Assembly (NCBI GenBank): GCA_026389335.1
Contig: JAPLIB010000019.1
Span: 1-54,290 of the forward strand
Reading direction: 5' to 3'
From: Cyanobacteriota bacterium
GTDB taxonomy: Bacteria > Cyanobacteriota > Cyanobacteriia > PCC-6307 > Cyanobiaceae
DNA: 54,290 nt
In this document: positions 1-54,290 of the stretch, piece after piece
How positions within the stretch are numbered: position 1 is the stretch's first letter
Layout of the letters: the number at the start of each line of letters is the position of its first letter
Notes under the pieces: generated by a model
The model's database searches: none
The model's input: the letters and a program-made list of their open reading frames with translations, nothing else
What the model was told of the DNA's origin: nothing
Made by a program: the position numbers and the translations under genes

Positions 1-316
1 CACCCATGCCGAACAGGTGGTTGGCCAACAGATGGGGGCAATCCGGGATCAGGAGAACAGCCAGCTCAACAGCAGGAAGCCAATGCCGGCCAGGCGTCAA
101 CTAGATGGGTAACAATTTGCATGAGTCAACGCGCCCGCCTATCTAATCGTCGCCGAACAGTTCCGGTTTTGGATGCGCATCTAAAGACCTGCTTCGTTTC
201 TCTTTCTGCTGTGACTGGATGTCGTCTTGCTGTTGTTGTGAGGTGCTTCTGCTTCAGTGGTGATCCATTGGCTGCTGTCCCGCCGATACTTGCGTCATCG
301 CAATTCCTTCTTGTCT
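1..316. other. left edge, no gene supported
   Basis: No convincing coding region was found here. A 67-codon plus-strand frame begins at 121, but it reads as low-quality sequence and overlaps the better gene that follows. The minus strand of the first 100 bases can encode a short hydrophobic stretch, but it has no start codon in frame and runs off the edge, so it may be either a neighbour's end or noise. The promoter of the HpsJ-like gene should lie in the last 100-150 bases, though no clear -35/-10 pair was recognised. Confidence 0.4.
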
Positions 317-1144
317 ATGAATAACGACATTGACTCCCATGATTCAGCTGTTTTTCTGCAATGGGCGGGCTATTCCTTGCTCTTTATCTTTGCTGTAACA
401 GTTGTGATGGAGGTGCTGCCTCTCGCCTTGCTGCAGCCTGCATGGTTGGTTCGATTCAGTGGCAAGATTCTTGGTGGTGGGGTTTTTGCGCTCACTGGGG
501 CTGTATTGCTGGTGATCGCCCTTCGCTTTGATCCTGCGGTGTTGCCGCTGGCTCGCTTTCAAAAGCGTTTGCGCCAGCTGGCTCGGCTGGTGGCGCTTGG
601 GTTTCTGCTCTTGATTCCGTTGCAGATGGTCGCCGGCTTTTTCGTTTTGAAGACTGATGCTCAGGATATTCAGCGGAAACTGACCCGGCTTGAGCAGGCT
701 ACGCAGGTCATCAGCAAGTCCACCACTGAATCTGGTTTGATTAACGGCTTGGCTATGTTGCCAGGCGCTCCAAGGCCTAACGGTCAGAAACTTTCTATAC
801 CTGCTCCGATTGTCAAAGCCCAGGTTTTGGCACAACTCAACCGTCAGATTCCTTTGCTGCAAAATCGTGTCTCCGAGGTCAAAAAGCTGCGGCTTGAGAC
901 TGGCTTGGCGGTGTGGTTCAAGCAGGGCGTGATCAGTGCTGCCTATGCCACGGCCTTTTGGATGTTGGGTTCTGTCCATGGCCAATCGTGGGCTCGCAAT
1001 GGGGGCTATCCAATGCCTATGGCTTCCAGGCCAAATCCGATCTTGGGGTGGAGGCGTCAGAGACGCCGCGATTCCATGACCATACCGCCAGAGTGGCTTG
1101 AAGGTATCGAAGGCACCGAGGCAGCAGACAAGTCAAGCCCTTGA
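317..1144 (+). CDS. HpsJ-like membrane protein
   Basis: A 275-residue membrane protein of the HpsJ-like family, known from cyanobacterial hormogonium-polysaccharide and cyanoexosortase loci. Hydrophobic segments lie at about residues 12-38, 50-69 and 88-111, with a fourth near 215-232. Between the third and fourth is a soluble, coiled-coil-like stretch rich in Leu, Gln and Lys. The ATG at 317 (MNNDIDSHDS) was chosen because the upstream extension to 257 has no membrane-protein character. The tail after the last helix is basic and polar. Family members are thought to support export or anchoring of extracellular polysaccharide or exosortase substrates; that role is inferred. An exosortase gene would be expected nearby but is not visible on this side, and could lie left of the window. 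Regulation is not evident. Confidence 0.65.
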   Translation: MNNDIDSHDSAVFLQWAGYSLLFIFAVTVVMEVLPLALLQPAWLVRFSGKILGGGVFALTGAVLLVIALRFDPAVLPLARFQKRLRQLARLVALGFLLLIPLQMVAGFFVLKTDAQDIQRKLTRLEQATQVISKSTTESGLINGLAMLPGAPRPNGQKLSIPAPIVKAQVLAQLNRQIPLLQNRVSEVKKLRLETGLAVWFKQGVISAAYATAFWMLGSVHGQSWARNGGYPMPMASRPNPILGWRRQRRRDSMTIPPEWLEGIEGTEAADKSSP

Positions 1145-1468
1145 GCGCCAGGCGTCTTGGCCAGGAAGGCGACACGGTGGTGCGTTGGCCCCGGTTAATT
1201 CCTGGCCTTGGCCTGTCATGTTGCATAATTCCAACTCAGCCTAAGGTTTGATCGCAGGTTCTGCTGTTTGACGTGACCTCGTCGATAGCTTCGCCTATTG
1301 CAATACTGTTTTACTGGCTCCTTGCTTTGGTGGACGAGCGTCGCAAACTTGCCACTTTTTATTTTTTAATGTGTTAGGCATTTTGTGGCTCAGGATGCAA
1401 CGTTTTTGGCTGATTGCTTGACCCTTTCTCTGAATACCTTATATTGCTTGGTGATTGATGAATCTTTT
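1145..1468. other. intergenic region, nothing recognised
   Basis: About 320 bases between the HpsJ-like gene and the ribbon-helix-helix gene. The sequence is more AT-rich than most of the window, especially around 1355-1375 where a run of T and A bases occurs. That could be the promoter of the next gene, but no RNA gene, clear terminator hairpin or repeat was seen. Confidence 0.4.
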
Positions 1469-1732
1469 ATGGCCTCTCAAAGGTTCAGGGCTCCTGTGAG
1501 GGTGTCGGCTACAATCCCTTGGATTACTTATGAAAGGCTCATCGCAGAGAGCCAGGGTGATGGGCGTTCTATTAGTAATCTTGCTGCCTTTCTCATTGAG
1601 TCGGCGCTTCAAAGCCGGCTTCCATGCGTACCTGTTCCAGTGGTGGCGGCCCCTGCTTTGCCCCAGCGTGTGACAATTAGGCTACGTCCTGCCAAGGGCG
1701 TGATGAGTGCGCGAGTTGCTCGAGCGGTGTGA
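1469..1732 (+). CDS. ribbon-helix-helix (CopG-like) protein
   Basis: A predicted protein of 87 residues. The N-terminal half follows the ribbon-helix-helix plan: a short basic beta strand (VRVSATIP, about residues 9-16), a helix (WITYERLIAESQGDG) and a second helix (SISNLAAFLIESALQ). RHH proteins bind DNA as dimers through the strand, often as antitoxins or autorepressors. The C-terminal third is basic and Pro/Val-rich. The ATG at 1469 fits the RHH start better than the upstream in-frame start at 1385. No toxin-like partner gene follows, so an antitoxin role is not supported. The assignment rests on pattern only; a conserved cyanobacterial RHH of unknown target is the most that can be said. 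Confidence 0.5.
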   Translation: MASQRFRAPVRVSATIPWITYERLIAESQGDGRSISNLAAFLIESALQSRLPCVPVPVVAAPALPQRVTIRLRPAKGVMSARVARAV

Positions 1733-1857
1733 GATTGTTCTCCTGGCTGTTTTGTTTTTTCGTTCTATTTTCCTTGGCGTAAATAGTTTTCAGTCACTTC
1801 TTCTCTTCCTGGGCGCCATCCCCTGTTTTCTCGTGGCCTCGGCTGGAGTTGTGTCCA

Positions 1858-1989
1858 GTGATTGCTGGTTGGAAGTGGAGTTGGTTCGCAGCCGAGGTGT
1901 TGGGGCGTAAGGTTATCTTGGGCGCTGCTATTGTTGGTTTGTTTGGCTTCTTGGGGCTCTCATTGTCTGGCCTCTTCGCCTCCATTTAG
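1858..1989 (+). CDS. possible tiny membrane ORF (doubtful)
   Basis: A 43-codon frame with a GTG start, ending at the TAG at 1987-1989. It contains a Trp-rich start, a segment AAEVLGRK and then one hydrophobic helix ending in GLFASI. The arrangement faintly recalls one-helix high-light-inducible proteins (AE-x-x-NGR followed by a helix), but the Asn of the motif is missing and the spacing is one residue short. No ribosome binding site is evident. It sits just before the convergent end of the SQR gene. It may be a decayed Hlip-like gene, an unknown small membrane protein or simply noise. Confidence 0.2.
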   Translation: MIAGWKWSWFAAEVLGRKVILGAAIVGLFGFLGLSLSGLFASI

Positions 1990-2016
1990 ACCCCAGAATT
2001 GCCTGAGCTGCACCTT

Positions 2017-3258
2017 TTAGGGAGCCGCTTTGATCAGCCCCGGCATGAAGCGGCGTTCATGCTCATGACCTTTGAGCATGCGATTCCAGTACAGCCAGGG
2101 CAACAGATTCTTCTTCACCAGCCACATGCTGGCACGCTCCTGGGTCGGGTCGAGTGGGAACGACGGCGTCGGTTGGCCCTCATAGTTGAACTCCGCCATG
2201 ATCGCCCGGCCATAGCCGGTGATCAGCGGGCAGCAGGCATAGCCGTCGTAGCGGGCGCTGAGGGGTTGACCATCCAGGAAGGCCAGCAGGTTCGCCACCA
2301 GCACCGGCGCCTGCCCCCGGATTGCGGCAGCGGTTTTGGAGTTGGGCAGCGAGGAGACATCCCCCAGGGAGAAGACATTGGGATAGCGCACATGCTGGGT
2401 GCTGTACTTGTCCACCTCCACCCAGCCCCCGGGCCCCTGCACGGCCAGCGGGCTGGTGGCTACCACTTCAGGCGCTGCCATCGGCGGTGTGACGTGGATC
2501 ATCGCGAAGGGGATCACTTCTTCGCGGCTGCTGTCGCCGTCTTTGACGTCGAACACGGCCTCCTTGCTCGTGGCCCTGATCTCCTTGAGGGTGTGTTGAA
2601 AGCGGGTCTGGATGTTGCGGCGCGCCACCACCTGTTTGAGCGGCTCGGCGAAGGCCGGGATCGCAAAAATTCCCGGGGTGGCGGTGCAGTAAAAGACCGT
2701 CGTTTTCGCTGCTACAGCAGCGGAGCGCTGGAAGACATCGTCCGCCAGATACATGATTTTTTGCGGAGCCCCGGCGCACTTGATCGGTGTCTGGGGGAAG
2801 GTGAACAGGGCGTTTCCCCCCTGGAACTCCCGGATCGTCTTCCAGGTGTAGTCGAGCAGATCCTTGCGGTAGTTGCTGGTGATGCCCTGGGTACCGAGGG
2901 CTTCGGGCAAACCCTTGATCCGGTCCCAGCAGAGCTGGATGCCCGTGGCCACGATCAGCACGTCGTAGCTGAGGCGGGTGCCGGTGCTGGTGGTCACCGT
3001 GCTGGCGGCTGGATCAAAGCTGGCCGCCGCTTCCCGGATCCAGTGCACTCCCGCTGGAATCAGGGACGCTTCGTCACGGCGGGTCTGCTCCAGGCTGAAA
3101 ACGCCAGCTCCGACCAGGGTCCAGCCCGGTTGGTAGTAGTGATCCGTCGCGGGCTCCAGGATGGCGACCTCCAACTGGGGCCGGGCCCGCTTCAGCTGAC
3201 TGGCTGTTGTCAGCCCCGCTGCACCGCCGCCGACAATCAGGATCTGGTGATGGGCCAT
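2017..3258 (-). CDS. sqr: sulfide:quinone oxidoreductase (FAD-dependent)
   Basis: A 413-residue flavoprotein of the sulfide:quinone oxidoreductase family, which oxidises sulfide and passes the electrons to membrane quinone. Residues 6-16 (ILIVGGGAAGL) form the N-terminal FAD-binding Rossmann loop. IVATGIQL near 102-109 is the second nucleotide-binding strand. The KCAGAPQK motif holds Cys161, one of the two cysteines expected in type II-like enzymes; the second is in ACCPLITGYG (Cys342/343). GDVSSLPNSKT at 299-309 is the C-terminal FAD motif. The length is normal for the family, and the ATG at 3258 opens directly into the Rossmann motif. There is no signal peptide; these are peripheral membrane proteins. 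Its neighbour downstream is the sulfate transport island, so a role in sulfide detoxification or sulfur assimilation is likely. Activity on sulfide rather than another reduced sulfur donor is inferred. Confidence 0.88.
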   Translation of the reverse strand: MAHHQILIVGGGAAGLTTASQLKRARPQLEVAILEPATDHYYQPGWTLVGAGVFSLEQTRRDEASLIPAGVHWIREAAASFDPAASTVTTSTGTRLSYDVLIVATGIQLCWDRIKGLPEALGTQGITSNYRKDLLDYTWKTIREFQGGNALFTFPQTPIKCAGAPQKIMYLADDVFQRSAAVAAKTTVFYCTATPGIFAIPAFAEPLKQVVARRNIQTRFQHTLKEIRATSKEAVFDVKDGDSSREEVIPFAMIHVTPPMAAPEVVATSPLAVQGPGGWVEVDKYSTQHVRYPNVFSLGDVSSLPNSKTAAAIRGQAPVLVANLLAFLDGQPLSARYDGYACCPLITGYGRAIMAEFNYEGQPTPSFPLDPTQERASMWLVKKNLLPWLYWNRMLKGHEHERRFMPGLIKAAP

Positions 3259-3480
3259 GGAGCCGTGTCGCCGCGAAGGTTGGTTTCTATTCCTTGGATC
3301 TACACCCGCATCTGCTTGCCGTCAGCATCGGTGTGCATCTTCTGGCGAACCGTCAGCGGCGCTGGCCCTGCCCTGTCTTGGCGCTGCGGAGGTGGCGATC
3401 CCACTGTTAAGGCCTGCAGCGGCGGCGAATCAGCCAGCGACGCAGCTCCCACACTGAAGCCATCCCCAGCCTGGTTTCCC

Positions 3481-3696
3481 ATGTTCCTCACACTCCATCA
3501 ACACGAAACCGAAGGGGCTGTGGTTGAGGTGCTTGATCTGAAACAGCTGGTGGACCCGTTTGCCCCAGCGGTGCAGGCGCGCATGCACAACGGTGAGGAG
3601 CTGCAGGAACCCCATCACTTCAGCAAGGCTGAGCTCACCTTTCCCTCCGGTGAAGCCCTACCGCGCTGCTGGGTGGATGCCCAGTACCGGGGCTGA
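3481..3696 (+). CDS. conserved small cyanobacterial protein
   Basis: A 71-residue acidic protein starting MFLTLHQHETEGAVVEVLDL and ending near LPRCWVDAQYRG. It resembles, from memory, a small conserved protein of Synechococcus and Prochlorococcus with the same opening, a central GEELQE segment and an FPSGEALPRCW ending. No catalytic motif, membrane segment or signal peptide is visible. Its ATG at 3481 lies inside a much longer open frame whose upstream part is only antisense to the SQR gene. It is divergent from SQR, with about 220 bases between them. The function is unknown, and database labels for this family are not reliable. Confidence 0.6.
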   Translation: MFLTLHQHETEGAVVEVLDLKQLVDPFAPAVQARMHNGEELQEPHHFSKAELTFPSGEALPRCWVDAQYRG

Positions 3697-3946
3697 GGGC
3701 CGCCTTGGCGCCCGTGGCGGCCCGTGGCAAGGCCTCGGATGTAAGCGCGCCCGCTTCCGCTCCAGCAGTGCACGCGCAACCCTGGCTTTCGCTCTGGAAC
3801 TGCGCGATGGGTGGAGAGCGAAGATTCAGGATCGCGTCGCAGGGCTCGATTTGCTCTGATAGAGAGCTGCAGCCATCGCCATGAGAGCAGGGTCTGGCGG
3901 GCAGGGGCCATGGGTTTTTCTGGCGAGGTCTTGGCGGTGCAGGGGC

Positions 3947-4852
3947 TCAGCCCTCCTGATCGAGCCGGGCCGCCTTTTTGTCGCGCTCCAGCAGTTGCTC
4001 CACCAGCAGCTTGAGCAGCAGCGACACGATCGCCACCCCCCCCAGCACCATGGCGGCTCCAAAGGCCAGCTCCGTCTGGTACTGCTTGTAGGCGTCTTCA
4101 ACAAACAGTGGCAGGGTCTGGGTTTCGGCGCGGATGTTGCCGCTGACCACCGAGACGGCGCCGAACTCTCCCAGGGCCCGGGCGGTGGTGAGAATCAGGC
4201 CATAGAGCGCCGCCCAGCGCACCGAGGGCAGGGTGACTTTCCAGAACACCTGCCAATCGGTGGCACCAAGGGTCTTGGCGGCCTCCTCCTGTTCCCAGCC
4301 TTCCTCTTCCAGCAGCGGGATCACCTCCCGGGCCATGAACGGGAAGGTGACGATGATCGTGGCCAGCACGATGCCTGGCCAGGAAAAGATGATCTTCCAG
4401 CCGAGGCTGTTGATCACCGGCGCCAGCAGGCCGTGGCTGGGGCTGTAGAGCAGCACCAGCATCAGACCGACCACCACCGGTGAGATCGAGAACGGCAGAT
4501 CGATGATGCTGAGCAGCAGAGCCTTGCCGCGAAAGCGCCGCCGGGCGATCGCCGTGGCGGCCGCCAGGCCGAACACGGTGTTGCAGGGCACGGCGATGGC
4601 GGTGACGATCAAGGTGAGCTTCAGGGCTGAGAGCAGCTCCTCGGACTGGAAATTGGCCAGGAACACCCCCAGCCCCTTGGCGAAGGCCTGCACCACCACC
4701 GCCAGGGCTGGCAGCAGGATCACCACACCCACGTAGAGGCAGGCGGTGATCGGGATCAGCTCCGGCAGCCAATTGCGATCGCTGAGGTTGAACGACGGCT
4801 TCACCCAGCGGGGCGGCTTGATGTCGCGCAGGGGCGGGATGGTGAAGGCCAT
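3947..4852 (-). CDS. cysW: sulfate/thiosulfate ABC permease CysW
   Basis: A 301-residue inner-membrane permease of the sulfate/thiosulfate ABC importer. It has about six hydrophobic segments, the first at roughly residues 35-58. The permease EAA loop, where the ATPase docks, reads EEAAKTLGATDWQVFWKVTLP near 190-210. It pairs with cysT, transcribed just upstream on the same strand with a 62-base gap. Together with CysA and the SbpA proteins it would import sulfate or thiosulfate from the periplasm. The start at 4852 is an ATG with no better alternative. The C-terminal tail is charged (ERDKKAARLDQEG). CysW is distinguished from CysT by the motif set and by gene order, which follows the usual T-W order. 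Confidence 0.9.
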   Translation of the reverse strand: MAFTIPPLRDIKPPRWVKPSFNLSDRNWLPELIPITACLYVGVVILLPALAVVVQAFAKGLGVFLANFQSEELLSALKLTLIVTAIAVPCNTVFGLAAATAIARRRFRGKALLLSIIDLPFSISPVVVGLMLVLLYSPSHGLLAPVINSLGWKIIFSWPGIVLATIIVTFPFMAREVIPLLEEEGWEQEEAAKTLGATDWQVFWKVTLPSVRWAALYGLILTTARALGEFGAVSVVSGNIRAETQTLPLFVEDAYKQYQTELAFGAAMVLGGVAIVSLLLKLLVEQLLERDKKAARLDQEG

Positions 4853-4914
4853 GGTTGAGATGGGATGGAAGGCTTACGGGTGGCGACGAGGTGAAAGACG
4901 ATTGGAGGCGTGGA

Positions 4915-5772
4915 TTAATTGCTGCCCTCGGAGCCCTGGTAGCGCTGACCCCAGACCTGCAGCAGATTGATCAGCAGCAGGCTGATCAGCGAGAAGATCA
5001 GCATGACGCTGCCGATCACGGTGGCGGCTTCAAAGTCGTATTCCTCCAGTTTCTGCACGATCAGGGTGGGAGTGATCAGATCGCGGAAGGGCACGTTGCT
5101 GGAAATCATCACCACCGAGCCGTACTCGCCCACGGCCCGGCTGTAGCCCTGGGCCACACCGCCGAGGATGGCGGGCATCAGCTGGGGCAGCACGACCCGG
5201 AAAAACGTCTGCATCGGACTGGCCCCCAGGCTCCAGGCGGCCTCCTCCTGTTCCTTCTCCAGGGAACGCAGCACCGGCTCCACCGTGCGCACCACGAAGG
5301 GCAGGGAGATGAACACCATCGCGACTCCGACCCCCACCACGGTGAACGACACCTTGAGGCCGAACAGCTGCATCAGCGGCTTGCCCAGCCAGCCCTCCGG
5401 TCCATAGACAAATGACAGGGCCAGGCCGGCCACGGCGGTGGGCAGGGCAAAGGGGAGGTCGATCAGGGAATCGAGCAGGCGCTGGCCGGGGAAGCGCCTG
5501 CGGATCAGGGCCCAGGCCACCAGCAGGCCGAACACCCCATTGACAAGGCTGGCCAGGGCCGCCACACCGAAACTCACCTTGTAGGCGGCGAGCGCCTCGG
5601 GGGTGGTGGCCAGCTCCCAGAAGCTCTGGGGGCCGACGCCGGCGGCCTTGAGCAACATGCCGGCCAGGGGCAGGAAGAGCACCAGTACCAGGTAGGCCCA
5701 GGTGAAGCGCCACGGCCAGCTAGGCAGTCTCAGCCGAAACCAACCTGGCAGGCGGGGCTGAGCAACGGCCAT
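4915..5772 (-). CDS. cysT: sulfate/thiosulfate ABC permease CysT
   Basis: A permease of 285 residues, first gene of the minus-strand cysT-cysW pair. Hydrophobic segments begin at about residue 24, and the EAA loop EEAAWSLGASPMQTFFRVVLP is clear in the second half. SLIDLPFALPTAVAGLALSF is a characteristic CysT stretch. The ATG at 5772 was chosen; a TTG at 5784 is also in frame and would add MSSA. The gene is divergent from cysA, so transporter expression must come from two promoters facing away from each other in the 170-base gap, whereas many cyanobacteria keep the ATPase in the same operon. Confidence 0.9.
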   Translation of the reverse strand: MAVAQPRLPGWFRLRLPSWPWRFTWAYLVLVLFLPLAGMLLKAAGVGPQSFWELATTPEALAAYKVSFGVAALASLVNGVFGLLVAWALIRRRFPGQRLLDSLIDLPFALPTAVAGLALSFVYGPEGWLGKPLMQLFGLKVSFTVVGVGVAMVFISLPFVVRTVEPVLRSLEKEQEEAAWSLGASPMQTFFRVVLPQLMPAILGGVAQGYSRAVGEYGSVVMISSNVPFRDLITPTLIVQKLEEYDFEAATVIGSVMLIFSLISLLLINLLQVWGQRYQGSEGSN

Positions 5773-5943
5773 GGCAGAACTCAAGCTTGAACCCTGAAGC
5801 TACCATCATGTACCGGTTGATTGGCCGGTTTTACGGCGTGCTTCCGTGTTTAATGGATGGACGCGTGGTGTTGCTCCGTGGCGGCGGCTGGGGGAGCAGG
5901 CGATTCGTGTCAGTGATCACAATGGGGCAAACGGTCTGAGTCG
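5773..5943. promoter_or_regulatory. divergent cysT / cysA control region
   Basis: This 171-base gap must hold the promoters of both cysT (leftward) and cysA (rightward). Two short perfect palindromes are visible: TCAAGCTTGA at 5781-5790 next to the cysT start, and GTGATCAC at 5913-5920, about 24 bases before the cysA ATG. The latter resembles the inner part of a Crp-type half-site pair, though without the full TGTGA-N6-TCACA form. Candidate regulators are the Crp-family and Rrf2 proteins encoded further along the island. No binding site is proven. Confidence 0.4.
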
Positions 5944-6981
5944 ATGGGTATCCGCGTCGCCAACGTCAGCAAGAACTTCGGTGACTTCCGCGCCGTTGAC
6001 AATGTCAGCGTCGATGTGGAGACCGGCTCCCTGGTGGCGCTGCTGGGTCCCTCTGGTTCGGGCAAGAGCACCCTGCTGCGCTTGATCGCTGGCCTGGAAG
6101 AGACCGACAGCGGCCGCATCTGGATCACCGGCGAAGAGGCCACCGAGCGCTCGGTGCAGGACCGGCAGGTGGGATTTGTGTTTCAGCACTTCGCCCTGTT
6201 CAAGCACCGAACCGTGCGCCAGAACGTGGCCTTCGGCCTCGAGTTGCGGCGCTGGAAGAAGGAGCCGATCCGCCGCCGGGTGGACGAACTGCTGGAACTG
6301 GTGCAACTGCAGGGCTATGGCGGGCGCTATCCCTCCCAGCTTTCCGGCGGGCAGCGCCAGCGGGTGGCCCTGGCCCGGGCCCTGGCTGTGCAGCCGCGGG
6401 TGCTGCTGCTGGATGAACCCTTCAGCGCTCTGGACGCCAAGGTGCGCAAGGAGCTGCGGGCCTGGCTGCGCAATCTGCACAGCGAGATGCATGTCACCAC
6501 CGTGATCGTCACCCATGACCAGGAGGAGGCCATGGAGGTGGCCGATCGCATCGTGGTGATGAACGAAGGCCGGATTGAGCAGATCGGCTCTCCGGCCGAG
6601 ATCTACGACCATCCGGCCAGCCCCTTTGTGATGAGCTTTGTCGGTGCGGTGAACGTTCTGCCCCAGGGGGCTCTGCCCCAGCATGGGATGGCCGATGGCT
6701 TCAGGCCCGGCGCTGCGGCCCAGGGCGACGGCCAGATCTTCATTCGCCCCCACGATGTGGAGGTGTTCGCCAGCCCCCAGGCCGGCAGTGTGCCGGCCCG
6801 CTTGAAACGCCTCACCCACATGGGCCGCGATCTTCAGGCCGAGCTGCAGCTGGACAGCGGCGAGGTGCTGGTGGCCCAGTTCCCCAGGGAGCAGATCAAC
6901 TACAGCGAGATCCGGGTGGGTGACGAGCTGCATGTGATCAGTCGCCAGGTGCGTACGTTTGTGCCGGACTATGCGATCTGA
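5944..6981 (+). CDS. cysA: sulfate ABC transporter ATPase CysA
   Basis: The ATP-hydrolysing subunit of the sulfate/thiosulfate importer, 345 residues. The Walker A motif GPSGSGKST is at 35-43, the signature LSGGQRQR at 133-140, Walker B LLLDEP at 154-159, and the switch histidine is His191 (VTHDQEEA). The region after about 240 is the TOBE-like regulatory domain typical of CysA and MalK relatives (FIRPHDVEV). The ATG at 5944 opens directly with the beta strand of the ABC domain. It is divergent from cysT-cysW and followed by an Rrf2 regulator about 200 bases on. The protein is complete, with all catalytic motifs intact. Confidence 0.93.
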
Positions 6982-7178
6982 TCGGCCTCCCAATCTGCGT
7001 GCACCAAGGGGCTGATACAGAGATCCGGTTCGCCTCCTGGACGGCAGAAAAAAAGGGGGGGTCCAAGACTGAGCCGTGATCAACAAAAGACGGTATGCCG
7101 AGCGGAAAAGCGGTGCTAGGCTTGATGGGTTCAGGTCGCGTCGATCGCTTGCGTTCGGGGCGGCATGGCGGATGCTCC

Positions 7179-7577
7179 GTGTTTTCGACCACATTTCGCT
7201 ACGCCTTGATCAGCTTGATGGAGCTGTCGCGCAGTCAGGGGCTGAGGCAGGCCAGCACGATTGCCAGCCAGTTCAACCTCTCTCCGCACTACCTCTGTGT
7301 TGTGCTCAGAGAATTGCGTAGGCTCGGACTGGTTGATAGCCAGAAGGGCAAGCATGGCGGCTATCGGCTCACCTGCGAGCTCGAGCAGGTGAATCTGCTG
7401 ACCCTCTATCGGTCGCTGCCGGGTTCCAGTGATGCAGACGACATTGAGTCGGAACGCCGTCTAGGCGCAGGTGTCGCTGAAATTTGGTTGCAGCAGGTGG
7501 CAGAACGCTGGTGCAAGGAGCTGGCTTCCACCTCCCTGGCCGATCTTCAGGGCCAGGAATTCAGCGGCGATTCCTGA
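7179..7577 (+). CDS. Rrf2-family transcription regulator
   Basis: A 132-residue Rrf2-type DNA-binding protein. The winged helix spans about residues 1-65: FSTTFRYALISLMEL, then the recognition region TIASQFNLSPHYLCVVLREL, then the wing GKHGGYRLT. The GTG at 7179 places the protein start at the usual Rrf2 position (VFSTTFRYA), and GGCGGA just upstream may serve as ribosome binding site. Three cysteines are present (YLC, LTC, RWC), but not in the IscR-type iron-sulfur spacing. Rrf2 members such as CymR control sulfur and cysteine metabolism, so the position beside cysA suggests a sulfur-responsive role; that is inference. The reading frame after residue 120 is close to a one-base shift from an open frame that continues to 7740, so the original protein may have been longer. 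Confidence 0.82.
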   Translation: MFSTTFRYALISLMELSRSQGLRQASTIASQFNLSPHYLCVVLRELRRLGLVDSQKGKHGGYRLTCELEQVNLLTLYRSLPGSSDADDIESERRLGAGVAEIWLQQVAERWCKELASTSLADLQGQEFSGDS

Positions 7578-7740
7578 GTTCATCGGGCTTGCTCTCCTTG
7601 ATGATCCAGCCATCGCTGCCCTTCGTCAACGCTCCGACGCGTCAGCAGCGCCAGGTCAGCCGCTGGATTGGCTGAACAAGGGAGAGCAGGCCCCACCCGC
7701 ACCTTCCTCGGCTGTGCCGATGCCGCCGCCCCCTAAGGCG
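7570..7740 (+). pseudogene. 5' part of ORF interrupted by IS66 island
   Basis: An open frame with protein-like composition (for example LDWLNKGEQAPPAP and MPPPPKA) lies just after, and one frame off from, the Rrf2 gene. It runs straight into the left end of the IS66 composite at 7741. Joining base 7740 to base 10704 continues the same frame as LWDRIISGGIRL and a stop at 10740-10742. No good start codon for this frame was found downstream of the Rrf2 stop, so it may be the C-terminal tail of the Rrf2 gene separated by a one-base frameshift, or a separate overlapping gene. The segment's start is therefore arbitrary. Confidence 0.4.
7730..7740. repeat. left direct repeat of IS66 composite
   Basis: The 11-mer CCCCTAAGGCG ends exactly where the left terminal inverted repeat of the composite begins. 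The identical 11-mer occurs at 10693-10703, immediately outside the right terminal repeat. The two most likely represent a target-site duplication made when the whole 7741-10692 unit inserted. IS66 elements usually duplicate 8 bp, so the 11-bp length is unusual and might include a few chance matches. Confidence 0.65.
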
Positions 7741-7837
7741 TACCCGTTCAGGGGCAGGTACAGCACGCGGCAAACTTCGTCTCTACTGAACGCTTGACGG
7801 CGTCCTGATTTCCGCTTACATCTCTAGCAGAGACTGC

Positions 7838-8596
7838 TTGCGCTGGGCGCCCCTGCTGCTGGCATTGCCAACGCACTCTGGTTGTCGTGGTCAGCCGATG
7901 CCAGAGAGTTCATCCTGGCTCAGCAGGAACAGATCGAGCAGTTCGCTGTTGGGCTCGTCCTATGCCGGCACTGTGGTGAGCGATCGCTTTTCTGTCTACA
8001 ATCATCTGCCGGTGATGCAAAGGCAGCTGTACAGGGCACACTTGATCCGTGATCTCAACGCCATTACAGGCCGCCAAGGGGCCAGCGGTGAAATCGGAGC
8101 AGAGTTTCTGGTGCTGTAGCAGCAGATGTTTGTGCAGTGGCACCAGTGGAAGGACGACGCGATCGACTGGGATCAGTGCCAGCAAAGCTGCCGGCCGCTC
8201 TGTCAGCAGTTCGAGGGCATACTGCAACAGGTGGTGGATCTTGGCTATGCGCGAAAGGAGCGAACACCATGGGACCAGACCGTGCGCACCAGCCAGCAAC
8301 TCTTACATTGCCAAGAAGCCCTCCAGATCTTCCTGGCGATTCACCAGGGCATCGAATCCACTAACAATGCCGCCGAGAGAGCACTGCGCCAAGCGGTGAT
8401 TCAGTGCAAAATCAGCCTTGGTGTCCAGTCCGCCAGCGCTGCCATCTGCCGCAGCCAACTGTTCACGCTCATCCCCAACTTGTAGCAATAGAGCAGGGAT
8501 ATCTGGCGGTTTCTCGAGCAGGCCTGGATTGTCCATCACCGCACTGGCGTGATGCTCTCATGCCGGATCCTTGAGTTCATGAGCATAAACTACTGA
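7838..8596 (+). pseudogene. IS66 transposase remnant, copy A
   Basis: The C-terminal half of an IS66-family transposase. Recognisable pieces are GTVVSDRFSVYNHLPVMQRQ, with a DDE-type Asp; the central WHQWKDDAIDW region; NNAAERALRQAV, with the catalytic Glu; and the ending DIWRFLEQAWIVHHRTGV. All lie in a single frame broken by three stop codons: TAG at 8117-8119, TAG at 8483-8485 and TAG at 8489-8491. The N-terminal half is missing; the sequence between the left terminal repeat and about 7950 does not resemble the transposase start. The gene is dead. It gives the same tail as copy B at 10516-10596. Confidence 0.8.
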
Positions 8597-8717
8597 TCAG
8601 ATCTCCCTCGTGACGAGGCGTGATCCGGGGAGAAATGGCGCTTTTCATCGTCCCACACTCTGAACGCGTACCTCACCCAAGGCGGCGCCGAGCAGCCGGC
8701 ATGGCCGTGGTCCATTG

Positions 8718-9737
8718 TCATCGCGACTTCCAGTTGCTGGGCTCTGAAAGAGTCAGCGGCCTGAGCAGAAGGGAAGCACTATGAATCGGATGGCGGGTGA
8801 TTGCCCAGCTGGCCCTGCGCAGATTGCGGATCCGCAGACCGTGGAAGAAACGTCGCATGTTCGCCCCACTATCCACGGGCTTCCAGGGTTGCTCTGGCGG
8901 CAGCCGTCCGCCTTCGACCCTGCGGCACCAGTCGATCAAGGCCAGGCTCTCAAGGGCCGGTGTATCAAGCCGGAGAGCCCACTCCAGCCGTGCCGGGTCA
9001 GGAACTACCGGTCCGCGAAGCAGCTGTAGCAGATCTACCAGGTAGCGGAAGGAATCACCACTGACCCGATTCGGATAGAACAAGGCGTGGGCACAGGCGA
9101 TGGCGATCCGATCCTCCAAACAGGGGAGCAGCACGGAGCTCCGACCACAGGCGATCGGCTTGGCATCCGACCAAAGGGTGTTGAGACGTTCAAAGCTCAG
9201 TGGAACGAGGTGGTTGGGGCGCCGATGCAAGTCCACATTCAGGCGGCCGTCGGCCGCACGGAATTCCACGGCGTGGCGGACTGGATCGTAGGGATACAGG
9301 GAAACAGCTCGAAGCCGATGGATGCCGCTGGCCTCCAGTACCGCTGCCGCAGCCGCCATCTGCTCCGGGGGCACCAGCAAATCGAGATCACCGAAGGCGC
9401 GGCTGGGTTGATCGGGATGGGCCAAGGCCTCCCCGAGACCTTTCAGCACGATGACGTCGATACCTCCTGCCTTCAGGCCCCCCGAAAGACGGTGGAACTG
9501 CCCCACCAACCAGAGGCATATCAACCGTTGTTGACGAACCACGGTGCGGAACTGGTGCCCAACAGGCCCGGCTGGGGCGCCATAGCGCTGCAACAACAGA
9601 GGCAACAGGGAATGGGATCCAGGGGGCAGGTCAACGGCTGCCGCGCCACCACCTAGGAGTTGCCCCCAGAAGTAATGGGGCTCCTGCGGGGGGCCGAACA
9701 ATGACTGGAGGATTTGTCTCTGGCCGTCATTCAACAC
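8718..9737 (-). CDS. nucleotidyltransferase-family protein (cargo)
   Basis: A predicted protein of 339 residues with a GTG start. It resembles the uncharacterised nucleotidyltransferase family (NTP_transf_5 type). The core IDVIVLKGLGEALAHPD, then RAFGDLDLLVPPEQM with the paired Asp residues of a nucleotidyltransferase fold, lie at about residues 93-126; a further DLHRRPNHLVP segment follows near 170. The C-terminal half is helical, with DRIAIACAHALFY. Relatives occur in polysaccharide or peptide-modification loci, but the substrate is not known. It is transcribed against the flanking IS66 remnants and is the only intact gene inside the composite element, so it looks like cargo. There is no signal peptide or membrane segment. 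Confidence 0.7.
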   Translation of the reverse strand: MLNDGQRQILQSLFGPPQEPHYFWGQLLGGGAAAVDLPPGSHSLLPLLLQRYGAPAGPVGHQFRTVVRQQRLICLWLVGQFHRLSGGLKAGGIDVIVLKGLGEALAHPDQPSRAFGDLDLLVPPEQMAAAAAVLEASGIHRLRAVSLYPYDPVRHAVEFRAADGRLNVDLHRRPNHLVPLSFERLNTLWSDAKPIACGRSSVLLPCLEDRIAIACAHALFYPNRVSGDSFRYLVDLLQLLRGPVVPDPARLEWALRLDTPALESLALIDWCRRVEGGRLPPEQPWKPVDSGANMRRFFHGLRIRNLRRASWAITRHPIHSASLLLRPLTLSEPSNWKSR

Positions 9738-9830
9738 GAATCTGGCACAACCAACTTCTCAATGCACCCTATCCTCCTCGCTAACAATCAACTAGACACG
9801 CCATCTTCATGCATCCTGGCCGGTGGCGCC

Positions 9831-9879
9831 AGGTAGGGAGCTTGAGCTGTTCTGATTTTTCAGCTCAAGCTCCCTACCT
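9831..9879. repeat. perfect 18-bp inverted repeat
   Basis: AGGTAGGGAGCTTGAGCT at 9831-9848 is matched exactly by its reverse complement at 9862-9879, with a 13-base spacer containing TTTTT. It lies about 95 bases before the start of the nucleotidyltransferase gene (which points away) and about 150 bases before IS66 copy B. It could be a strong hairpin acting in RNA, the collapsed ends of a further small element, or a protein-binding site. No T-tract follows on either strand, so a simple terminator is less likely. Confidence 0.75.
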
Positions 9880-10032
9880 CGCGTGCCCTCAGAGGGCCAA
9901 TATCCTGTGCGTTGATTGCCCATAAGCCTGCGCAACCCTGAGTTCCCGTTCTGTGAGCCGGATGCAGCGGCTGACCGCATTGGCGATTCGCTCGGTCATC
10001 CCAGCCATCGAGAAGCGACGGTTGAATCGGAG

Positions 10033-10692
10033 TACCCGTTCAGGGGGCGGGATTCTCGCTGCGAACATTGGCCCTGCAGAACCGTTGACCGCGGCTTGGA
10101 TCCCGTTTGCATCTCAGGGAGAGATCGGTTGCGATGACCACGCCACCGGTCGGGATATCAGAAGCAGATTGGCAGGCGACAGCAGCGGGCATCAGGGCGC
10201 TGAACTGGTCCCAGCAGCAGGAGATCCAGGTTCTCAGGCAGGAGAACGAGCAGCTCCGGACCCAGCTCACCGCCTTGGCCACCGAGCTGGCCAACCTGCG
10301 TGAGCGAATCGGCCGCCGCCCGCGCCACTCTTCCAAACCGCCCTCCAGTGACGGGCCTGGCCATCGCTGCGCGGAAAACCCTTCGGGTTGCAAGCCTCCC
10401 GAGCGGCGCAAGCGCATTGGCCGCAAGCGAGGCGGCCAGCTCGGCGATCCCGGATCCGGGCCGGAGCTGCTGCCGATTGAGCGGGTGGATGAGGTGGTGG
10501 AGGCAACTGGGCCGGGATACCTGGCAGTACCTCGAGCAGGCCTGGATTGCCCATCACCGCGCTGGCGTGATGCCCTCATTGCTGCCGGATCGCTGAGCTC
10601 GTCAGCACAAACCACGGATCAGATCTTCCTCGCGACGAGCAGTGATCCAGGAAGCAATGGCGCGGGTGATCGTCCTGATCTCTGAACGGATA
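10033..10692 (+). mobile_element. internally deleted IS66 copy B
   Basis: A 660-base derivative of an IS66-type element with both ends intact: TACCCGTTCAG at 10033-10043 and its inverted partner at 10682-10692. Inside, the transposase start is joined to the transposase tail after loss of the centre. Its right end closely matches the right end of copy A over at least 150 bases before the terminal repeat, so the two are relatives. It resembles a short non-autonomous (MITE-like) derivative. Confidence 0.75.
10134..10596 (+). pseudogene. IS66 transposase, deleted and frameshifted
   Basis: The start is a good IS66 N-terminal region from the ATG at 10134 (MTTPPVGISEADW). A leucine-rich coiled coil (QQEIQVLRQENEQLRTQL) follows, then the linker SSKPPSSDGPG and the Gly/Arg-rich hinge, up to about 10505. 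There the frame loses homology. In the next frame (+1) the family's last residues appear (DTWQYLEQAWIAHHRAGVMP), ending at 10596. The catalytic DDE core is absent, removed by a deletion of several hundred bases that also shifted the frame. A frame continuing to 10685 exists but is meaningless after the junction. Confidence 0.8.
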
Positions 10693-10703
10693 CCCCTAAG
10701 GCG
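10693..10703. repeat. right direct repeat of IS66 composite
   Basis: CCCCTAAGGCG, identical to 7730-7740 and directly abutting the right terminal inverted repeat. Together the pair brackets the composite element as expected for a target duplication. Confidence 0.65.
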
Positions 10704-10742
10704 TTGTGGGACAGAATCATTTCTGGTGGGATTCGCCTATAA
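10704..10742 (+). pseudogene. 3' end of ORF interrupted by IS66 island
   Basis: Read in frame with the segment ending at 7740, this stretch encodes LWDRIISGGIRL followed by TAA at 10740-10742. The stop overlaps the start of the A-tract of a convergent terminator, a natural place for a gene end. See the 5' part at 7570-7740. What protein this was is not recognised. Confidence 0.4.
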
Positions 10743-10767
10743 AAAAAAGCCTCCGAGTAGCGGAGGC
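10738..10767 (-). terminator. rho-independent terminator (minus strand)
   Basis: GCCTCCG (10749-10755), a 5-base loop and CGGAGGC (10761-10767) form a perfect GC-rich stem. Read on the minus strand, it is followed by a run of eight T residues (10748 down to 10741). It ends the 55-residue gene transcribed from 10959. This is the clearest terminator in the window. Confidence 0.88.
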
Positions 10768-10791
10768 CGAACAGGGTTCTGAAGTGCAGAT

Positions 10792-10959
10792 TCAGCGGCG
10801 TTCCGCTTCGGCCTGGATCTGGACCAGGCGAGCATCCTGTTGGTATTGGGCAACGCTGAGGCTGTCCTGATGGCGTAGAAGTTCGCCGTTCTTGAACACG
10901 AGTGTGTAACGTTGTTGATGGGGTTGCGAAAGCTGGGAGCGAACGTATTGGGCGGCCAT
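10792..10959 (-). CDS. small 55-residue protein, unknown
   Basis: A short gene encoding MAAQYVRSQLSQPHQQRYTL, then a middle VFKNGELLRHQDSLS and an ending AEAERR. It has an ATG start, a TGA stop and a strong terminator 25 bases downstream. Gln and Arg are abundant, and the segment RYTLVFKNGELLRHQDS looks like two beta strands with a turn. There is no signal peptide, membrane helix or recognisable domain. It lies 84 bases downstream of the Crp-family gene on the same strand, so both may share a transcript that ends at this terminator. The quality of the terminator and the codon pattern argue for a real gene, perhaps a small accessory protein of the sulfur island; that link is only positional. 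Confidence 0.6.
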   Translation of the reverse strand: MAAQYVRSQLSQPHQQRYTLVFKNGELLRHQDSLSVAQYQQDARLVQIQAEAERR

Positions 10960-11043
10960 GGCAGCAGAAAACGGTAGACGACAGAAGAGAATGTTTTGGG
11001 GCCAGGAATTCCTGGCCTCAATGAGGCATCGGGCTGAGGGAAC

Positions 11044-11613
11044 TCAGACGCCAGCAACCAGGGGCTCGATTGGAATCAGCAGATCGGCTTCACTGACCCT
11101 GCGCAGCAGCCCCAGGGCTTTATAGCGATTGAGGTTTTTGGTCACCGTCACCCGGGTCAGGCCGCAGATATCGGCCAGGGATTTATGGGTGAGGTTCATG
11201 TCTTTGAGCGAAAGGCGATACCCCTTGCTGCTCACCTGGCCGAAGCGGGTGCCAATCCAGCGCAGCAGCATCAGCAGACGATGCTCGGCGCTGCGAATGC
11301 GGTTGATCTGGAAAATCTCTTCGGTGTTGCGGATCTGATGGCGCAGAAAGGCGACAATCTCCGCCTCACTGGGATGGTATTGCTCCACCACCACGGTGGA
11401 GAGGCACTGGATTTCGACAGGCTGCAGGGAGGAATAGACGTTGGTGACCCAGTCGCCGGGGCCCCAGAGACCGAGGGTGATCGATTCGCCCTCTTCATCC
11501 CAGGCGGCGGACCGGATGTAGCCGTCCTGGATCTTCCAGTTCAGGCCTTCGGGCAGTACGTCATTGGGCAGCAGGGTGAGACGGAGTGCCTGGGGGTGGC
11601 GCGAGATGGTCAT
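11044..11613 (-). CDS. Crp/Fnr-family regulator, CysR/NtcA-like
   Basis: A 189-residue transcription factor of the Crp/Fnr superfamily. The N-terminal part (about 1-100) is a shortened cyclic-nucleotide-like beta barrel with WDEEGESITLGLWGPGDWV; a helix follows. The C-terminal winged helix holds the recognition region LTHKSLADICGLTRVTVTKNLNRYKALGLL (about 138-168). The cyclic-nucleotide-binding RxE/S signature was not seen, so the ligand may differ, as in NtcA and CysR. In Synechococcus elongatus, CysR is the Crp relative needed for the sulfur-starvation response, and this gene lies within the sulfate transport island; that makes a CysR-like role plausible but not proven. The ATG at 11613 is the only good start. 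Confidence 0.8.
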   Translation of the reverse strand: MTISRHPQALRLTLLPNDVLPEGLNWKIQDGYIRSAAWDEEGESITLGLWGPGDWVTNVYSSLQPVEIQCLSTVVVEQYHPSEAEIVAFLRHQIRNTEEIFQINRIRSAEHRLLMLLRWIGTRFGQVSSKGYRLSLKDMNLTHKSLADICGLTRVTVTKNLNRYKALGLLRRVSEADLLIPIEPLVAGV

Positions 11614-11925
11614 GGGGATCAGAGCGGGGCGAGAAGGTGTTGGTCATGGCGAGTGATTGGGCGGCCAGCGCAGTGCTGGCGGTGCGCATTCGGCGACAAC
11701 AGGACATGGGTGACAGCCGGGCTTGGGTGGTCCCGTGCAAGGTACCAAAACCATAGCACTTAAACCCCATCGGTCAAGTGTGCTTAGTGGGGCTGGCGTT
11801 GGCGGCTGGTTTGTTGGCGGCTTTCGGGTGGCGGGCTGGGGGAGCGAGGGCACTGGCCTGGGTTTCGCGGTCAGCTTTGGCGTTCCACGCCCATCGGGGT
11901 GCTGACAGGCGCGCCCGCTGGTGCC
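11614..11925. other. gap between Crp-type and Rrf2 genes
   Basis: About 310 bases upstream of the Crp-family gene, which presumably holds its promoter. Short G/C-rich repeats of GGCGGCT/GGCGGGCT type occur near 11795-11850. No gene, RNA or clear palindrome was recognised. Confidence 0.4.
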
Positions 11926-12357
11926 TCAGATGAAGTACATCGCCTGGGCCTGGATTCGTTGATCGCGCTGTTCCAGCAGGTCCTGCAGGCTGGTGCCCGA
12001 GAGGATCGCGGCGTGGGCCTGATCCAGCTGCTCCTGCAGGGCCGCGAGCACGTCGAATTCAGGGGTGTCGCGGGAGGCGGCGGCCCTGGCGCTCTGGTCG
12101 CCCTCAAGGCAGTTGACCACATCGGCAATCGTGATTTCCGCCGGCGGCCGGGCCAGCTGGTATCCCCCTTTGGGGCCGCGGATGCTGCGCAGGATGCGGG
12201 CACGGCGCAGGCTGGTGAGCATCTGCTCCAGGTAGCGGTCGGGGATGCTCTGGCGATGGGCGATCTCCGCCACCTGCAGCACGCCGCCCTGCTCGTAGAT
12301 GGCCGCCAGCTCAACCAGGGAGACGATCCCGTATTCGGTCTTGGCGCTGAAGGCCAC
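11926..12357 (-). CDS. Rrf2-family transcription regulator (second)
   Basis: A 143-residue Rrf2 protein. FSAKTEYGIVSLVELAAIYE opens the winged helix; the recognition helix is in IAHRQSIPDRYLEQMLTSLRRARIL and the wing in GPKGGYQLAR, all within residues 1-75. The rest is a helical dimerisation region. The GTG at 12357 was chosen because the protein then begins at the conserved FSAKTEYG; GGGGA lies a few bases upstream. Only one cysteine (VNCLEG) is present, so it cannot carry an IscR-type cluster alone. It is divergent from the first sulfate-binding protein gene with a 110-base gap and very likely controls it. Related Rrf2 proteins (CymR) sense cysteine status; the signal here is unknown. Confidence 0.85.
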   Translation of the reverse strand: MAFSAKTEYGIVSLVELAAIYEQGGVLQVAEIAHRQSIPDRYLEQMLTSLRRARILRSIRGPKGGYQLARPPAEITIADVVNCLEGDQSARAAASRDTPEFDVLAALQEQLDQAHAAILSGTSLQDLLEQRDQRIQAQAMYFI

Positions 12358-12435
12358 GGAGTTCCCCGGCAGCAATGCGTGGATTGTGACAGTCGCACCG
12401 CCTTGGCTGGAAGAGAAAACCGGATCCCCATCGAT

Positions 12436-12449
12436 GTAGTTGGGACTAC
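12436..12449. promoter_or_regulatory. candidate operator between Rrf2 gene and sbpA
   Basis: GTAGT TGGG ACTAC is a perfect 5-4-5 palindrome, 18 bases upstream of the sbpA start and about 80 bases from the Rrf2 start. It is a candidate binding site for the adjacent Rrf2 regulator or the Crp-family protein. Being short, it could occur by chance. Confidence 0.35.
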
Positions 12450-12467
12450 GCCCGACAGGCCGGAGCG

Positions 12468-13562
12468 ATGCATAAGTTTGACGAGTACCCCAATCGGTTA
12501 ACCGTGGTTTCTGCCTCTTCTCTTCCTGGCCGGCGCGCTGCAGCCGCTCTGGTGCTGGCAAGTCTCGCCGCCGCTCCGGTCGCCCTGTTCAGCGCCCAGG
12601 CTCTGCTGCCCCAGCAGGCCGCCGCCCAGGGCGCCCCCAAGTCGATCCTGCTGGTGAGCTACGCCGTCACCAAAGCGGCTTATGACCGCATCATCCCCAA
12701 GTTCGAGGCGGACTGGAAGCAGAAAACGGGCCAGAGCATCGATGTGAAAACCAGCTACGGCGGCTCCGGCAGCCAGACCCGGGCGGTGCTTGATGGCCTG
12801 GAGGCCGACGTGGTGGGCCTGGCCCTGGGGGCTGACGTGGAGAAGATTGAGGCCAAGGGCCTGATCAAGAAGGGCTGGGAAGCCGAGTACCCGAACCGCT
12901 CGATCATCACCAACTCGGTGGTGGCGATCTTCACCCGGCCCGGCAATCCCAAGAAGATCAACACCTGGAGCGACCTCGACAACAAGTCAGTTGAGGTGAT
13001 CACCGCCAATCCCAAGACGTCCGGTGGCGCCCGCTGGAACTTCCTCGGCATCTGGGGTTCGGTGACGCGGGGCGGCGGCACCGAAGCCAAGGCCAGGAGC
13101 TTCATCACCAATGTGTACCGCAACGTTGACGTGCTGCCCAAGGACGCCCGCGAAGCCACCGACACCTTCGTGAAGCGCCGCCAGGGAGACGTGTTGCTCA
13201 ACTACGAGAATGAGGCGATCCTGGCCAAGCGCACCGGTGAGTGGACCACCCCTTACAAGGTGCCCAGCCCCAACATCCTGATCGAAGGTCCGATTGCGGT
13301 GGTGGATCAGAACGTCGACAAGCACGGCACCCGCAAGGTGGCTGAAGCCTTCGCCAAGTTTCTGTTCAGCCCCACGGCCCAGAAGATCTTCGTGGATGAG
13401 GGCTTCCGCCCTGTCACTCCCCAGGGCAAGGCCTATGCCGCCGGCAAGTTCCCTGACGTCAAGACCTTCAAGGTGGTGGATCTTGGGGGTTGGAAGGCTG
13501 TCTCGAAGAAGTTCTTCGACAAAGGTGGTCTCTGGGATCAGATCTTCTCCCAGAGTCGCTGA
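12468..13562 (+). CDS. sbpA: periplasmic sulfate/thiosulfate-binding protein
   Basis: A 364-residue substrate-binding protein of the sulfate ABC importer. A long N-terminal signal region (about residues 1-54) contains a hydrophobic core (AAALVLASLAAAPVALF) and an Ala-rich end (QQAAAQG). The mature part starts near SILLVSYAVTKAAYDRI. Typical family stretches follow: SYGGSGSQTRAVLDGLEADVV, NPKTSGGARWNFLGIWGSV (anion-binding) and GDVLLNYENEA. No lipobox is present, so the protein should be free in the periplasm. The ATG at 12468 is used. It is divergent from an Rrf2 gene and followed 256 bases later by a paralogue. It works with CysT, CysW and CysA encoded at 3.9-7 kb. Confidence 0.93.
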   Translation: MHKFDEYPNRLTVVSASSLPGRRAAAALVLASLAAAPVALFSAQALLPQQAAAQGAPKSILLVSYAVTKAAYDRIIPKFEADWKQKTGQSIDVKTSYGGSGSQTRAVLDGLEADVVGLALGADVEKIEAKGLIKKGWEAEYPNRSIITNSVVAIFTRPGNPKKINTWSDLDNKSVEVITANPKTSGGARWNFLGIWGSVTRGGGTEAKARSFITNVYRNVDVLPKDAREATDTFVKRRQGDVLLNYENEAILAKRTGEWTTPYKVPSPNILIEGPIAVVDQNVDKHGTRKVAEAFAKFLFSPTAQKIFVDEGFRPVTPQGKAYAAGKFPDVKTFKVVDLGGWKAVSKKFFDKGGLWDQIFSQSR

Positions 13563-13795
13563 GTCTGAGTCTGGGGCTGTGGAGCCTGGGGCCGTAGCAG
13601 CTGCGCTGCTTCCAAGGCCCCTGCTGCGGCAGTCCCTGGCCCCGCGCGCACAGCTCCGGTCCTCCACCAGCTAAGGCTGTCTCCAGGCCTGGTTTCCGTT
13701 CGTCTGGCCCGTCGGCCGGCCACCCCGGTCCACCGACCGCTCGCCTCGCTGGGCCGCTTTGGCGATGAGCAGCTCCCCTGCGGGGTTAGGATAAA

Positions 13796-13806
13796 GACAA
13801 GTTGTC
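13796..13806. promoter_or_regulatory. candidate operator before second sbpA
   Basis: GACAA G TTGTC, an 11-base interrupted palindrome lying 12 bases upstream of the GTG start of the second binding-protein gene. A protein bound here would cover the ribosome binding region and block expression. This is speculative. Confidence 0.3.
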
Positions 13807-13818
13807 AATCGACTTTGC

Positions 13819-14874
13819 GTGGTTAAAGCTGTTGTGGTGGCTCCTCGCCGCCTGGGTTCCGCGCTCCTGGGTGTTCTTGTCGGCGGTCTGGCGCTGGGCG
13901 GTTGTGCCCAGTCGTCCAGCACTGGCGCTGGCGGCAAGGGTGGTGCTCAGGAGCTGTTGCTGGTGAGCTATGCCGTGACTAAAGCGCCCTATGACCGGAT
14001 CCTGCCCCAATTCCAGGCGGCCTGGAAAGCCAAGACAGGCCAGGAGCTCACCATCCGGGCGAGCTATGGCCCCTCCGGCGTGCAGACCCGCGCCATCATC
14101 GACGGCATCGAAGCGGATGTGGCCACCCTGGCCCTGGGTGGTGACGTGATGAAGTTGCAGGAGGCCCAGCTGGTGCAGCCGGGTTGGCAGGAGGAGCTGC
14201 CCCATCACAGCATCATCACCGAGTCAGTGGTGGTTTTTCTGCCCCGCAAAGGCAATCCAAAAGGTGTCAAAAGCTGGCCTGATCTGGCTAAACCCGGCTT
14301 GGCGATGGTTACAGCCAATCCCAAAACCTCCGGCGGCGCCCGCTGGAACTTTCTTGGGCTCTGGGGCTCGGTGAGCCAGACCGGCGGCAGTGAGGCCCAG
14401 GCCAGGGCATTCGTGACCAAGGTCTATCGCCAGGTGGACAATCTGCCCAAGGATTCGCGCGAAGCCGCCGACCTGTTCCTGAAGCGTGGAATCGGCGATG
14501 TGCTGCTCACCTACGAAAATGAGGCGCTCCTTGCCCGCCGCGAGGGCTTGCTCGAAAGTCCGTTCGTGGTGCCGTCGCCCAACATCCGCATTGAAGGGCC
14601 GGTGGTGGTGATTGATCGTAATGTCGATCGCCGCGGCACACGCAAGGCCGCCGAAGCGCTGGCCACCTACCTGGGCGGTCCGGCCGCCCAGAAGATCTTT
14701 GCCGAGGAGGGCTTCCGCCCGGTGAACCCCAGCGTCTGGGCCCAGGTGAAGGATCGTTTTGCCCCCGTAGCCCAGCTGTACAGCGCCGCCGATTTCGGCG
14801 GCTGGACCAAAATCGATACCACCTTCTTCAGCAAGGGCGGACTGTGGGATCAGCTGTTCGCCTCCACCCGCTGA
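13819..14874 (+). CDS. sbpA: sulfate/thiosulfate-binding lipoprotein
   Basis: A second sulfate-binding protein of 351 residues, clearly a paralogue of the preceding one; the shared stretches include LLLVSYAVTKAPYDRI and NPKTSGGARWNFLGLWGSV. It differs in its N-terminus: a short hydrophobic segment ends in LALGGC, a lipobox with Cys29, so it is expected to be lipid-anchored. The GTG at 13819 is the start. The C-terminal region (DFGGWTKIDTTFFSKGGLWDQLF) matches the first copy. It may have a different affinity or prefer thiosulfate; that is inference. The next gene (glutamine amidotransferase) starts 12 bases after the stop, so the two may be co-transcribed. Confidence 0.92.
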   Translation: MVKAVVVAPRRLGSALLGVLVGGLALGGCAQSSSTGAGGKGGAQELLLVSYAVTKAPYDRILPQFQAAWKAKTGQELTIRASYGPSGVQTRAIIDGIEADVATLALGGDVMKLQEAQLVQPGWQEELPHHSIITESVVVFLPRKGNPKGVKSWPDLAKPGLAMVTANPKTSGGARWNFLGLWGSVSQTGGSEAQARAFVTKVYRQVDNLPKDSREAADLFLKRGIGDVLLTYENEALLARREGLLESPFVVPSPNIRIEGPVVVIDRNVDRRGTRKAAEALATYLGGPAAQKIFAEEGFRPVNPSVWAQVKDRFAPVAQLYSAADFGGWTKIDTTFFSKGGLWDQLFASTR

Positions 14875-14886
14875 GGCCCCTGCCCC

Positions 14887-15699
14887 ATGTGTGAACTTCT
14901 GGCCCTCAGCGCCAATACCCCCACCGACATGCGCTTTTCCTTCCACGGGCTGACCCGTCGGGGCGGCGCCACCGGCGATCATGCCGACGGCTGGGGTCTG
15001 GCCAGCTTTGATCCAGATGGTTGTGGCGTGCGCCTATATCGGGAAGATGGCCCGGCCGCTTTTTCGCCCATTGCGGCGGAAGTGGCGGCTCTCGAGCTCA
15101 AGGCCCATTGCTCGATTGCCCACATCCGCAAGGCCACTCGCGGCGTGGTGGCCCTGGAGAATTGCCATCCCTTCCACCGGCGCTGGCATGGCCAGGAGTG
15201 GATCTTTGCCCACAATGGTGATCTGGCGGGCAGCTTCGAACTGGAAGCCCCGTTCCAGCCGGAGGGCAGCACCGACAGCGAGGCGGCCTTCTGCTGGCTG
15301 CTGCTGCAGCTCGAGCGGGCCCGGGTGGCTGGGCGCTTGACCCCGGACGACGACTGGGCGATCTTTACCGAGTTGGTGAACGGTGCCGATGGCCTGGCTG
15401 GGCGTGGCATCTTCAATTGTCTGATCAGCAACGGCCTCTGGCTGTTCGCCTACGCCGGCACCAAATTGCATCGGCTCACGCGCCGCGCTCCCTTTCGCAC
15501 CGCCACCCTGGCCGACGACGATCTCACGGTTGATTTCGCCCAGCTGGCGGGCCCGCAGGACGTGGTTTCGATCATCAGCACCGAACCGCTGACCACCGAT
15601 GAATCCTGGTCAAGATTGCAGGTGGGGGAGGCGGTGCTGCTGCAGCGCGGCGAGGTGTTGCACCATCATCTCGGCGCTGTCTCCCCGGCTCCTTCCTGA
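14887..15699 (+). CDS. class II glutamine amidotransferase (YafJ-like)
   Basis: A 270-residue protein starting MCEL, so that Cys2 becomes the N-terminal nucleophile after Met removal. This is the class II (Ntn) glutaminase arrangement. Other family features are GDHADGWGLASF near residue 31, HIRKATRGVVALENCHPF and FAHNGDLAGS around 79-115, and STDSEAAFCWLL near 130. There is no synthase domain attached, so it belongs to the stand-alone YafJ/DUG3-like group, whose members can degrade gamma-glutamyl compounds such as glutathione; the substrate here is unknown. It follows the second sbpA closely. A link to glutathione or sulfur turnover would fit the neighbourhood but is inferred. Confidence 0.85.
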   Translation: MCELLALSANTPTDMRFSFHGLTRRGGATGDHADGWGLASFDPDGCGVRLYREDGPAAFSPIAAEVAALELKAHCSIAHIRKATRGVVALENCHPFHRRWHGQEWIFAHNGDLAGSFELEAPFQPEGSTDSEAAFCWLLLQLERARVAGRLTPDDDWAIFTELVNGADGLAGRGIFNCLISNGLWLFAYAGTKLHRLTRRAPFRTATLADDDLTVDFAQLAGPQDVVSIISTEPLTTDESWSRLQVGEAVLLQRGEVLHHHLGAVSPAPS

Positions 15700-16203
15700 T
15701 CGGGGCTGGCTTGGACGTGCCGGGTGCCCAGAGCCAGGGCCCAGAGCCGGGGCCCAGAGCCAGCGTCTAAGTTCAGAGTGGTTGAGGCCTTGGCGTTCCG
15801 AGCAACGCAACACGGCGTTGTCCGGCAGTTCATCGGCGGCGGCCACGGGCGGCGCGCCAGCGCCGTGGGGATGGAACGCCAACGGCTCCTCCAATCCGTC
15901 ATTTTTATGCTTAATGCCAGAGCAACGCTCAGGCTCATGGTCCCAGTCAAAGTGATAGCCCCATGAATCACTGGCAACTGCCGCCCATGACACCAACCTG
16001 GCGGCCTTGAACAAGGGGTGATGTGGTGGCCATGTCGGCGTGATGTGGCTTCAATCACCTCGCCATGGCTCACTCCCCGAGGAAGATTCATGGGTTCTCA
16101 GCTGTTGCGAGTCAACGTCTCTGGACGGGTGTCGTCGCGCAGCGCTGAGGATGGGTTGCTACCTGGGCTCTGTCCAATGGCGGAGTCCGTTTTTTTTGGG
16201 TGA
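15700..16203. other. 500-base gap, no gene supported
   Basis: No convincing gene lies between the amidotransferase and the rhodanese. Short open frames on both strands have no recognisable content. Near 15720-15770 a short GGGCCCAGAGCC-type sequence recurs three times, making a small degenerate repeat. A short T-run (TTTTTTTT, 16191-16198) precedes the next gene's start but has no clear hairpin. Confidence 0.45.
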
Positions 16204-16722
16204 ATGAGCGATGGTGGTGACCTGCCCCGACTAACCCTGGTAATCAGTGCCTCGGCAATCAGTGCCTCGGCCCTTTTGGATCTGCAGGCTCTCCGCTCCA
16301 GGCCCGCCGCTGAGGATGGGACCACGTTGATCCTGGATGTGCGCTCACCGCGGCAGTTTCTGCGGGGCCATGTGCCAGGCAGTCATTCCATTGCCGCCGC
16401 CAGGTTGGTCAGCACCGAGCTTCCCGACGGCGACCTGATCCTGATCACCGAGCAACCGCAGCAGGCGATCGCCCTGATCGAGCAACTGCACCTCCGCGGC
16501 TATTGCCGTCAGATTCAATATCTGGATGGTGGTTACGTCAGTTTCGAGCGCCAGGGGCTGGGGCTGGAGGCCGTTGAGCCGGTACGCCGCTGCAGCGATG
16601 CCTCGCTGATCATGGCGATGTCGCGGCTGCTGGCCGCCGCTGGCCGTGCTGGTCTGGCCCCTGTGCTTCTGGCGCTGCGGCTGTTGCTGCGACCTCGGCT
16701 CCAGACCAGAGCCCGGGCCTGA
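16204..16722 (+). CDS. rhodanese-like protein lacking active cysteine
   Basis: A 172-residue protein with a rhodanese-type fold in its middle: LILDVRSPRQFLRGHVPGSHSI (about 46-67) is the conserved entry, followed by the strand DLILITEQPQQAIALIEQL. The active-loop cysteine normally found after the ILIT strand (CxxGxR) is replaced by TEQPQQ, so sulfur transfer is unlikely and a binding or regulatory role is more plausible. Near the N-terminus ISASA is duplicated by an exact 15-base tandem repeat (16242-16271). The C-terminal part has a hydrophobic helix (MSRLLAAAGRAGLAPVLLALR) that may bind membrane. metX starts 67 bases after its stop. Confidence 0.7.
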   Translation: MSDGGDLPRLTLVISASAISASALLDLQALRSRPAAEDGTTLILDVRSPRQFLRGHVPGSHSIAAARLVSTELPDGDLILITEQPQQAIALIEQLHLRGYCRQIQYLDGGYVSFERQGLGLEAVEPVRRCSDASLIMAMSRLLAAAGRAGLAPVLLALRLLLRPRLQTRARA

Positions 16723-16789
16723 TCCCTGCAGGCAGCCCAGGAGACCCATGCCAATGGGATCCCTATCCCGTTCCCCAGGCCGCGGGACA

Positions 16790-18010
16790 ATGATGGATAC
16801 AGTCCGCACTTTGATGTCCACCACCGCAGCCGGGCTTCGCCCTGGCGGCTGGCGGCAGGGGGATCCCGCCGGTCAGCGCCTGTTCCTGCGCCCCTTCGGC
16901 GACCAGCCGCTGCTGCTGGAATCGGGGCAGAGCCTGGGGCCGATCACCCTGGCCTGGGAGTGCTGGGGTGAACTCAACTCCCAGCGCAGCAACGCCATCC
17001 TGCTGCTGCATGGCTTCAGTGGCGACAGCCATGCTGCCGGTCCAGCGGGCCCTGGCCATGTCAGCGTCGGCTGGTGGGATGGGCTGATCGGAGCGGGCCG
17101 GGCGCTCGACACCGAGCGCTTCTGCGTGATCTGCTCCAATGTGCTCGGCGGCTGTCAGGGCAGCACCGGACCCGCCAGCCTGGCGGCCGATGGGCGCCCC
17201 TACGGCAGCCGTTTTCCAGCGCTCTCGATGCGTGACCTGGTGGCGGCCGAGCGGGGGCTGGCGGATCAGTTGGGCATCGCCTGCTGGTATGCAGTCATCG
17301 GGGTGTCGATGGGGGGCATGCGTGCCCAGGAATGGGCTGTCGGGTCACCGCAGCGGCTGAAGCGTCTGCTGCTGCTGGCCACGGCCGCCCGTTGCAGTGC
17401 CGAGAACATCGCCCTTCAGCACTGTCAGATCCAGGCCATCACCCAGGATCCCCACTTCTGGGGCGGTGATTACTACGATCAGCCTTCGGGCGGCCCGGGC
17501 CCGGGCCTGGCCCGGGCCCGGGCGCTCGCCCAGCTGAGCTATGGGAGCGAACGGGAGTTGGAGCGGCAAGTGCGCCGCGCGGATGATAGCTCTGGTTCTG
17601 GCAATGGTTCTGGCTCTGGCTCTGGCTCTGGCGGTAGCGATGGGGTTGACGATCAGATCGGCCATGGCGACCGCGAAGCGGCGATCGCCTCCCTGCTCGA
17701 TCGCCAAGGCCAGGAGCTGGTGCAGCGCTTCGATGCCAACAGCTACATCACCCTCACCCGGGCCATGAGTCGCTATGACATCGGCCGTGGGCGCGGCGGG
17801 CTGGCGGCGGCCCTGGCCCGGATCACGGCACGGGTCTGTGTGGTGTCGGTGAGCTCTGATCGCCTGTTTTCCCCCTGCCGGCAACAGGAGCTGGCCGAGG
17901 CGCTTCCGGCAGGCGCCACCTACACCAGTCTCCAGAGCGATCGGGGCCATGACGGCTTCCTGGCGGAACTGGATCAGCTGCGGCCGATCCTGGAGCAGCT
18001 GCTCGGCTGA
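16790..18010 (+). CDS. metX: homoserine O-acetyltransferase MetX
   Basis: A 406-residue alpha/beta-hydrolase that acylates homoserine in methionine synthesis. Its motifs are ILLLHGFSGDSHA (oxyanion region), VIGVSMGGM with the nucleophile Ser173, SSDRLFSP with the acid Asp, and DRGHDGFL with the catalytic His. ATGs at 16790, 16793 and 16814 are all in frame; the first is used but the true start may be 16814. A low-complexity Ser-Gly insert (about residues 265-282) lies in the lid region and is built of six-base repeats of the TCTGGC type. MetX homologues usually lack this, so it is probably a strain-specific slippage expansion in a loop. No metY follows. Acetyl- rather than succinyl-CoA use is assumed from the family. 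Confidence 0.88.
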   Translation: MMDTVRTLMSTTAAGLRPGGWRQGDPAGQRLFLRPFGDQPLLLESGQSLGPITLAWECWGELNSQRSNAILLLHGFSGDSHAAGPAGPGHVSVGWWDGLIGAGRALDTERFCVICSNVLGGCQGSTGPASLAADGRPYGSRFPALSMRDLVAAERGLADQLGIACWYAVIGVSMGGMRAQEWAVGSPQRLKRLLLLATAARCSAENIALQHCQIQAITQDPHFWGGDYYDQPSGGPGPGLARARALAQLSYGSERELERQVRRADDSSGSGNGSGSGSGSGGSDGVDDQIGHGDREAAIASLLDRQGQELVQRFDANSYITLTRAMSRYDIGRGRGGLAAALARITARVCVVSVSSDRLFSPCRQQELAEALPAGATYTSLQSDRGHDGFLAELDQLRPILEQLLG

Positions 18011-18018
18011 ACGGCGTT

Positions 18019-18237
18019 TCAGGGGGCGGGCCCGGCTGGAGCCAGTGCGATCACGGTGCGCTGCAGCCGTTGCAGCCAGTGGTTCAGCCGCGGCAGGGCC
18101 GGATCGCCGCTGGTGGTGCGCACCGCCGCCAGGGCGACGATCACCAGGGGAACGCCTACCAGCAATGGAGACGACAGCAGCCCAATCGCGAGCAGCAACG
18201 TCGGCCCGAGATTGTTAGGCGGCGGTGGGGCGTTCAT
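18019..18237 (-). CDS. small conserved membrane protein
   Basis: A 72-residue protein (MNAPPPPNNLGPTLLLAIGL at the start) with two hydrophobic stretches separated by a short loop: LGPTLLLAIGLLSSPLLVG and PLVIVALAAVRT. The tail is basic. Its end is 9 bases from the metX stop, so the two genes converge. It is divergent from chrA. A gene of this kind next to metX is recalled from other Synechococcus genomes, but the name and function are unknown. The start at 18237 is an ATG; the much longer minus-strand frame upstream of it is antisense to chrA. Confidence 0.6.
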   Translation of the reverse strand: MNAPPPPNNLGPTLLLAIGLLSSPLLVGVPLVIVALAAVRTTSGDPALPRLNHWLQRLQRTVIALAPAGPAP

Positions 18238-18330
18238 GGGTGCTGGCTGGCCGGAGGCAGGCCCTGTCCTACCCAGTTCAGACTGACGACCTTGTGGTTT
18301 GAACCACCCGGCGGTGTGAAGGGGCGGCCG

Positions 18331-19764
18331 ATGATGCGGCTGATGTCGCCAGCTGTGCCCCCAGCCCTTGTTGCTGTGCCGGATGCCACCCCTTCCCTGG
18401 CCGCCGCCGCCCGCTTCTGGCTGAAGCTGGGGCTGGTGAGCTTCGGCGGACCGGCGGGGCAGATCGCCCTGCTGCACAAGGAGTTGGTGCAGCGGCGCCG
18501 CTGGCTTTCGGAGCGGCGTTTTCTGCATGCGCTCAACTACTGCATGCTGCTGCCGGGGCCGGAGGCCACCCAGCTGGCCACCTACCTGGGCTGGTTGATG
18601 CACGGCAACCGCGGTGGCCTGATCGCCGGTGGGCTGTTCCTGCTGCCCTCGGTGCTGCTGTTGCTGGGGCTGTCCTGCCTCTATGCCCTCTGGGGTCAGC
18701 AACCGCTGCTGGTGGCCCTGTTCTGGGCCCTGAAACCGGCGGTGCTGGCGATCGTGGTGCAGGCCGCCTGGCGGCTGGGGCGGCGCACCCTGCACCAGCC
18801 GCTGCTGCTGGCGATCGCCGTCGCCGCCTTCCTCGGCCTGGTCTGGCTGCGGCTGCCCTATCCGCTGCTGGTGGGGGCGGCAGCCCTGACGGGTTGGATC
18901 GGCGGGCGCCTGCGGCCGGCCTGGTTTCAGCGAACGCCAGCCGCGCCGTCGGGCCCAGCCCTCCAGGGCCCTGGCTTCAGTGGCGCGGTTCTCCAGGGCA
19001 CTGACCTTCCTGGTGCTGGCTTCAGTGGTTCTGGCTTCAGTGGCGCCGCCTTGAAGCGGTCGGCCCTCCATGACGACGACACGCCTTCGCCAGCCCATGC
19101 CCTCGTCGATTGGCGCCGGCTGGCGCTCACCCTGCTGCTTTCTGGCCTGGCCCTGGCGTTGCCTTTGGCCGCGTTGAGCTGGCAGGGAGGCGTGGCGGGC
19201 CCCCTGGCGACAATGGCGCGCTTCTTCACCCGGGTGGCGCTGATCAGCTTCGGTGGCGCCTACGCGGTGCTGCCCTACGTGGCCCAGGGGGCGGTGGAAA
19301 CCCACGGCTGGCTCAGCGCCCAGCAGATGCTCGATGGCCTGGCCCTCGGCGAGACCACCCCTGGCCCTTTGATCATGGTGGTGGCGTTTGTGGGCTTCAT
19401 GGGCGGCTGGAACGGCAGTGGCTCTCTGGCCATGGCCCTGCTGGCCGGCCTGGTGGTGGTCTGGTTCACCTTCCTGCCGTCGTTCGTGTTCATCCTGGCC
19501 GGGGCGCCGCTGGTGGAGGCCAGTCGCGAGGATCTACGGCTGGGGCCGCCTTTGATGGCGATCACCGCCGCCGTGGTGGGCGTGGTCGCCAGCCTGGCGC
19601 TGCTGTTCGCCGGGCCGGCGCTGTGGCCCGCTGGCCGGTTTGACCCGGCGGCCCTGGCGATGCTGGCGGCCAGCCTGCTGTTGTTGCTGCGTTGGCAATG
19701 GGGGGTGCTGCGCTTGATCGGTGCGGCGGCCCTGGTGGGGGTGGCGAAGCTGCTGCTCCACTGA
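18331..19764 (+). CDS. chrA: chromate transporter, ChrA family
   Basis: A 477-residue two-domain CHR-family membrane protein. Each half starts with the family signature: FWLKLGLVSFGGPAGQIALL near residue 28 and FFTRVALISFGGAYAVLPYV near 300. The PGPEATQLATYLG motif and its partner TTPGPLIMVVAFVGF follow. About ten membrane helices are expected. Members export chromate or act as chromate/sulfate antiporters. The linker between the halves (about residues 209-245) contains a run of pentapeptide-like repeats not expected in this family (see findings). An AAGGGG ribosome-binding sequence precedes the ATG at 18331; 18334 and 18343 are alternatives. Its location beside metX, TSUP and the sulfate island fits an anion or sulfate-analogue theme. 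Confidence 0.9.
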   Translation: MMRLMSPAVPPALVAVPDATPSLAAAARFWLKLGLVSFGGPAGQIALLHKELVQRRRWLSERRFLHALNYCMLLPGPEATQLATYLGWLMHGNRGGLIAGGLFLLPSVLLLLGLSCLYALWGQQPLLVALFWALKPAVLAIVVQAAWRLGRRTLHQPLLLAIAVAAFLGLVWLRLPYPLLVGAAALTGWIGGRLRPAWFQRTPAAPSGPALQGPGFSGAVLQGTDLPGAGFSGSGFSGAALKRSALHDDDTPSPAHALVDWRRLALTLLLSGLALALPLAALSWQGGVAGPLATMARFFTRVALISFGGAYAVLPYVAQGAVETHGWLSAQQMLDGLALGETTPGPLIMVVAFVGFMGGWNGSGSLAMALLAGLVVVWFTFLPSFVFILAGAPLVEASREDLRLGPPLMAITAAVVGVVASLALLFAGPALWPAGRFDPAALAMLAASLLLLLRWQWGVLRLIGAAALVGVAKLLLH

Positions 19765-19833
19765 ACGGCAGCGGTGCCGGTGGGGCCGCTGAGGCCTGGC
19801 TGTCGTTCGGCGTTGGCGGTTCCACCCTTGGCT

Positions 19834-20601
19834 TCAACGCACGAAATACAGCAGCGAAACCACCAGTCCCACGCTCACCACCACGGCGCGCAGGGTGCCG
19901 GGATTGATGCGGCCGGCCAGGCGACCGCCGAGGGCGCCACCGGCCAGGGCGCTACAGGCCATCACCAGCACCGCCGGCCAGGACAGCTGGCCGGACCCCA
20001 GAAACAGCACGGCCGCCGCCAGGTTGGTGACGAAAGCGATCGCTTGTTTGAGGCCATTCAGCCGGGTGAGGTCGTCGTCCAGGGTCGTGGCCAGCACCGC
20101 CAGCACGATCACACTCAGCCCGGCACCGAAGTAGCCGCCATATATCGCCGCCATAAACACCGGCACGCTGGCCCAGCGCTCCGACGGGCTGCTGCCCTGG
20201 CGTTTGGCGCGCGCCACCACCCAGGTCCGCACCCGTTCCTGGATCGCCAGCAGCACCGTGCCGCTGAGGATCAGCCAGGGCACCAGCTGCTCAAACAGGC
20301 GCGTGTCGGTATGCAGCAGCAGCAGGCCGCCCGCCCATCCCCCCAGGGCGGCCACCGGCAGCAGCTGACGCAGGCGCCGGCCCTGGCCAGCCAGTTGCTG
20401 GCGCTGGGCCAGGGAGGCCCCCAGATAGCCGGGGAACAGGGCCACCGTGTTGGTCACATTCGCCAGCAGTGCCGGCAGCCCCACGGCGGAGAGGGCAGGG
20501 AAACTGATCAGGGAGCCGCCGCCGGCCAGGGCGTTCACCAGGCCCGCAGCCACGGCGGCCAGGGCCAGCCAGAGCAGATCAGTTCCCGTCAGTGTCTCCA
20601 T
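19834..20601 (-). CDS. TSUP-family exporter (TauE/SafE-like)
   Basis: A 255-residue integral membrane protein of the TauE/SafE/TSUP family, with about seven or eight hydrophobic segments. Diagnostic stretches are [15 protein letters not shown] near the start, [15 protein letters not shown] and [19 protein letters not shown] (the second half-repeat). TSUP members move sulfite, sulfonates or other organosulfur anions; the exact substrate cannot be told. The ATG at 20601 is preferred over the in-frame TTG one codon upstream. It converges with chrA, and glcD ends 115 bases upstream on the same strand, so it could be the second gene of a glcD transcript. Confidence 0.85.
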
Positions 20602-20716
20602 CAATCGACCCCGGACCGGACCGGGATCCCCAGCGCCAGGGCAGGCGGATCAGCGATCAGAACAGATTGCCTGCGGATCGACCCAGGATCGCAGGGGCTT
20701 GCCCTGGCCAGCGTTC

Positions 20717-22228
20717 CTAGAACACCTCAAGACCTTCGGCCCCAGGGATTTCAGGGCGGCGTCGCAGCGATTCGGCGCAGCCGGCGGGGGTGGGGAACAG
20801 CTTGCCGGGATTGGCGAGGCCGGCCGGGTCGAAGGCCTGGCGCACCAGGGTCATGGTGGCGAGATCGTCCGGGCTGTACATCCAGTCCATGTAGCAGCGC
20901 TTGTCGATGCCGACGCCGTGTTCGCCGGTGATGCTGCCGCCGGCATCGATGCAGAGCCGCAGGATCTCGGCGCTGAGGGCCTCGACCCGCTCGGCCACCC
21001 CCGGTTCGCCGGCCCGGTAAAGAATCAGGGGATGGAGATTGCCGTCGCCGGCATGGAAGACATTGGCCACCGGCAGGCCATGGCTGGCGCTGAGCCGCTC
21101 GATCGCCGCCAGCACCTGCGGTAGGGAGCCGCGGGGGACCACCCCATCCTGAAGGTAATAGTTGGGGAAGCGGCGACCGAGGGCGGAGATCGCCGATTTG
21201 CGCCCCTTCCAGAGCAGGGCGCGCTGTTCGGCAGCGCGGGCCTCGCGGATCGTGCGGGCACCGGCCTGCCGGCAGAGCTCGGAGGCCAGGCTCACCGCCG
21301 CCGCCACCTCCTGCTCCTGCCCATCCAGCTCGATCAGCAGCACGGCTGCCGCATCGGGCGGATATTCATCGGTGCCGAAGTAGGCGTTGAGCGCCTCGAT
21401 GCAGAGGCGATCCATCATTTCCATACCGGCCGGCAACACCCCCGCCGCCGTCACGGCGGTGACCGCCTCTCCGGCGGCCTCCATCGAGGCGAAATCGGCC
21501 AGCAGCACCGCCACGCTCTCGGGATCGCGCAGCAGTCGCAGGGTGACGGCGGTGGTGATGCCCAGGGTGCCCTCGCTGCCGATGAACACGCCGCGCAGGT
21601 CCAGGCCGGGCATTTCGGCCAGCTCGCCCCCCAGGCTGGTGATCGTGCCGTCGGGCAACACCACCTCCAGCGCCAGCACGTGATTGCTGGTGACGCCGTA
21701 CTTGAGGCAGTGCACGCCGCCGGAGTTTTCGGCCACGTTGCCGCCGATGCTGCAGGCCACCTGGCTGGAGGGATCGGGGGCGTAATAAAAGCCCTGGCCG
21801 CTCACGGCCCGGGTCACCCAGCTGTTGATCACCCCCGGCTGCACGGTGATTCGCCGGTTGGCCAGATCGACGTTGAGGATGGCGCGCATGCGGCTGGTGC
21901 CGATCACTAGGGCCGGGTTTTCGGCCATGGCACCCCCGGAGAGGCCGGTGCCACTACCGCGGGCCACGAACGGAATGCCTTGCTGATGGCAGAGCCGCAC
22001 CACGGCGGCCACCTGCTCGGTCGTTTCCGGCAGCACCACCAGTGGTGGCTGGTACCGGTGCAGGGTGAGGCCGTCGCAGTCGTAGGCCAGCAGCTCCTGA
22101 CGCGCCGCGATCACGGCCCGTTTGGGCAGCAGCCGGCGGCATTGCCCCGCCAGACGCTGCCAGTCGATCGCTGCGCCCTGGGTTGCACCCCCGGACGGGG
22201 CTTTGGAAGCGGCCAGGTTGGCGGCCAT
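20717..22228 (-). CDS. glcD: glycolate oxidase/dehydrogenase FAD subunit GlcD
   Basis: A 503-residue FAD-linked oxidase. The FAD-binding PCMH part includes [17 protein letters not shown] and [33 protein letters not shown] is the end of that domain. The C-terminal cap has [13 protein letters not shown] and [14 protein letters not shown], with the histidines conserved in D-lactate and glycolate oxidases. In cyanobacteria GlcD oxidises glycolate made in photorespiration. The ATG at 22228 (MAANLAASK) is used; the longer upstream frame overlaps hemL on the other strand. GlcE/GlcF-like partners are not in the window. It is divergent from hemL with a very short gap. Confidence 0.9.
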
Positions 22229-22292
22229 CAACCCACGCCGATGCCACACGAACTTACAGAGCGAAAGCGGATCCGCCCGCTTCTGCGTCAGG

Positions 22293-23656
<1,364 letters not shown>

Positions 23657-23657
<1 letters not shown>

Positions 23658-24913
23658 TGACTGGCATCTTTCGGCTCCAGCGCCGCACCGAGCTGAGCGC
23701 CCGCACCGGGCTCGGTGGCCGCCGGCTGAGCGCTCTCAGCCTGGCGCTGCTGGGTTCAGCCCTGGCCCTGGGCGGCTGCGGTGGGCCCGATCCGGAACAG
23801 CTACCGGTCAACCTCAGCCAGGGGGTGCCGCTGGGGGCGGTGCTGGCCATGAGCGGCAACGCCAATGTCTACGGCCAGGACCAGAACACCGGGTTGAGCC
23901 TGGCTCTGGCGGAGCTGAATGGCAAGGGCGGCATCAATGGCAAGCCCCTGGCCCTCAAGATTGAAGACAGCGGCAGCGATGAACCCGGTGCCAATGCCGC
24001 CTTCACCCTGCAGATCAACCGCGGCGTGCTGGCGCTGATCGGCCCCACCTTGTCCCAGCAGGCCTTCTCCGCCGATCCGATCGCCCAGCGCCGCCGGGTG
24101 CCGGTGGTGGCGCCCTCCAACACCGCCACCGGCATTCCCGAGATCGGCCATTTCATCAGCCGCGTGTCAGCCCAGAGCTCGGTGATCGCGCCGCTGTCGA
24201 TCGCCAGGGCCCTGCAGCTCAACCCCGGCATCCGGCGGGCGGCGGTGTTCTACGCCCAGGACGATGCCTACAGCAGCGCCGAGACGACGATCTTCCAGCA
24301 GGCTCTCACCGCCAAGGGGCTGAAGCCGGTGACAGTGCAGCGCACCCAGCTCAACGACCAGGACTTCCAGACCCAGATCACCGCCGCCCTGCAGCAGAAA
24401 CCGGATCTGGTGGTGCTGTCCCTGCAGGCCGTTGATGGCGGCAACATGATTCGTCAGCTGCGCGAGCTGGGCTACAAGGGCGCGATCGTGGTGGGCAACG
24501 GCATGAACACGCCCAACATTTATCCGATCTGTCAGAAGTACTGCGATGGCATCCTGATCGCCCAGGCCTATAGCCCCGAGTTGAAGTCCCCGGCCAACAG
24601 TGCTTTTCTCCGCCGCTTCCAGGCCAGCCAGGGCGGCGCCATTCCGCCCCAGCTCACGGCCCAGGCCTGGACGGCCCTGCAGGTGCTGGCCGAAGCCCTG
24701 CAACGGCTGGATCGACGCCAATCGCTGCAGCAGCGCAACCTCGCTGAAGCCCGCCAGGCCTTGATGGCTGAAATCCTCTCAGGCACCTATCAGACGCCGC
24801 TGGGGGAGATCCGCTTCACCCCTGAGGGGGAAGTGATCCAGAAGAACTTTTTCGTCGCCCAGGTGCGCATGGACCCCAGTGGCAAGAGCGGGCGCTTTGC
24901 GCTGCTCCCCTGA
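23657..24913 (+). CDS. ABC substrate-binding lipoprotein (LivK-like)
   Basis: A 418-residue periplasmic-binding protein of the branched-chain amino-acid (LivJ/K, type I fold) group. The signal segment ends in LALGGC with lipobox Cys41. The mature part shows VPLGAVLAMSGNANVYGQD, then GINGKPLALKIEDSGSDEPG and PVVAPSNTATGIPE, typical of the ligand-binding cleft. A Ser/Thr pair near the first cleft strand is consistent with amino-acid alpha-carboxylate binding. It is the first gene of the transporter set and overlaps hemL by one base. Ligand options include neutral, branched-chain or other amino acids, or urea-like molecules; the sequence does not decide. Confidence 0.87.
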
Positions 24914-24958
24914 CGGCATGGCCCCTGATGCTGACGGGAGCGGGCGAGGGAGCTGGCG

Positions 24959-25888
24959 ATGGACCTGATCCAGTTGCTGCTCAACGGTCTGTCCCTGGGG
25001 GCCGTGTATGCCCTGTTTGCGCTGGGCTACACGCTGGTGTTTTCCGTGCTGGGGGTGATCAACTTCTCCCACGGCGCGGTCTTCACCCTCGGCGCCTACT
25101 TCACCTATCTGTTGATCGGTGGCCAGGCCGGTGCCAATGGTCTGCTGGCCGGGTTGCAGCTGCCCTTCGCGCTGCCCTTCGCCCTCGCCCTGCCGCTGGC
25201 CGGGCTGGCTTCGGCCCTGGTGGCCCTGCTGATCGAGCGGGTGGCCTTCCGGCCCCTGCGGCGGCGCGGGGCCGATTCCCTGCTGGCCCTGATCTCCAGC
25301 CTGGGGGCCGGGGTGATCCTGGTAAATCTGATCCAGCTGCTGATGGGGGCTGAAAGCTATGCCATCCCCATCGGCACCCTCGGCGCCCTGCCGGCGGCCC
25401 TCAGCCTCGGTGGTGCCCAGGTGCGCACGGTGCAGGTGCTACTGCTGGCGATCTCGGTGCTGTTGCTGGTGGTGCTGAGTGTCTGGCTGGAGGGCAGCCG
25501 CAGCGGCAAGGCCTTGCAGGCCGTCTCCGAGGATCCAGTCACCGCCCAGCTGCTCGGCATCGACAGCGACGCCATGATCCGCCTGGCCTTCGGCATCAGT
25601 GGCTTCCTGGCCGGGGTTTCCGGTGGCTTGGTGGGCCTGAGCGTCAGCATCGCCGGGCCCTACTTCGGCATCAGCTACGGCCTCAAGGCCCTGGGGGTGC
25701 TGGTGCTGGGGGGTCTGGGCAGCGTGCCCGGGGCCATGCTCGGCGGGTTGATCATCGGTCTGGCCGAAGCGTTCGTACCGGCGGCATGGTCTGGTTGGAA
25801 AGATGCCGTGGCCTATGGCTTCCTGTTCCTGATCCTGGTGCTGCGGCCCCAGGGTCTGCTCGGCAAACCGCAGGCAACGAAGGTCTGA
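24959..25888 (+). CDS. livH: branched-chain amino-acid ABC permease LivH
   Basis: A 309-residue permease with about eight hydrophobic segments. The family start LLNGLSLGAVYALFALGYTLVFSVLGVINFSHG is clear (residues 6-38); the conserved loop SEDPVTAQLLGIDSDAMIRLAFGISG and the glycine-rich KALGVLVLGGLGSVPGAMLGG follow in the second half. It starts 45 bases after the binding-protein gene, and livM begins 5 bases after its stop. With LivM it forms the membrane channel of the importer. Confidence 0.92.
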   Translation: MDLIQLLLNGLSLGAVYALFALGYTLVFSVLGVINFSHGAVFTLGAYFTYLLIGGQAGANGLLAGLQLPFALPFALALPLAGLASALVALLIERVAFRPLRRRGADSLLALISSLGAGVILVNLIQLLMGAESYAIPIGTLGALPAALSLGGAQVRTVQVLLLAISVLLLVVLSVWLEGSRSGKALQAVSEDPVTAQLLGIDSDAMIRLAFGISGFLAGVSGGLVGLSVSIAGPYFGISYGLKALGVLVLGGLGSVPGAMLGGLIIGLAEAFVPAAWSGWKDAVAYGFLFLILVLRPQGLLGKPQATKV

Positions 25889-25893
25889 AATTC

Positions 25894-26835
25894 ATGAGTG
25901 CGGGCCTGCTGCAACAGATGCTGATCGGCGCCCTGCTGGGCCTGTCGGTGTATTTGCCCTTGCGCTGCGGCCAGCTGTCGTTGGCCACCCCGGGCTTCTT
26001 CGCCATCGGCGGCACCGTGGCGGCCCTGCTCTCCACCCGGATCCCAGCCTTCGCCGGCACGGGAGCCACCTCACCGCTGCCGGCTCTGCTGTTGGAAATG
26101 GGCCTGGGGGGGCTGCTGGCGGCCCTGCTGGCGTGGGCGATCGGCGGCACGGTGCTGCGGCTGCGGGGCATCTATCTGGCGATCGCCACGATCGCTCTGG
26201 TGGAGATTCTGCGGGTGATCACGCTCAATCTGCCCTTCACCGGCGGTGCCCTCGGCATCTTCGGCATCCCCCAGCCCTTCGCCACGGCCAGCGGCTATGC
26301 CGGTTTCACCCTCGTGTTGCTGGCGCTGGTCTGCTGGCTCTGCGCCCGGCTGGAGCAGCTGCGGCTGGGGCGGGCGATGGCCGCGATCCGCGATGACGAG
26401 CTGGCTGCCACCTGCGTCGGCATCGACACCGCCGCGGTGAAGCTCAATGCCTTCGTGCTAAGTGCGCTGCTGGCCGGCCTCACCGGAGCGCTGGCGGCCC
26501 ACTTTCTCAATTCCTGGAACGCCAAGGTGGGCAGCTTTGACGCCAGCATCACCACCCTGGCCTTTGTGGTCTTCGGCGGCTCGCGCACATGGCTGGGCCC
26601 GGTGATCGGCGGCCTGGTGCTCACAGCCCTGCCGGAGCTGCTGCGTCCGGTGGGCGATCTGCGCCTGATTGTGTTTGGCCTGGTGATTCTGCTGGGACCG
26701 GTGCTGTTCCCCCAGGGCCTGATCACACCCCAGGCTCTGCAGGGGCTGGGCCACGGGCTGGTTGGCCTTGGCCAGCAGCTGCGGGGCTACGGCCACCAGC
26801 TGTTGGAGCGTGCCAACGGACCGCGGCGGCCATGA
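25894..26835 (+). CDS. livM: branched-chain amino-acid ABC permease LivM
   Basis: A 313-residue permease. Segments include LSLATPGFFAIGGTVAALLS, LRLRGIYLAIATIALVEILR and the coupling loop AMAAIRDDELAATCVGIDTAAVK, followed by VVFGGSRTWLGPVIGG. The ATG at 25894 follows livH by 5 bases, and the stop overlaps the start of livG in ATGA. The C-terminal tail after about residue 275 is Gly/Leu-rich with repeated GLGHGL/GLGQQL and is longer than usual. Confidence 0.92.
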   Translation: MSAGLLQQMLIGALLGLSVYLPLRCGQLSLATPGFFAIGGTVAALLSTRIPAFAGTGATSPLPALLLEMGLGGLLAALLAWAIGGTVLRLRGIYLAIATIALVEILRVITLNLPFTGGALGIFGIPQPFATASGYAGFTLVLLALVCWLCARLEQLRLGRAMAAIRDDELAATCVGIDTAAVKLNAFVLSALLAGLTGALAAHFLNSWNAKVGSFDASITTLAFVVFGGSRTWLGPVIGGLVLTALPELLRPVGDLRLIVFGLVILLGPVLFPQGLITPQALQGLGHGLVGLGQQLRGYGHQLLERANGPRRP

Positions 26836-27605
26836 GTGCGGCTCCTCTGCTGGAAGTGGCTGGTCTGAGCTGTCGGTTCGGTGGCCTGGTGGCGCTCAAT
26901 GAGGTGTCGCTGGCGGTGCGGGAGGGCGAGATCTTCGGCCTGATCGGTCCCAATGGCGCCGGTAAGACCACCCTGTTCAACGTCATCTCCGCGCTGACGC
27001 CACCCAGCTCTGGCCGGGTGCTGTGGCGCGGCCAGGCGATCACCCGCTCCCGCCCCGATCAGCTCAGTCGCCTCGGCCTGGCTCGCACCTTCCAGAACCT
27101 GCGCCTGTTCGACAGTCTTTCGGTGCGCGATAACGTGTTGGTGGGACTGCACCGTTTTGCGGCCTCCCCCCTGGCGGCCGGCCTGCTCGGCAGCTCCAAG
27201 GTGCGGCGGCGGCAGCGGGAGCTCGAGCAACGGGCCCTGGAGCTGCTGGCCCTGGTGGGACTGGCGGAGGAGGCCCAGCTGCCGGCAGCCAGCCTGCCCT
27301 ACGGCGAACGGCGCCGCCTGGAGCTGGCCCGGGCCCTGGCCACCGAACCCAGGTTGCTGCTGCTCGATGAGCCTGCCGCCGGCATGAATCCGGCGGAGAA
27401 GAACGATCTCTGCGAGCTGATCCGCGCCATCCGCGACCATTTCGATCTCACCGTGATGATCATTGAGCACCATGTGCCGCTGATGATGCGGCTTTGCGAT
27501 CGGCTGGCGGTGCTCAACTTCGGCGAGCGCATCGCCCTGGGCACACCCGAGGTGGTGCGTCACGACTCGAAGGTGATCGAGGCCTATCTGGGGAGTCCGC
27601 GATGA
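26832..27605 (+). CDS. livG: branched-chain amino-acid ABC ATPase LivG
   Basis: A 257-residue ATP-binding subunit. It has Walker A GPNGAGKTT near residue 37, then the LivG-type LARTFQNLRLFDSLSVRDNVLVG, a signature SLPYGERRRLELARAL (the usual SGGQ is replaced by PYGE, normal for LivG), Walker B LLLLDEPAAGMNP, and switch His in IIEHHV. It overlaps livM and livF by four bases at each end, indicating coupled translation. Confidence 0.93.
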   Translation: MSAAPLLEVAGLSCRFGGLVALNEVSLAVREGEIFGLIGPNGAGKTTLFNVISALTPPSSGRVLWRGQAITRSRPDQLSRLGLARTFQNLRLFDSLSVRDNVLVGLHRFAASPLAAGLLGSSKVRRRQRELEQRALELLALVGLAEEAQLPAASLPYGERRRLELARALATEPRLLLLDEPAAGMNPAEKNDLCELIRAIRDHFDLTVMIIEHHVPLMMRLCDRLAVLNFGERIALGTPEVVRHDSKVIEAYLGSPR

Positions 27606-28363
27606 CGGCGGCCCACGCGCTCCTTCCGTCCGAGGCGCCGCTGCTGGAGCTGCGCCGGCTGACCGTGCGTTACGGGGCGGTCACGGCCCTGCGGGGGGTG
27701 AATCTGAGCTTGCGCCAGGGGGAACTGGTCACCCTGCTGGGGGCCAACGGCGCCGGCAAGAGCACCACCCTGCGGGCGATCTCCCAGCTGGTGCGTGCCA
27801 GTGCCGGCAGCATCCACTGGCGCGGCACCGATCTGGCGGGCCTGCAGCCCCAGGCCACCGTCAGGCTCGGCATCGGCCATTGCCCGGAGGGACGCCGCGT
27901 GCTCAGCCGCCAGAGCGTGGCCAGCAACCTGGAGCTGGGGGCCTGGCTGCGCCGGGACCGCGCCGGCATCGCCGCCGATCTGGAGCGCTGCTATGAACTG
28001 TTCCCGCGGCTGGCGGAACGCCGTCGTCAGTTGGCCGGCAGTCTCTCGGGTGGCGAGCAGCAGATGCTGGCGATCGCCCGTTCGCTGATGGCGCGGCCGA
28101 GCCTGCTGCTGCTCGATGAACCCAGCCTCGGCCTGGCGCCGAAGCTGGTGGCGGAAGTGATGGGCACCCTGGCCGAGCTGCACCGCGACGGGCTCACGAT
28201 GCTGCTGGTGGAGCAGAACGCCAATGCCGCCCTGGCGATCGCCGACCGGGGTCTGGTGCTGGAAGCGGGCGCGGTGCGCCTGGCCGGCACGGCCCAGGAG
28301 CTGCTGGCAAATGCCGAGTTGCGCGCCTCCTATCTGGGGGATGGTGAGGGCTCCGGCCCGTGA
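27602..28363 (+). CDS. livF: branched-chain amino-acid ABC ATPase LivF
   Basis: A 253-residue ATP-binding subunit, the last of the transporter set. It has Walker A GANGAGKST at about 45, GHCPEGRRVLSRQSVASNLELG, signature LSGGEQQMLAIARSL, Walker B LLLDEPSLGLAP, and LLVEQNANAAL, where LivF has Gln in place of the switch His. The ATG at 27602 overlaps the livG stop in ATGA. The transporter is complete: binding protein, H, M, G and F. Confidence 0.93.
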   Translation: MTAAHALLPSEAPLLELRRLTVRYGAVTALRGVNLSLRQGELVTLLGANGAGKSTTLRAISQLVRASAGSIHWRGTDLAGLQPQATVRLGIGHCPEGRRVLSRQSVASNLELGAWLRRDRAGIAADLERCYELFPRLAERRRQLAGSLSGGEQQMLAIARSLMARPSLLLLDEPSLGLAPKLVAEVMGTLAELHRDGLTMLLVEQNANAALAIADRGLVLEAGAVRLAGTAQELLANAELRASYLGDGEGSGP

Positions 28364-28693
28364 TCGGCGCAGCCCATGAACCCACCCGGTGTGGATCACG
28401 GCGGCATCGAAGCCGAAGTAGCAACTGTTCACCCTCACCCTCACCCTCACCACCACCCCGTCTACCAACGCCGACGATGGCGCTGACGATGGTGCAGACG
28501 GGGCCCGCAGCCGTCAGCCCTGAGGCAGTCAGGGAAAGCAGAGGTGATTGGCTAAACTGCGCTCGACATGTGGACAACAACAGCTTGGATCACAGGCTTG
28601 AATCACAAGGCTGGTATCACCAGGCTGCAGTCCACCGGTTGAGATTCACGGGTTCAGTTCACAGATTTAGTTCACAGGTTGAGATCTGAAAGA
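28364..28693. other. gap with short tandem and degenerate repeats
   Basis: No gene found. CACCCT-type units repeat three to four times at about 28430-28451. From about 28585 to 28685 there is a degenerate series of short sequences of the TCACAGG(C/T)T type spaced about 15 bases apart, ending just before the next gene. They may be slippage products, or binding sites for a regulator of the downstream gene. No terminator hairpin for the transporter operon was recognised. Confidence 0.5.
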
Positions 28694-29086
28694 ATGGGCC
28701 AACATTCCAAGCTTTACGCCAAGGGTCTTGAAGAGATGCGCCGCCATCTTGGTCCCCAGGCTGATCATCTGATTGGGCGAATTGAAGCCATTTCGGCGGA
28801 ATTTGCCAAGGTGAATGTGGAGTTTCCCTATGGAGAGCTTTACACCCGGCAGGTTCTGGATCCGCGGGTGCGGGAGCTATGTACGGTGGCAGCGCTGACG
28901 GTGCAGGGCTTTTCCAGTCCGCAGCTGAAACTCCACATCGAAGCCGCCCTTAATTGTGGGGCATCGAAAGAGGAAATCACCGAAATCATCACCCAGATGA
29001 TTGCCTACGCTGGCTTTCCTGCCGCCACCAACGCCCTGCTCGCCGCCGGCGAGGTGTTCGATCAGGTCGAAGCCGCCACTGTCTAA
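28694..29086 (+). CDS. carboxymuconolactone decarboxylase-family protein
   Basis: A 130-residue helical protein of the CMD/AhpD-like superfamily. The conserved region is LDPRVRELCTVAALTVQGFSSPQLKLHIEAALNCGASKEEITEIITQMIAYAGFPAATNAL (about 52-118). One cysteine lies in REL-C and another in NCGAS; the AhpD CxxC redox pair is absent. Members are 4-carboxymuconolactone decarboxylases or uncharacterised. No aromatic degradation genes are nearby, so the substrate is unknown. The ATG at 28694 has a purine-rich stretch (GAAAGA) before it. Confidence 0.82.
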   Translation: MGQHSKLYAKGLEEMRRHLGPQADHLIGRIEAISAEFAKVNVEFPYGELYTRQVLDPRVRELCTVAALTVQGFSSPQLKLHIEAALNCGASKEEITEIITQMIAYAGFPAATNALLAAGEVFDQVEAATV

Positions 29087-29230
29087 AAGCCGTAACTGTT
29101 TAAAAGCCGCCAGCCAAGGCCACTCATCTGAAGCCGTTCACCTGCAGGCGTCCAATGCGGCAGTCTTGGCGCACTCCCGGTGGCGATCGTCAGCGTCGAT
29201 GATGCACCCATTCGGAACGCCCCTGCCTCG

Positions 29231-30502
29231 ATGCGTTGCCCTCCTGTGCTGATCGCTGCCCTGAAGCGCCTGCTGCCGATCGTGGTGCTGGGTCTGGCGG
29301 TCGGAGTGGCCTGCTGGCCCCTCAATCTGCTGGATCGGGCTCAGGATCAGCTGCTGCAGCTGCTGCCCCGTTTCGCAGGCGGCGGCTGGCGGCCGCTCAC
29401 GGTGGCGATGGCCTCTGCGCCGCTGCTGGTGATGCCGTTGCTGCTCTGGTTGCAGGCCGGGGTCTGGTCCGAGGCGTCCGGTTCCGGCATCCCCCAGGCC
29501 ATGGTGGCCCTGGAGCAGCCCAAGCGGGCCGAGATGTTGCTGGCGCCGCAGGCGACGGTGCAGCGCTTGATGCTCTGGTCAGTGGCCACCCTGGCCCTGT
29601 TGCCCCTGGGCCGGGAAGGGCCGGTGGTGCACGTGGGAGCGGCTGTGGCCCACAGCCTGCGGCAACGGTTCCCGCGCTGGCTGCAGCCTCTGGACCGCCA
29701 TGATCTGATCGCTCTGGCAGGCGGCGCCGGGCTGGCGGCGGGCTTCAACACCCCGATCGTGGGCATGGTGTTCGTGGCTGAGGAACTCACCAGCAGCTTT
29801 GGTGCCAGGTTGATCTGGCCCACCCTGCTGGCCTGCGTCACCGCCGCCGGCATCAGCAATCTGGGCGGCCAGCCCGAGTTCGCCCTGGGCCTGCTGCACA
29901 CCGTGGCTGCAGAGCCCTGGCAGCTGTTCTGGGCCATCCCCCTGGGCATCAGCGCCGGTCTGCTGGGGGCTGTATTCGGCCGGCTGCTGCTGGAAACCAC
30001 CCGCTGGTTGTCACCAAGGGCTCGTAGCCAGCCGCTGCGGGTGGGGCTGGTGCTGGGGCTGTTGCTTTCAGGCCTCACCCTGGCCAGCGGCGGCTTCGCC
30101 AATGGCGATGGCGAAGCGCTGATGGGCTGGATGATCGGCCATCCCGAGGCCGATCTGCCCACGGCCGGCCTACTGCTGGCGCGCCTGGTCGGCCCCTGCC
30201 TGGCCCTGGGGGCGGGGGTGCCGGGGGGCCTGATCGATCCGGCCTTTGCCATCGGTGCCGTGGTCGGCCAGGGCGCCGGCCAGCTGTTGGGGTTGGGGAT
30301 GATGGGGCTAGCCCTGGGGATGGCGGCGGCCCTGGCCGGCGCCACCCAGCTGCCGGTGCTGAGCGTGGTGTTTGCCTTGCGGCTGGCTGGCGATCAACAG
30401 TTGCTGCCCGGTGTTGTGCTGGCGGCGGTGATCGGCGCCTACTGCAGCCGGCTGCTGATGAAGAAGCCGGTTTATCACGCTCTGGCGGCGAACCTCGAAT
30501 AA
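29231..30502 (+). CDS. ClC-family chloride transporter
   Basis: A 423-residue ClC membrane protein with about ten or more helices. The selectivity motifs are GSGIPQA (about residue 82), GREGPVVHVGAAV (about 127), with the gating Glu present, and GAGVPGGLIDPAFAIG (about 330). An acidic pair EEL in FVAEELTSSFG matches the region of the internal proton Glu, so H+/Cl- exchange is more likely than a pure channel. No CBS domains follow. An in-frame GTG start at 29180 would add 17 residues; the ATG at 29231 was preferred. Confidence 0.9.
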   Translation: MRCPPVLIAALKRLLPIVVLGLAVGVACWPLNLLDRAQDQLLQLLPRFAGGGWRPLTVAMASAPLLVMPLLLWLQAGVWSEASGSGIPQAMVALEQPKRAEMLLAPQATVQRLMLWSVATLALLPLGREGPVVHVGAAVAHSLRQRFPRWLQPLDRHDLIALAGGAGLAAGFNTPIVGMVFVAEELTSSFGARLIWPTLLACVTAAGISNLGGQPEFALGLLHTVAAEPWQLFWAIPLGISAGLLGAVFGRLLLETTRWLSPRARSQPLRVGLVLGLLLSGLTLASGGFANGDGEALMGWMIGHPEADLPTAGLLLARLVGPCLALGAGVPGGLIDPAFAIGAVVGQGAGQLLGLGMMGLALGMAAALAGATQLPVLSVVFALRLAGDQQLLPGVVLAAVIGAYCSRLLMKKPVYHALAANLE

Positions 30503-31023
30503 GCCTTGTTCGCAGCGCTGACCCTTAGCTGTTTCGGCGCAGTTCCAACTGTGCCGAGGCGCTTTGGGGCTGCTGAATCGAGACGCCTAGAGGAGCAGGG
30601 CTCCCCGTTGGTGTGGGCCGCCGCTGGCTGCGGGTGCCTCCGTTCCCTCATCTTCAAGGCCTGCTTGAACGTGTCGCTTTCAGCCTCAGAGCGTGATGTT
30701 CACGCCATGACCCGCCAGCGCCTACGGCCTGGTCAGCTGCCAGGGATGGCGCCGCAGCGAATCGCCGCTTCGGATCCTGCTGAACCATCGGTCTCGGCCC
30801 TGGTCGCTGGCTTCTCCGCCACCTGACAACCCAGGGTTCATCGGCTCTGGCACGGCCGGTTGCACGCCCGTCAGATTGGCTGAGGGGTTTTCCGCGAACG
30901 CCTCGGCACGATGATTCCGTGGATGTTCGGGCCGCTCTGGTCTCGCCTCCCCCACACGGACCAAGGCACTCCGTCCCAGCCACTCAGTCCACGTAAGTTG
31001 AGACCTCCGTCAGCCTTTCTCCT
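30503..31023. other. 520-base gap, nothing supported
   Basis: Between the ClC gene and the HdeD-like gene. Short open frames on both strands look Arg-, Pro- and Ser-rich and have no recognisable domain. No RNA gene, transposon end or clean terminator was recognised; the HdeD-like promoter should lie in its right half. Confidence 0.45.
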
Positions 31024-31551
31024 ATGACTGCTCCGGCTTCCCCGACTCTTCGCTGGATCACTGCCGGCCTGCTGGCCGCCGGCGCCGGCCTGGCTCTGGC
31101 GCTGCCGTTCGTGTCCGCCACCCTGCTGACGATCCTGCTGGGCAGCGCCGCCGTGGTGGCGGGCGTCTCCCAGCTGCTGCGACTGACCGGAGCGGCGGAT
31201 CTTCGCGCCAAAATCTTCCGTGGCCTGTCGGGGGCGCTCTATGTGGTGGGCGGTCTCTGGTGCCTTGCCTTCCCGATCGAAAGCACTGTCAGCCTCACCC
31301 TGTTCCTGGGCTTCCTGCTGGTGGCCGAGGGGGTGATGGAGCTGGCGGCGGCCGCCTCCGGGCCGATCGGGGCCCGCGGTCTGGTGCTGCTCGATGGCAT
31401 TGTCACCGTGGTGCTGGGTGGCATGTTGGTGGCCGAATGGCCCAGCGACAGCCTCTGGGCGATCGGCACCCTGTTCGCCATTGCCCTTGGCTTCTCGGCT
31501 GTGAACATGCTCACCGCTCCGGCTGCCGCTGCTCCTCCGGCGGCTGGCTGA
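31024..31551 (+). CDS. HdeD-like membrane protein
   Basis: A 175-residue protein with about six hydrophobic segments, of the HdeD/DUF308 family. The paired-helix pattern recurs: LRWITAGLLAAGAGLALALPF, then LLTILLGSAAVVAGVSQLLRL, GLSGALYVVGGLWCLAFP, LTLFLGFLLVAEGVMELAA, LLDGIVTVVLGGMLVAEWP and WAIGTLFAIALGFSAVNML. In enterobacteria HdeD helps acid resistance; cyanobacterial members are uncharacterised. The tail is Ala/Pro-rich. It converges with the oxoprolinase gene, overlapping its end by 41 bases. Confidence 0.83.
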   Translation: MTAPASPTLRWITAGLLAAGAGLALALPFVSATLLTILLGSAAVVAGVSQLLRLTGAADLRAKIFRGLSGALYVVGGLWCLAFPIESTVSLTLFLGFLLVAEGVMELAAAASGPIGARGLVLLDGIVTVVLGGMLVAEWPSDSLWAIGTLFAIALGFSAVNMLTAPAAAAPPAAG

Positions 31552-34500
31552 GGTCCCGTGAACCTGAGTCGGCCAGGCCGTAGCCACCACCGCCGGGGGT
31601 CTCGATCCTGAGCCCATCCCCTGCTGCCATCGCCACAAGGGCAGAGCCGGGCAAGTTCTCGATCGTGCCGTCGGCGTGGCAGAGGCTGTTCTGACCCGTT
31701 TGGCCGGCGCGGCCGCCGGCCAGGCCGAACGGGGCCACCCGGCGGGAGCCTGAGAGGATCGCCGCCGTCATCGGCTCCAGGAAGCGCAGCCAGCGCACCA
31801 CCCCATCGCCGCCGGGCCAGCGGCCAGCGCCGCCACTGCCGCGGCGGATCGCGAACCGCTCCAGCCGTACCGGAAAGCGATCCTCCAGGATCTCGGGGTC
31901 GGTGATTCGCGAGTTCGTCATGTGGCTCTGCACCGCACTGGCGCCGGCAAAACCACTGCCATCGGCCAGCACGCCGGCGCCGCTGCCGCCGCAGATGGTC
32001 TCGTAGTACTGGCAGCGCTCGTTGCCGAAGCTGAGGTTGTTCATCGTTCCCTGGGCGGCCGCCATCACCCCCAGGGCGCCGAACAGGGCGTCTACCACCG
32101 CCTGGGAGGTTTCGACATTGCCCGCCACGACGGCGGCCGGTGGATCGGGCCAGAGCAAGCTGCCTGGTGGCACCACCAGGTCGATCGGCTCAAAACAGCC
32201 GGCATTGAGTGGAATCGCCCGGCCCACCAGGCAACGGAACACGTACAGCACGGCCGATTTGGTGATCGCCAGGGGCGCATTGCCGTTGCCGCTCTGCTGG
32301 GGGGAGGTGCCGCTGAAGTCCACCAGCGCCCGCCGGCGAGTGCGATCGATGCGCACCGCCACCTGAATCCGGCCACCAGCGTCGAGCTCGACGCTCGCCG
32401 CTCCATCGTGGAGTCGGTCGATCACGTCCCGGACGGCCTCGGCGGCATTGCTCTGCCCATGGGCCATGTAGGCCCGCACTTCCGCCACTCCCTGCTGAGC
32501 CAGCAGGCGCTGCAGCTCCGCGATTCCCAGCTGGTTGGCCGCCACCTGGGCCTGCAGATCGGCCAGCAGCTGGTCGGGATTGCGCACGGGATGGTCACCT
32601 GCCAGGAGTCGTTGTCGCCAGACGGTGGCATCGAAGTGGCCGCCGCTGATCAACGGCACGTTGTCGAGCAGCAGGCCCTCCTCGCTGATCGTGTGGCTGA
32701 AGGGGGGCATGGAGCCCGGCGTGATGCCGCCCACATCGGCGTGATGGCCGCGGCAGGCCACATAGAACAGGGGTTCGGCCGCCTTGGCGGCAGTTTCGCT
32801 CTGCTTGCAGTCAGCGCCGCCGGCGAACACCGGCGAGATCACGGTGATGTCGGGCAGGTGGGTGCCGCCGTTGTAGGGGTTGTTGGCGGCCACGGCATCG
32901 CCTGGCCCGAGGCGCGGCAGTGCCCCTCGGGCCACGGCGGCCCTCAGGGCCACCACGCTCTCGCCCATGGAGCCCAGGTGCACCGGGATGTGGGGCGCAT
33001 TGGCCACCAGGCGGCCGCAGCCATCGAAGAGGGCACAGGAGAAATCCAGCCGCTCGCGGATGTTCACCGAACGGCTGCTCTGCTGCAGCCGCACCCCCAT
33101 CTGCTCAGCGATGGCGCTGAAGCGGTGGTTGTAGAGCTCCAGCGTCACCGGATCTGCTGGGGACAGCTCCTGAGCGGCTGGGGCGGAGCCCGGCTGGAGC
33201 ACAGCGGCCACCGGCCCGGGTCCTGACGCCAATCCGTCCTCTGGCTCTGTTTCTGATGCCGCGGTATCCGAGGCTGATGCCGCCATTTCCGCTTTCTCCA
33301 GGGCGGGGCTTGCCGCGACTGCAGTGGTGCCGACGGCGCTGGAGGTGACTGCAGTGGTAGCGACGGCAGTGGCAGCGATGGCAGTGGCCTCCGTTGCGCA
33401 GGCCTGGTTCGCATGGTTCGTTTCGAGCTTGGCCTCGGTGGCGCTGGCGGCGGCAGCTTTCGCGTCATTGGCCCGGGAGGGCGCCATGCGCTCGAGCAGC
33501 AGCTCACCGCGCGGCAGCACCCGGGCCTTCCAACCCGGCTCCAGCACCGTGGCTCCCGTGGTTTCCAGCACCAGGGCCGGACCCTCCAGGCTCTGCCCCG
33601 GCCTGAGGTGCTCGCGCTGCCAGAGCGGCACAGGGCGCCAGGCCATCCCCTCGCCGCAGGGCAGGCACAGGGGCGTTTGCTCCTGCGGTGCCGGCGGAGT
33701 CACTGGCCAGCCAGGCGCCGCGGCCAGGGACGACACCTGTTTGGGCGAGGTCTGCTGGGGTGCTGCAGGATCTGATGGCTGTTCAGAAACTGGCTGGCCC
33801 CCCGGGCTTCCTGCGGCCGCCTCCAGGTCTGAGGGCCACTGGAGCGGCGACCGATCCTGCCGGCGTTCTGAAACTGGCTGCCCGTGCTCGGCCAGCAGTT
33901 CCACCTCCATCCGCTCCAGCACCAGCGGCTCGCCGGGCACCACATAGCCGAAGCGGCGGCGATGCAGGGTCTCGAACTCAGCTCGCAGCGGTGCTATCAG
34001 CAGGGGGTCATCGCTGACAGCGGCCCGATCGCTCGCCGCCAGCGAGCAGTCCAACGTGGACTCCGGCAGCCCCACCTCCAGGCCGCCATCGCTAGCCGGA
34101 TAGCGCAGTTCCAGCCGCACCCGACGCCGCACCCCGGCGCCCGAGTCCAGGTCGCCGGCGCACTCCAGGGTCTGGCGGGCTTCGGCGCTGAGGGCTTCAA
34201 TGCAGGCCAGCAGGTCGGCGCCGCGCACTGCTTCGAGGGGTTGACGCAGGCAGCGCTCCACCCTCTGGCTCTGGCGGGCCAGGCCGATGCCCCAGGCGGA
34301 GAGCACGCCGGCGAGCGGATGGATCAGCACCCGCTCGATGCCGAGGCTGGCGGCCAGGGCACAGCCGTGCTGGCCGCCAGCCCCGCCGAAGCAGACCAGC
34401 ACGGCATTGCGGATGTCATGGCCCCGTTGAATCGAGATGCGCCGGATCGCCTCCGCCATCCGCTCATTGGCGATCGTCAGGGCCCCCTGGGCCAGCCGTT

Positions 34501-35851
34501 CCAGCGCCAGCGGCTCTGGGTCCGTGGCCCTCAGGCCCAGGGCTGCCGCCAGCTCCTCGAAGCGCTGCCGCACCACCACCGCATCGGCGCTCTGGTCAGC
34601 CTGGGGGCCGAACACCGGTGGCAGCGCTCCCGCGGGCAGACGACCCAGCAACACATTGGCATCGGTCACCGTCAGCGGGCCGCCGCGGCGATAGCAGGCC
34701 GGGCCGGGATCGGCTCCGGCGGACTGGGGCCCCACCAGCAGCCGCTGGCCGTCGGCCCGCAATACCGAACCTCCTCCCGCCGCCACCGTATGGATCGGCA
34801 GCATCGCCGCCTGCACCTGCAGCCCGGCGATCTCGGTCTGGGCGGTGCGCTCCCAGGCGTCTTCACCCCTGGAGCCATCGAAATGGAACACATCGGTGGA
34901 GGTGCCGCCCATGTCGAAGCCCAGGATCGGCCGATCGCCATAGCCCGCCGCCTGGGCCGCGGCCACGGCTCCCACCATGCCGCCGGCTGGGCCGGAGAGG
35001 ATCGTGTCCTTGGCCTGTAGTTGGGCTGGTGCCTGCAGAGCGCCGCTGGAGGTCATCACCCGCAGGCGCGTTGCGGCCCCCAGGGCGGCCGCCACCGCGG
35101 CCAGGTAGCGCTCCAGGGTGGGGCGAACCGCCGCCTCCACCACGGTGGTTTCGAGCCGGGGCACGATTCGGCTCTGGCGGCTGAGCTGATGGGAGAGCAG
35201 CACCGAGCTGAAGCCGAGCTGCTCAAGCCAACAGCCGAGTGCCAGCTCATGGGCAGGATGGCGGTAGCTGTGCAGCAGGGCAACGGCAACACTCTGGTAG
35301 CCATCGGAGTGGGCCTGGCGCAGCTCCCGTTCCAGCTTGCCCTCCAGCAGCAGCGGCACCAGCTCGGTGCCATCGGCCGCCAGGCGTGCCTCCACCTCGA
35401 TCACCCGCATCGGCAGCGGCTCGGGTCGTTCGATCCGCAGGGCAAAGATGTCCGGGCGGTGTTGATCGCCGATACGGGGCAGATCGGCGAAGCCGCTGTT
35501 GAGTAGCAGCAGCACCGGCTCCAGCTGCCGCTCCAGCAGCGCATTGGTGGCCACGGTGGTGCCCAGCCGCACCTCCGCCACCAGGCCCGGCGGCAACGGC
35601 TGATCGGGGGCCAACCCCAGCACCTCCTTCAGCGCCAGGATCGCCGGATCACCGGCCCGCTCCCGCTGCACCGAGAGCACCTTGCGTACCACCAAGCGGC
35701 CATCGCCAGCCCTGCCGATCAGATCGGTGAAAGTGCCGCCGCGATCGATCCAGAAGCGCCAGCCCTGGTTTGCGGGGGGCTGCGCCTCCCCATTCAGGCA
35801 CGCCTCTGGCCCTGCTCCTTCCTGGTCTCCGTCCCGCGCCGCACCCAGCAC
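31511..35851 (-). CDS. fused 5-oxoprolinase / hydantoinase HyuA-HyuB
   Basis: A 1446-residue enzyme, the largest gene here. The N-terminal HyuA-type half (about 30-790) has the ATPase-like motifs FWIDRGGTFTDLIG near 33 and FDMGGTSTDVF near 312. The HyuB-type half (about 895-1430) starts DPVTLELYNHRFSAIAEQMG and contains NPYNGGTHLPD and GRGHHADVGG-like segments (here CRGHHADVGGITPG). Such fusions hydrolyse 5-oxoproline to glutamate with ATP, salvaging pyroglutamate from the glutathione cycle. The linker of about 100 residues between halves is unusually long and rich in Ala, Thr and Glu, so the protein is longer than the usual ~1200-1290. It could act on a related cyclic amide. Confidence 0.88.
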   Translation of the reverse strand: MLGAARDGDQEGAGPEACLNGEAQPPANQGWRFWIDRGGTFTDLIGRAGDGRLVVRKVLSVQRERAGDPAILALKEVLGLAPDQPLPPGLVAEVRLGTTVATNALLERQLEPVLLLLNSGFADLPRIGDQHRPDIFALRIERPEPLPMRVIEVEARLAADGTELVPLLLEGKLERELRQAHSDGYQSVAVALLHSYRHPAHELALGCWLEQLGFSSVLLSHQLSRQSRIVPRLETTVVEAAVRPTLERYLAAVAAALGAATRLRVMTSSGALQAPAQLQAKDTILSGPAGGMVGAVAAAQAAGYGDRPILGFDMGGTSTDVFHFDGSRGEDAWERTAQTEIAGLQVQAAMLPIHTVAAGGGSVLRADGQRLLVGPQSAGADPGPACYRRGGPLTVTDANVLLGRLPAGALPPVFGPQADQSADAVVVRQRFEELAAALGLRATDPEPLALERLAQGALTIANERMAEAIRRISIQRGHDIRNAVLVCFGGAGGQHGCALAASLGIERVLIHPLAGVLSAWGIGLARQSQRVERCLRQPLEAVRGADLLACIEALSAEARQTLECAGDLDSGAGVRRRVRLELRYPASDGGLEVGLPESTLDCSLAASDRAAVSDDPLLIAPLRAEFETLHRRRFGYVVPGEPLVLERMEVELLAEHGQPVSERRQDRSPLQWPSDLEAAAGSPGGQPVSEQPSDPAAPQQTSPKQVSSLAAAPGWPVTPPAPQEQTPLCLPCGEGMAWRPVPLWQREHLRPGQSLEGPALVLETTGATVLEPGWKARVLPRGELLLERMAPSRANDAKAAAASATEAKLETNHANQACATEATAIAATAVATTAVTSSAVGTTAVAASPALEKAEMAASASDTAASETEPEDGLASGPGPVAAVLQPGSAPAAQELSPADPVTLELYNHRFSAIAEQMGVRLQQSSRSVNIRERLDFSCALFDGCGRLVANAPHIPVHLGSMGESVVALRAAVARGALPRLGPGDAVAANNPYNGGTHLPDITVISPVFAGGADCKQSETAAKAAEPLFYVACRGHHADVGGITPGSMPPFSHTISEEGLLLDNVPLISGGHFDATVWRQRLLAGDHPVRNPDQLLADLQAQVAANQLGIAELQRLLAQQGVAEVRAYMAHGQSNAAEAVRDVIDRLHDGAASVELDAGGRIQVAVRIDRTRRRALVDFSGTSPQQSGNGNAPLAITKSAVLYVFRCLVGRAIPLNAGCFEPIDLVVPPGSLLWPDPPAAVVAGNVETSQAVVDALFGALGVMAAAQGTMNNLSFGNERCQYYETICGGSGAGVLADGSGFAGASAVQSHMTNSRITDPEILEDRFPVRLERFAIRRGSGGAGRWPGGDGVVRWLRFLEPMTAAILSGSRRVAPFGLAGGRAGQTGQNSLCHADGTIENLPGSALVAMAAGDGLRIETPGGGGYGLADSGSRDLSQPPEEQRQPER

Positions 35852-36108
35852 CTCATCCCCAGTCGATCAGCCTCGCCAGTCTGATCGGCTGGTCGACACT
35901 GGCGCCCTGAATGGCCCGGAGCGGTCCGCACGGACAGTTGAGGGCGCGCACGCAGCCACTGGTCCCAGGGCAGAGTCCACCCCAGGCCCATCGTCCAGTA
36001 GGTGCTCTGTGGCTCCATCAAGGAGGCCCACAGCTGCGGCGGCTCCCCACGTACTTTCGCCCTTGAAGGGCACCCATCAGTCCTCACGGCGCTTTTGGAC
36101 GACGGCCT

Positions 36109-36600
36109 TCAGCGGTAGTTCTCAAACTGCAGCGGCACCTCCAGGTCTTCGCCCTTGAGCAGCTGGATCACCTGCTGGAGATCATCCTTGTTCTTGCCGG
36201 TGACCCGCAGGCTGTCGCCTTGGATGGCCACGGTCACCTTCTTGAGCTCGTCGCGTACTTTTTTGGAGAGCTTTTTCGCCAGCTCCTGGCTCAGTCCCTT
36301 GCGCAGCTTCACCAGTTGCTTGACCCGATTGCCGCCCACCGGTTCGGCGGCCTGGAAGTCGAGGATCTTGAGCGACAGATTGCGTTTGGTGAGCTTCTGG
36401 CGCAGCACATCGGCCACCGCATCGAGGCTCATGTCGCTGGCCGTGGTGATCGTCAGTCCGGCCTCCTCGAGCTCGATCTCGGTCTTCGAATCCTTGAGGT
36501 CGTAGCGCTGGTCCACCTCCCGGCGCACCTGATCGAGGGCGTTGACCAGCTCCTGACGATCAAAGTCAGACACAACGTCGAAGCTGTAGGACTCAGCCAT
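36109..36600 (-). CDS. yajQ: YajQ-family nucleotide-binding protein
   Basis: A 163-residue protein of the YajQ/DUF520 family. SYSFDVVSDFDRQELVNALDQV opens the first ferredoxin-like domain; VRDELKKVTVAIQGDSLRVTGKNKDDLQQVIQLLK closes the second. YajQ relatives bind nucleotides or RNA, and some bind cyclic di-GMP. The ATG at 36600 (MAESYSF) is the family's normal start, so the 22 further residues upstream in frame were left out. It is divergent from the MAPEG gene with a 64-base gap. Confidence 0.92.
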   Translation of the reverse strand: MAESYSFDVVSDFDRQELVNALDQVRREVDQRYDLKDSKTEIELEEAGLTITTASDMSLDAVADVLRQKLTKRNLSLKILDFQAAEPVGGNRVKQLVKLRKGLSQELAKKLSKKVRDELKKVTVAIQGDSLRVTGKNKDDLQQVIQLLKGEDLEVPLQFENYR

Positions 36601-36664
36601 GGATGGGCTCCTGGGGCGGCGCTCGGCCAGCCTAGAAAAGAGCCCTTCGGATTTTGCCGTCATC

Positions 36665-37156
36665 ATGCTGTTGTTGCTGCCGCCCCTGGCCTTGCTGGCC
36701 GCCGTTTCCTTGCCCGTCGTGCCGCTGGGGTCCGGGGGAGCCGCCTATGCCTGGTCGCTGGTGCTGGCGGGGGCGGTGGTGGTGGCCAGCCTGATCCCCC
36801 TGGGCGCCGCCCGTTCCCAGGCCGATTTCACCCCGGCCGATCTGGCCGCCCCCCGGGCGATGTTCGAGCGCTTGCCGGCCTGGGGCAAGCGGGCCAACTG
36901 GGCCCATCAGAATTGCTTTGAGGCCTTCAGCCTGCATGCCCCTGCCTGCCTGCTGGCCCTGGTGGCAGCCCGTGGCGGTTCGGCCACGGCGACGTTGGCG
37001 CTGGCCGCGGCCTGGCTCCATCCCGCCCTGCGTCTCGGCTACATCGGCGCCTATGTGGCCAACCTGGCACGGCTGCGCAGCCTCTGCTGGGCCGGCGGCA
37101 TTCTCTGCACGGCGATCCTCTACAGCGAAGGCCTGCGCGGCGTGCTGCGCGGCTGA
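36665..37156 (+). CDS. MAPEG-family membrane protein
   Basis: A 163-residue protein with about four hydrophobic segments: LLLPPLALLAAVSLPVV, AYAWSLVLAGAVVVASLIPL, HAPACLLALVAA and TATLALAAAWLHPALRLGYIGAYV. The family signature around the second half (RANWAHQNCFEAFSLHAPA, with the N-x-x-E-x-F pattern) is typical of MAPEG proteins related to membrane glutathione S-transferases. The function in cyanobacteria is not known. The ATG at 36665 is used; it converges with the SPFH gene 2 bases later. Confidence 0.83.
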   Translation: MLLLLPPLALLAAVSLPVVPLGSGGAAYAWSLVLAGAVVVASLIPLGAARSQADFTPADLAAPRAMFERLPAWGKRANWAHQNCFEAFSLHAPACLLALVAARGGSATATLALAAAWLHPALRLGYIGAYVANLARLRSLCWAGGILCTAILYSEGLRGVLRG

Positions 37157-37158
37157 GG

Positions 37159-38067
37159 TCAGCCTTTCGACTGCAACGCCTTGAGCGCCGCCAGCAAGCT
37201 GGCCGGGCTCTGGGGATCCACCAGCAGCACACTGCCTCCCTGGGCCCGGGCCATCTCCTGGCCCATGGCCATCCAGTCCTTGGCCAGCAGCAGCCTCAGG
37301 CTCTCGGCCGCGGCCGGCTCGGCGCTGATCACCCGGGCGAGGACAGCGGCGGCCTCGGCCCTGGCCTGGGCCAGCACGGTCTGCTGGCGGGCCTGGGCAT
37401 CAGCTTCCAGCAGCAGGGCCTCCTGCTTGGCCTTGGCATCAAGCACCAGGGCCTCGGCCCGGCCGCGGGCCGCATTCACCTGGGATTCACGTTCCCCTTC
37501 CGAGCGCAGAATCGCTGCCCTTTTTTCGCGTTCGGCGGTCATCTGCTGCTCCATCGCCTGCTGCACCCCCATCGAGGGTTTGATGTCGCGCATTTCGACG
37601 CGGGTCACCTTCACCCCCCAGGGATCGGTGGCCTGATCGAGCTCGCGTAGCAGCACCTCGTTCACCTCCTGGCGGGTGGTGAAGGTCTGGTCGAGGTCGA
37701 GTTTGCCCATTTCGGCGCGGATCTGGGTGAGCACCAGATTCACCATCGCCGCCTGCAGATTGTCGAGGGCGTAGTAGGCACGGGCATGTTCCAGCAGCTG
37801 CCAATACACCACCGCATCCACTTCGATCGAGACGTTGTCCTTGGTGATGCACTGTTGCGGCGGGATGTCGAGCACCCGCTCCTTGAGCGATTCATGGCTC
37901 ACCACCCGCTCCACTCCCGGCAGCACCAGCGATAGCCCGGGCTTGAGCTGGCGGTTGTATTTGCCGAGCCGCTCCACCAGCATCGAGCGACTGCTGCTGG
38001 TGACCTTGACACTGCTGATCCCAACGGCCGCCAGCACCGCGAGCACCGGCATGAGCAGAAACTCCAT
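37159..38067 (-). CDS. SPFH/stomatin-like (band 7) protein
   Basis: A 302-residue membrane-anchored protein. An N-terminal hydrophobic segment (about 3-20) is followed by the SPFH domain: SRSMLVERLGKYNRQLKPGLSLVLPG, then LDIPPQQCITKDNVSIEVDAVVYW, and the conserved TDPWGVKVTRVEMRDIKPS (about 145-165). An Ala/Glu-rich coiled coil (170-265) follows and the tail is short. It belongs to the slipin/QmcA group, which organises membrane microdomains and protease complexes. Its usual partner, NfeD, is divergent 65 bases away instead of downstream in one operon. Confidence 0.92.
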   Translation of the reverse strand: MEFLLMPVLAVLAAVGISSVKVTSSSRSMLVERLGKYNRQLKPGLSLVLPGVERVVSHESLKERVLDIPPQQCITKDNVSIEVDAVVYWQLLEHARAYYALDNLQAAMVNLVLTQIRAEMGKLDLDQTFTTRQEVNEVLLRELDQATDPWGVKVTRVEMRDIKPSMGVQQAMEQQMTAEREKRAAILRSEGERESQVNAARGRAEALVLDAKAKQEALLLEADAQARQQTVLAQARAEAAAVLARVISAEPAAAESLRLLLAKDWMAMGQEMARAQGGSVLLVDPQSPASLLAALKALQSKG

Positions 38068-38132
38068 CCAATTCTCCCAATTGTCTACAACCTAGACAGG
38101 ATGGACTGAATGGTCAGGCCCGGCCTGAAGCG

Positions 38133-38579
38133 ATGCTGACACCTCCTCTGATCTGGCTGCCCGTCGGCGCTGTGCTGCTGCTGCTGGCCCTCACGGGCCT
38201 GGATACGGACGGCCTGCTGCTGATCGCCGGACTCAGTGGTCTGCTGCTCACCGTGGTGAGCGTGCTGGTGGTGATGCCGCTTGCATTCCAGGTGCTGCTG
38301 TTTCTGGGGCTGGTGAGCCTGGGCTACGGCTGGCTGCGGCGTTGGGATCGGCGCCAGCGCGATCGGGCCCTGCCTGCCAGCCCCCGGGCCGAGTGGGCCG
38401 AAGTGATCCAGGCCTTCGCCGCCGATGGCGAGGGGCGAGTGCGCTGGCAGGGGCAGAGCTGGGCGGCGATCAACCTGGAGCCCGGCCAGGCCCTGGCGGT
38501 GGGTGCCCAGGTGCGGGTGATGGGCCGGGAGGGCACCAGCCTGCAGGTGCTGCCAGCCGCGCCCCTGGCCAGCGGCTGA
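38133..38579 (+). CDS. NfeD-family membrane protein (short form)
   Basis: A 148-residue protein with two or three hydrophobic segments in its first half (for example LPVGAVLLLLALTG and VVSVLVVMPLAFQVLLFLGLVSLGYGW). In the C-terminal part an OB-like domain contains GEGRVRWQGQSWAAI and GAQVRVMGREGTSLQV. This fits short NfeD proteins, which bind SPFH partners; the divergent SPFH gene supports that. The serine protease domain of long NfeD proteins is absent. It is followed directly by a 16-bp tandem repeat. Confidence 0.85.
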   Translation: MLTPPLIWLPVGAVLLLLALTGLDTDGLLLIAGLSGLLLTVVSVLVVMPLAFQVLLFLGLVSLGYGWLRRWDRRQRDRALPASPRAEWAEVIQAFAADGEGRVRWQGQSWAAINLEPGQALAVGAQVRVMGREGTSLQVLPAAPLASG

Positions 38580-38580
38580 G

Positions 38581-38636
38581 TCAACAGGCTGCTGCATCAA
38601 CAGGCTGCTGCATCAACAGGCTGCTGCATCAACAGG
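38581..38636. repeat. 16-bp tandem repeat, 3.5 copies
   Basis: TCAACAGGCTGCTGCA is repeated exactly at 38581-38596, 38597-38612 and 38613-38628, then half a copy (TCAACAGG) to 38636. It begins one base after the nfeD stop codon. Three units in RNA can pair partly with each other (CAGGCTGCTG). It is a candidate variable-number locus. Confidence 0.9.
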
Positions 38637-38835
38637 GTGCAGCTGGCTGGGACCCGGGCTGATGGGCAACTAGGGCCGTCTTCTGATGCGCACTGCACAG
38701 ACACGGAAGTTCAGCCAGTCTCCGGGCCGATGGCTCTGGGCCATCAAGACAAACGGTCTGTGGTCTCCGGTCTCCGGGCTTGCTGCCGTTCAACCGTCGT
38801 CGGCAGGGGAACCCGTCGCTGCCGCCGCGATCGTC

Positions 38836-39411
38836 TCAGTCGAAGAACATCAGGCTCACCACCTTGCCCAGGTCTTCGGCGGTGCGGCAGCTGCTGAGCA
38901 GGGTTTCGCTGTCGTGAAAGGCGTAGCAGATCAGCTGGTCACAGCGGCTGATGATCTCGTGGTTGCAGAGGCTGCTGGCCATCGGCAAGGGCAGCTCATC
39001 GTGCTCGGGCTTTTCCACCAGATGCAGCACCTGTTCCAGCTGGTCTCGTGATTCGAGGGGCTGCCGTTCCAGGCTCTGGGGCAACAGCACCGTGAGCCGA
39101 GCCGGATCCACCTCCAGCACGCTGCGAATCACAGCGGCGTTGACCCCCTGGGCGCCGGAGGTGATCAGGTTGTGGCCTTCCTGGGCGAGGGAGCGGGACA
39201 CCAGCTCCACCAGGTGAATCGACACCACCGGCACATGGCGGCTGCCCAGGATGGCAATGCGCCGCTTGCCCCGGTCCTGGAGCATGGCCAGTTCCTGGGC
39301 CAGGGTGTCGATCCGGCCGAGCGCCGGAAGATCTAGGGACCTAGTCACCCGTTGCCGACTTGCATTGGCTTCGAACCTAGCAGCGTTACTGGGTTCTGGG
39401 AGCTCAGGCAT
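38836..39411 (-). CDS. DprA-like protein (recombination mediator A family)
   Basis: A 191-residue protein with a Rossmann-like core related to DprA/LOG proteins: RRIAILGSRHVPVVSIHLVE, then LITSGAQGVNAAVIRSVLEVDPARLTVLLPQ and DQLICYAFHDSETL. Cyanobacteria carry this short form, often labelled DNA recombination-mediator protein A, although the evidence for a role in recombination is by homology only. The ATG at 39411 (MPELPEP) overlaps the stop of the upstream gene by 8 bases, so the two are co-transcribed and may function together. Confidence 0.8.
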   Translation of the reverse strand: MPELPEPSNAARFEANASRQRVTRSLDLPALGRIDTLAQELAMLQDRGKRRIAILGSRHVPVVSIHLVELVSRSLAQEGHNLITSGAQGVNAAVIRSVLEVDPARLTVLLPQSLERQPLESRDQLEQVLHLVEKPEHDELPLPMASSLCNHEIISRCDQLICYAFHDSETLLSSCRTAEDLGKVVSLMFFD

Positions 39412-40558
39412 GAACCGGCAGCCGGAGCCGCTCGAACAGGCGCTCGAACCGGCAGCTCTCTTCCACCAGGCGGATGGCGTAGGTGGCCTTGACCGCTTCG
39501 TGCAGGCGCACATGGCCGATGGCCGCTTCGATCACCTCCACCGTGGTGAGGGTGTCGTGATCGACCTTGAGCACAGGCACCTCCAGTTCCTCGGCCCGGC
39601 TGATCAGCTGGGGCAGGGGCTCGCCGGCACCGGTGAGGATCAGGCACTGGGTGGAGGCCTCCAGGGCTGCCAGCTGGATATCGGTGCGATCGGCACCGGT
39701 CACCACGGCCATGTTGCGGCGACGGCGGAAGAACTCCATGGCCGAATTGACGTTCATGGCGCCAATCGAGAGGGTTTCCACCAGCAGATCGGTGCGGTCC
39801 TGGCAACAGAGCACCCGGGCCGTCAGGCGCCGCCCCAGCTCGCTCACGGTGACGCTGCGCAGCAGGGGACTGCGGGGCATGATGCCGAAGACGGGCAGTC
39901 CCAGGCGCTCCAGGGCCGGTTCCACCTCCTGGCGCAGCTGGGAAACCTCCTCGGGGGTGACGGCGTTGAGCACCACGCCGGCGAGCAGATCGCCCAGTTG
40001 CTGGCGGGCCTCGAGCAGGGGATCGACACTGCGGCTGTCACGCCAGTTGTGGACCAGCACCACGGGGGCCTGCAGGGCCCGGGCCATCTGGGCCAGCCCC
40101 AGGCCGAACACCTGACCTTCGCTGAGGGTGCCCGCTGCCTCCAGCAGCACCAACTGGTCCGTGGCGGCGGCGATGCGCTGCTGCAGCTCGGCGAACGCCG
40201 CCCCGGGGGCCAGCTCACCGCTAAGCAGGCGGCGATGCACCGAACCGGGCTCCTGCACTTGCAGCGACGGCAACAGCTGGCTGGCCGCCAGGCCCAGGGT
40301 GGCGCCGATGAAGCGCACATCGGCATCCACAATCGAATCCCCCGCCAGCTGTGCGGCGACAGCCAGGCGGGCTTCCCCAGCCGCACCCGCATCCGGCGGA
40401 GCCTCGAGATCGTCGAGGCAGGTGGCCAGGGGCTTGCCGAACAGAATCGAGATGCCCCGCCGATTCAGCTGGTGCGCCAGACCCAGCACCACCGCCGACT
40501 TGCCACTGAAGGGTTCGCACGAGCCGATCAGGAGCGGGCTCTGGGCGGAAGTGGGCAT
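39404..40558 (-). CDS. phosphotransacetylase-like P-loop/DRTGG protein
   Basis: A 384-residue protein. The N-terminal half is a CobB/BioD-like P-loop NTPase: LLIGSCEPFSGKSAVVLGLA gives the P-loop (about 10-25), and APVVLVHNWRD with LLAGVVLNAVTPEE the later strands. The C-terminal half is a DRTGG-type domain (LSIGAMNVNSAMEFFRRR, VVTGADRTDIQLAAL). This pairing equals the N-terminal regulatory half of long phosphate acetyltransferases but lacks the catalytic Pta domain, so it is not a working Pta. It is conserved in cyanobacteria with unknown function. It overlaps the DprA-like gene. Confidence 0.82.
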   Translation of the reverse strand: MPTSAQSPLLIGSCEPFSGKSAVVLGLAHQLNRRGISILFGKPLATCLDDLEAPPDAGAAGEARLAVAAQLAGDSIVDADVRFIGATLGLAASQLLPSLQVQEPGSVHRRLLSGELAPGAAFAELQQRIAAATDQLVLLEAAGTLSEGQVFGLGLAQMARALQAPVVLVHNWRDSRSVDPLLEARQQLGDLLAGVVLNAVTPEEVSQLRQEVEPALERLGLPVFGIMPRSPLLRSVTVSELGRRLTARVLCCQDRTDLLVETLSIGAMNVNSAMEFFRRRRNMAVVTGADRTDIQLAALEASTQCLILTGAGEPLPQLISRAEELEVPVLKVDHDTLTTVEVIEAAIGHVRLHEAVKATYAIRLVEESCRFERLFERLRLPVHA

Positions 40559-40623
40559 GGAGCGACCTCGCCGGAGCCTGCAGATTGGCAGCCAATCTAG
40601 GCAGGTTCAACCCCCTGAGGTCC

Positions 40624-41400
40624 ATGGAGGAGCAGCCATTGCCGACGATCACGGTGGCGGTCACCGGTGCCAGCGGCGCCTTCGGCCAGGCCCTGCTGCG
40701 CCAGTGGCATCGTCGCGGCGCCCGGCTGATCGCCCTCACCCATGGTGAGACCCCCCTGGTGCTGCGGCAGGTCACGGGCGAGCTGATCCCCCTGGAGCAG
40801 GTGGGCTGGCAGGCGGGCCAGGAGTCCGCCCTGGGCCCGATGATGGCGGCCGTGGACGTGCTCGTGATCAATCACGGCATCAATCCCCACGGCCTGCGCA
40901 GCGCCACCGCCACCGAGCAGGCCCTGGAGGTCAATGCCCTCAGCGCCTGGCGGCTGCTGGAGTTGTTTGCCGAGGTGGTTCGCCAGCGCCAGGCCGAGGA
41001 ACTCCTGGCCGGCGAGCCCGGGACAGCAGCCAGCAGCCCGGCCGGACGGCGGCGACCCCGGCCGGAGGTGTGGATCAACACCTCTGAAGCGGAGATCCAG
41101 CCGGCCATCAGCCCGCTCTATGAGATCAGCAAACGGCTGATCGGTCAGCTGCTGAGCCTGCGGGCCCTCGACCTGGCGGACACGTTGCGCCTGCGGCGGC
41201 TGGTGTTGGGGCCGTTCCGATCCGCCCTCAATCCAATCGGTGTGATGAGCGCCGACTGGGTGGCCGGCCAGGTGCTGAGGCAGGCGCTGGATTGGAACTG
41301 CGCCCTGGTGATCGTGACTCCCAACCCCCTCACCTATCTGCTGATGCCGCTGACGACCCTCAGCCGCTGGGCCTATTTCCGACTCACCAGCCACCCCTGA
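40624..41400 (+). CDS. short-chain dehydrogenase-like protein
   Basis: A 258-residue Rossmann-fold protein. ITVAVTGASGAFGQALLRQW (about 9-28) is the nucleotide-binding loop, VLVINHGINP (about 79-88) the conserved strand, and a catalytic-type Tyr-x-x-x-Lys (YEISK) is at about 167-171, preceded by a Ser (NTSEAE). This matches SDR enzymes, particularly the cyanobacterial group sometimes found fused to sterol desaturases. A C-terminal hydrophobic stretch (PLTYLLMPLTTLSRWAYF) suggests membrane contact. The substrate is unknown. It is divergent from the P-loop/DRTGG gene. GAGGAG lies just downstream of the ATG; a ribosome binding site upstream is not clear. Confidence 0.8.
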   Translation: MEEQPLPTITVAVTGASGAFGQALLRQWHRRGARLIALTHGETPLVLRQVTGELIPLEQVGWQAGQESALGPMMAAVDVLVINHGINPHGLRSATATEQALEVNALSAWRLLELFAEVVRQRQAEELLAGEPGTAASSPAGRRRPRPEVWINTSEAEIQPAISPLYEISKRLIGQLLSLRALDLADTLRLRRLVLGPFRSALNPIGVMSADWVAGQVLRQALDWNCALVIVTPNPLTYLLMPLTTLSRWAYFRLTSHP

Positions 41401-41420
41401 CCAGCTCTCTTAACTGAATC

Positions 41421-41453
41421 CGGACTGAATGCGGACTGAATGCGGACTGAATG
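41421..41453. repeat. 11-bp tandem repeat, 3 copies
   Basis: CGGACTGAATG occurs three times head to tail (41421-41431, 41432-41442, 41443-41453), between the convergent ends of the SDR-like gene and map. It contains no coding potential worth noting and is a likely slippage product. Confidence 0.9.
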
Positions 41454-41483
41454 CGGGCGCTTGGCTTGGAACCGGCTCCGAAC

Positions 41484-42344
41484 TCAGAAGTCGCGGTCGG
41501 TGAGGATCTCGCAGCCATCGCTGGTCACCACGATCGTGTGCTCCCACTGGGCCGAGAGCGAGCCGTCCTGCGTCACCACTGTCCAGCGATCCTTGAGGGT
41601 GCGGCAGGCTTTGGAGCCGGCATTGAGAATCGGCTCCACGGCCAGGGTCATGCCGGCCCGCAGGGTCATGTTGGGCAGATCCCGGGTGCGGAAGTTGAAC
41701 ACCGAAGGCTCCTCGTGCAGGTTGCGGCCCACGCCATGGCCCGTGTAGTCCTCCACCACCGCATAGCCATGGGCCTCCACGTGGTCCTGCACGGCGCCGG
41801 CGAGCTCCAGCAGGGTGCTGCCCGCCCGCACCGTGGCCAGCCCCTTCATCAGCGATTCCTGGGCCACGCGGCTGAGGCGCTGGGCGGCCTCGCTCGCCCC
41901 GGCGCCGACGGGGATGGTCACGCAGCTGTCGCCGTGAAAGCCCTCGAAGTAGGCGCCGGTGTCCACTTTGAGCAGATCACCGTCCTGGATCACCTGCCGC
42001 TCGCCCGGGATGCCGTGCACCACCTGGTCGTTGATGCTGGCGCAGATGCTGGCCGGGAAGCCGTGGTAGCCCTTGAAGCTGGGGGTGGCACCCAGCTCGC
42101 GGATGCGCCGCTCGGCGTAGCGATCGAGATCGGCCGTGCTCATGCCCGGAGCGGCCATCGCGATGATCTCGCGCAGCACCGTGGCGACGATGCGACTGGC
42201 CTGGCGCATGATCGCGATCTCACGGGCGGATTTGATCTCCACGCCGCGGCGCCCTTTCTGGATCCGAGGTCCGCTCTGGGTGACCAGACCGCTGGCGCCC
42301 TGTCCTGACTGGGCAGTGGCCAGCAGATCAGCAAAAAGATTCAT
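41484..42344 (-). CDS. map: methionine aminopeptidase
   Basis: The type I methionine aminopeptidase, 286 residues, which removes N-terminal Met from new proteins. Metal-ligand motifs are visible: [18 protein letters not shown] (two Asp), [12 protein letters not shown] (His), AVEPIL (Glu) and QWEHTIVV (Glu). The N-terminal extension of about 35 residues ([19 protein letters not shown]) precedes [17 protein letters not shown], the usual catalytic start. The ATG at 42344 is preferred; a longer frame upstream covers antisense sequence of rplS. Confidence 0.94.
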
Positions 42345-42419
42345 GCGGCGGGCGCTGGGGGGAAGTTGGTCAGCCTGATTCAAGTTATCAATGGCGTCAC
42401 CCCGGTTGTCGTGTCCGCC

Positions 42420-42752
42420 ATGTCCACCGAGTCCTCTCCGGCTGCGGCCCTGCCCCTGGGCGCCCGCCTGCGGCGGGTCCACGCCAGCCTGGCGCCCCTG
42501 GTGCTGGCCCCCCTGCTGCTCACGGTGATCAGCGGCGTCAGCTACCGCCTCTTGCGCGATTGGGCCGGTCTGGACCGGGATCAGGCCCATCTGCTGATGG
42601 TCCTGCACGAGGGGGAATGGCTGAAGCGTTGGTTCGGAGCGAACGGCGAGACGCTCTACGTGCTGTTCAACGGCCTCGGCTTGCTGTGGATGCTGGTCAG
42701 CGGCGGCTTCATGGCCTGGCAGCGGCTTCAGCGCCAGTGGCGGCGCCGCTGA
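42420..42752 (+). CDS. small PepSY-type membrane protein
   Basis: A 110-residue protein with two hydrophobic helices: [25 protein letters not shown] and [21 protein letters not shown]. It has the pattern of the PepSY-associated TM helix family. The loop between holds [17 protein letters not shown]. It is conserved in picocyanobacteria next to rplS, as far as memory serves, and its function is unknown. The ATG at 42420 has no strong ribosome binding site; the start is divergent from map. Confidence 0.75.
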
Positions 42753-42809
42753 GGAGGGGGTCACCCCAGCCGGTACACTGGTGGTTTGGCCAGGCGTCGC
42801 GGAACCGCG

Positions 42810-43301
42810 ATGGCAGCGGAAACAACAGAGCAGAACATGACCGAGCAGGAGAATCCCGTGCTGGACAGCGATTCCCAGGGTGTGGCCGATCAGGCCAGCC
42901 CCTCGGAGACAGCCCCCGCGGCCGTGAAGGCCACCACCGGCAAGCTGAGTGCCTATGACCTGATCCGGGCTTTTGAGGCTGAACAGCTCAAGAGCGATCT
43001 GCCGGACATCTACGTCGGCGACACCGTGCGTGTCGGGGTGCGGATTCGGGAAGGCAATAAGGAGCGCGTCCAGCCCTACGAAGGGGTGGTGATCGCCAAG
43101 CGTCACGGCGGTCTCAACGAGACCATCACCGTGCGCCGCATCTTCCAGGGCATCGGCGTGGAGCGGGTGTTCATGCTGCACAGCCCCCAGGTGGCTTCCG
43201 TGAAAGTGGAGCGCCGGGGTAAGGTGCGCCGGGCGAAGCTCTTCTACCTTCGTGATCGGGTGGGTAAGGCCACTCGGGTCAAGCAGCGTTTCGATCGCTG
43301 A
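42810..43301 (+). CDS. rplS: 50S ribosomal protein L19
   Basis: A protein of 163 residues. The ribosomal core starts around [20 protein letters not shown] and includes [61 protein letters not shown], which is very highly conserved, and ends [23 protein letters not shown]. An Ala/Thr/Ser/Glu-rich N-terminal extension of about 40 residues precedes it, common in cyanobacterial L19. Three in-frame ATGs are possible starts (42786 annotated by frame, 42810, 42837); 42810 is used. It sits at the 30S/50S interface. Confidence 0.95.
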
Positions 43302-43316
43302 TTTGATCGTTGAAGC

Positions 43317-43365
43317 CACGGCTTGAGCGCTGGATTCTTCTCGGAATCTTCAGCCTCGAGCCGTG
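43317..43365 (+). promoter_or_regulatory. hairpin between rplS and tRNA-Trp
   Basis: CACGGCTTGAG (43317-43327) pairs with CTCGAGCCGTG (43355-43365), with one G-T wobble, enclosing a loop that itself contains a small hairpin (GATTC/GAATC). There is no T-run after it, so it is unlikely to be a simple terminator. It may be an RNA processing or stability structure between rplS and the tRNA. Confidence 0.5.
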
Positions 43366-43392
43366 ACCTTATGTCCCAGAGGCCATCGCCTT

Positions 43393-43465
43393 GCGCCGTT
43401 AGTTCAGTTGGTAGAACGCAGGTCTCCAAAACCTGATGTCGGAGGTTCGAGTCCTCCACGGCGCG
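43393..43465 (+). tRNA. tRNA-Trp (anticodon CCA)
   Basis: A full cloverleaf of 73 bases: acceptor GCGCCGT pairs with ACGGCGC, the D-arm holds GTTCAGTTGGTAGAAC, and the anticodon stem CAGGT/ACCTG frames the loop with CCA at 43426-43428. The T arm GGAGGTTCGAGTCCTCC is standard. CCA is not encoded at the 3' end. Confidence 0.97.
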
Positions 43466-43501
43466 TTCGATGGTCTCATTTGCAATCTTTTGCTTCCGAA
43501 C

Positions 43502-43690
43502 ATGGAGTTGGATCTACAGCCCGGTGACGTCGTGAAGGTGCTGGAATCCGCTGCCCTTGGCTGGGTGCGGGCTCGGGTGATCCGGGTCAAGTCCGGTGGT
43601 CGGGTGGTGGTTCAGAGCGATCAGGGTCGGGAATTCACCGCCCGCGGCAACCAGGTGCGTCTGATTGAGCCCGCCGGTTTCCGTCCCTGA
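43502..43690 (+). CDS. hyper-conserved picocyanobacterial protein (PSHCP)
   Basis: A 62-residue protein, MELDLQPGDVVKVLESAALG at the start and VRLIEPAGFRP at the end. This matches, from memory, the Prochlorococcus/Synechococcus hyper-conserved protein (PSHCP), which is reported identical across marine picocyanobacteria, has a Tudor-like beta-barrel fold, binds RNA and was found with ribosomal protein L2 and photosystem proteins. The sequence itself shows five short beta strands and a basic surface (GWVRARVIRVKSGGRVV). The gene lies 37 bases after tRNA-Trp and is followed by a terminator, then tRNA-Asp and gltX, all translation-related. The ATG at 43502 has no strong ribosome binding site. Confidence 0.88.
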   Translation: MELDLQPGDVVKVLESAALGWVRARVIRVKSGGRVVVQSDQGREFTARGNQVRLIEPAGFRP

Positions 43691-44017
43691 CTGTCCAGCC
43701 CCAGGTCCCAGTCCAGAACCTCGGCCTATTATCCGTTTTCAGTGCCTGGCCTTGCTTCAAGCGTTTGGCCAGCGAGACCACCAGCCGCATCGACAGCGAT
43801 CGGCTCCATCAACCACTTCTCACTTGTTCTGTTGAACAGGTGAGTTTTCGTCTGGCACGCCAAGGTGATGGCGAGCGCCGCCCACGCGCCCGCATCAACG
43901 ACCGATCCAGCCCCGTTGACGGGGGGACACGTCACGTTGGATACTTCTTGGGTCGGCGGTTCACGTCGGCATCTCCGTGCCTGCGGCACGGTTGGTTCAG
44001 CCCCAACAGGCTGGCCT
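43691..44017. other. gap between PSHCP gene and tRNA-Asp
   Basis: 327 bases. Contains the terminator described below at 43819-43848; otherwise nothing recognisable. The tRNA-Asp promoter is expected in the right half, where no clear elements were seen. Confidence 0.45.
43819..43848 (+). terminator. probable rho-independent terminator
   Basis: CTCACTTGTTC (43819-43829), a TGTT loop and GAACAGGTGAG (43834-43844) form an 11-pair stem with one G-T wobble, followed by TTTT (43845-43848). It lies 128 bases after the PSHCP stop and could end the rplS - tRNA-Trp - PSHCP transcript. The T-run is short. Confidence 0.6.
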
Positions 44018-44091
44018 GGGACTGTAGTTCAATCGGTTAGAGCACCGCCCTGTCACGGCGGAAGTTGCGGGTTCGAGCCCCGTCAGTCCCG
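44018..44091 (+). tRNA. tRNA-Asp (anticodon GTC)
   Basis: A 74-base cloverleaf. The acceptor GGGACTG pairs with CAGTCCC and the discriminator is G. The D-arm is GTTCAATCGGTTAGAGC, the anticodon stem CCGCC/GGCGG with loop CTGTCAC places GTC at 44052-44054, and the T-arm is GCGGGTTCGAGCCCCGT. It is 25 bases upstream of gltX. Confidence 0.97.
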
Positions 44092-44116
44092 TTCAGATCA
44101 CCCAGGAGCTTTTTAG

Positions 44117-45580
44117 ATGGCCGTAACCGGTTCGGTGCGTGTCCGTCTGGCTCCCAGCCCCACCGGCACGCTGCACATCGGCACGGCACGTACGGCTGTT
44201 TTCAATTGGTTGTTTGCCCGCCATCACGGTGGCAGCTTCTTGCTGCGCATCGAAGACACCGACCGGGAGCGCTCCAAGCCGGAATACACCGCCAACATCC
44301 TTGAGGGTCTGCACTGGCTCGGTCTCGACTGGGATGGCGAGCCGGTGATCCAGAGCGAGCGCATCGAGGCCCACCGGGCCGCCATCGCCCAGCTGCTGGC
44401 CAGCGGTCACGCCTACCGCTGTTACGCCACGGAGGCGGAACTGGTCGCCATGCGGGAGCTGCAACAGGCCCAGAACCGGGCGCCCCGCTACGACAATCGC
44501 CATCGCGACCTCAGCGCTGAGCAGGAACGGGCCTTCATGGCCGCAGGGCGGCAGGCGGTGATCCGCTTCCGCATTGATGACGGGGCCGTGATCACCTGGC
44601 ACGACCTGGTGCGCGGTGAGATGCGCTGGGCCGGCAGCGACCTGGGCGGCGACATGGTGATCGCCCGCCGCGCCCCCGCCGACCAGATCGGCGATCCCCT
44701 GTACAACCTGGTGGTGGTGGTGGACGACGCCGCGATGGCGATCAGCCACGTGATCCGCGGCGAAGACCACATCGCCAACACCGCCAAGCAACTGCTGCTC
44801 TATGGGGCCCTGGGCGCCACCCCACCCGTCTTTGCCCACACACCGCTGATCCTCAACCAAGAGGGCAAGAAGCTCTCCAAGCGCGATGGCGTCACCTCCA
44901 TCAGCGACTTCCAAGCCATGGGCTACAGCGCCGAGGCCCTGGTCAACTACATGACCCTGCTGGGCTGGTCACCGCCGGAAGGCATGGGCGAGCGCTTCAG
45001 CCTCGAGCAGGCCGCCGCCGTGTTCGAGTTCGGCCGCGTCAACCGGGCCGGTGCCCGCTTCGACTGGGACAAGCTCAACTGGCTGAACGGCCAGGTGCTG
45101 CATGGCCTTGATCCCGAGAGCCTGTGGCAGCAGCTGCAGCCCCTCTGGGCCGCCAGGGGCTGGGGTACCGGCGCCGGACCCTGGGCCGAGGCCGATTGGC
45201 AGCGCCAGCTCTGCGAGCTGCTTGCTCCCTCCCTCACCCTGCTGGCCGATGGTGTCGAGCAGGCCACCCCCTTCTTCACCAGGCCCGAGCCTGATGCCGC
45301 CGCCCTCGCCCAGCTGGCCAGCGACGGGGTTCGCCCGGCCCTGACGGCCTTGCTGGCCCTGCTGCCGGCGGGCGGCGAGGCCTTGAGCGCCGAGCAGGCT
45401 CAGGCGCTGCTGGCGCAGGCGGCCAGCCAGGCCGGGGTGAAAAAGGGTGTGCTGATGAAGAGCCTGCGGGCGGCCTTGCTGGGCAGCCTCCAGGGACCGG
45501 ATCTGGTGAGCACCTGGCGGCTGCTGCATCACACCGGCGAGGATCGGCTGCGGCTTCAATCGTCGTCTACCGTCCCGTAG
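44117..45580 (+). CDS. gltX: glutamyl-tRNA synthetase
   Basis: A 487-residue class I synthetase. The signature HIGH appears as [20 protein letters not shown] (about 15-34), and the KMSKS equivalent is [12 protein letters not shown] (about 253-264). Also present are [10 protein letters not shown] (about 47-56) and the zinc-free insertion typical of cyanobacterial enzymes. It charges tRNA-Glu, which in this organism also feeds tetrapyrrole synthesis. Many cyanobacterial GltX enzymes are non-discriminating and misacylate tRNA-Gln; this cannot be told from sequence alone. AGGAG lies 9 bases before the ATG. It overlaps the convergent next gene by 25 bases. Confidence 0.96.
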
Positions 45581-45804
45581 TGGGGTTCCACCCGGATCCC
45601 CATCACACTGCTGGAGCGGATCAGCAGATATTCGCCTTCGAGCTCGCTGATCGGCACGTTCACAAAGGCATCAGGTGTAGTTGTTGCGTGCAGCACGCCT
45701 ATGTACCACTGATGAAACGCCTCCAGGGTGCTGAAGTGCACCACCTCCGTGTGGCCGCCGGTGAGGATCAGGTAAATCGCATAGCGGCGGGGAATGCGGG
45801 CCAT
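45556..45804 (-). CDS. conserved cyanobacterial small protein, unknown
   Basis: An 82-residue protein starting [20 protein letters not shown], with a central [12 protein letters not shown] helix, an acidic segment [23 protein letters not shown] and an acidic end VDDD. Proteins with this start and length are recalled from several Synechococcus genomes. The fold appears to be mixed beta-alpha; there are no membrane segments or catalytic motifs. It converges with gltX and is divergent from polA. Confidence 0.65.
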
Positions 45805-45957
45805 CGCGGGGCGGGATCGGCAAGGCGTTGTCTCCAGGATGGCGCAGCAGCCACCTCCGGTACCGCCCGCAGGTGCTGAAGCCAGCCAGCGGCGCCGGTG
45901 AGCCCGGCCTGCTCTGGCAGGCTGTGGCGATCGCAGAGGCTGAGGCGGCGGAGATTC

Positions 45958-48900
45958 ATGGCGGAGCTAAGACCCCTGTTGCTGTTGGTGGATGGCCATT
46001 CCCTGGCCTTTCGCAGTTTTTATGCTTTCGCCAAGGGCGGTGACGGCGGCCTCAGCACCAAGGCCGGGGTGCCCACCAGCGTCACCTATGGCTTCCTCAA
46101 GGCCCTGCTGGAGAACTGCAAGGGCCTGAATCCCCAGGGCGTGGTGATCGCCTTCGACACCGCCGAGCCCACCTTTCGGCATCTGGAGGATGTCAATTAC
46201 AAGGCGCACCGGGATGAGGCGCCCGCCCATTTCTTCGAGGATCTGGGCAATCTGCAATCCATCCTGGCCGAAGCCCTCGACCTGCCCCTCTGCCTGGCCC
46301 CGGGCTTTGAGGCCGACGACGTGCTCGGCACCCTGGCCAACCAGGCCGCCGATGGCGGCTGGCGGGTGCGCATCCTCTCGGGCGATCGCGACCTGTTCCA
46401 GCTGGTCGATGACGAGCGCGATATCGCCGTGCTCTACATGGGTGGCGGCCCCTACGCCAAGAACTCAGGCCCCAGTGAAATCCGCCGCGAACAGGTGATC
46501 GCCCGGCTGGGGGTGCCCCCCGAAGACGTGATCGATCTCAAGGCCCTCACCGGTGACAGCTCCGACAACATCCCGGGGGTCAAAGGTGTCGGGCCGAAGA
46601 CCGCCATCACCCTGCTCCAGGCCCACGGCGATCTTGATGGCGTCTACGCCGCCCTCGATCAGGTGAAGGGAGCCCTCAAGGGCAAGCTCGAAAACGACCG
46701 CGACAACGCCTATCTCTCGCGCAAGCTGGCCCGGATTCTGGTGGCGGTGCCGCTGCCGACGGAGCCGCGCCTGACCCTGGGCAGGGTGAAGGCCGAAGAG
46801 CTGAGCCGGCGGCTCGAAGAGTTGGAACTGTTCAGCCTGGCTCGCCAGGTGGAGGGCTTCGCCCGTGTCTTCTCCGCTCCGCCATCTGATGGCGAGGAGT
46901 CGGCCGCAACCAACACCGGCACGGCAGCCGCGAGCGTCTCCGGCCAACCGGTCGCGGCCGCTTCAGTTGCCGGTGTCCGAGAGGCCGCGGCTGCTGGGGC
47001 GGGCAACGCCGGCCAGCCCGCCGCCGTTGGCGTCAGCGCGGCCAGCGAGCCCCAGGACTCAGCCCAGGCCAGTGCAGGTCCGCCCCTGCTTGAGCCCCAG
47101 ATCGTTACCGACGCGGCCGCCTTGGCCGCCCTGGTGAGCCGCCTGCTGACCTGCACCGAGGCCGCCGCTCCGGTGGCCCTCGACACCGAAACCACCGATC
47201 TCAATCCCTTCCGCGCCGAACTGGTGGGCATCGCTCTGGCCTGGGGCCCAGGGCCCGGCGATCTGGCCTACATCCCCATTGGCCATCGCCCCCAGGCCGC
47301 CGCCGATCTGCTCAGTGAGCCGCCGCCGCCGCCCTGCCAGCTGCCGCTGGAGCCGGTGCTCACGGCCCTGGCCCCCTGGCTGGCCAGCGCTGCCCATCCC
47401 AAGACCTTGCAGAACGCCAAATACGACCGGCTGATCCTGCTGCGCCATGGTCTGCCCCTGGCCGGGGTGGTGATGGACACGATGTTGGCCGATTACCTGC
47501 GTGATGTGGGCGATCAGCACAGCCTCGACGCCATGGCCCAGCGCCAGTTCGGCTTCACTCCTACCAGCTTCAGCGAGCTGGTGCCGAAGGGGGCGACCTT
47601 CGCCGACGTGGCGGTGGCTGACGCCTCTCTGTACTGCGGCATGGACGTGCATCTCACGCGCCGACTCACCATGCTGCTGCGCGAGGCCCTGGCCACGCTT
47701 GGTCCGGCCCTGCTGCCTTTGCTGGAGCAGGTGGAGCTGCCGCTGGAGCCGGTGCTGGCGGCGATGGAGGCCACCGGTATCCGCATCGACATTCCCTATC
47801 TCCAGGAGCTGAGCACCGAGCTGGCGGCCGCGCTGGCGCGCCTCGAAGGCGAGGCCCGGCAGGCCGCTGGTGTTGCCTTCAACCTGGCCTCTCCGAAGCA
47901 ACTGGGTGAATTGCTGTTCGACACCCTGGGCCTCGATCGCAAGAAATCGCGCAAGACCAAGACCGGTTGGAGCACCGATGCGGCCGTGCTCGAGAAGCTC
48001 GATGGCGATCATCCGGTGGTGTCTCTGGTGCTGGAGCACCGCACCCTGAGCAAACTGCGCAGCACCTATGTGGAGGCCCTGCCGGTGCTGGTGGAGCCGG
48101 AAACCGGCCGGGTGCACACCGACTTCAACCAGGCGGTCACCGCCACCGGCCGGCTGTCGAGCAGCAATCCCAATCTGCAGAACATCCCGATCCGCACCGA
48201 GTTCAGCCGCCGCATTCGCAAGGCCTTTCTGCCTCAGGAGGGCTGGCAGCTGATCAGCGCCGATTACTCCCAGATTGAGCTGCGTATCCTCACCCACCTC
48301 TCGGGGGAGCCAGTGCTGGTGGAGGCCTACAAGAGCGGCGACGACGTCCATGCGCTGACGGCCCGCCTGCTGCTGGAGAAGGACGAGGTGACGGCGGACG
48401 AGCGGCGCCTGGGCAAGACGATCAACTTCGGCGTGATCTACGGCATGGGCGCCCAGCGCTTCGCCCGCGAAACCGGCGTCGCTCCGGCTCAGGCCAAGGA
48501 GTTCCTGAGCCGCTACAAGGAGCGTTATCCGCGCGTGTTCGCCTTCCTGGAGCTGCAGGAACGGCTGGCCCTCAGCCGTGGCTATGTCGAAACCATCCTC
48601 GGCCGCCGCCGCACCTTTCACTTCGATCCAGGCGGTCTGGGCCGATTGCTGGGCAAGGATCCGCTGGCGATCGATCTCGAGGCGGCCCGCCGCGCCGGCA
48701 TGGAGGGCCAGCAATTGCGGGCGGCGGCCAATGCACCGATCCAGGGCTCCAGTGCCGACATCATCAAGGTGGCGATGGTGCAGCTGCACCAGGCGCTGCT
48801 GACGGCCCAGCTGCCGGCCAGGCTGCTGCTGCAGGTGCACGATGAACTGGTGCTTGAGGTGGCCCCTGAGGCCCTGGAGCCGACCCTTGCCCTCACCCGC

Positions 48901-48984
48901 CAGACCATGGAGAACGCCGTGCAGCTGACGGTGCCGCTGCGGGTGGACACCGGGGTGGGACCGAACTGGATGGAAGCCAAATGA
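45958..48984 (+). CDS. polA: DNA polymerase I
   Basis: A 1008-residue polymerase with three domains. Residues 1-310 form the 5'-3' exonuclease (VDGHSLAFRSFYAF; GFEADDVLGTLA; GDRDLFQLV). About 320-385 is an Ala/Gly/Ser-rich linker of variable type. The 3'-5' exonuclease (about 400-600) keeps DTETTD with Asp409, NAKYDR and YCGMDVHLT, so proofreading should be active. The polymerase domain has DYSQIELRIL (motif A, Asp769), KTINFGVIYGMG (O-helix) and QVHDELVLEV (motif C, Asp962). It fills gaps and removes RNA primers in repair and replication. The ATG at 45958 (MAELRPLLLLVDG) is chosen. Confidence 0.96.
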   Translation: MAELRPLLLLVDGHSLAFRSFYAFAKGGDGGLSTKAGVPTSVTYGFLKALLENCKGLNPQGVVIAFDTAEPTFRHLEDVNYKAHRDEAPAHFFEDLGNLQSILAEALDLPLCLAPGFEADDVLGTLANQAADGGWRVRILSGDRDLFQLVDDERDIAVLYMGGGPYAKNSGPSEIRREQVIARLGVPPEDVIDLKALTGDSSDNIPGVKGVGPKTAITLLQAHGDLDGVYAALDQVKGALKGKLENDRDNAYLSRKLARILVAVPLPTEPRLTLGRVKAEELSRRLEELELFSLARQVEGFARVFSAPPSDGEESAATNTGTAAASVSGQPVAAASVAGVREAAAAGAGNAGQPAAVGVSAASEPQDSAQASAGPPLLEPQIVTDAAALAALVSRLLTCTEAAAPVALDTETTDLNPFRAELVGIALAWGPGPGDLAYIPIGHRPQAAADLLSEPPPPPCQLPLEPVLTALAPWLASAAHPKTLQNAKYDRLILLRHGLPLAGVVMDTMLADYLRDVGDQHSLDAMAQRQFGFTPTSFSELVPKGATFADVAVADASLYCGMDVHLTRRLTMLLREALATLGPALLPLLEQVELPLEPVLAAMEATGIRIDIPYLQELSTELAAALARLEGEARQAAGVAFNLASPKQLGELLFDTLGLDRKKSRKTKTGWSTDAAVLEKLDGDHPVVSLVLEHRTLSKLRSTYVEALPVLVEPETGRVHTDFNQAVTATGRLSSSNPNLQNIPIRTEFSRRIRKAFLPQEGWQLISADYSQIELRILTHLSGEPVLVEAYKSGDDVHALTARLLLEKDEVTADERRLGKTINFGVIYGMGAQRFARETGVAPAQAKEFLSRYKERYPRVFAFLELQERLALSRGYVETILGRRRTFHFDPGGLGRLLGKDPLAIDLEAARRAGMEGQQLRAAANAPIQGSSADIIKVAMVQLHQALLTAQLPARLLLQVHDELVLEVAPEALEPTLALTRQTMENAVQLTVPLRVDTGVGPNWMEAK

Positions 48985-49008
48985 GTTGTTGCCCCAGGAA
49001 GTGGGCCT

Positions 49009-49040
49009 GTCCACGTGTCTCACGCCTTAGGCGTGTGGAC
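49009..49040. repeat. hairpin between polA and rfbA
   Basis: CACGCC/TTA/GGCGTG forms a tight stem-loop (49021-49035), extended by GTCCA (49009-49013) pairing with TGGAC (49036-49040) across a 7-base bulge. No T-run follows, so it is an RNA structure of unknown role between polA and rfbA, or a weak terminator. Confidence 0.5.
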
Positions 49041-49086
49041 CTGTGGTGAGAGACTGCGATCAGAGGTGTGGCTGATTTCTTCCATC

Positions 49087-50001
49087 GTGAGCGTCGAAAC
49101 TCTGGCCAGCAGCGAGCGCAGGGGCATCATCCTGGCAGGTGGTAATGGCACCCGCCTGGCACCACTCACCGGCGCCATCAGCAAGCAGCTGATGCCGGTG
49201 TATGACAAGCCGATGATCTACTACCCGCTCAGCACCCTGATGTTGGCTGGGATCCGCGATATCCTGATCATCACCACACCCGCTGACCAGGGCGCCTTCC
49301 AGCGCCTGCTGGGCGATGGTTCCGCCTGGGGGATGGCGATCGAGTACGCCATCCAGCCGCGCCCCGAGGGCCTGGCCCAGGCCTTTCTGATCGGTGCCGA
49401 TTTCCTGGGTGGCCGCTCGGCGGCCCTGGTGCTGGGCGACAACCTCTTCCATGGCCATGACTTGGTGCCCCAGCTGCAGGCCAGCAATGGCCCCGCCATC
49501 GGTGCCACGGTGTTCGCCTACCCGGTGCGTGATCCGGAGCGCTACGGCGTTGTGCAGTTCGACGAGGAGGGACGGGTGATCAGCCTGGAGGAGAAACCGG
49601 TCCGGCCGAAGTCTCGCTATGCCGTCACCGGCCTTTATTTCTATGACGCCAGCGTTGTCGAGCGGGCCCGCCAGGTGCGTCCCTCCCCGCGCGGTGAGCT
49701 GGAGATCACCGACCTCAACCAGCTCTATCTCGACGAGGGCCTGTTGCGGGTGCAATTGATGGGCCGGGGCATGGCCTGGCTCGATACCGGCACGCCTGAT
49801 TCGTTGCATGAGGCGGCGAGCTACATCCGCACCCTGGAGCATCGCCAGGGGTTGAAGGTGGGCTGCCCGGAGGAGGTGGCCTGGCGCCTCGGCTGGATCG
49901 ATGACAGCCAGCTGGAGCGACTGGCCCAGCCCCTGCGCAAGAGTGGCTATGGCACCTATCTGTTGCAGCTGCTCAGCGAGAGCGGCGAGGAGGCGAGCTG
50001 A
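49087..50001 (+). CDS. rfbA: glucose-1-phosphate thymidylyltransferase
   Basis: A 304-residue nucleotidyltransferase, first step of dTDP-L-rhamnose synthesis (glucose-1-phosphate + dTTP). [18 protein letters not shown] (about 11-28) is the nucleotide-binding loop, [20 protein letters not shown] the sugar-nucleotide core, LGDNLFHG the metal Asp region, and [20 protein letters not shown] the family signature. The GTG at 49087 was chosen so that about ten residues precede the loop; a start at 49015 would add 24 unlike residues. rfbC starts 2 bases after the stop. rfbB (4,6-dehydratase) is not in the window. Confidence 0.93.
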
Positions 50002-50003
50002 CG

Positions 50004-50588
50004 ATGAAGATTCAACGCTTCGATATCGAGGGGCCGCTGCTGCTCACCCCCCAGGTTTTCGGCGATGGGCGCGGCTTCTTTTATGAGAGCTGGAATCAGC
50101 GCCGTTTTGCCGAGAGCCTCGGCGTTGCCCTGGATCAGGCTCCGGTCTTCCATCAGGACAACCACTCTCGCTCCAGTCGTGGGGTGCTGCGGGGGCTGCA
50201 CTATCAATTGGCACCGGAACCCCAGGGCAAGTTGGTGCGCTGCGTGGTCGGCGAGGTGTTTGATGTCGCCGTCGATCTGCGTCGCTCCTCCGCCAGCTTC
50301 GGCCAGTGGGTCGGAGCCCGGCTCAGTGCCGAAAACCACAGCCAGCTCTGGGTGCCGGTGGGCTTTGCCCATGGCTTCCTCACCCTCAGTGAGAGCGCTG
50401 AGGTGCTGTACAAGGCCAGCGGCTTCTGGAACAAAGGCTGTGAGCGCTCCCTGCGCTGGGACGATCCCACCGTGGCAATCGCCTGGCCGCTGGAGGCGCT
50501 GCACGGGGTGGAGCCCCTGCTGGCGGCCAAGGATGGGGCGGCTCCCAACCTGGCCGAGGCCCTGGCATCCGGAGACATGTTCCCATGA
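50004..50588 (+). CDS. rfbC: dTDP-4-dehydrorhamnose 3,5-epimerase
   Basis: A 194-residue cupin-type epimerase, third step to dTDP-L-rhamnose. QDNHSRSSRGVLRGLHYQLAP (about 51-71) is the RmlC signature with the catalytic His; DVAVDLRRSSASFGQWVG and VPVGFAHGFLTLSESAEVLYK follow, the latter with the second conserved His. It overlaps rfbD by 4 bases (ATGA). A full-length protein. Confidence 0.94.
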   Translation: MKIQRFDIEGPLLLTPQVFGDGRGFFYESWNQRRFAESLGVALDQAPVFHQDNHSRSSRGVLRGLHYQLAPEPQGKLVRCVVGEVFDVAVDLRRSSASFGQWVGARLSAENHSQLWVPVGFAHGFLTLSESAEVLYKASGFWNKGCERSLRWDDPTVAIAWPLEALHGVEPLLAAKDGAAPNLAEALASGDMFP

Positions 50589-51481
50589 GTCCTGCGCTGA
50601 AGGTGCTGCTCACCGGCAGCGACGGTCAGCTGGGCCAGGCCCTGCGGGCCAGCAAGCCCGAGGGGGTCACGTTGATCGCCTGCGGCCGAGCCGAACTGGA
50701 TCTCGCGGCTGCGGACGCTTGCGCCGCGGCGGTCCGCCAGCACTGTCCCGACTGGGTGCTCAATGCCGGCGCCTATACGGCGGTGGACAAGGCGGAAGCT
50801 GAGCCTGAACTGGCCAGAGCGGTGAATGCCGGCGCCCCAGGGGCCTTCGCCATGGCCCTGGCCGGCAGCGGCGGTCGCTTGCTGCAGGTGAGCACCGATT
50901 TTGTCTTCAACGGTGAGCAGGGCCATCCTTACCGGCCCGAGCAGGATCTTGATCCGATCGGTGTCTACGGCCGCAGCAAGGCGGAGGGAGAACAGCGGGC
51001 TCGGGCCGCGTTGCCGGCTGATCGCTGTTGTGTGTTGCGCACCAGCTGGGTGTATGGGCCGGTGGGCAAGAACTTCTGCCTCACCATGCTGCGCCTGCAT
51101 GGCCTCCGGGCGGCGGCGGGCGCACCCCTGGCCGTGGTGGCCGATCAGGTGGGCTGTCCCACGTCCACCCACACCCTGGCGGCAGCCTGCTGGGCCGCCA
51201 TCGGCCGCCAGGCCAGCGGCATCCTGCACTGGAGCGATGCCGGCGTCGCCAGCTGGTACGACTTCGCTGTGGCGATCGGTGAACTGGGCGCGGCGCGGGG
51301 GCTGTTGCTGCAGCCGGCCGTGGTGCTGCCGATCACCACGGATGATTACCCGACGCCGGCACGGCGGCCTAGTTATTCGCTGCTGGACTGCAGCGGCTCA
51401 AGGAAGACCCTGGATCTGGCCCCTGTTCACTGGCGGGAGGGGTTGGGAGAGGTGCTGGCGTCTGTGAAAGCTGTCGGTTGA
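50585..51481 (+). CDS. rfbD: dTDP-4-dehydrorhamnose reductase
   Basis: The final enzyme of dTDP-L-rhamnose synthesis, 298 residues, an extended SDR. KVLLTGSDGQLGQALRAS (about 6-23) binds NADPH; WVLNAGAYTAVDKAEAEP (about 58-75) and the catalytic YGRSK motif (about 128-132), preceded by VSTDFVFNG, are conserved. RTSWVYG and DYPTPARRPSYSLLDCS complete the family pattern. Overlaps rfbC. Rhamnose would go into surface polysaccharide. Confidence 0.93.
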   Translation: MSPALKVLLTGSDGQLGQALRASKPEGVTLIACGRAELDLAAADACAAAVRQHCPDWVLNAGAYTAVDKAEAEPELARAVNAGAPGAFAMALAGSGGRLLQVSTDFVFNGEQGHPYRPEQDLDPIGVYGRSKAEGEQRARAALPADRCCVLRTSWVYGPVGKNFCLTMLRLHGLRAAAGAPLAVVADQVGCPTSTHTLAAACWAAIGRQASGILHWSDAGVASWYDFAVAIGELGAARGLLLQPAVVLPITTDDYPTPARRPSYSLLDCSGSRKTLDLAPVHWREGLGEVLASVKAVG

Positions 51482-51627
51482 TGGCTGAGATTAAGGGGCG
51501 CGATTGAGGTGAGTGAACCCACCCAGCCGCCCTGGTAAGGGCCACAGGGTGATCTGGCCAGATTTGCTCTGGTTGTAGTCAGGGCTGAACCCCAAACCAG
51601 CGCGGCCGAGCTGGCCGTAACTATTTC

Positions 51628-53172
51628 TCAGGATTTGCAGAGATAAACAGTCCATTTATCGAATATTAAAGTCTCATCAGGGGAACAGCTCTGGTTCAAG
51701 TTCCCAGGGTTGGCGATGGCATCCTTGCTGATCACCGCACCAAGCTTTTGGCCCCCCAGAAAACGACTGGGTTGTTGTAAGATGGTTGTCTGGTTGACAT
51801 CTGGGATGGGCCAATCTGGCCTTGTCAGGGAACGCCGCTGGCTGTGGTAGGCCAGTTCAGAGCTCCAGTCATCGCCGAAAATGAGAATCGCTGAATCTGC
51901 AGGTGTACGCCGCTGAATCAATTGGCCGATCTCCAGTCGAACGGATGATTGTTCTTGAGTTGAGGCCAGATAGTTTGATTTGAATTCCTGGTAGTTGCCC
52001 AGGGCAAACAGGGTGATGGCAACGATCGCCGCCATCTTGTGCCAGCGGGGCGTAAAGGCTTGAATGAAGCCGTCAAAAGAGGCCGATAAGGCAAGAATCA
52101 GGAAAATCTCATTCGATGATTGATAGTAGGAGTGCACAATATGCAGATTTGTGAATATCACCAAGGGCAGTGCCGCAAGACAGAGGCAGGCCACAATGAA
52201 GCCTTTCTGTTGAGGGTTCCGGCTGTGGAGCAGGGACGTGAATAGCAGCAGAGCGGCTGGAATGGCACCAAGCGGCGTCAGCATCCTTTGGAGTAAGACG
52301 TCATTCCAAAGATCTCCTGAGAATCGCTGCGCGAGCGAGCCGTAGTTCCATTGATTGAGGGCTGCCGACGTCAGCTTGCTGCCGATCGGATTGAGAGCTT
52401 TGAGGTTGTCAGCATGCGATGTCCAGACTTTGAGCAGCAACAGAGCCGTTAATGCAGCGGTTGCGATGGGCAGAAGTCTCATGAATGTTGCCCTTGGATC
52501 GTTGCCTTCTTTGCGGAAAACTCTAATGAGTTGCCAGATCAAATCAATGATAATCAATAATAGGATTGGCAGGCCTGTGGTGGCTTTGACCAGTAGGCTG
52601 AAGCTAAGACTGAGAGCAAAGCCTGTCAGTAGCAGGGGCTGGCGCCATGGCTGAGGCCTTGAGCTTTCAGGGCTGCGAACAAGTGAGTAAAGATAAAGGC
52701 TCGAAAGGGTGAAAAAGAGAGCGGTGCTCTCGATCATGAAGGAGCGATTCCAATAAAGATAAATAGCAGACGAAAAGTAGATGAAGGAAAAGCAGACCTT
52801 GCCCGCGGCCCTGGTGCCGTAGCGATCCAGCAAGCCCAGGGCTGGGCCAAGACAGGCGATGCCGAAGCCGGCGCTCAGCAAACGCCCACAGGCACTCAGG
52901 TTCAGCGGTAACAGTCTTTCCAGCCCATGGGCAAGCCATTGAAAGAGAGGCAATTCAAAGGGGATTGCCCAGGGGCTGCCGATGGTTGGGGTTTGGTAGT
53001 TGATGAATCCGTCCAGGCCCGGCTGCATGAACAGAGCCGTGATTGCCGTCTGTGTTTGCCTGAATGCGTGCTGGTCAATCAGGGGTTGGTTGATTGTGTG
53101 CCCCCAGAACAGGCAGGCTGCCAGAGCGGGCAAGAGGATCAGGAGGCTTGTAGCTATCTGTCTATACCTCAT
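51628..53172 (-). CDS. polytopic membrane glycosyltransferase (GT39/ArnT-like)
   Basis: A 514-residue membrane protein with about ten to twelve hydrophobic segments and a soluble C-terminal domain of about 120 residues. After the first helix the loop INQPLIDQHAFRQTQTAI (about 27-44) resembles the first periplasmic loop of GT39/ArnT-type enzymes, where an acidic residue is the catalytic base. These transfer sugars from polyprenyl-linked donors on the periplasmic face. Its AT content is higher than neighbours' (many ATT, AAT and AAA codons), as is common for horizontally acquired surface-polysaccharide genes. The ATG at 53172 is used; GTG 53178 is also in frame. It converges with rfbD. Confidence 0.75.
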   Translation of the reverse strand: MRYRQIATSLLILLPALAACLFWGHTINQPLIDQHAFRQTQTAITALFMQPGLDGFINYQTPTIGSPWAIPFELPLFQWLAHGLERLLPLNLSACGRLLSAGFGIACLGPALGLLDRYGTRAAGKVCFSFIYFSSAIYLYWNRSFMIESTALFFTLSSLYLYSLVRSPESSRPQPWRQPLLLTGFALSLSFSLLVKATTGLPILLLIIIDLIWQLIRVFRKEGNDPRATFMRLLPIATAALTALLLLKVWTSHADNLKALNPIGSKLTSAALNQWNYGSLAQRFSGDLWNDVLLQRMLTPLGAIPAALLLFTSLLHSRNPQQKGFIVACLCLAALPLVIFTNLHIVHSYYQSSNEIFLILALSASFDGFIQAFTPRWHKMAAIVAITLFALGNYQEFKSNYLASTQEQSSVRLEIGQLIQRRTPADSAILIFGDDWSSELAYHSQRRSLTRPDWPIPDVNQTTILQQPSRFLGGQKLGAVISKDAIANPGNLNQSCSPDETLIFDKWTVYLCKS

Positions 53173-53430
53173 TGTCACGAATTGACTGGCATATCGCTAC
53201 CCTAGCATGATTGGCGTCAGCGCTTAATATTTGCCCGTTAATGCTTGTCCGTCAGTTCTTGCTTAACGACGAGTTCTGTGACCGAACAGACGGTGCAGGC
53301 TCGCCGCGCCACGGCGATTCAGAGGACTAGGAGCCTGTTGCGCATAGATCCGCATCCACCTTCTCCACAGACGCCCCTGAATCTGCCCAGATCCCTGTGA
53401 CAGCAATGATTCTGGGTGAGAAAATGGACC

Positions 53431-54290
53431 ATGAGCAAGCCCAAGTCCTTCCGTCCCTGGCAGCCGGAGCAGACGACCCTGTTACCACCATCACCGAGTG
53501 ACTGGCTCTCGGATGACCACCAGGTGTATTTCCTGCTGGATCTGTTGGATGAGCTGGATCTCGGCGCGATTCTGATCCCTGCTCAGGCCAAGGATCCCCG
53601 TGGGGAGAAAGGGTTTGACCCGAGGATGATGACGATGCTGCTGCTCTATGGCTACTGCGTGGGCATCGTTTCCTCCCGCAGGATCGAGCGGGCTTGTTAC
53701 GAGGATTTGGCTTTCCGGGTGTTGACCGGCAACCAGCAGCCTGACCACAGTCGGATCAGTCTGTTCGTGCAGATCCTGCGGCTCTGTCAGAAGGCTGGGA
53801 TGGTGAGCCTGGGCCATGTGGCGCTGGATGGCACCAAGGTGCAGGGCAATGCCAGCAAACACAAAGCCATGAGCCACGAGCGGATGCTCAAGGCGGAAAA
53901 GAAGCTGGAGCAGGAGATCAACGCCTTGATGCGCCGGGCCGAAATCCTGGATGCTCAGGAAGACCAGCGCTACGGCAAGAGCAACCGCGGCAGCGACCTG
54001 CCGGCTGAACTGCGGCGCCGGCAGGACCGTCTGGCCAGGATCCACCAGGCCCGCTTGGAGATGGAAGCGGAAACCGCTGCGGTAGCGGCGCGTCAACGAT
54101 TGGAGGAAGCCGAGGAAGCCAGATCCAAAGCGGTTGCTGCCCAGGAATCGGATGCAACGGCAGCTGAGCAGGCCGAGCCGAACAAGAAAGCCGAGGCGGC
54201 AGCGGCCAAGGCCAAAGCCGCGAGAGAGACCGCGATCAAGGCCGCCGAGAGTGCTCGCGTCGAGGCACCGGATCTGGAGCCACTGGCGGC
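53431..54290 (+). CDS. IS1182-family transposase, truncated by window
   Basis: The open frame runs from the ATG at 53431 to the right edge without a stop, giving at least 286 residues. The start (FRPWQPEQTTLLPPSPSDWL) and the region GFDPRMMTMLLLYGYCVGI are typical of IS1182/IS4-like transposases, as is HVALDGTKVQGNASKHKAMS (about 130-149) with the DGT catalytic Asp. The Lys/Glu/Ala-rich coiled region at the end is the insertion before the rest of the DDE core. The left end of the element was not located; the upstream 250 bases include no obvious inverted repeat that can be checked without the right end. Confidence 0.85.
   Translation, partial: MSKPKSFRPWQPEQTTLLPPSPSDWLSDDHQVYFLLDLLDELDLGAILIPAQAKDPRGEKGFDPRMMTMLLLYGYCVGIVSSRRIERACYEDLAFRVLTGNQQPDHSRISLFVQILRLCQKAGMVSLGHVALDGTKVQGNASKHKAMSHERMLKAEKKLEQEINALMRRAEILDAQEDQRYGKSNRGSDLPAELRRRQDRLARIHQARLEMEAETAAVAARQRLEEAEEARSKAVAAQESDATAAEQAEPNKKAEAAAAKAKAARETAIKAAESARVEAPDLEPLA

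Follow-up and report, generated by a model that had tools for sequence, protein, structure and literature searches.

Two defective insertion sequences (ISs) of the IS66 type, designated A and B, and the cargo between them form a 2.95-kb block that is most probably a decayed non-autonomous composite transposon, inserted once as a block and moved in trans. The block lies in the window, i.e. the whole analysed stretch of 54,290 nucleotides, which belongs to contig C37 of an assembly of 4.05 Mb in 171 contigs (hereafter, the own genome). Two features of the block are those of a composite transposon: (i) two ISs of one family flank unrelated DNA, and (ii) the outermost ends have a duplication that the inner ends lack, a point qualified by the near match at 8676-8684. 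The components of the block and its flanks are listed in Table 1.

Table 1. Components of the IS66-type block and its flanks, in window positions
Feature	Positions	Strand	Description
Left putative target duplication	7731..7739	+	CCCTAAGGC; 8-bp core CCTAAGGC at 7732-7739
Copy A	7740..8671	+	IS66-type, internally deleted, 932 bp; DDE transposase remnant with internal TAG
Outer left end of the putative composite (left end of A)	7740..7751	+	GTACCCGTTCAG
Inner right end of A	8660..8671	-	GTACGCGTTCAG, read on the - strand
Cargo segment	8672..10031	.	1360 bp; 61.5% GC (window 65.3%)
Nucleotidyltransferase gene, intact	8718..9737	-	339 codons; PF14907 NTP_transf_5, E 3.9e-25
Perfect inverted repeat upstream of the cargo gene	9831..9879	.	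19-bp arms, 11-base loop
Copy B	10032..10693	+	IS66-type, internally deleted, 662 bp; ~470 bp from the left part fused to approximately the last 190 bp
Inner left end of B	10032..10043	+	GTACCCGTTCAG
Outer right end of the putative composite (right end of B)	10682..10693	-	GTATCCGTTCAG, read on the - strand
Right putative target duplication	10694..10702	+	CCCTAAGGC; core CCTAAGGC at 10695-10702; extra C at 10694

An earlier, sequence-only reading of this DNA had described four 11-base ends of alternating orientation, and all four sites are real: TACCCGTTCAG occurs at 7741 (+, exact), 8660 (-, one mismatch), 10033 (+, exact), and 10682 (-, one mismatch), and a pattern scan of the window revealed one further place with one mismatch, at 49222, away from the block. 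The boundary had been drawn one base short, however. Related elements start with a G before TACCC, and the true ends include G7740 and C10693, one base further out. The pattern TAYCCGTTCAG occurs at 14 places in the own genome, 12 of which were recovered with the preceding G; the remaining two are the right end of B, where the G is present and GGGG is absent, and C125:32469, which is outside the comparison. The corrected ends give copies A and B the extents listed in Table 1. The order of the ends along the block (+ - + -) rules out a simple nesting of one IS inside the other. Ends of the form GTAYCCRTTCAGGGG were found in 10 of the 42 genomes of the genus, the own genome included, and the backward control pattern had no matches in these 42 genomes.

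The description of A and B as defective copies of the IS66 type that share one orientation is supported; neither copy retains a complete transposase frame. The open frame of A matches a part of the IS66 DDE domain PF03050 (E 1.5e-5, above its cut-off), and reading through one TAG gives E 6.9e-12. The DDE remnant corresponds to positions 122-282 of the 284 positions of the profile, with the TAG within. By alignment, some 200 bp remain of the left part of A (the first ~110 are backed by blastn), followed by the last part of the DDE domain. Copy B aligns at both ends with full-length relatives and contains a DUF6444 domain (E 3.8e-10); a Pfam profile search found no DDE domain match of its own, and its frame has two NCBIfam matches, both far below the cut-offs. 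The complete genome G020, from the same genus, contains relatives that are 1713 bp long with a single 518-aa frame, a length that leaves no room for tnpA and tnpB.

A and B are not copies of one and the same IS. Over the terminal 110 bp, the left ends of A and B are 69% identical and the right ends 77%, and by these identities A and B are assigned to different lineages within IS66. The element on contig C134 has the left end closest to that of A (81%, GTAGGC type), and the element on C3 the one closest to that of B (82%, GTATCC type). For both copies, the right end is similar to those on C54 and C36 and on C44 of the genome G028 (76-81%).

The exact repeat reported outside both outer ends, CCCCTAAGGCG, was confirmed. 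It occurs exactly twice in the window, at 7730-7740 and 10693-10703, abutting the outer ends as first drawn, and the identity extends one base more, to a full repeat of 12 bp, CCCCTAAGGCGT, at 7730-7741 and 10693-10704. At the corrected ends, the 8 bases adjoining the left end are CCTAAGGC and those adjoining the right end CCCTAAGG. The outer flanks are identical over 9 bp with the ends held fixed, or over 8 bases if the right junction gained one of its four Cs later. Our preferred interpretation of the 9-bp match is 8 bp (CCTAAGGC) and an additional C within the C run. Four components account for the 12-bp identity: the 8-bp target, the additional C, the C that terminates the right end, and a GT that starts the left end and, in the host, also comes after the target. 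Among 2,000,000 random flank pairs drawn from the window, the frequency of 8-bp matches was 1.6e-4 when shifts of 0 or 1 base were allowed, and that of 9-bp matches at fixed places was 1.7e-5. A duplication of 11 bp, the length of the repeat in the sequence-only reading, is rejected as a property of the element by the corrected ends together with the 8-bp duplications measured in relatives, and the excess length of the repeat is largely explained without a new mechanism.

The 8-bp duplication habit of IS66 elements, given as usual in that reading, was observed both in G020 and among the relatives in the own genome. All 16 places with a left end in G020 were retrieved; the right end was identified for 14 of them and was not found for two. 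Eleven of the 14 two-ended copies have an exact 8-bp duplication, one has a duplication with 7 of 8 bases, and two have none. One of the eleven exact copies (L097, C1:990105-993590) is interrupted by ~1.77 kb of DNA containing a 519-codon frame, which is probably a second transposase. A further copy, on C34 of G002, is without duplication.

For the own genome, 27 ends were compared, namely 26 of 33 places and a lookalike end on C86 that starts with ATACC; left out were the two places in the window, the mismatched lookalikes on C15 and C98, and, for lack of a locus, C161 and the second place on each of C146 and C150. An exact common 8-mer in the right orientation is found in seven pairs of these ends, against about 0.005 pairs expected by chance (351 pairs, 1 in 65,536), and no 9-bp pair was found among the 27 ends. 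The left ends of the seven pairs are of the GTATCC type in six cases and of the GTAGGC type in one, and the right ends are GTACCCA in all. For 24 of the 27 ends, the contig terminates 136-188 bases inside the end, indicating that IS66 copies break the assembly. The proposed search of the own genome for an intact relative provided the duplication length, 8 bp, but not a complete transposase: the assembly contains three partial PF03050 matches, one of them being copy A. All 18 exact duplications that were measured (11 in G020 and 7 in the own genome) are 8 bp long, and this is the measured duplication length for the group in two genomes. Three 201-bp mini-elements with ends GTATCCGTTCAGGGG were found in G002 (L110, C52:27746-27946), G030 (L111, C68:10114-10314), and G063 (L112, C59:3711-3911); their flanking bases differ, an exact 8-bp duplication accompanies two of them, and they look like MITEs of the same IS66 group.

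These measurements bear on a variant, compatible with the composite transposon, in which the lineages of A and B make a 9-bp duplication rather than an 8-bp duplication followed by the gain of a C. Exactly 9 bp match with the ends placed at G7740 and C10693, whereas the 18 exact duplications and the two exact ones among the three mini-elements are all of 8 bp, and the difference amounts to one C in a run of four; we regard this variant as unlikely. The contrast between a 9-bp match at the fixed ends and none of 18 exact duplications of 9 bp also counts against the insertion as one block.

Two separate insertions, each with its own duplication, had been named as the outcome contrary to a compound transposon, and no such duplications were seen at the window flanks of A or B. 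The flanks of A alone (CCTAAGGC and CTCACCCA) do not match, nor do those of B alone (GAATCGGA and CCCTAAGG) or the inner pair (CTCACCCA and GAATCGGA). Given the matching outer flanks, this indicates that A and B did not arrive as a pair of ordinary, independent insertions, and it is the pattern expected of a block inserted once. Their independent arrival, with an outer match due to chance or target preference, would be favored by the frequency of IS66 ends in the own genome, where they occupy 24 places, two of them inside the window. It is nevertheless highly improbable, with neither copy having a duplication of its own, the outer match having the chance of about 1.6e-4 given above, and the flanks of the other copies in the own genome showing no common sequence, as judged by eye.

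The right flank of A holds CCCAAGGCG (8676-8684), four bases in, which is one edit from the target CCCTAAGGCG, and this near copy keeps alive a scenario in which A stood here first. A single IS would have inserted with an 8-bp duplication, the cargo and the second IS would have come later, either through the recombination of a circle bearing an IS or with a transposable module that contained one IS and landed next to A, and the outer repeat would be due to the first IS alone. Such a course yields the identical outer repeat, and CCCAAGGCG could be the decayed right-hand duplication of A. On the other hand, ends of A and B that are 69-77% identical make a poor substrate for recombination, and the flank of A would need the loss of a C and the gain of five bases (by inspection). 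Moreover, B alone resembles one element, its ends being akin to both ends of the C44 element of G028 (76% and 81%; the left boundary of this element was set one base too far out, with hardly any effect on these values). We find the stepwise origin quite improbable and treat the near copy, of a kind seen in 0.09% of 20-bp stretches taken at random from the window, as a coincidence. No second copy of the block was seen in the own assembly, and a search of the own genome with the cargo protein found none.

Comparison with the related genomes revealed the same locus free of the block. The rrf2-type gene (7095-7577) and the Crp-family gene (11044-11613) of the window are 3.47 kb apart. The rrf2 and Crp protein matches in seven relatives (G015, G011, G017, G029, G034, G010, and G005) are 112-443 bases apart, which leaves no room for the block; in G014, according to the match lists, the order is the same and a 69% Crp match is 348 bases away. 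Nine loci were retrieved for comparison of the insertion site. The DNA matches to the left and right of the block are 147-220 bases apart in G015, G011, and G017, as compared with ~270 bases in the window minus the block, and the window spacer (7579-7740 and 10704-10740) is longer than in these three genomes. The nearest Crp proteins (97%) are encoded in G032 (L138, C48) and G021 (L139, C137), where rrf2 is not present at the site, ~100 bases lie between the match to the ABC gene and the match to the small gene, and the block is absent. Thus, rrf2 itself comes and goes at this locus.

The spacer bases around the insertion are not confidently alignable with those of the relatives, and the junction is not conserved. 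The empty-site comparison proposed earlier therefore gave a block-free locus in relatives, but not a single copy of the 11-mer at the junction; no single-copy, base-exact empty site was found in the relatives' loci, the 59 other genomes, or genome_contigs. The compound transposon of the sequence-only reading is supported, by the presence of an outer repeat and the lack of an inner one, rather than proven. When the flanks are joined, one frame stays open into LWDRIISGGIRL and a stop, reading ...PPPPKALWDRIISGGIRL and a stop. We gave this restored frame no weight as proof of an empty site, since Pfam gave no match to its left part at E 1 and its tail has no relative in the 59 other genomes or genome_contigs.

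None of 59 other genomes, 36 from the genus and 23 from the class, encodes a close relative of the cargo nucleotidyltransferase. Weak matches were found in 10 of these genomes, the longest with 34% identity over 256 residues and a short one with 43% identity over 69 residues. The cargo has no match in the plasmid collection, none was confirmed in genome_contigs or viral contigs by searches sensitive to close relatives only, and NCBIfam gave no match to the protein at E 0.1. The neighborhoods of the homologs were inspected at 5 of the 12 matched places, the own gene excluded, and six neighbors were scanned. Transglut_core3 genes were found in G029 and G004 and ABC transporter genes in G029 and G052; in G020, the neighbor is without a domain match. 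In the own genome, a NTP_transf_5-like frame (31% identity over 81 residues) at a contig end (L035, C142:1-1856) adjoins a HPr-kinase-like gene, with a match just below the cut-off, and is perhaps part of a lasso-peptide-type cluster. In the block, no partner gene of the lasso-peptide type is found beside the cargo gene.

The nucleotidyltransferase of the pseudomycoidin pathway attaches hexoses to a phosphorylated lasso peptide, according to a passage of PMC8498205. As in the lasso clusters of this type described there, some distant homologs of the cargo adjoin Transglut_core3, HPr-kinase-like, or ABC genes (PMC8498205), whereas the block is without a partner gene and the distant homologs reach at best 34% identity over 256 residues. 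That the cargo enzyme acts similarly to that of pseudomycoidin is a guess. A broader scenario, in which two dead IS66 elements of different lineages, moved only in trans via mixed ends, ferry a single orphan tailoring gene of the lasso-peptide type between genomes, appears doubtful. Third-position GC is 69% in the cargo gene, 70% in rrf2, and 76-84% in four other neighbors, and hints at most weakly at a foreign origin of the cargo.

Two further sequences within the cargo segment were considered as possible IS remains and rejected. The 19-bp inverted repeat (z-score -7.8 when folded as RNA) is not a repeated IS end, since a genome search allowing up to 2 mismatches recovered its own two arms and nothing else; in the region 7000-11500, no Rfam family attains its gathering score. 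The frame at 9889-10020 is not supported as a transposase remnant, having no Pfam match at E 1; its one NCBIfam match is far under the cut-off (flavodoxin, E 0.0046).

The proposed course of events would start from two internally deleted single-ORF (ISBst12-like) IS66 elements of different lineages, lying in the same orientation on both sides of the 1.36-kb cargo. Most likely, a transposase from a relative elsewhere in the cell would recognize the outermost ends, namely the left one of A and the right one of B. The 2.95-kb block would then enter the spacer between the rrf2-type regulator gene and the small gene beside the Crp-family gene, and the insertion would duplicate the 8-bp target CCTAAGGC; the C at the right junction would be either a later gain or a sign of a duplication one base longer. 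We infer movement as one block with help in trans, and the helper transposase would have been encoded in the own genome; the copies may have decayed either before or after the move. If this is true, a single-ORF IS66 element can mobilize a neighboring gene even though both flanking copies are dead and unlike each other, given the transposase of a relative.

Inverted ends beginning with GTA are typical of IS66 elements. The DDE domain of A and the ends beginning with GTA liken the block to the ISBst12 group of this family, and the 1713-bp relatives in G020 share with the group their one long frame. Unlike intact elements of the group, A and B are both internally deleted and have no complete transposase frame. 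ISDge4 of Deinococcus geothermalis, a single-ORF IS66 element of the ISBst12 group, is described in a passage of PMC12898284 as making an 8-bp duplication and as having one end that begins with GTA and one with GTG; the 8-bp duplications of the relatives studied here are like those of ISDge4 (PMC12898284). In a part of PMC3281130, two IS66 elements are tabulated with 8-bp duplications, mobile insertion cassettes of Bacillus cereus are mentioned, and Tn6097 is given as a composite transposon with ends of the IS1634 family. As in composite transposons such as Tn6097, two ISs of the same family surround unrelated DNA and the repeat is outermost, but in contrast to composites of the Tn6097 type described there, both ISs of the block are defective and of different lineages (PMC3281130). 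With both ISs defective, movement would need a transposase from elsewhere. The B. cereus cassettes consist of DNA between IS ends and have no transposase of their own. The block shares with them this DNA between IS ends without a transposase and differs in having two IS remnants with four ends, whereas the cassettes have two ends only. A composite transposon is a known kind of element that involves no new mechanism, and the mixed dead ends of the block are a mild curiosity among such elements.
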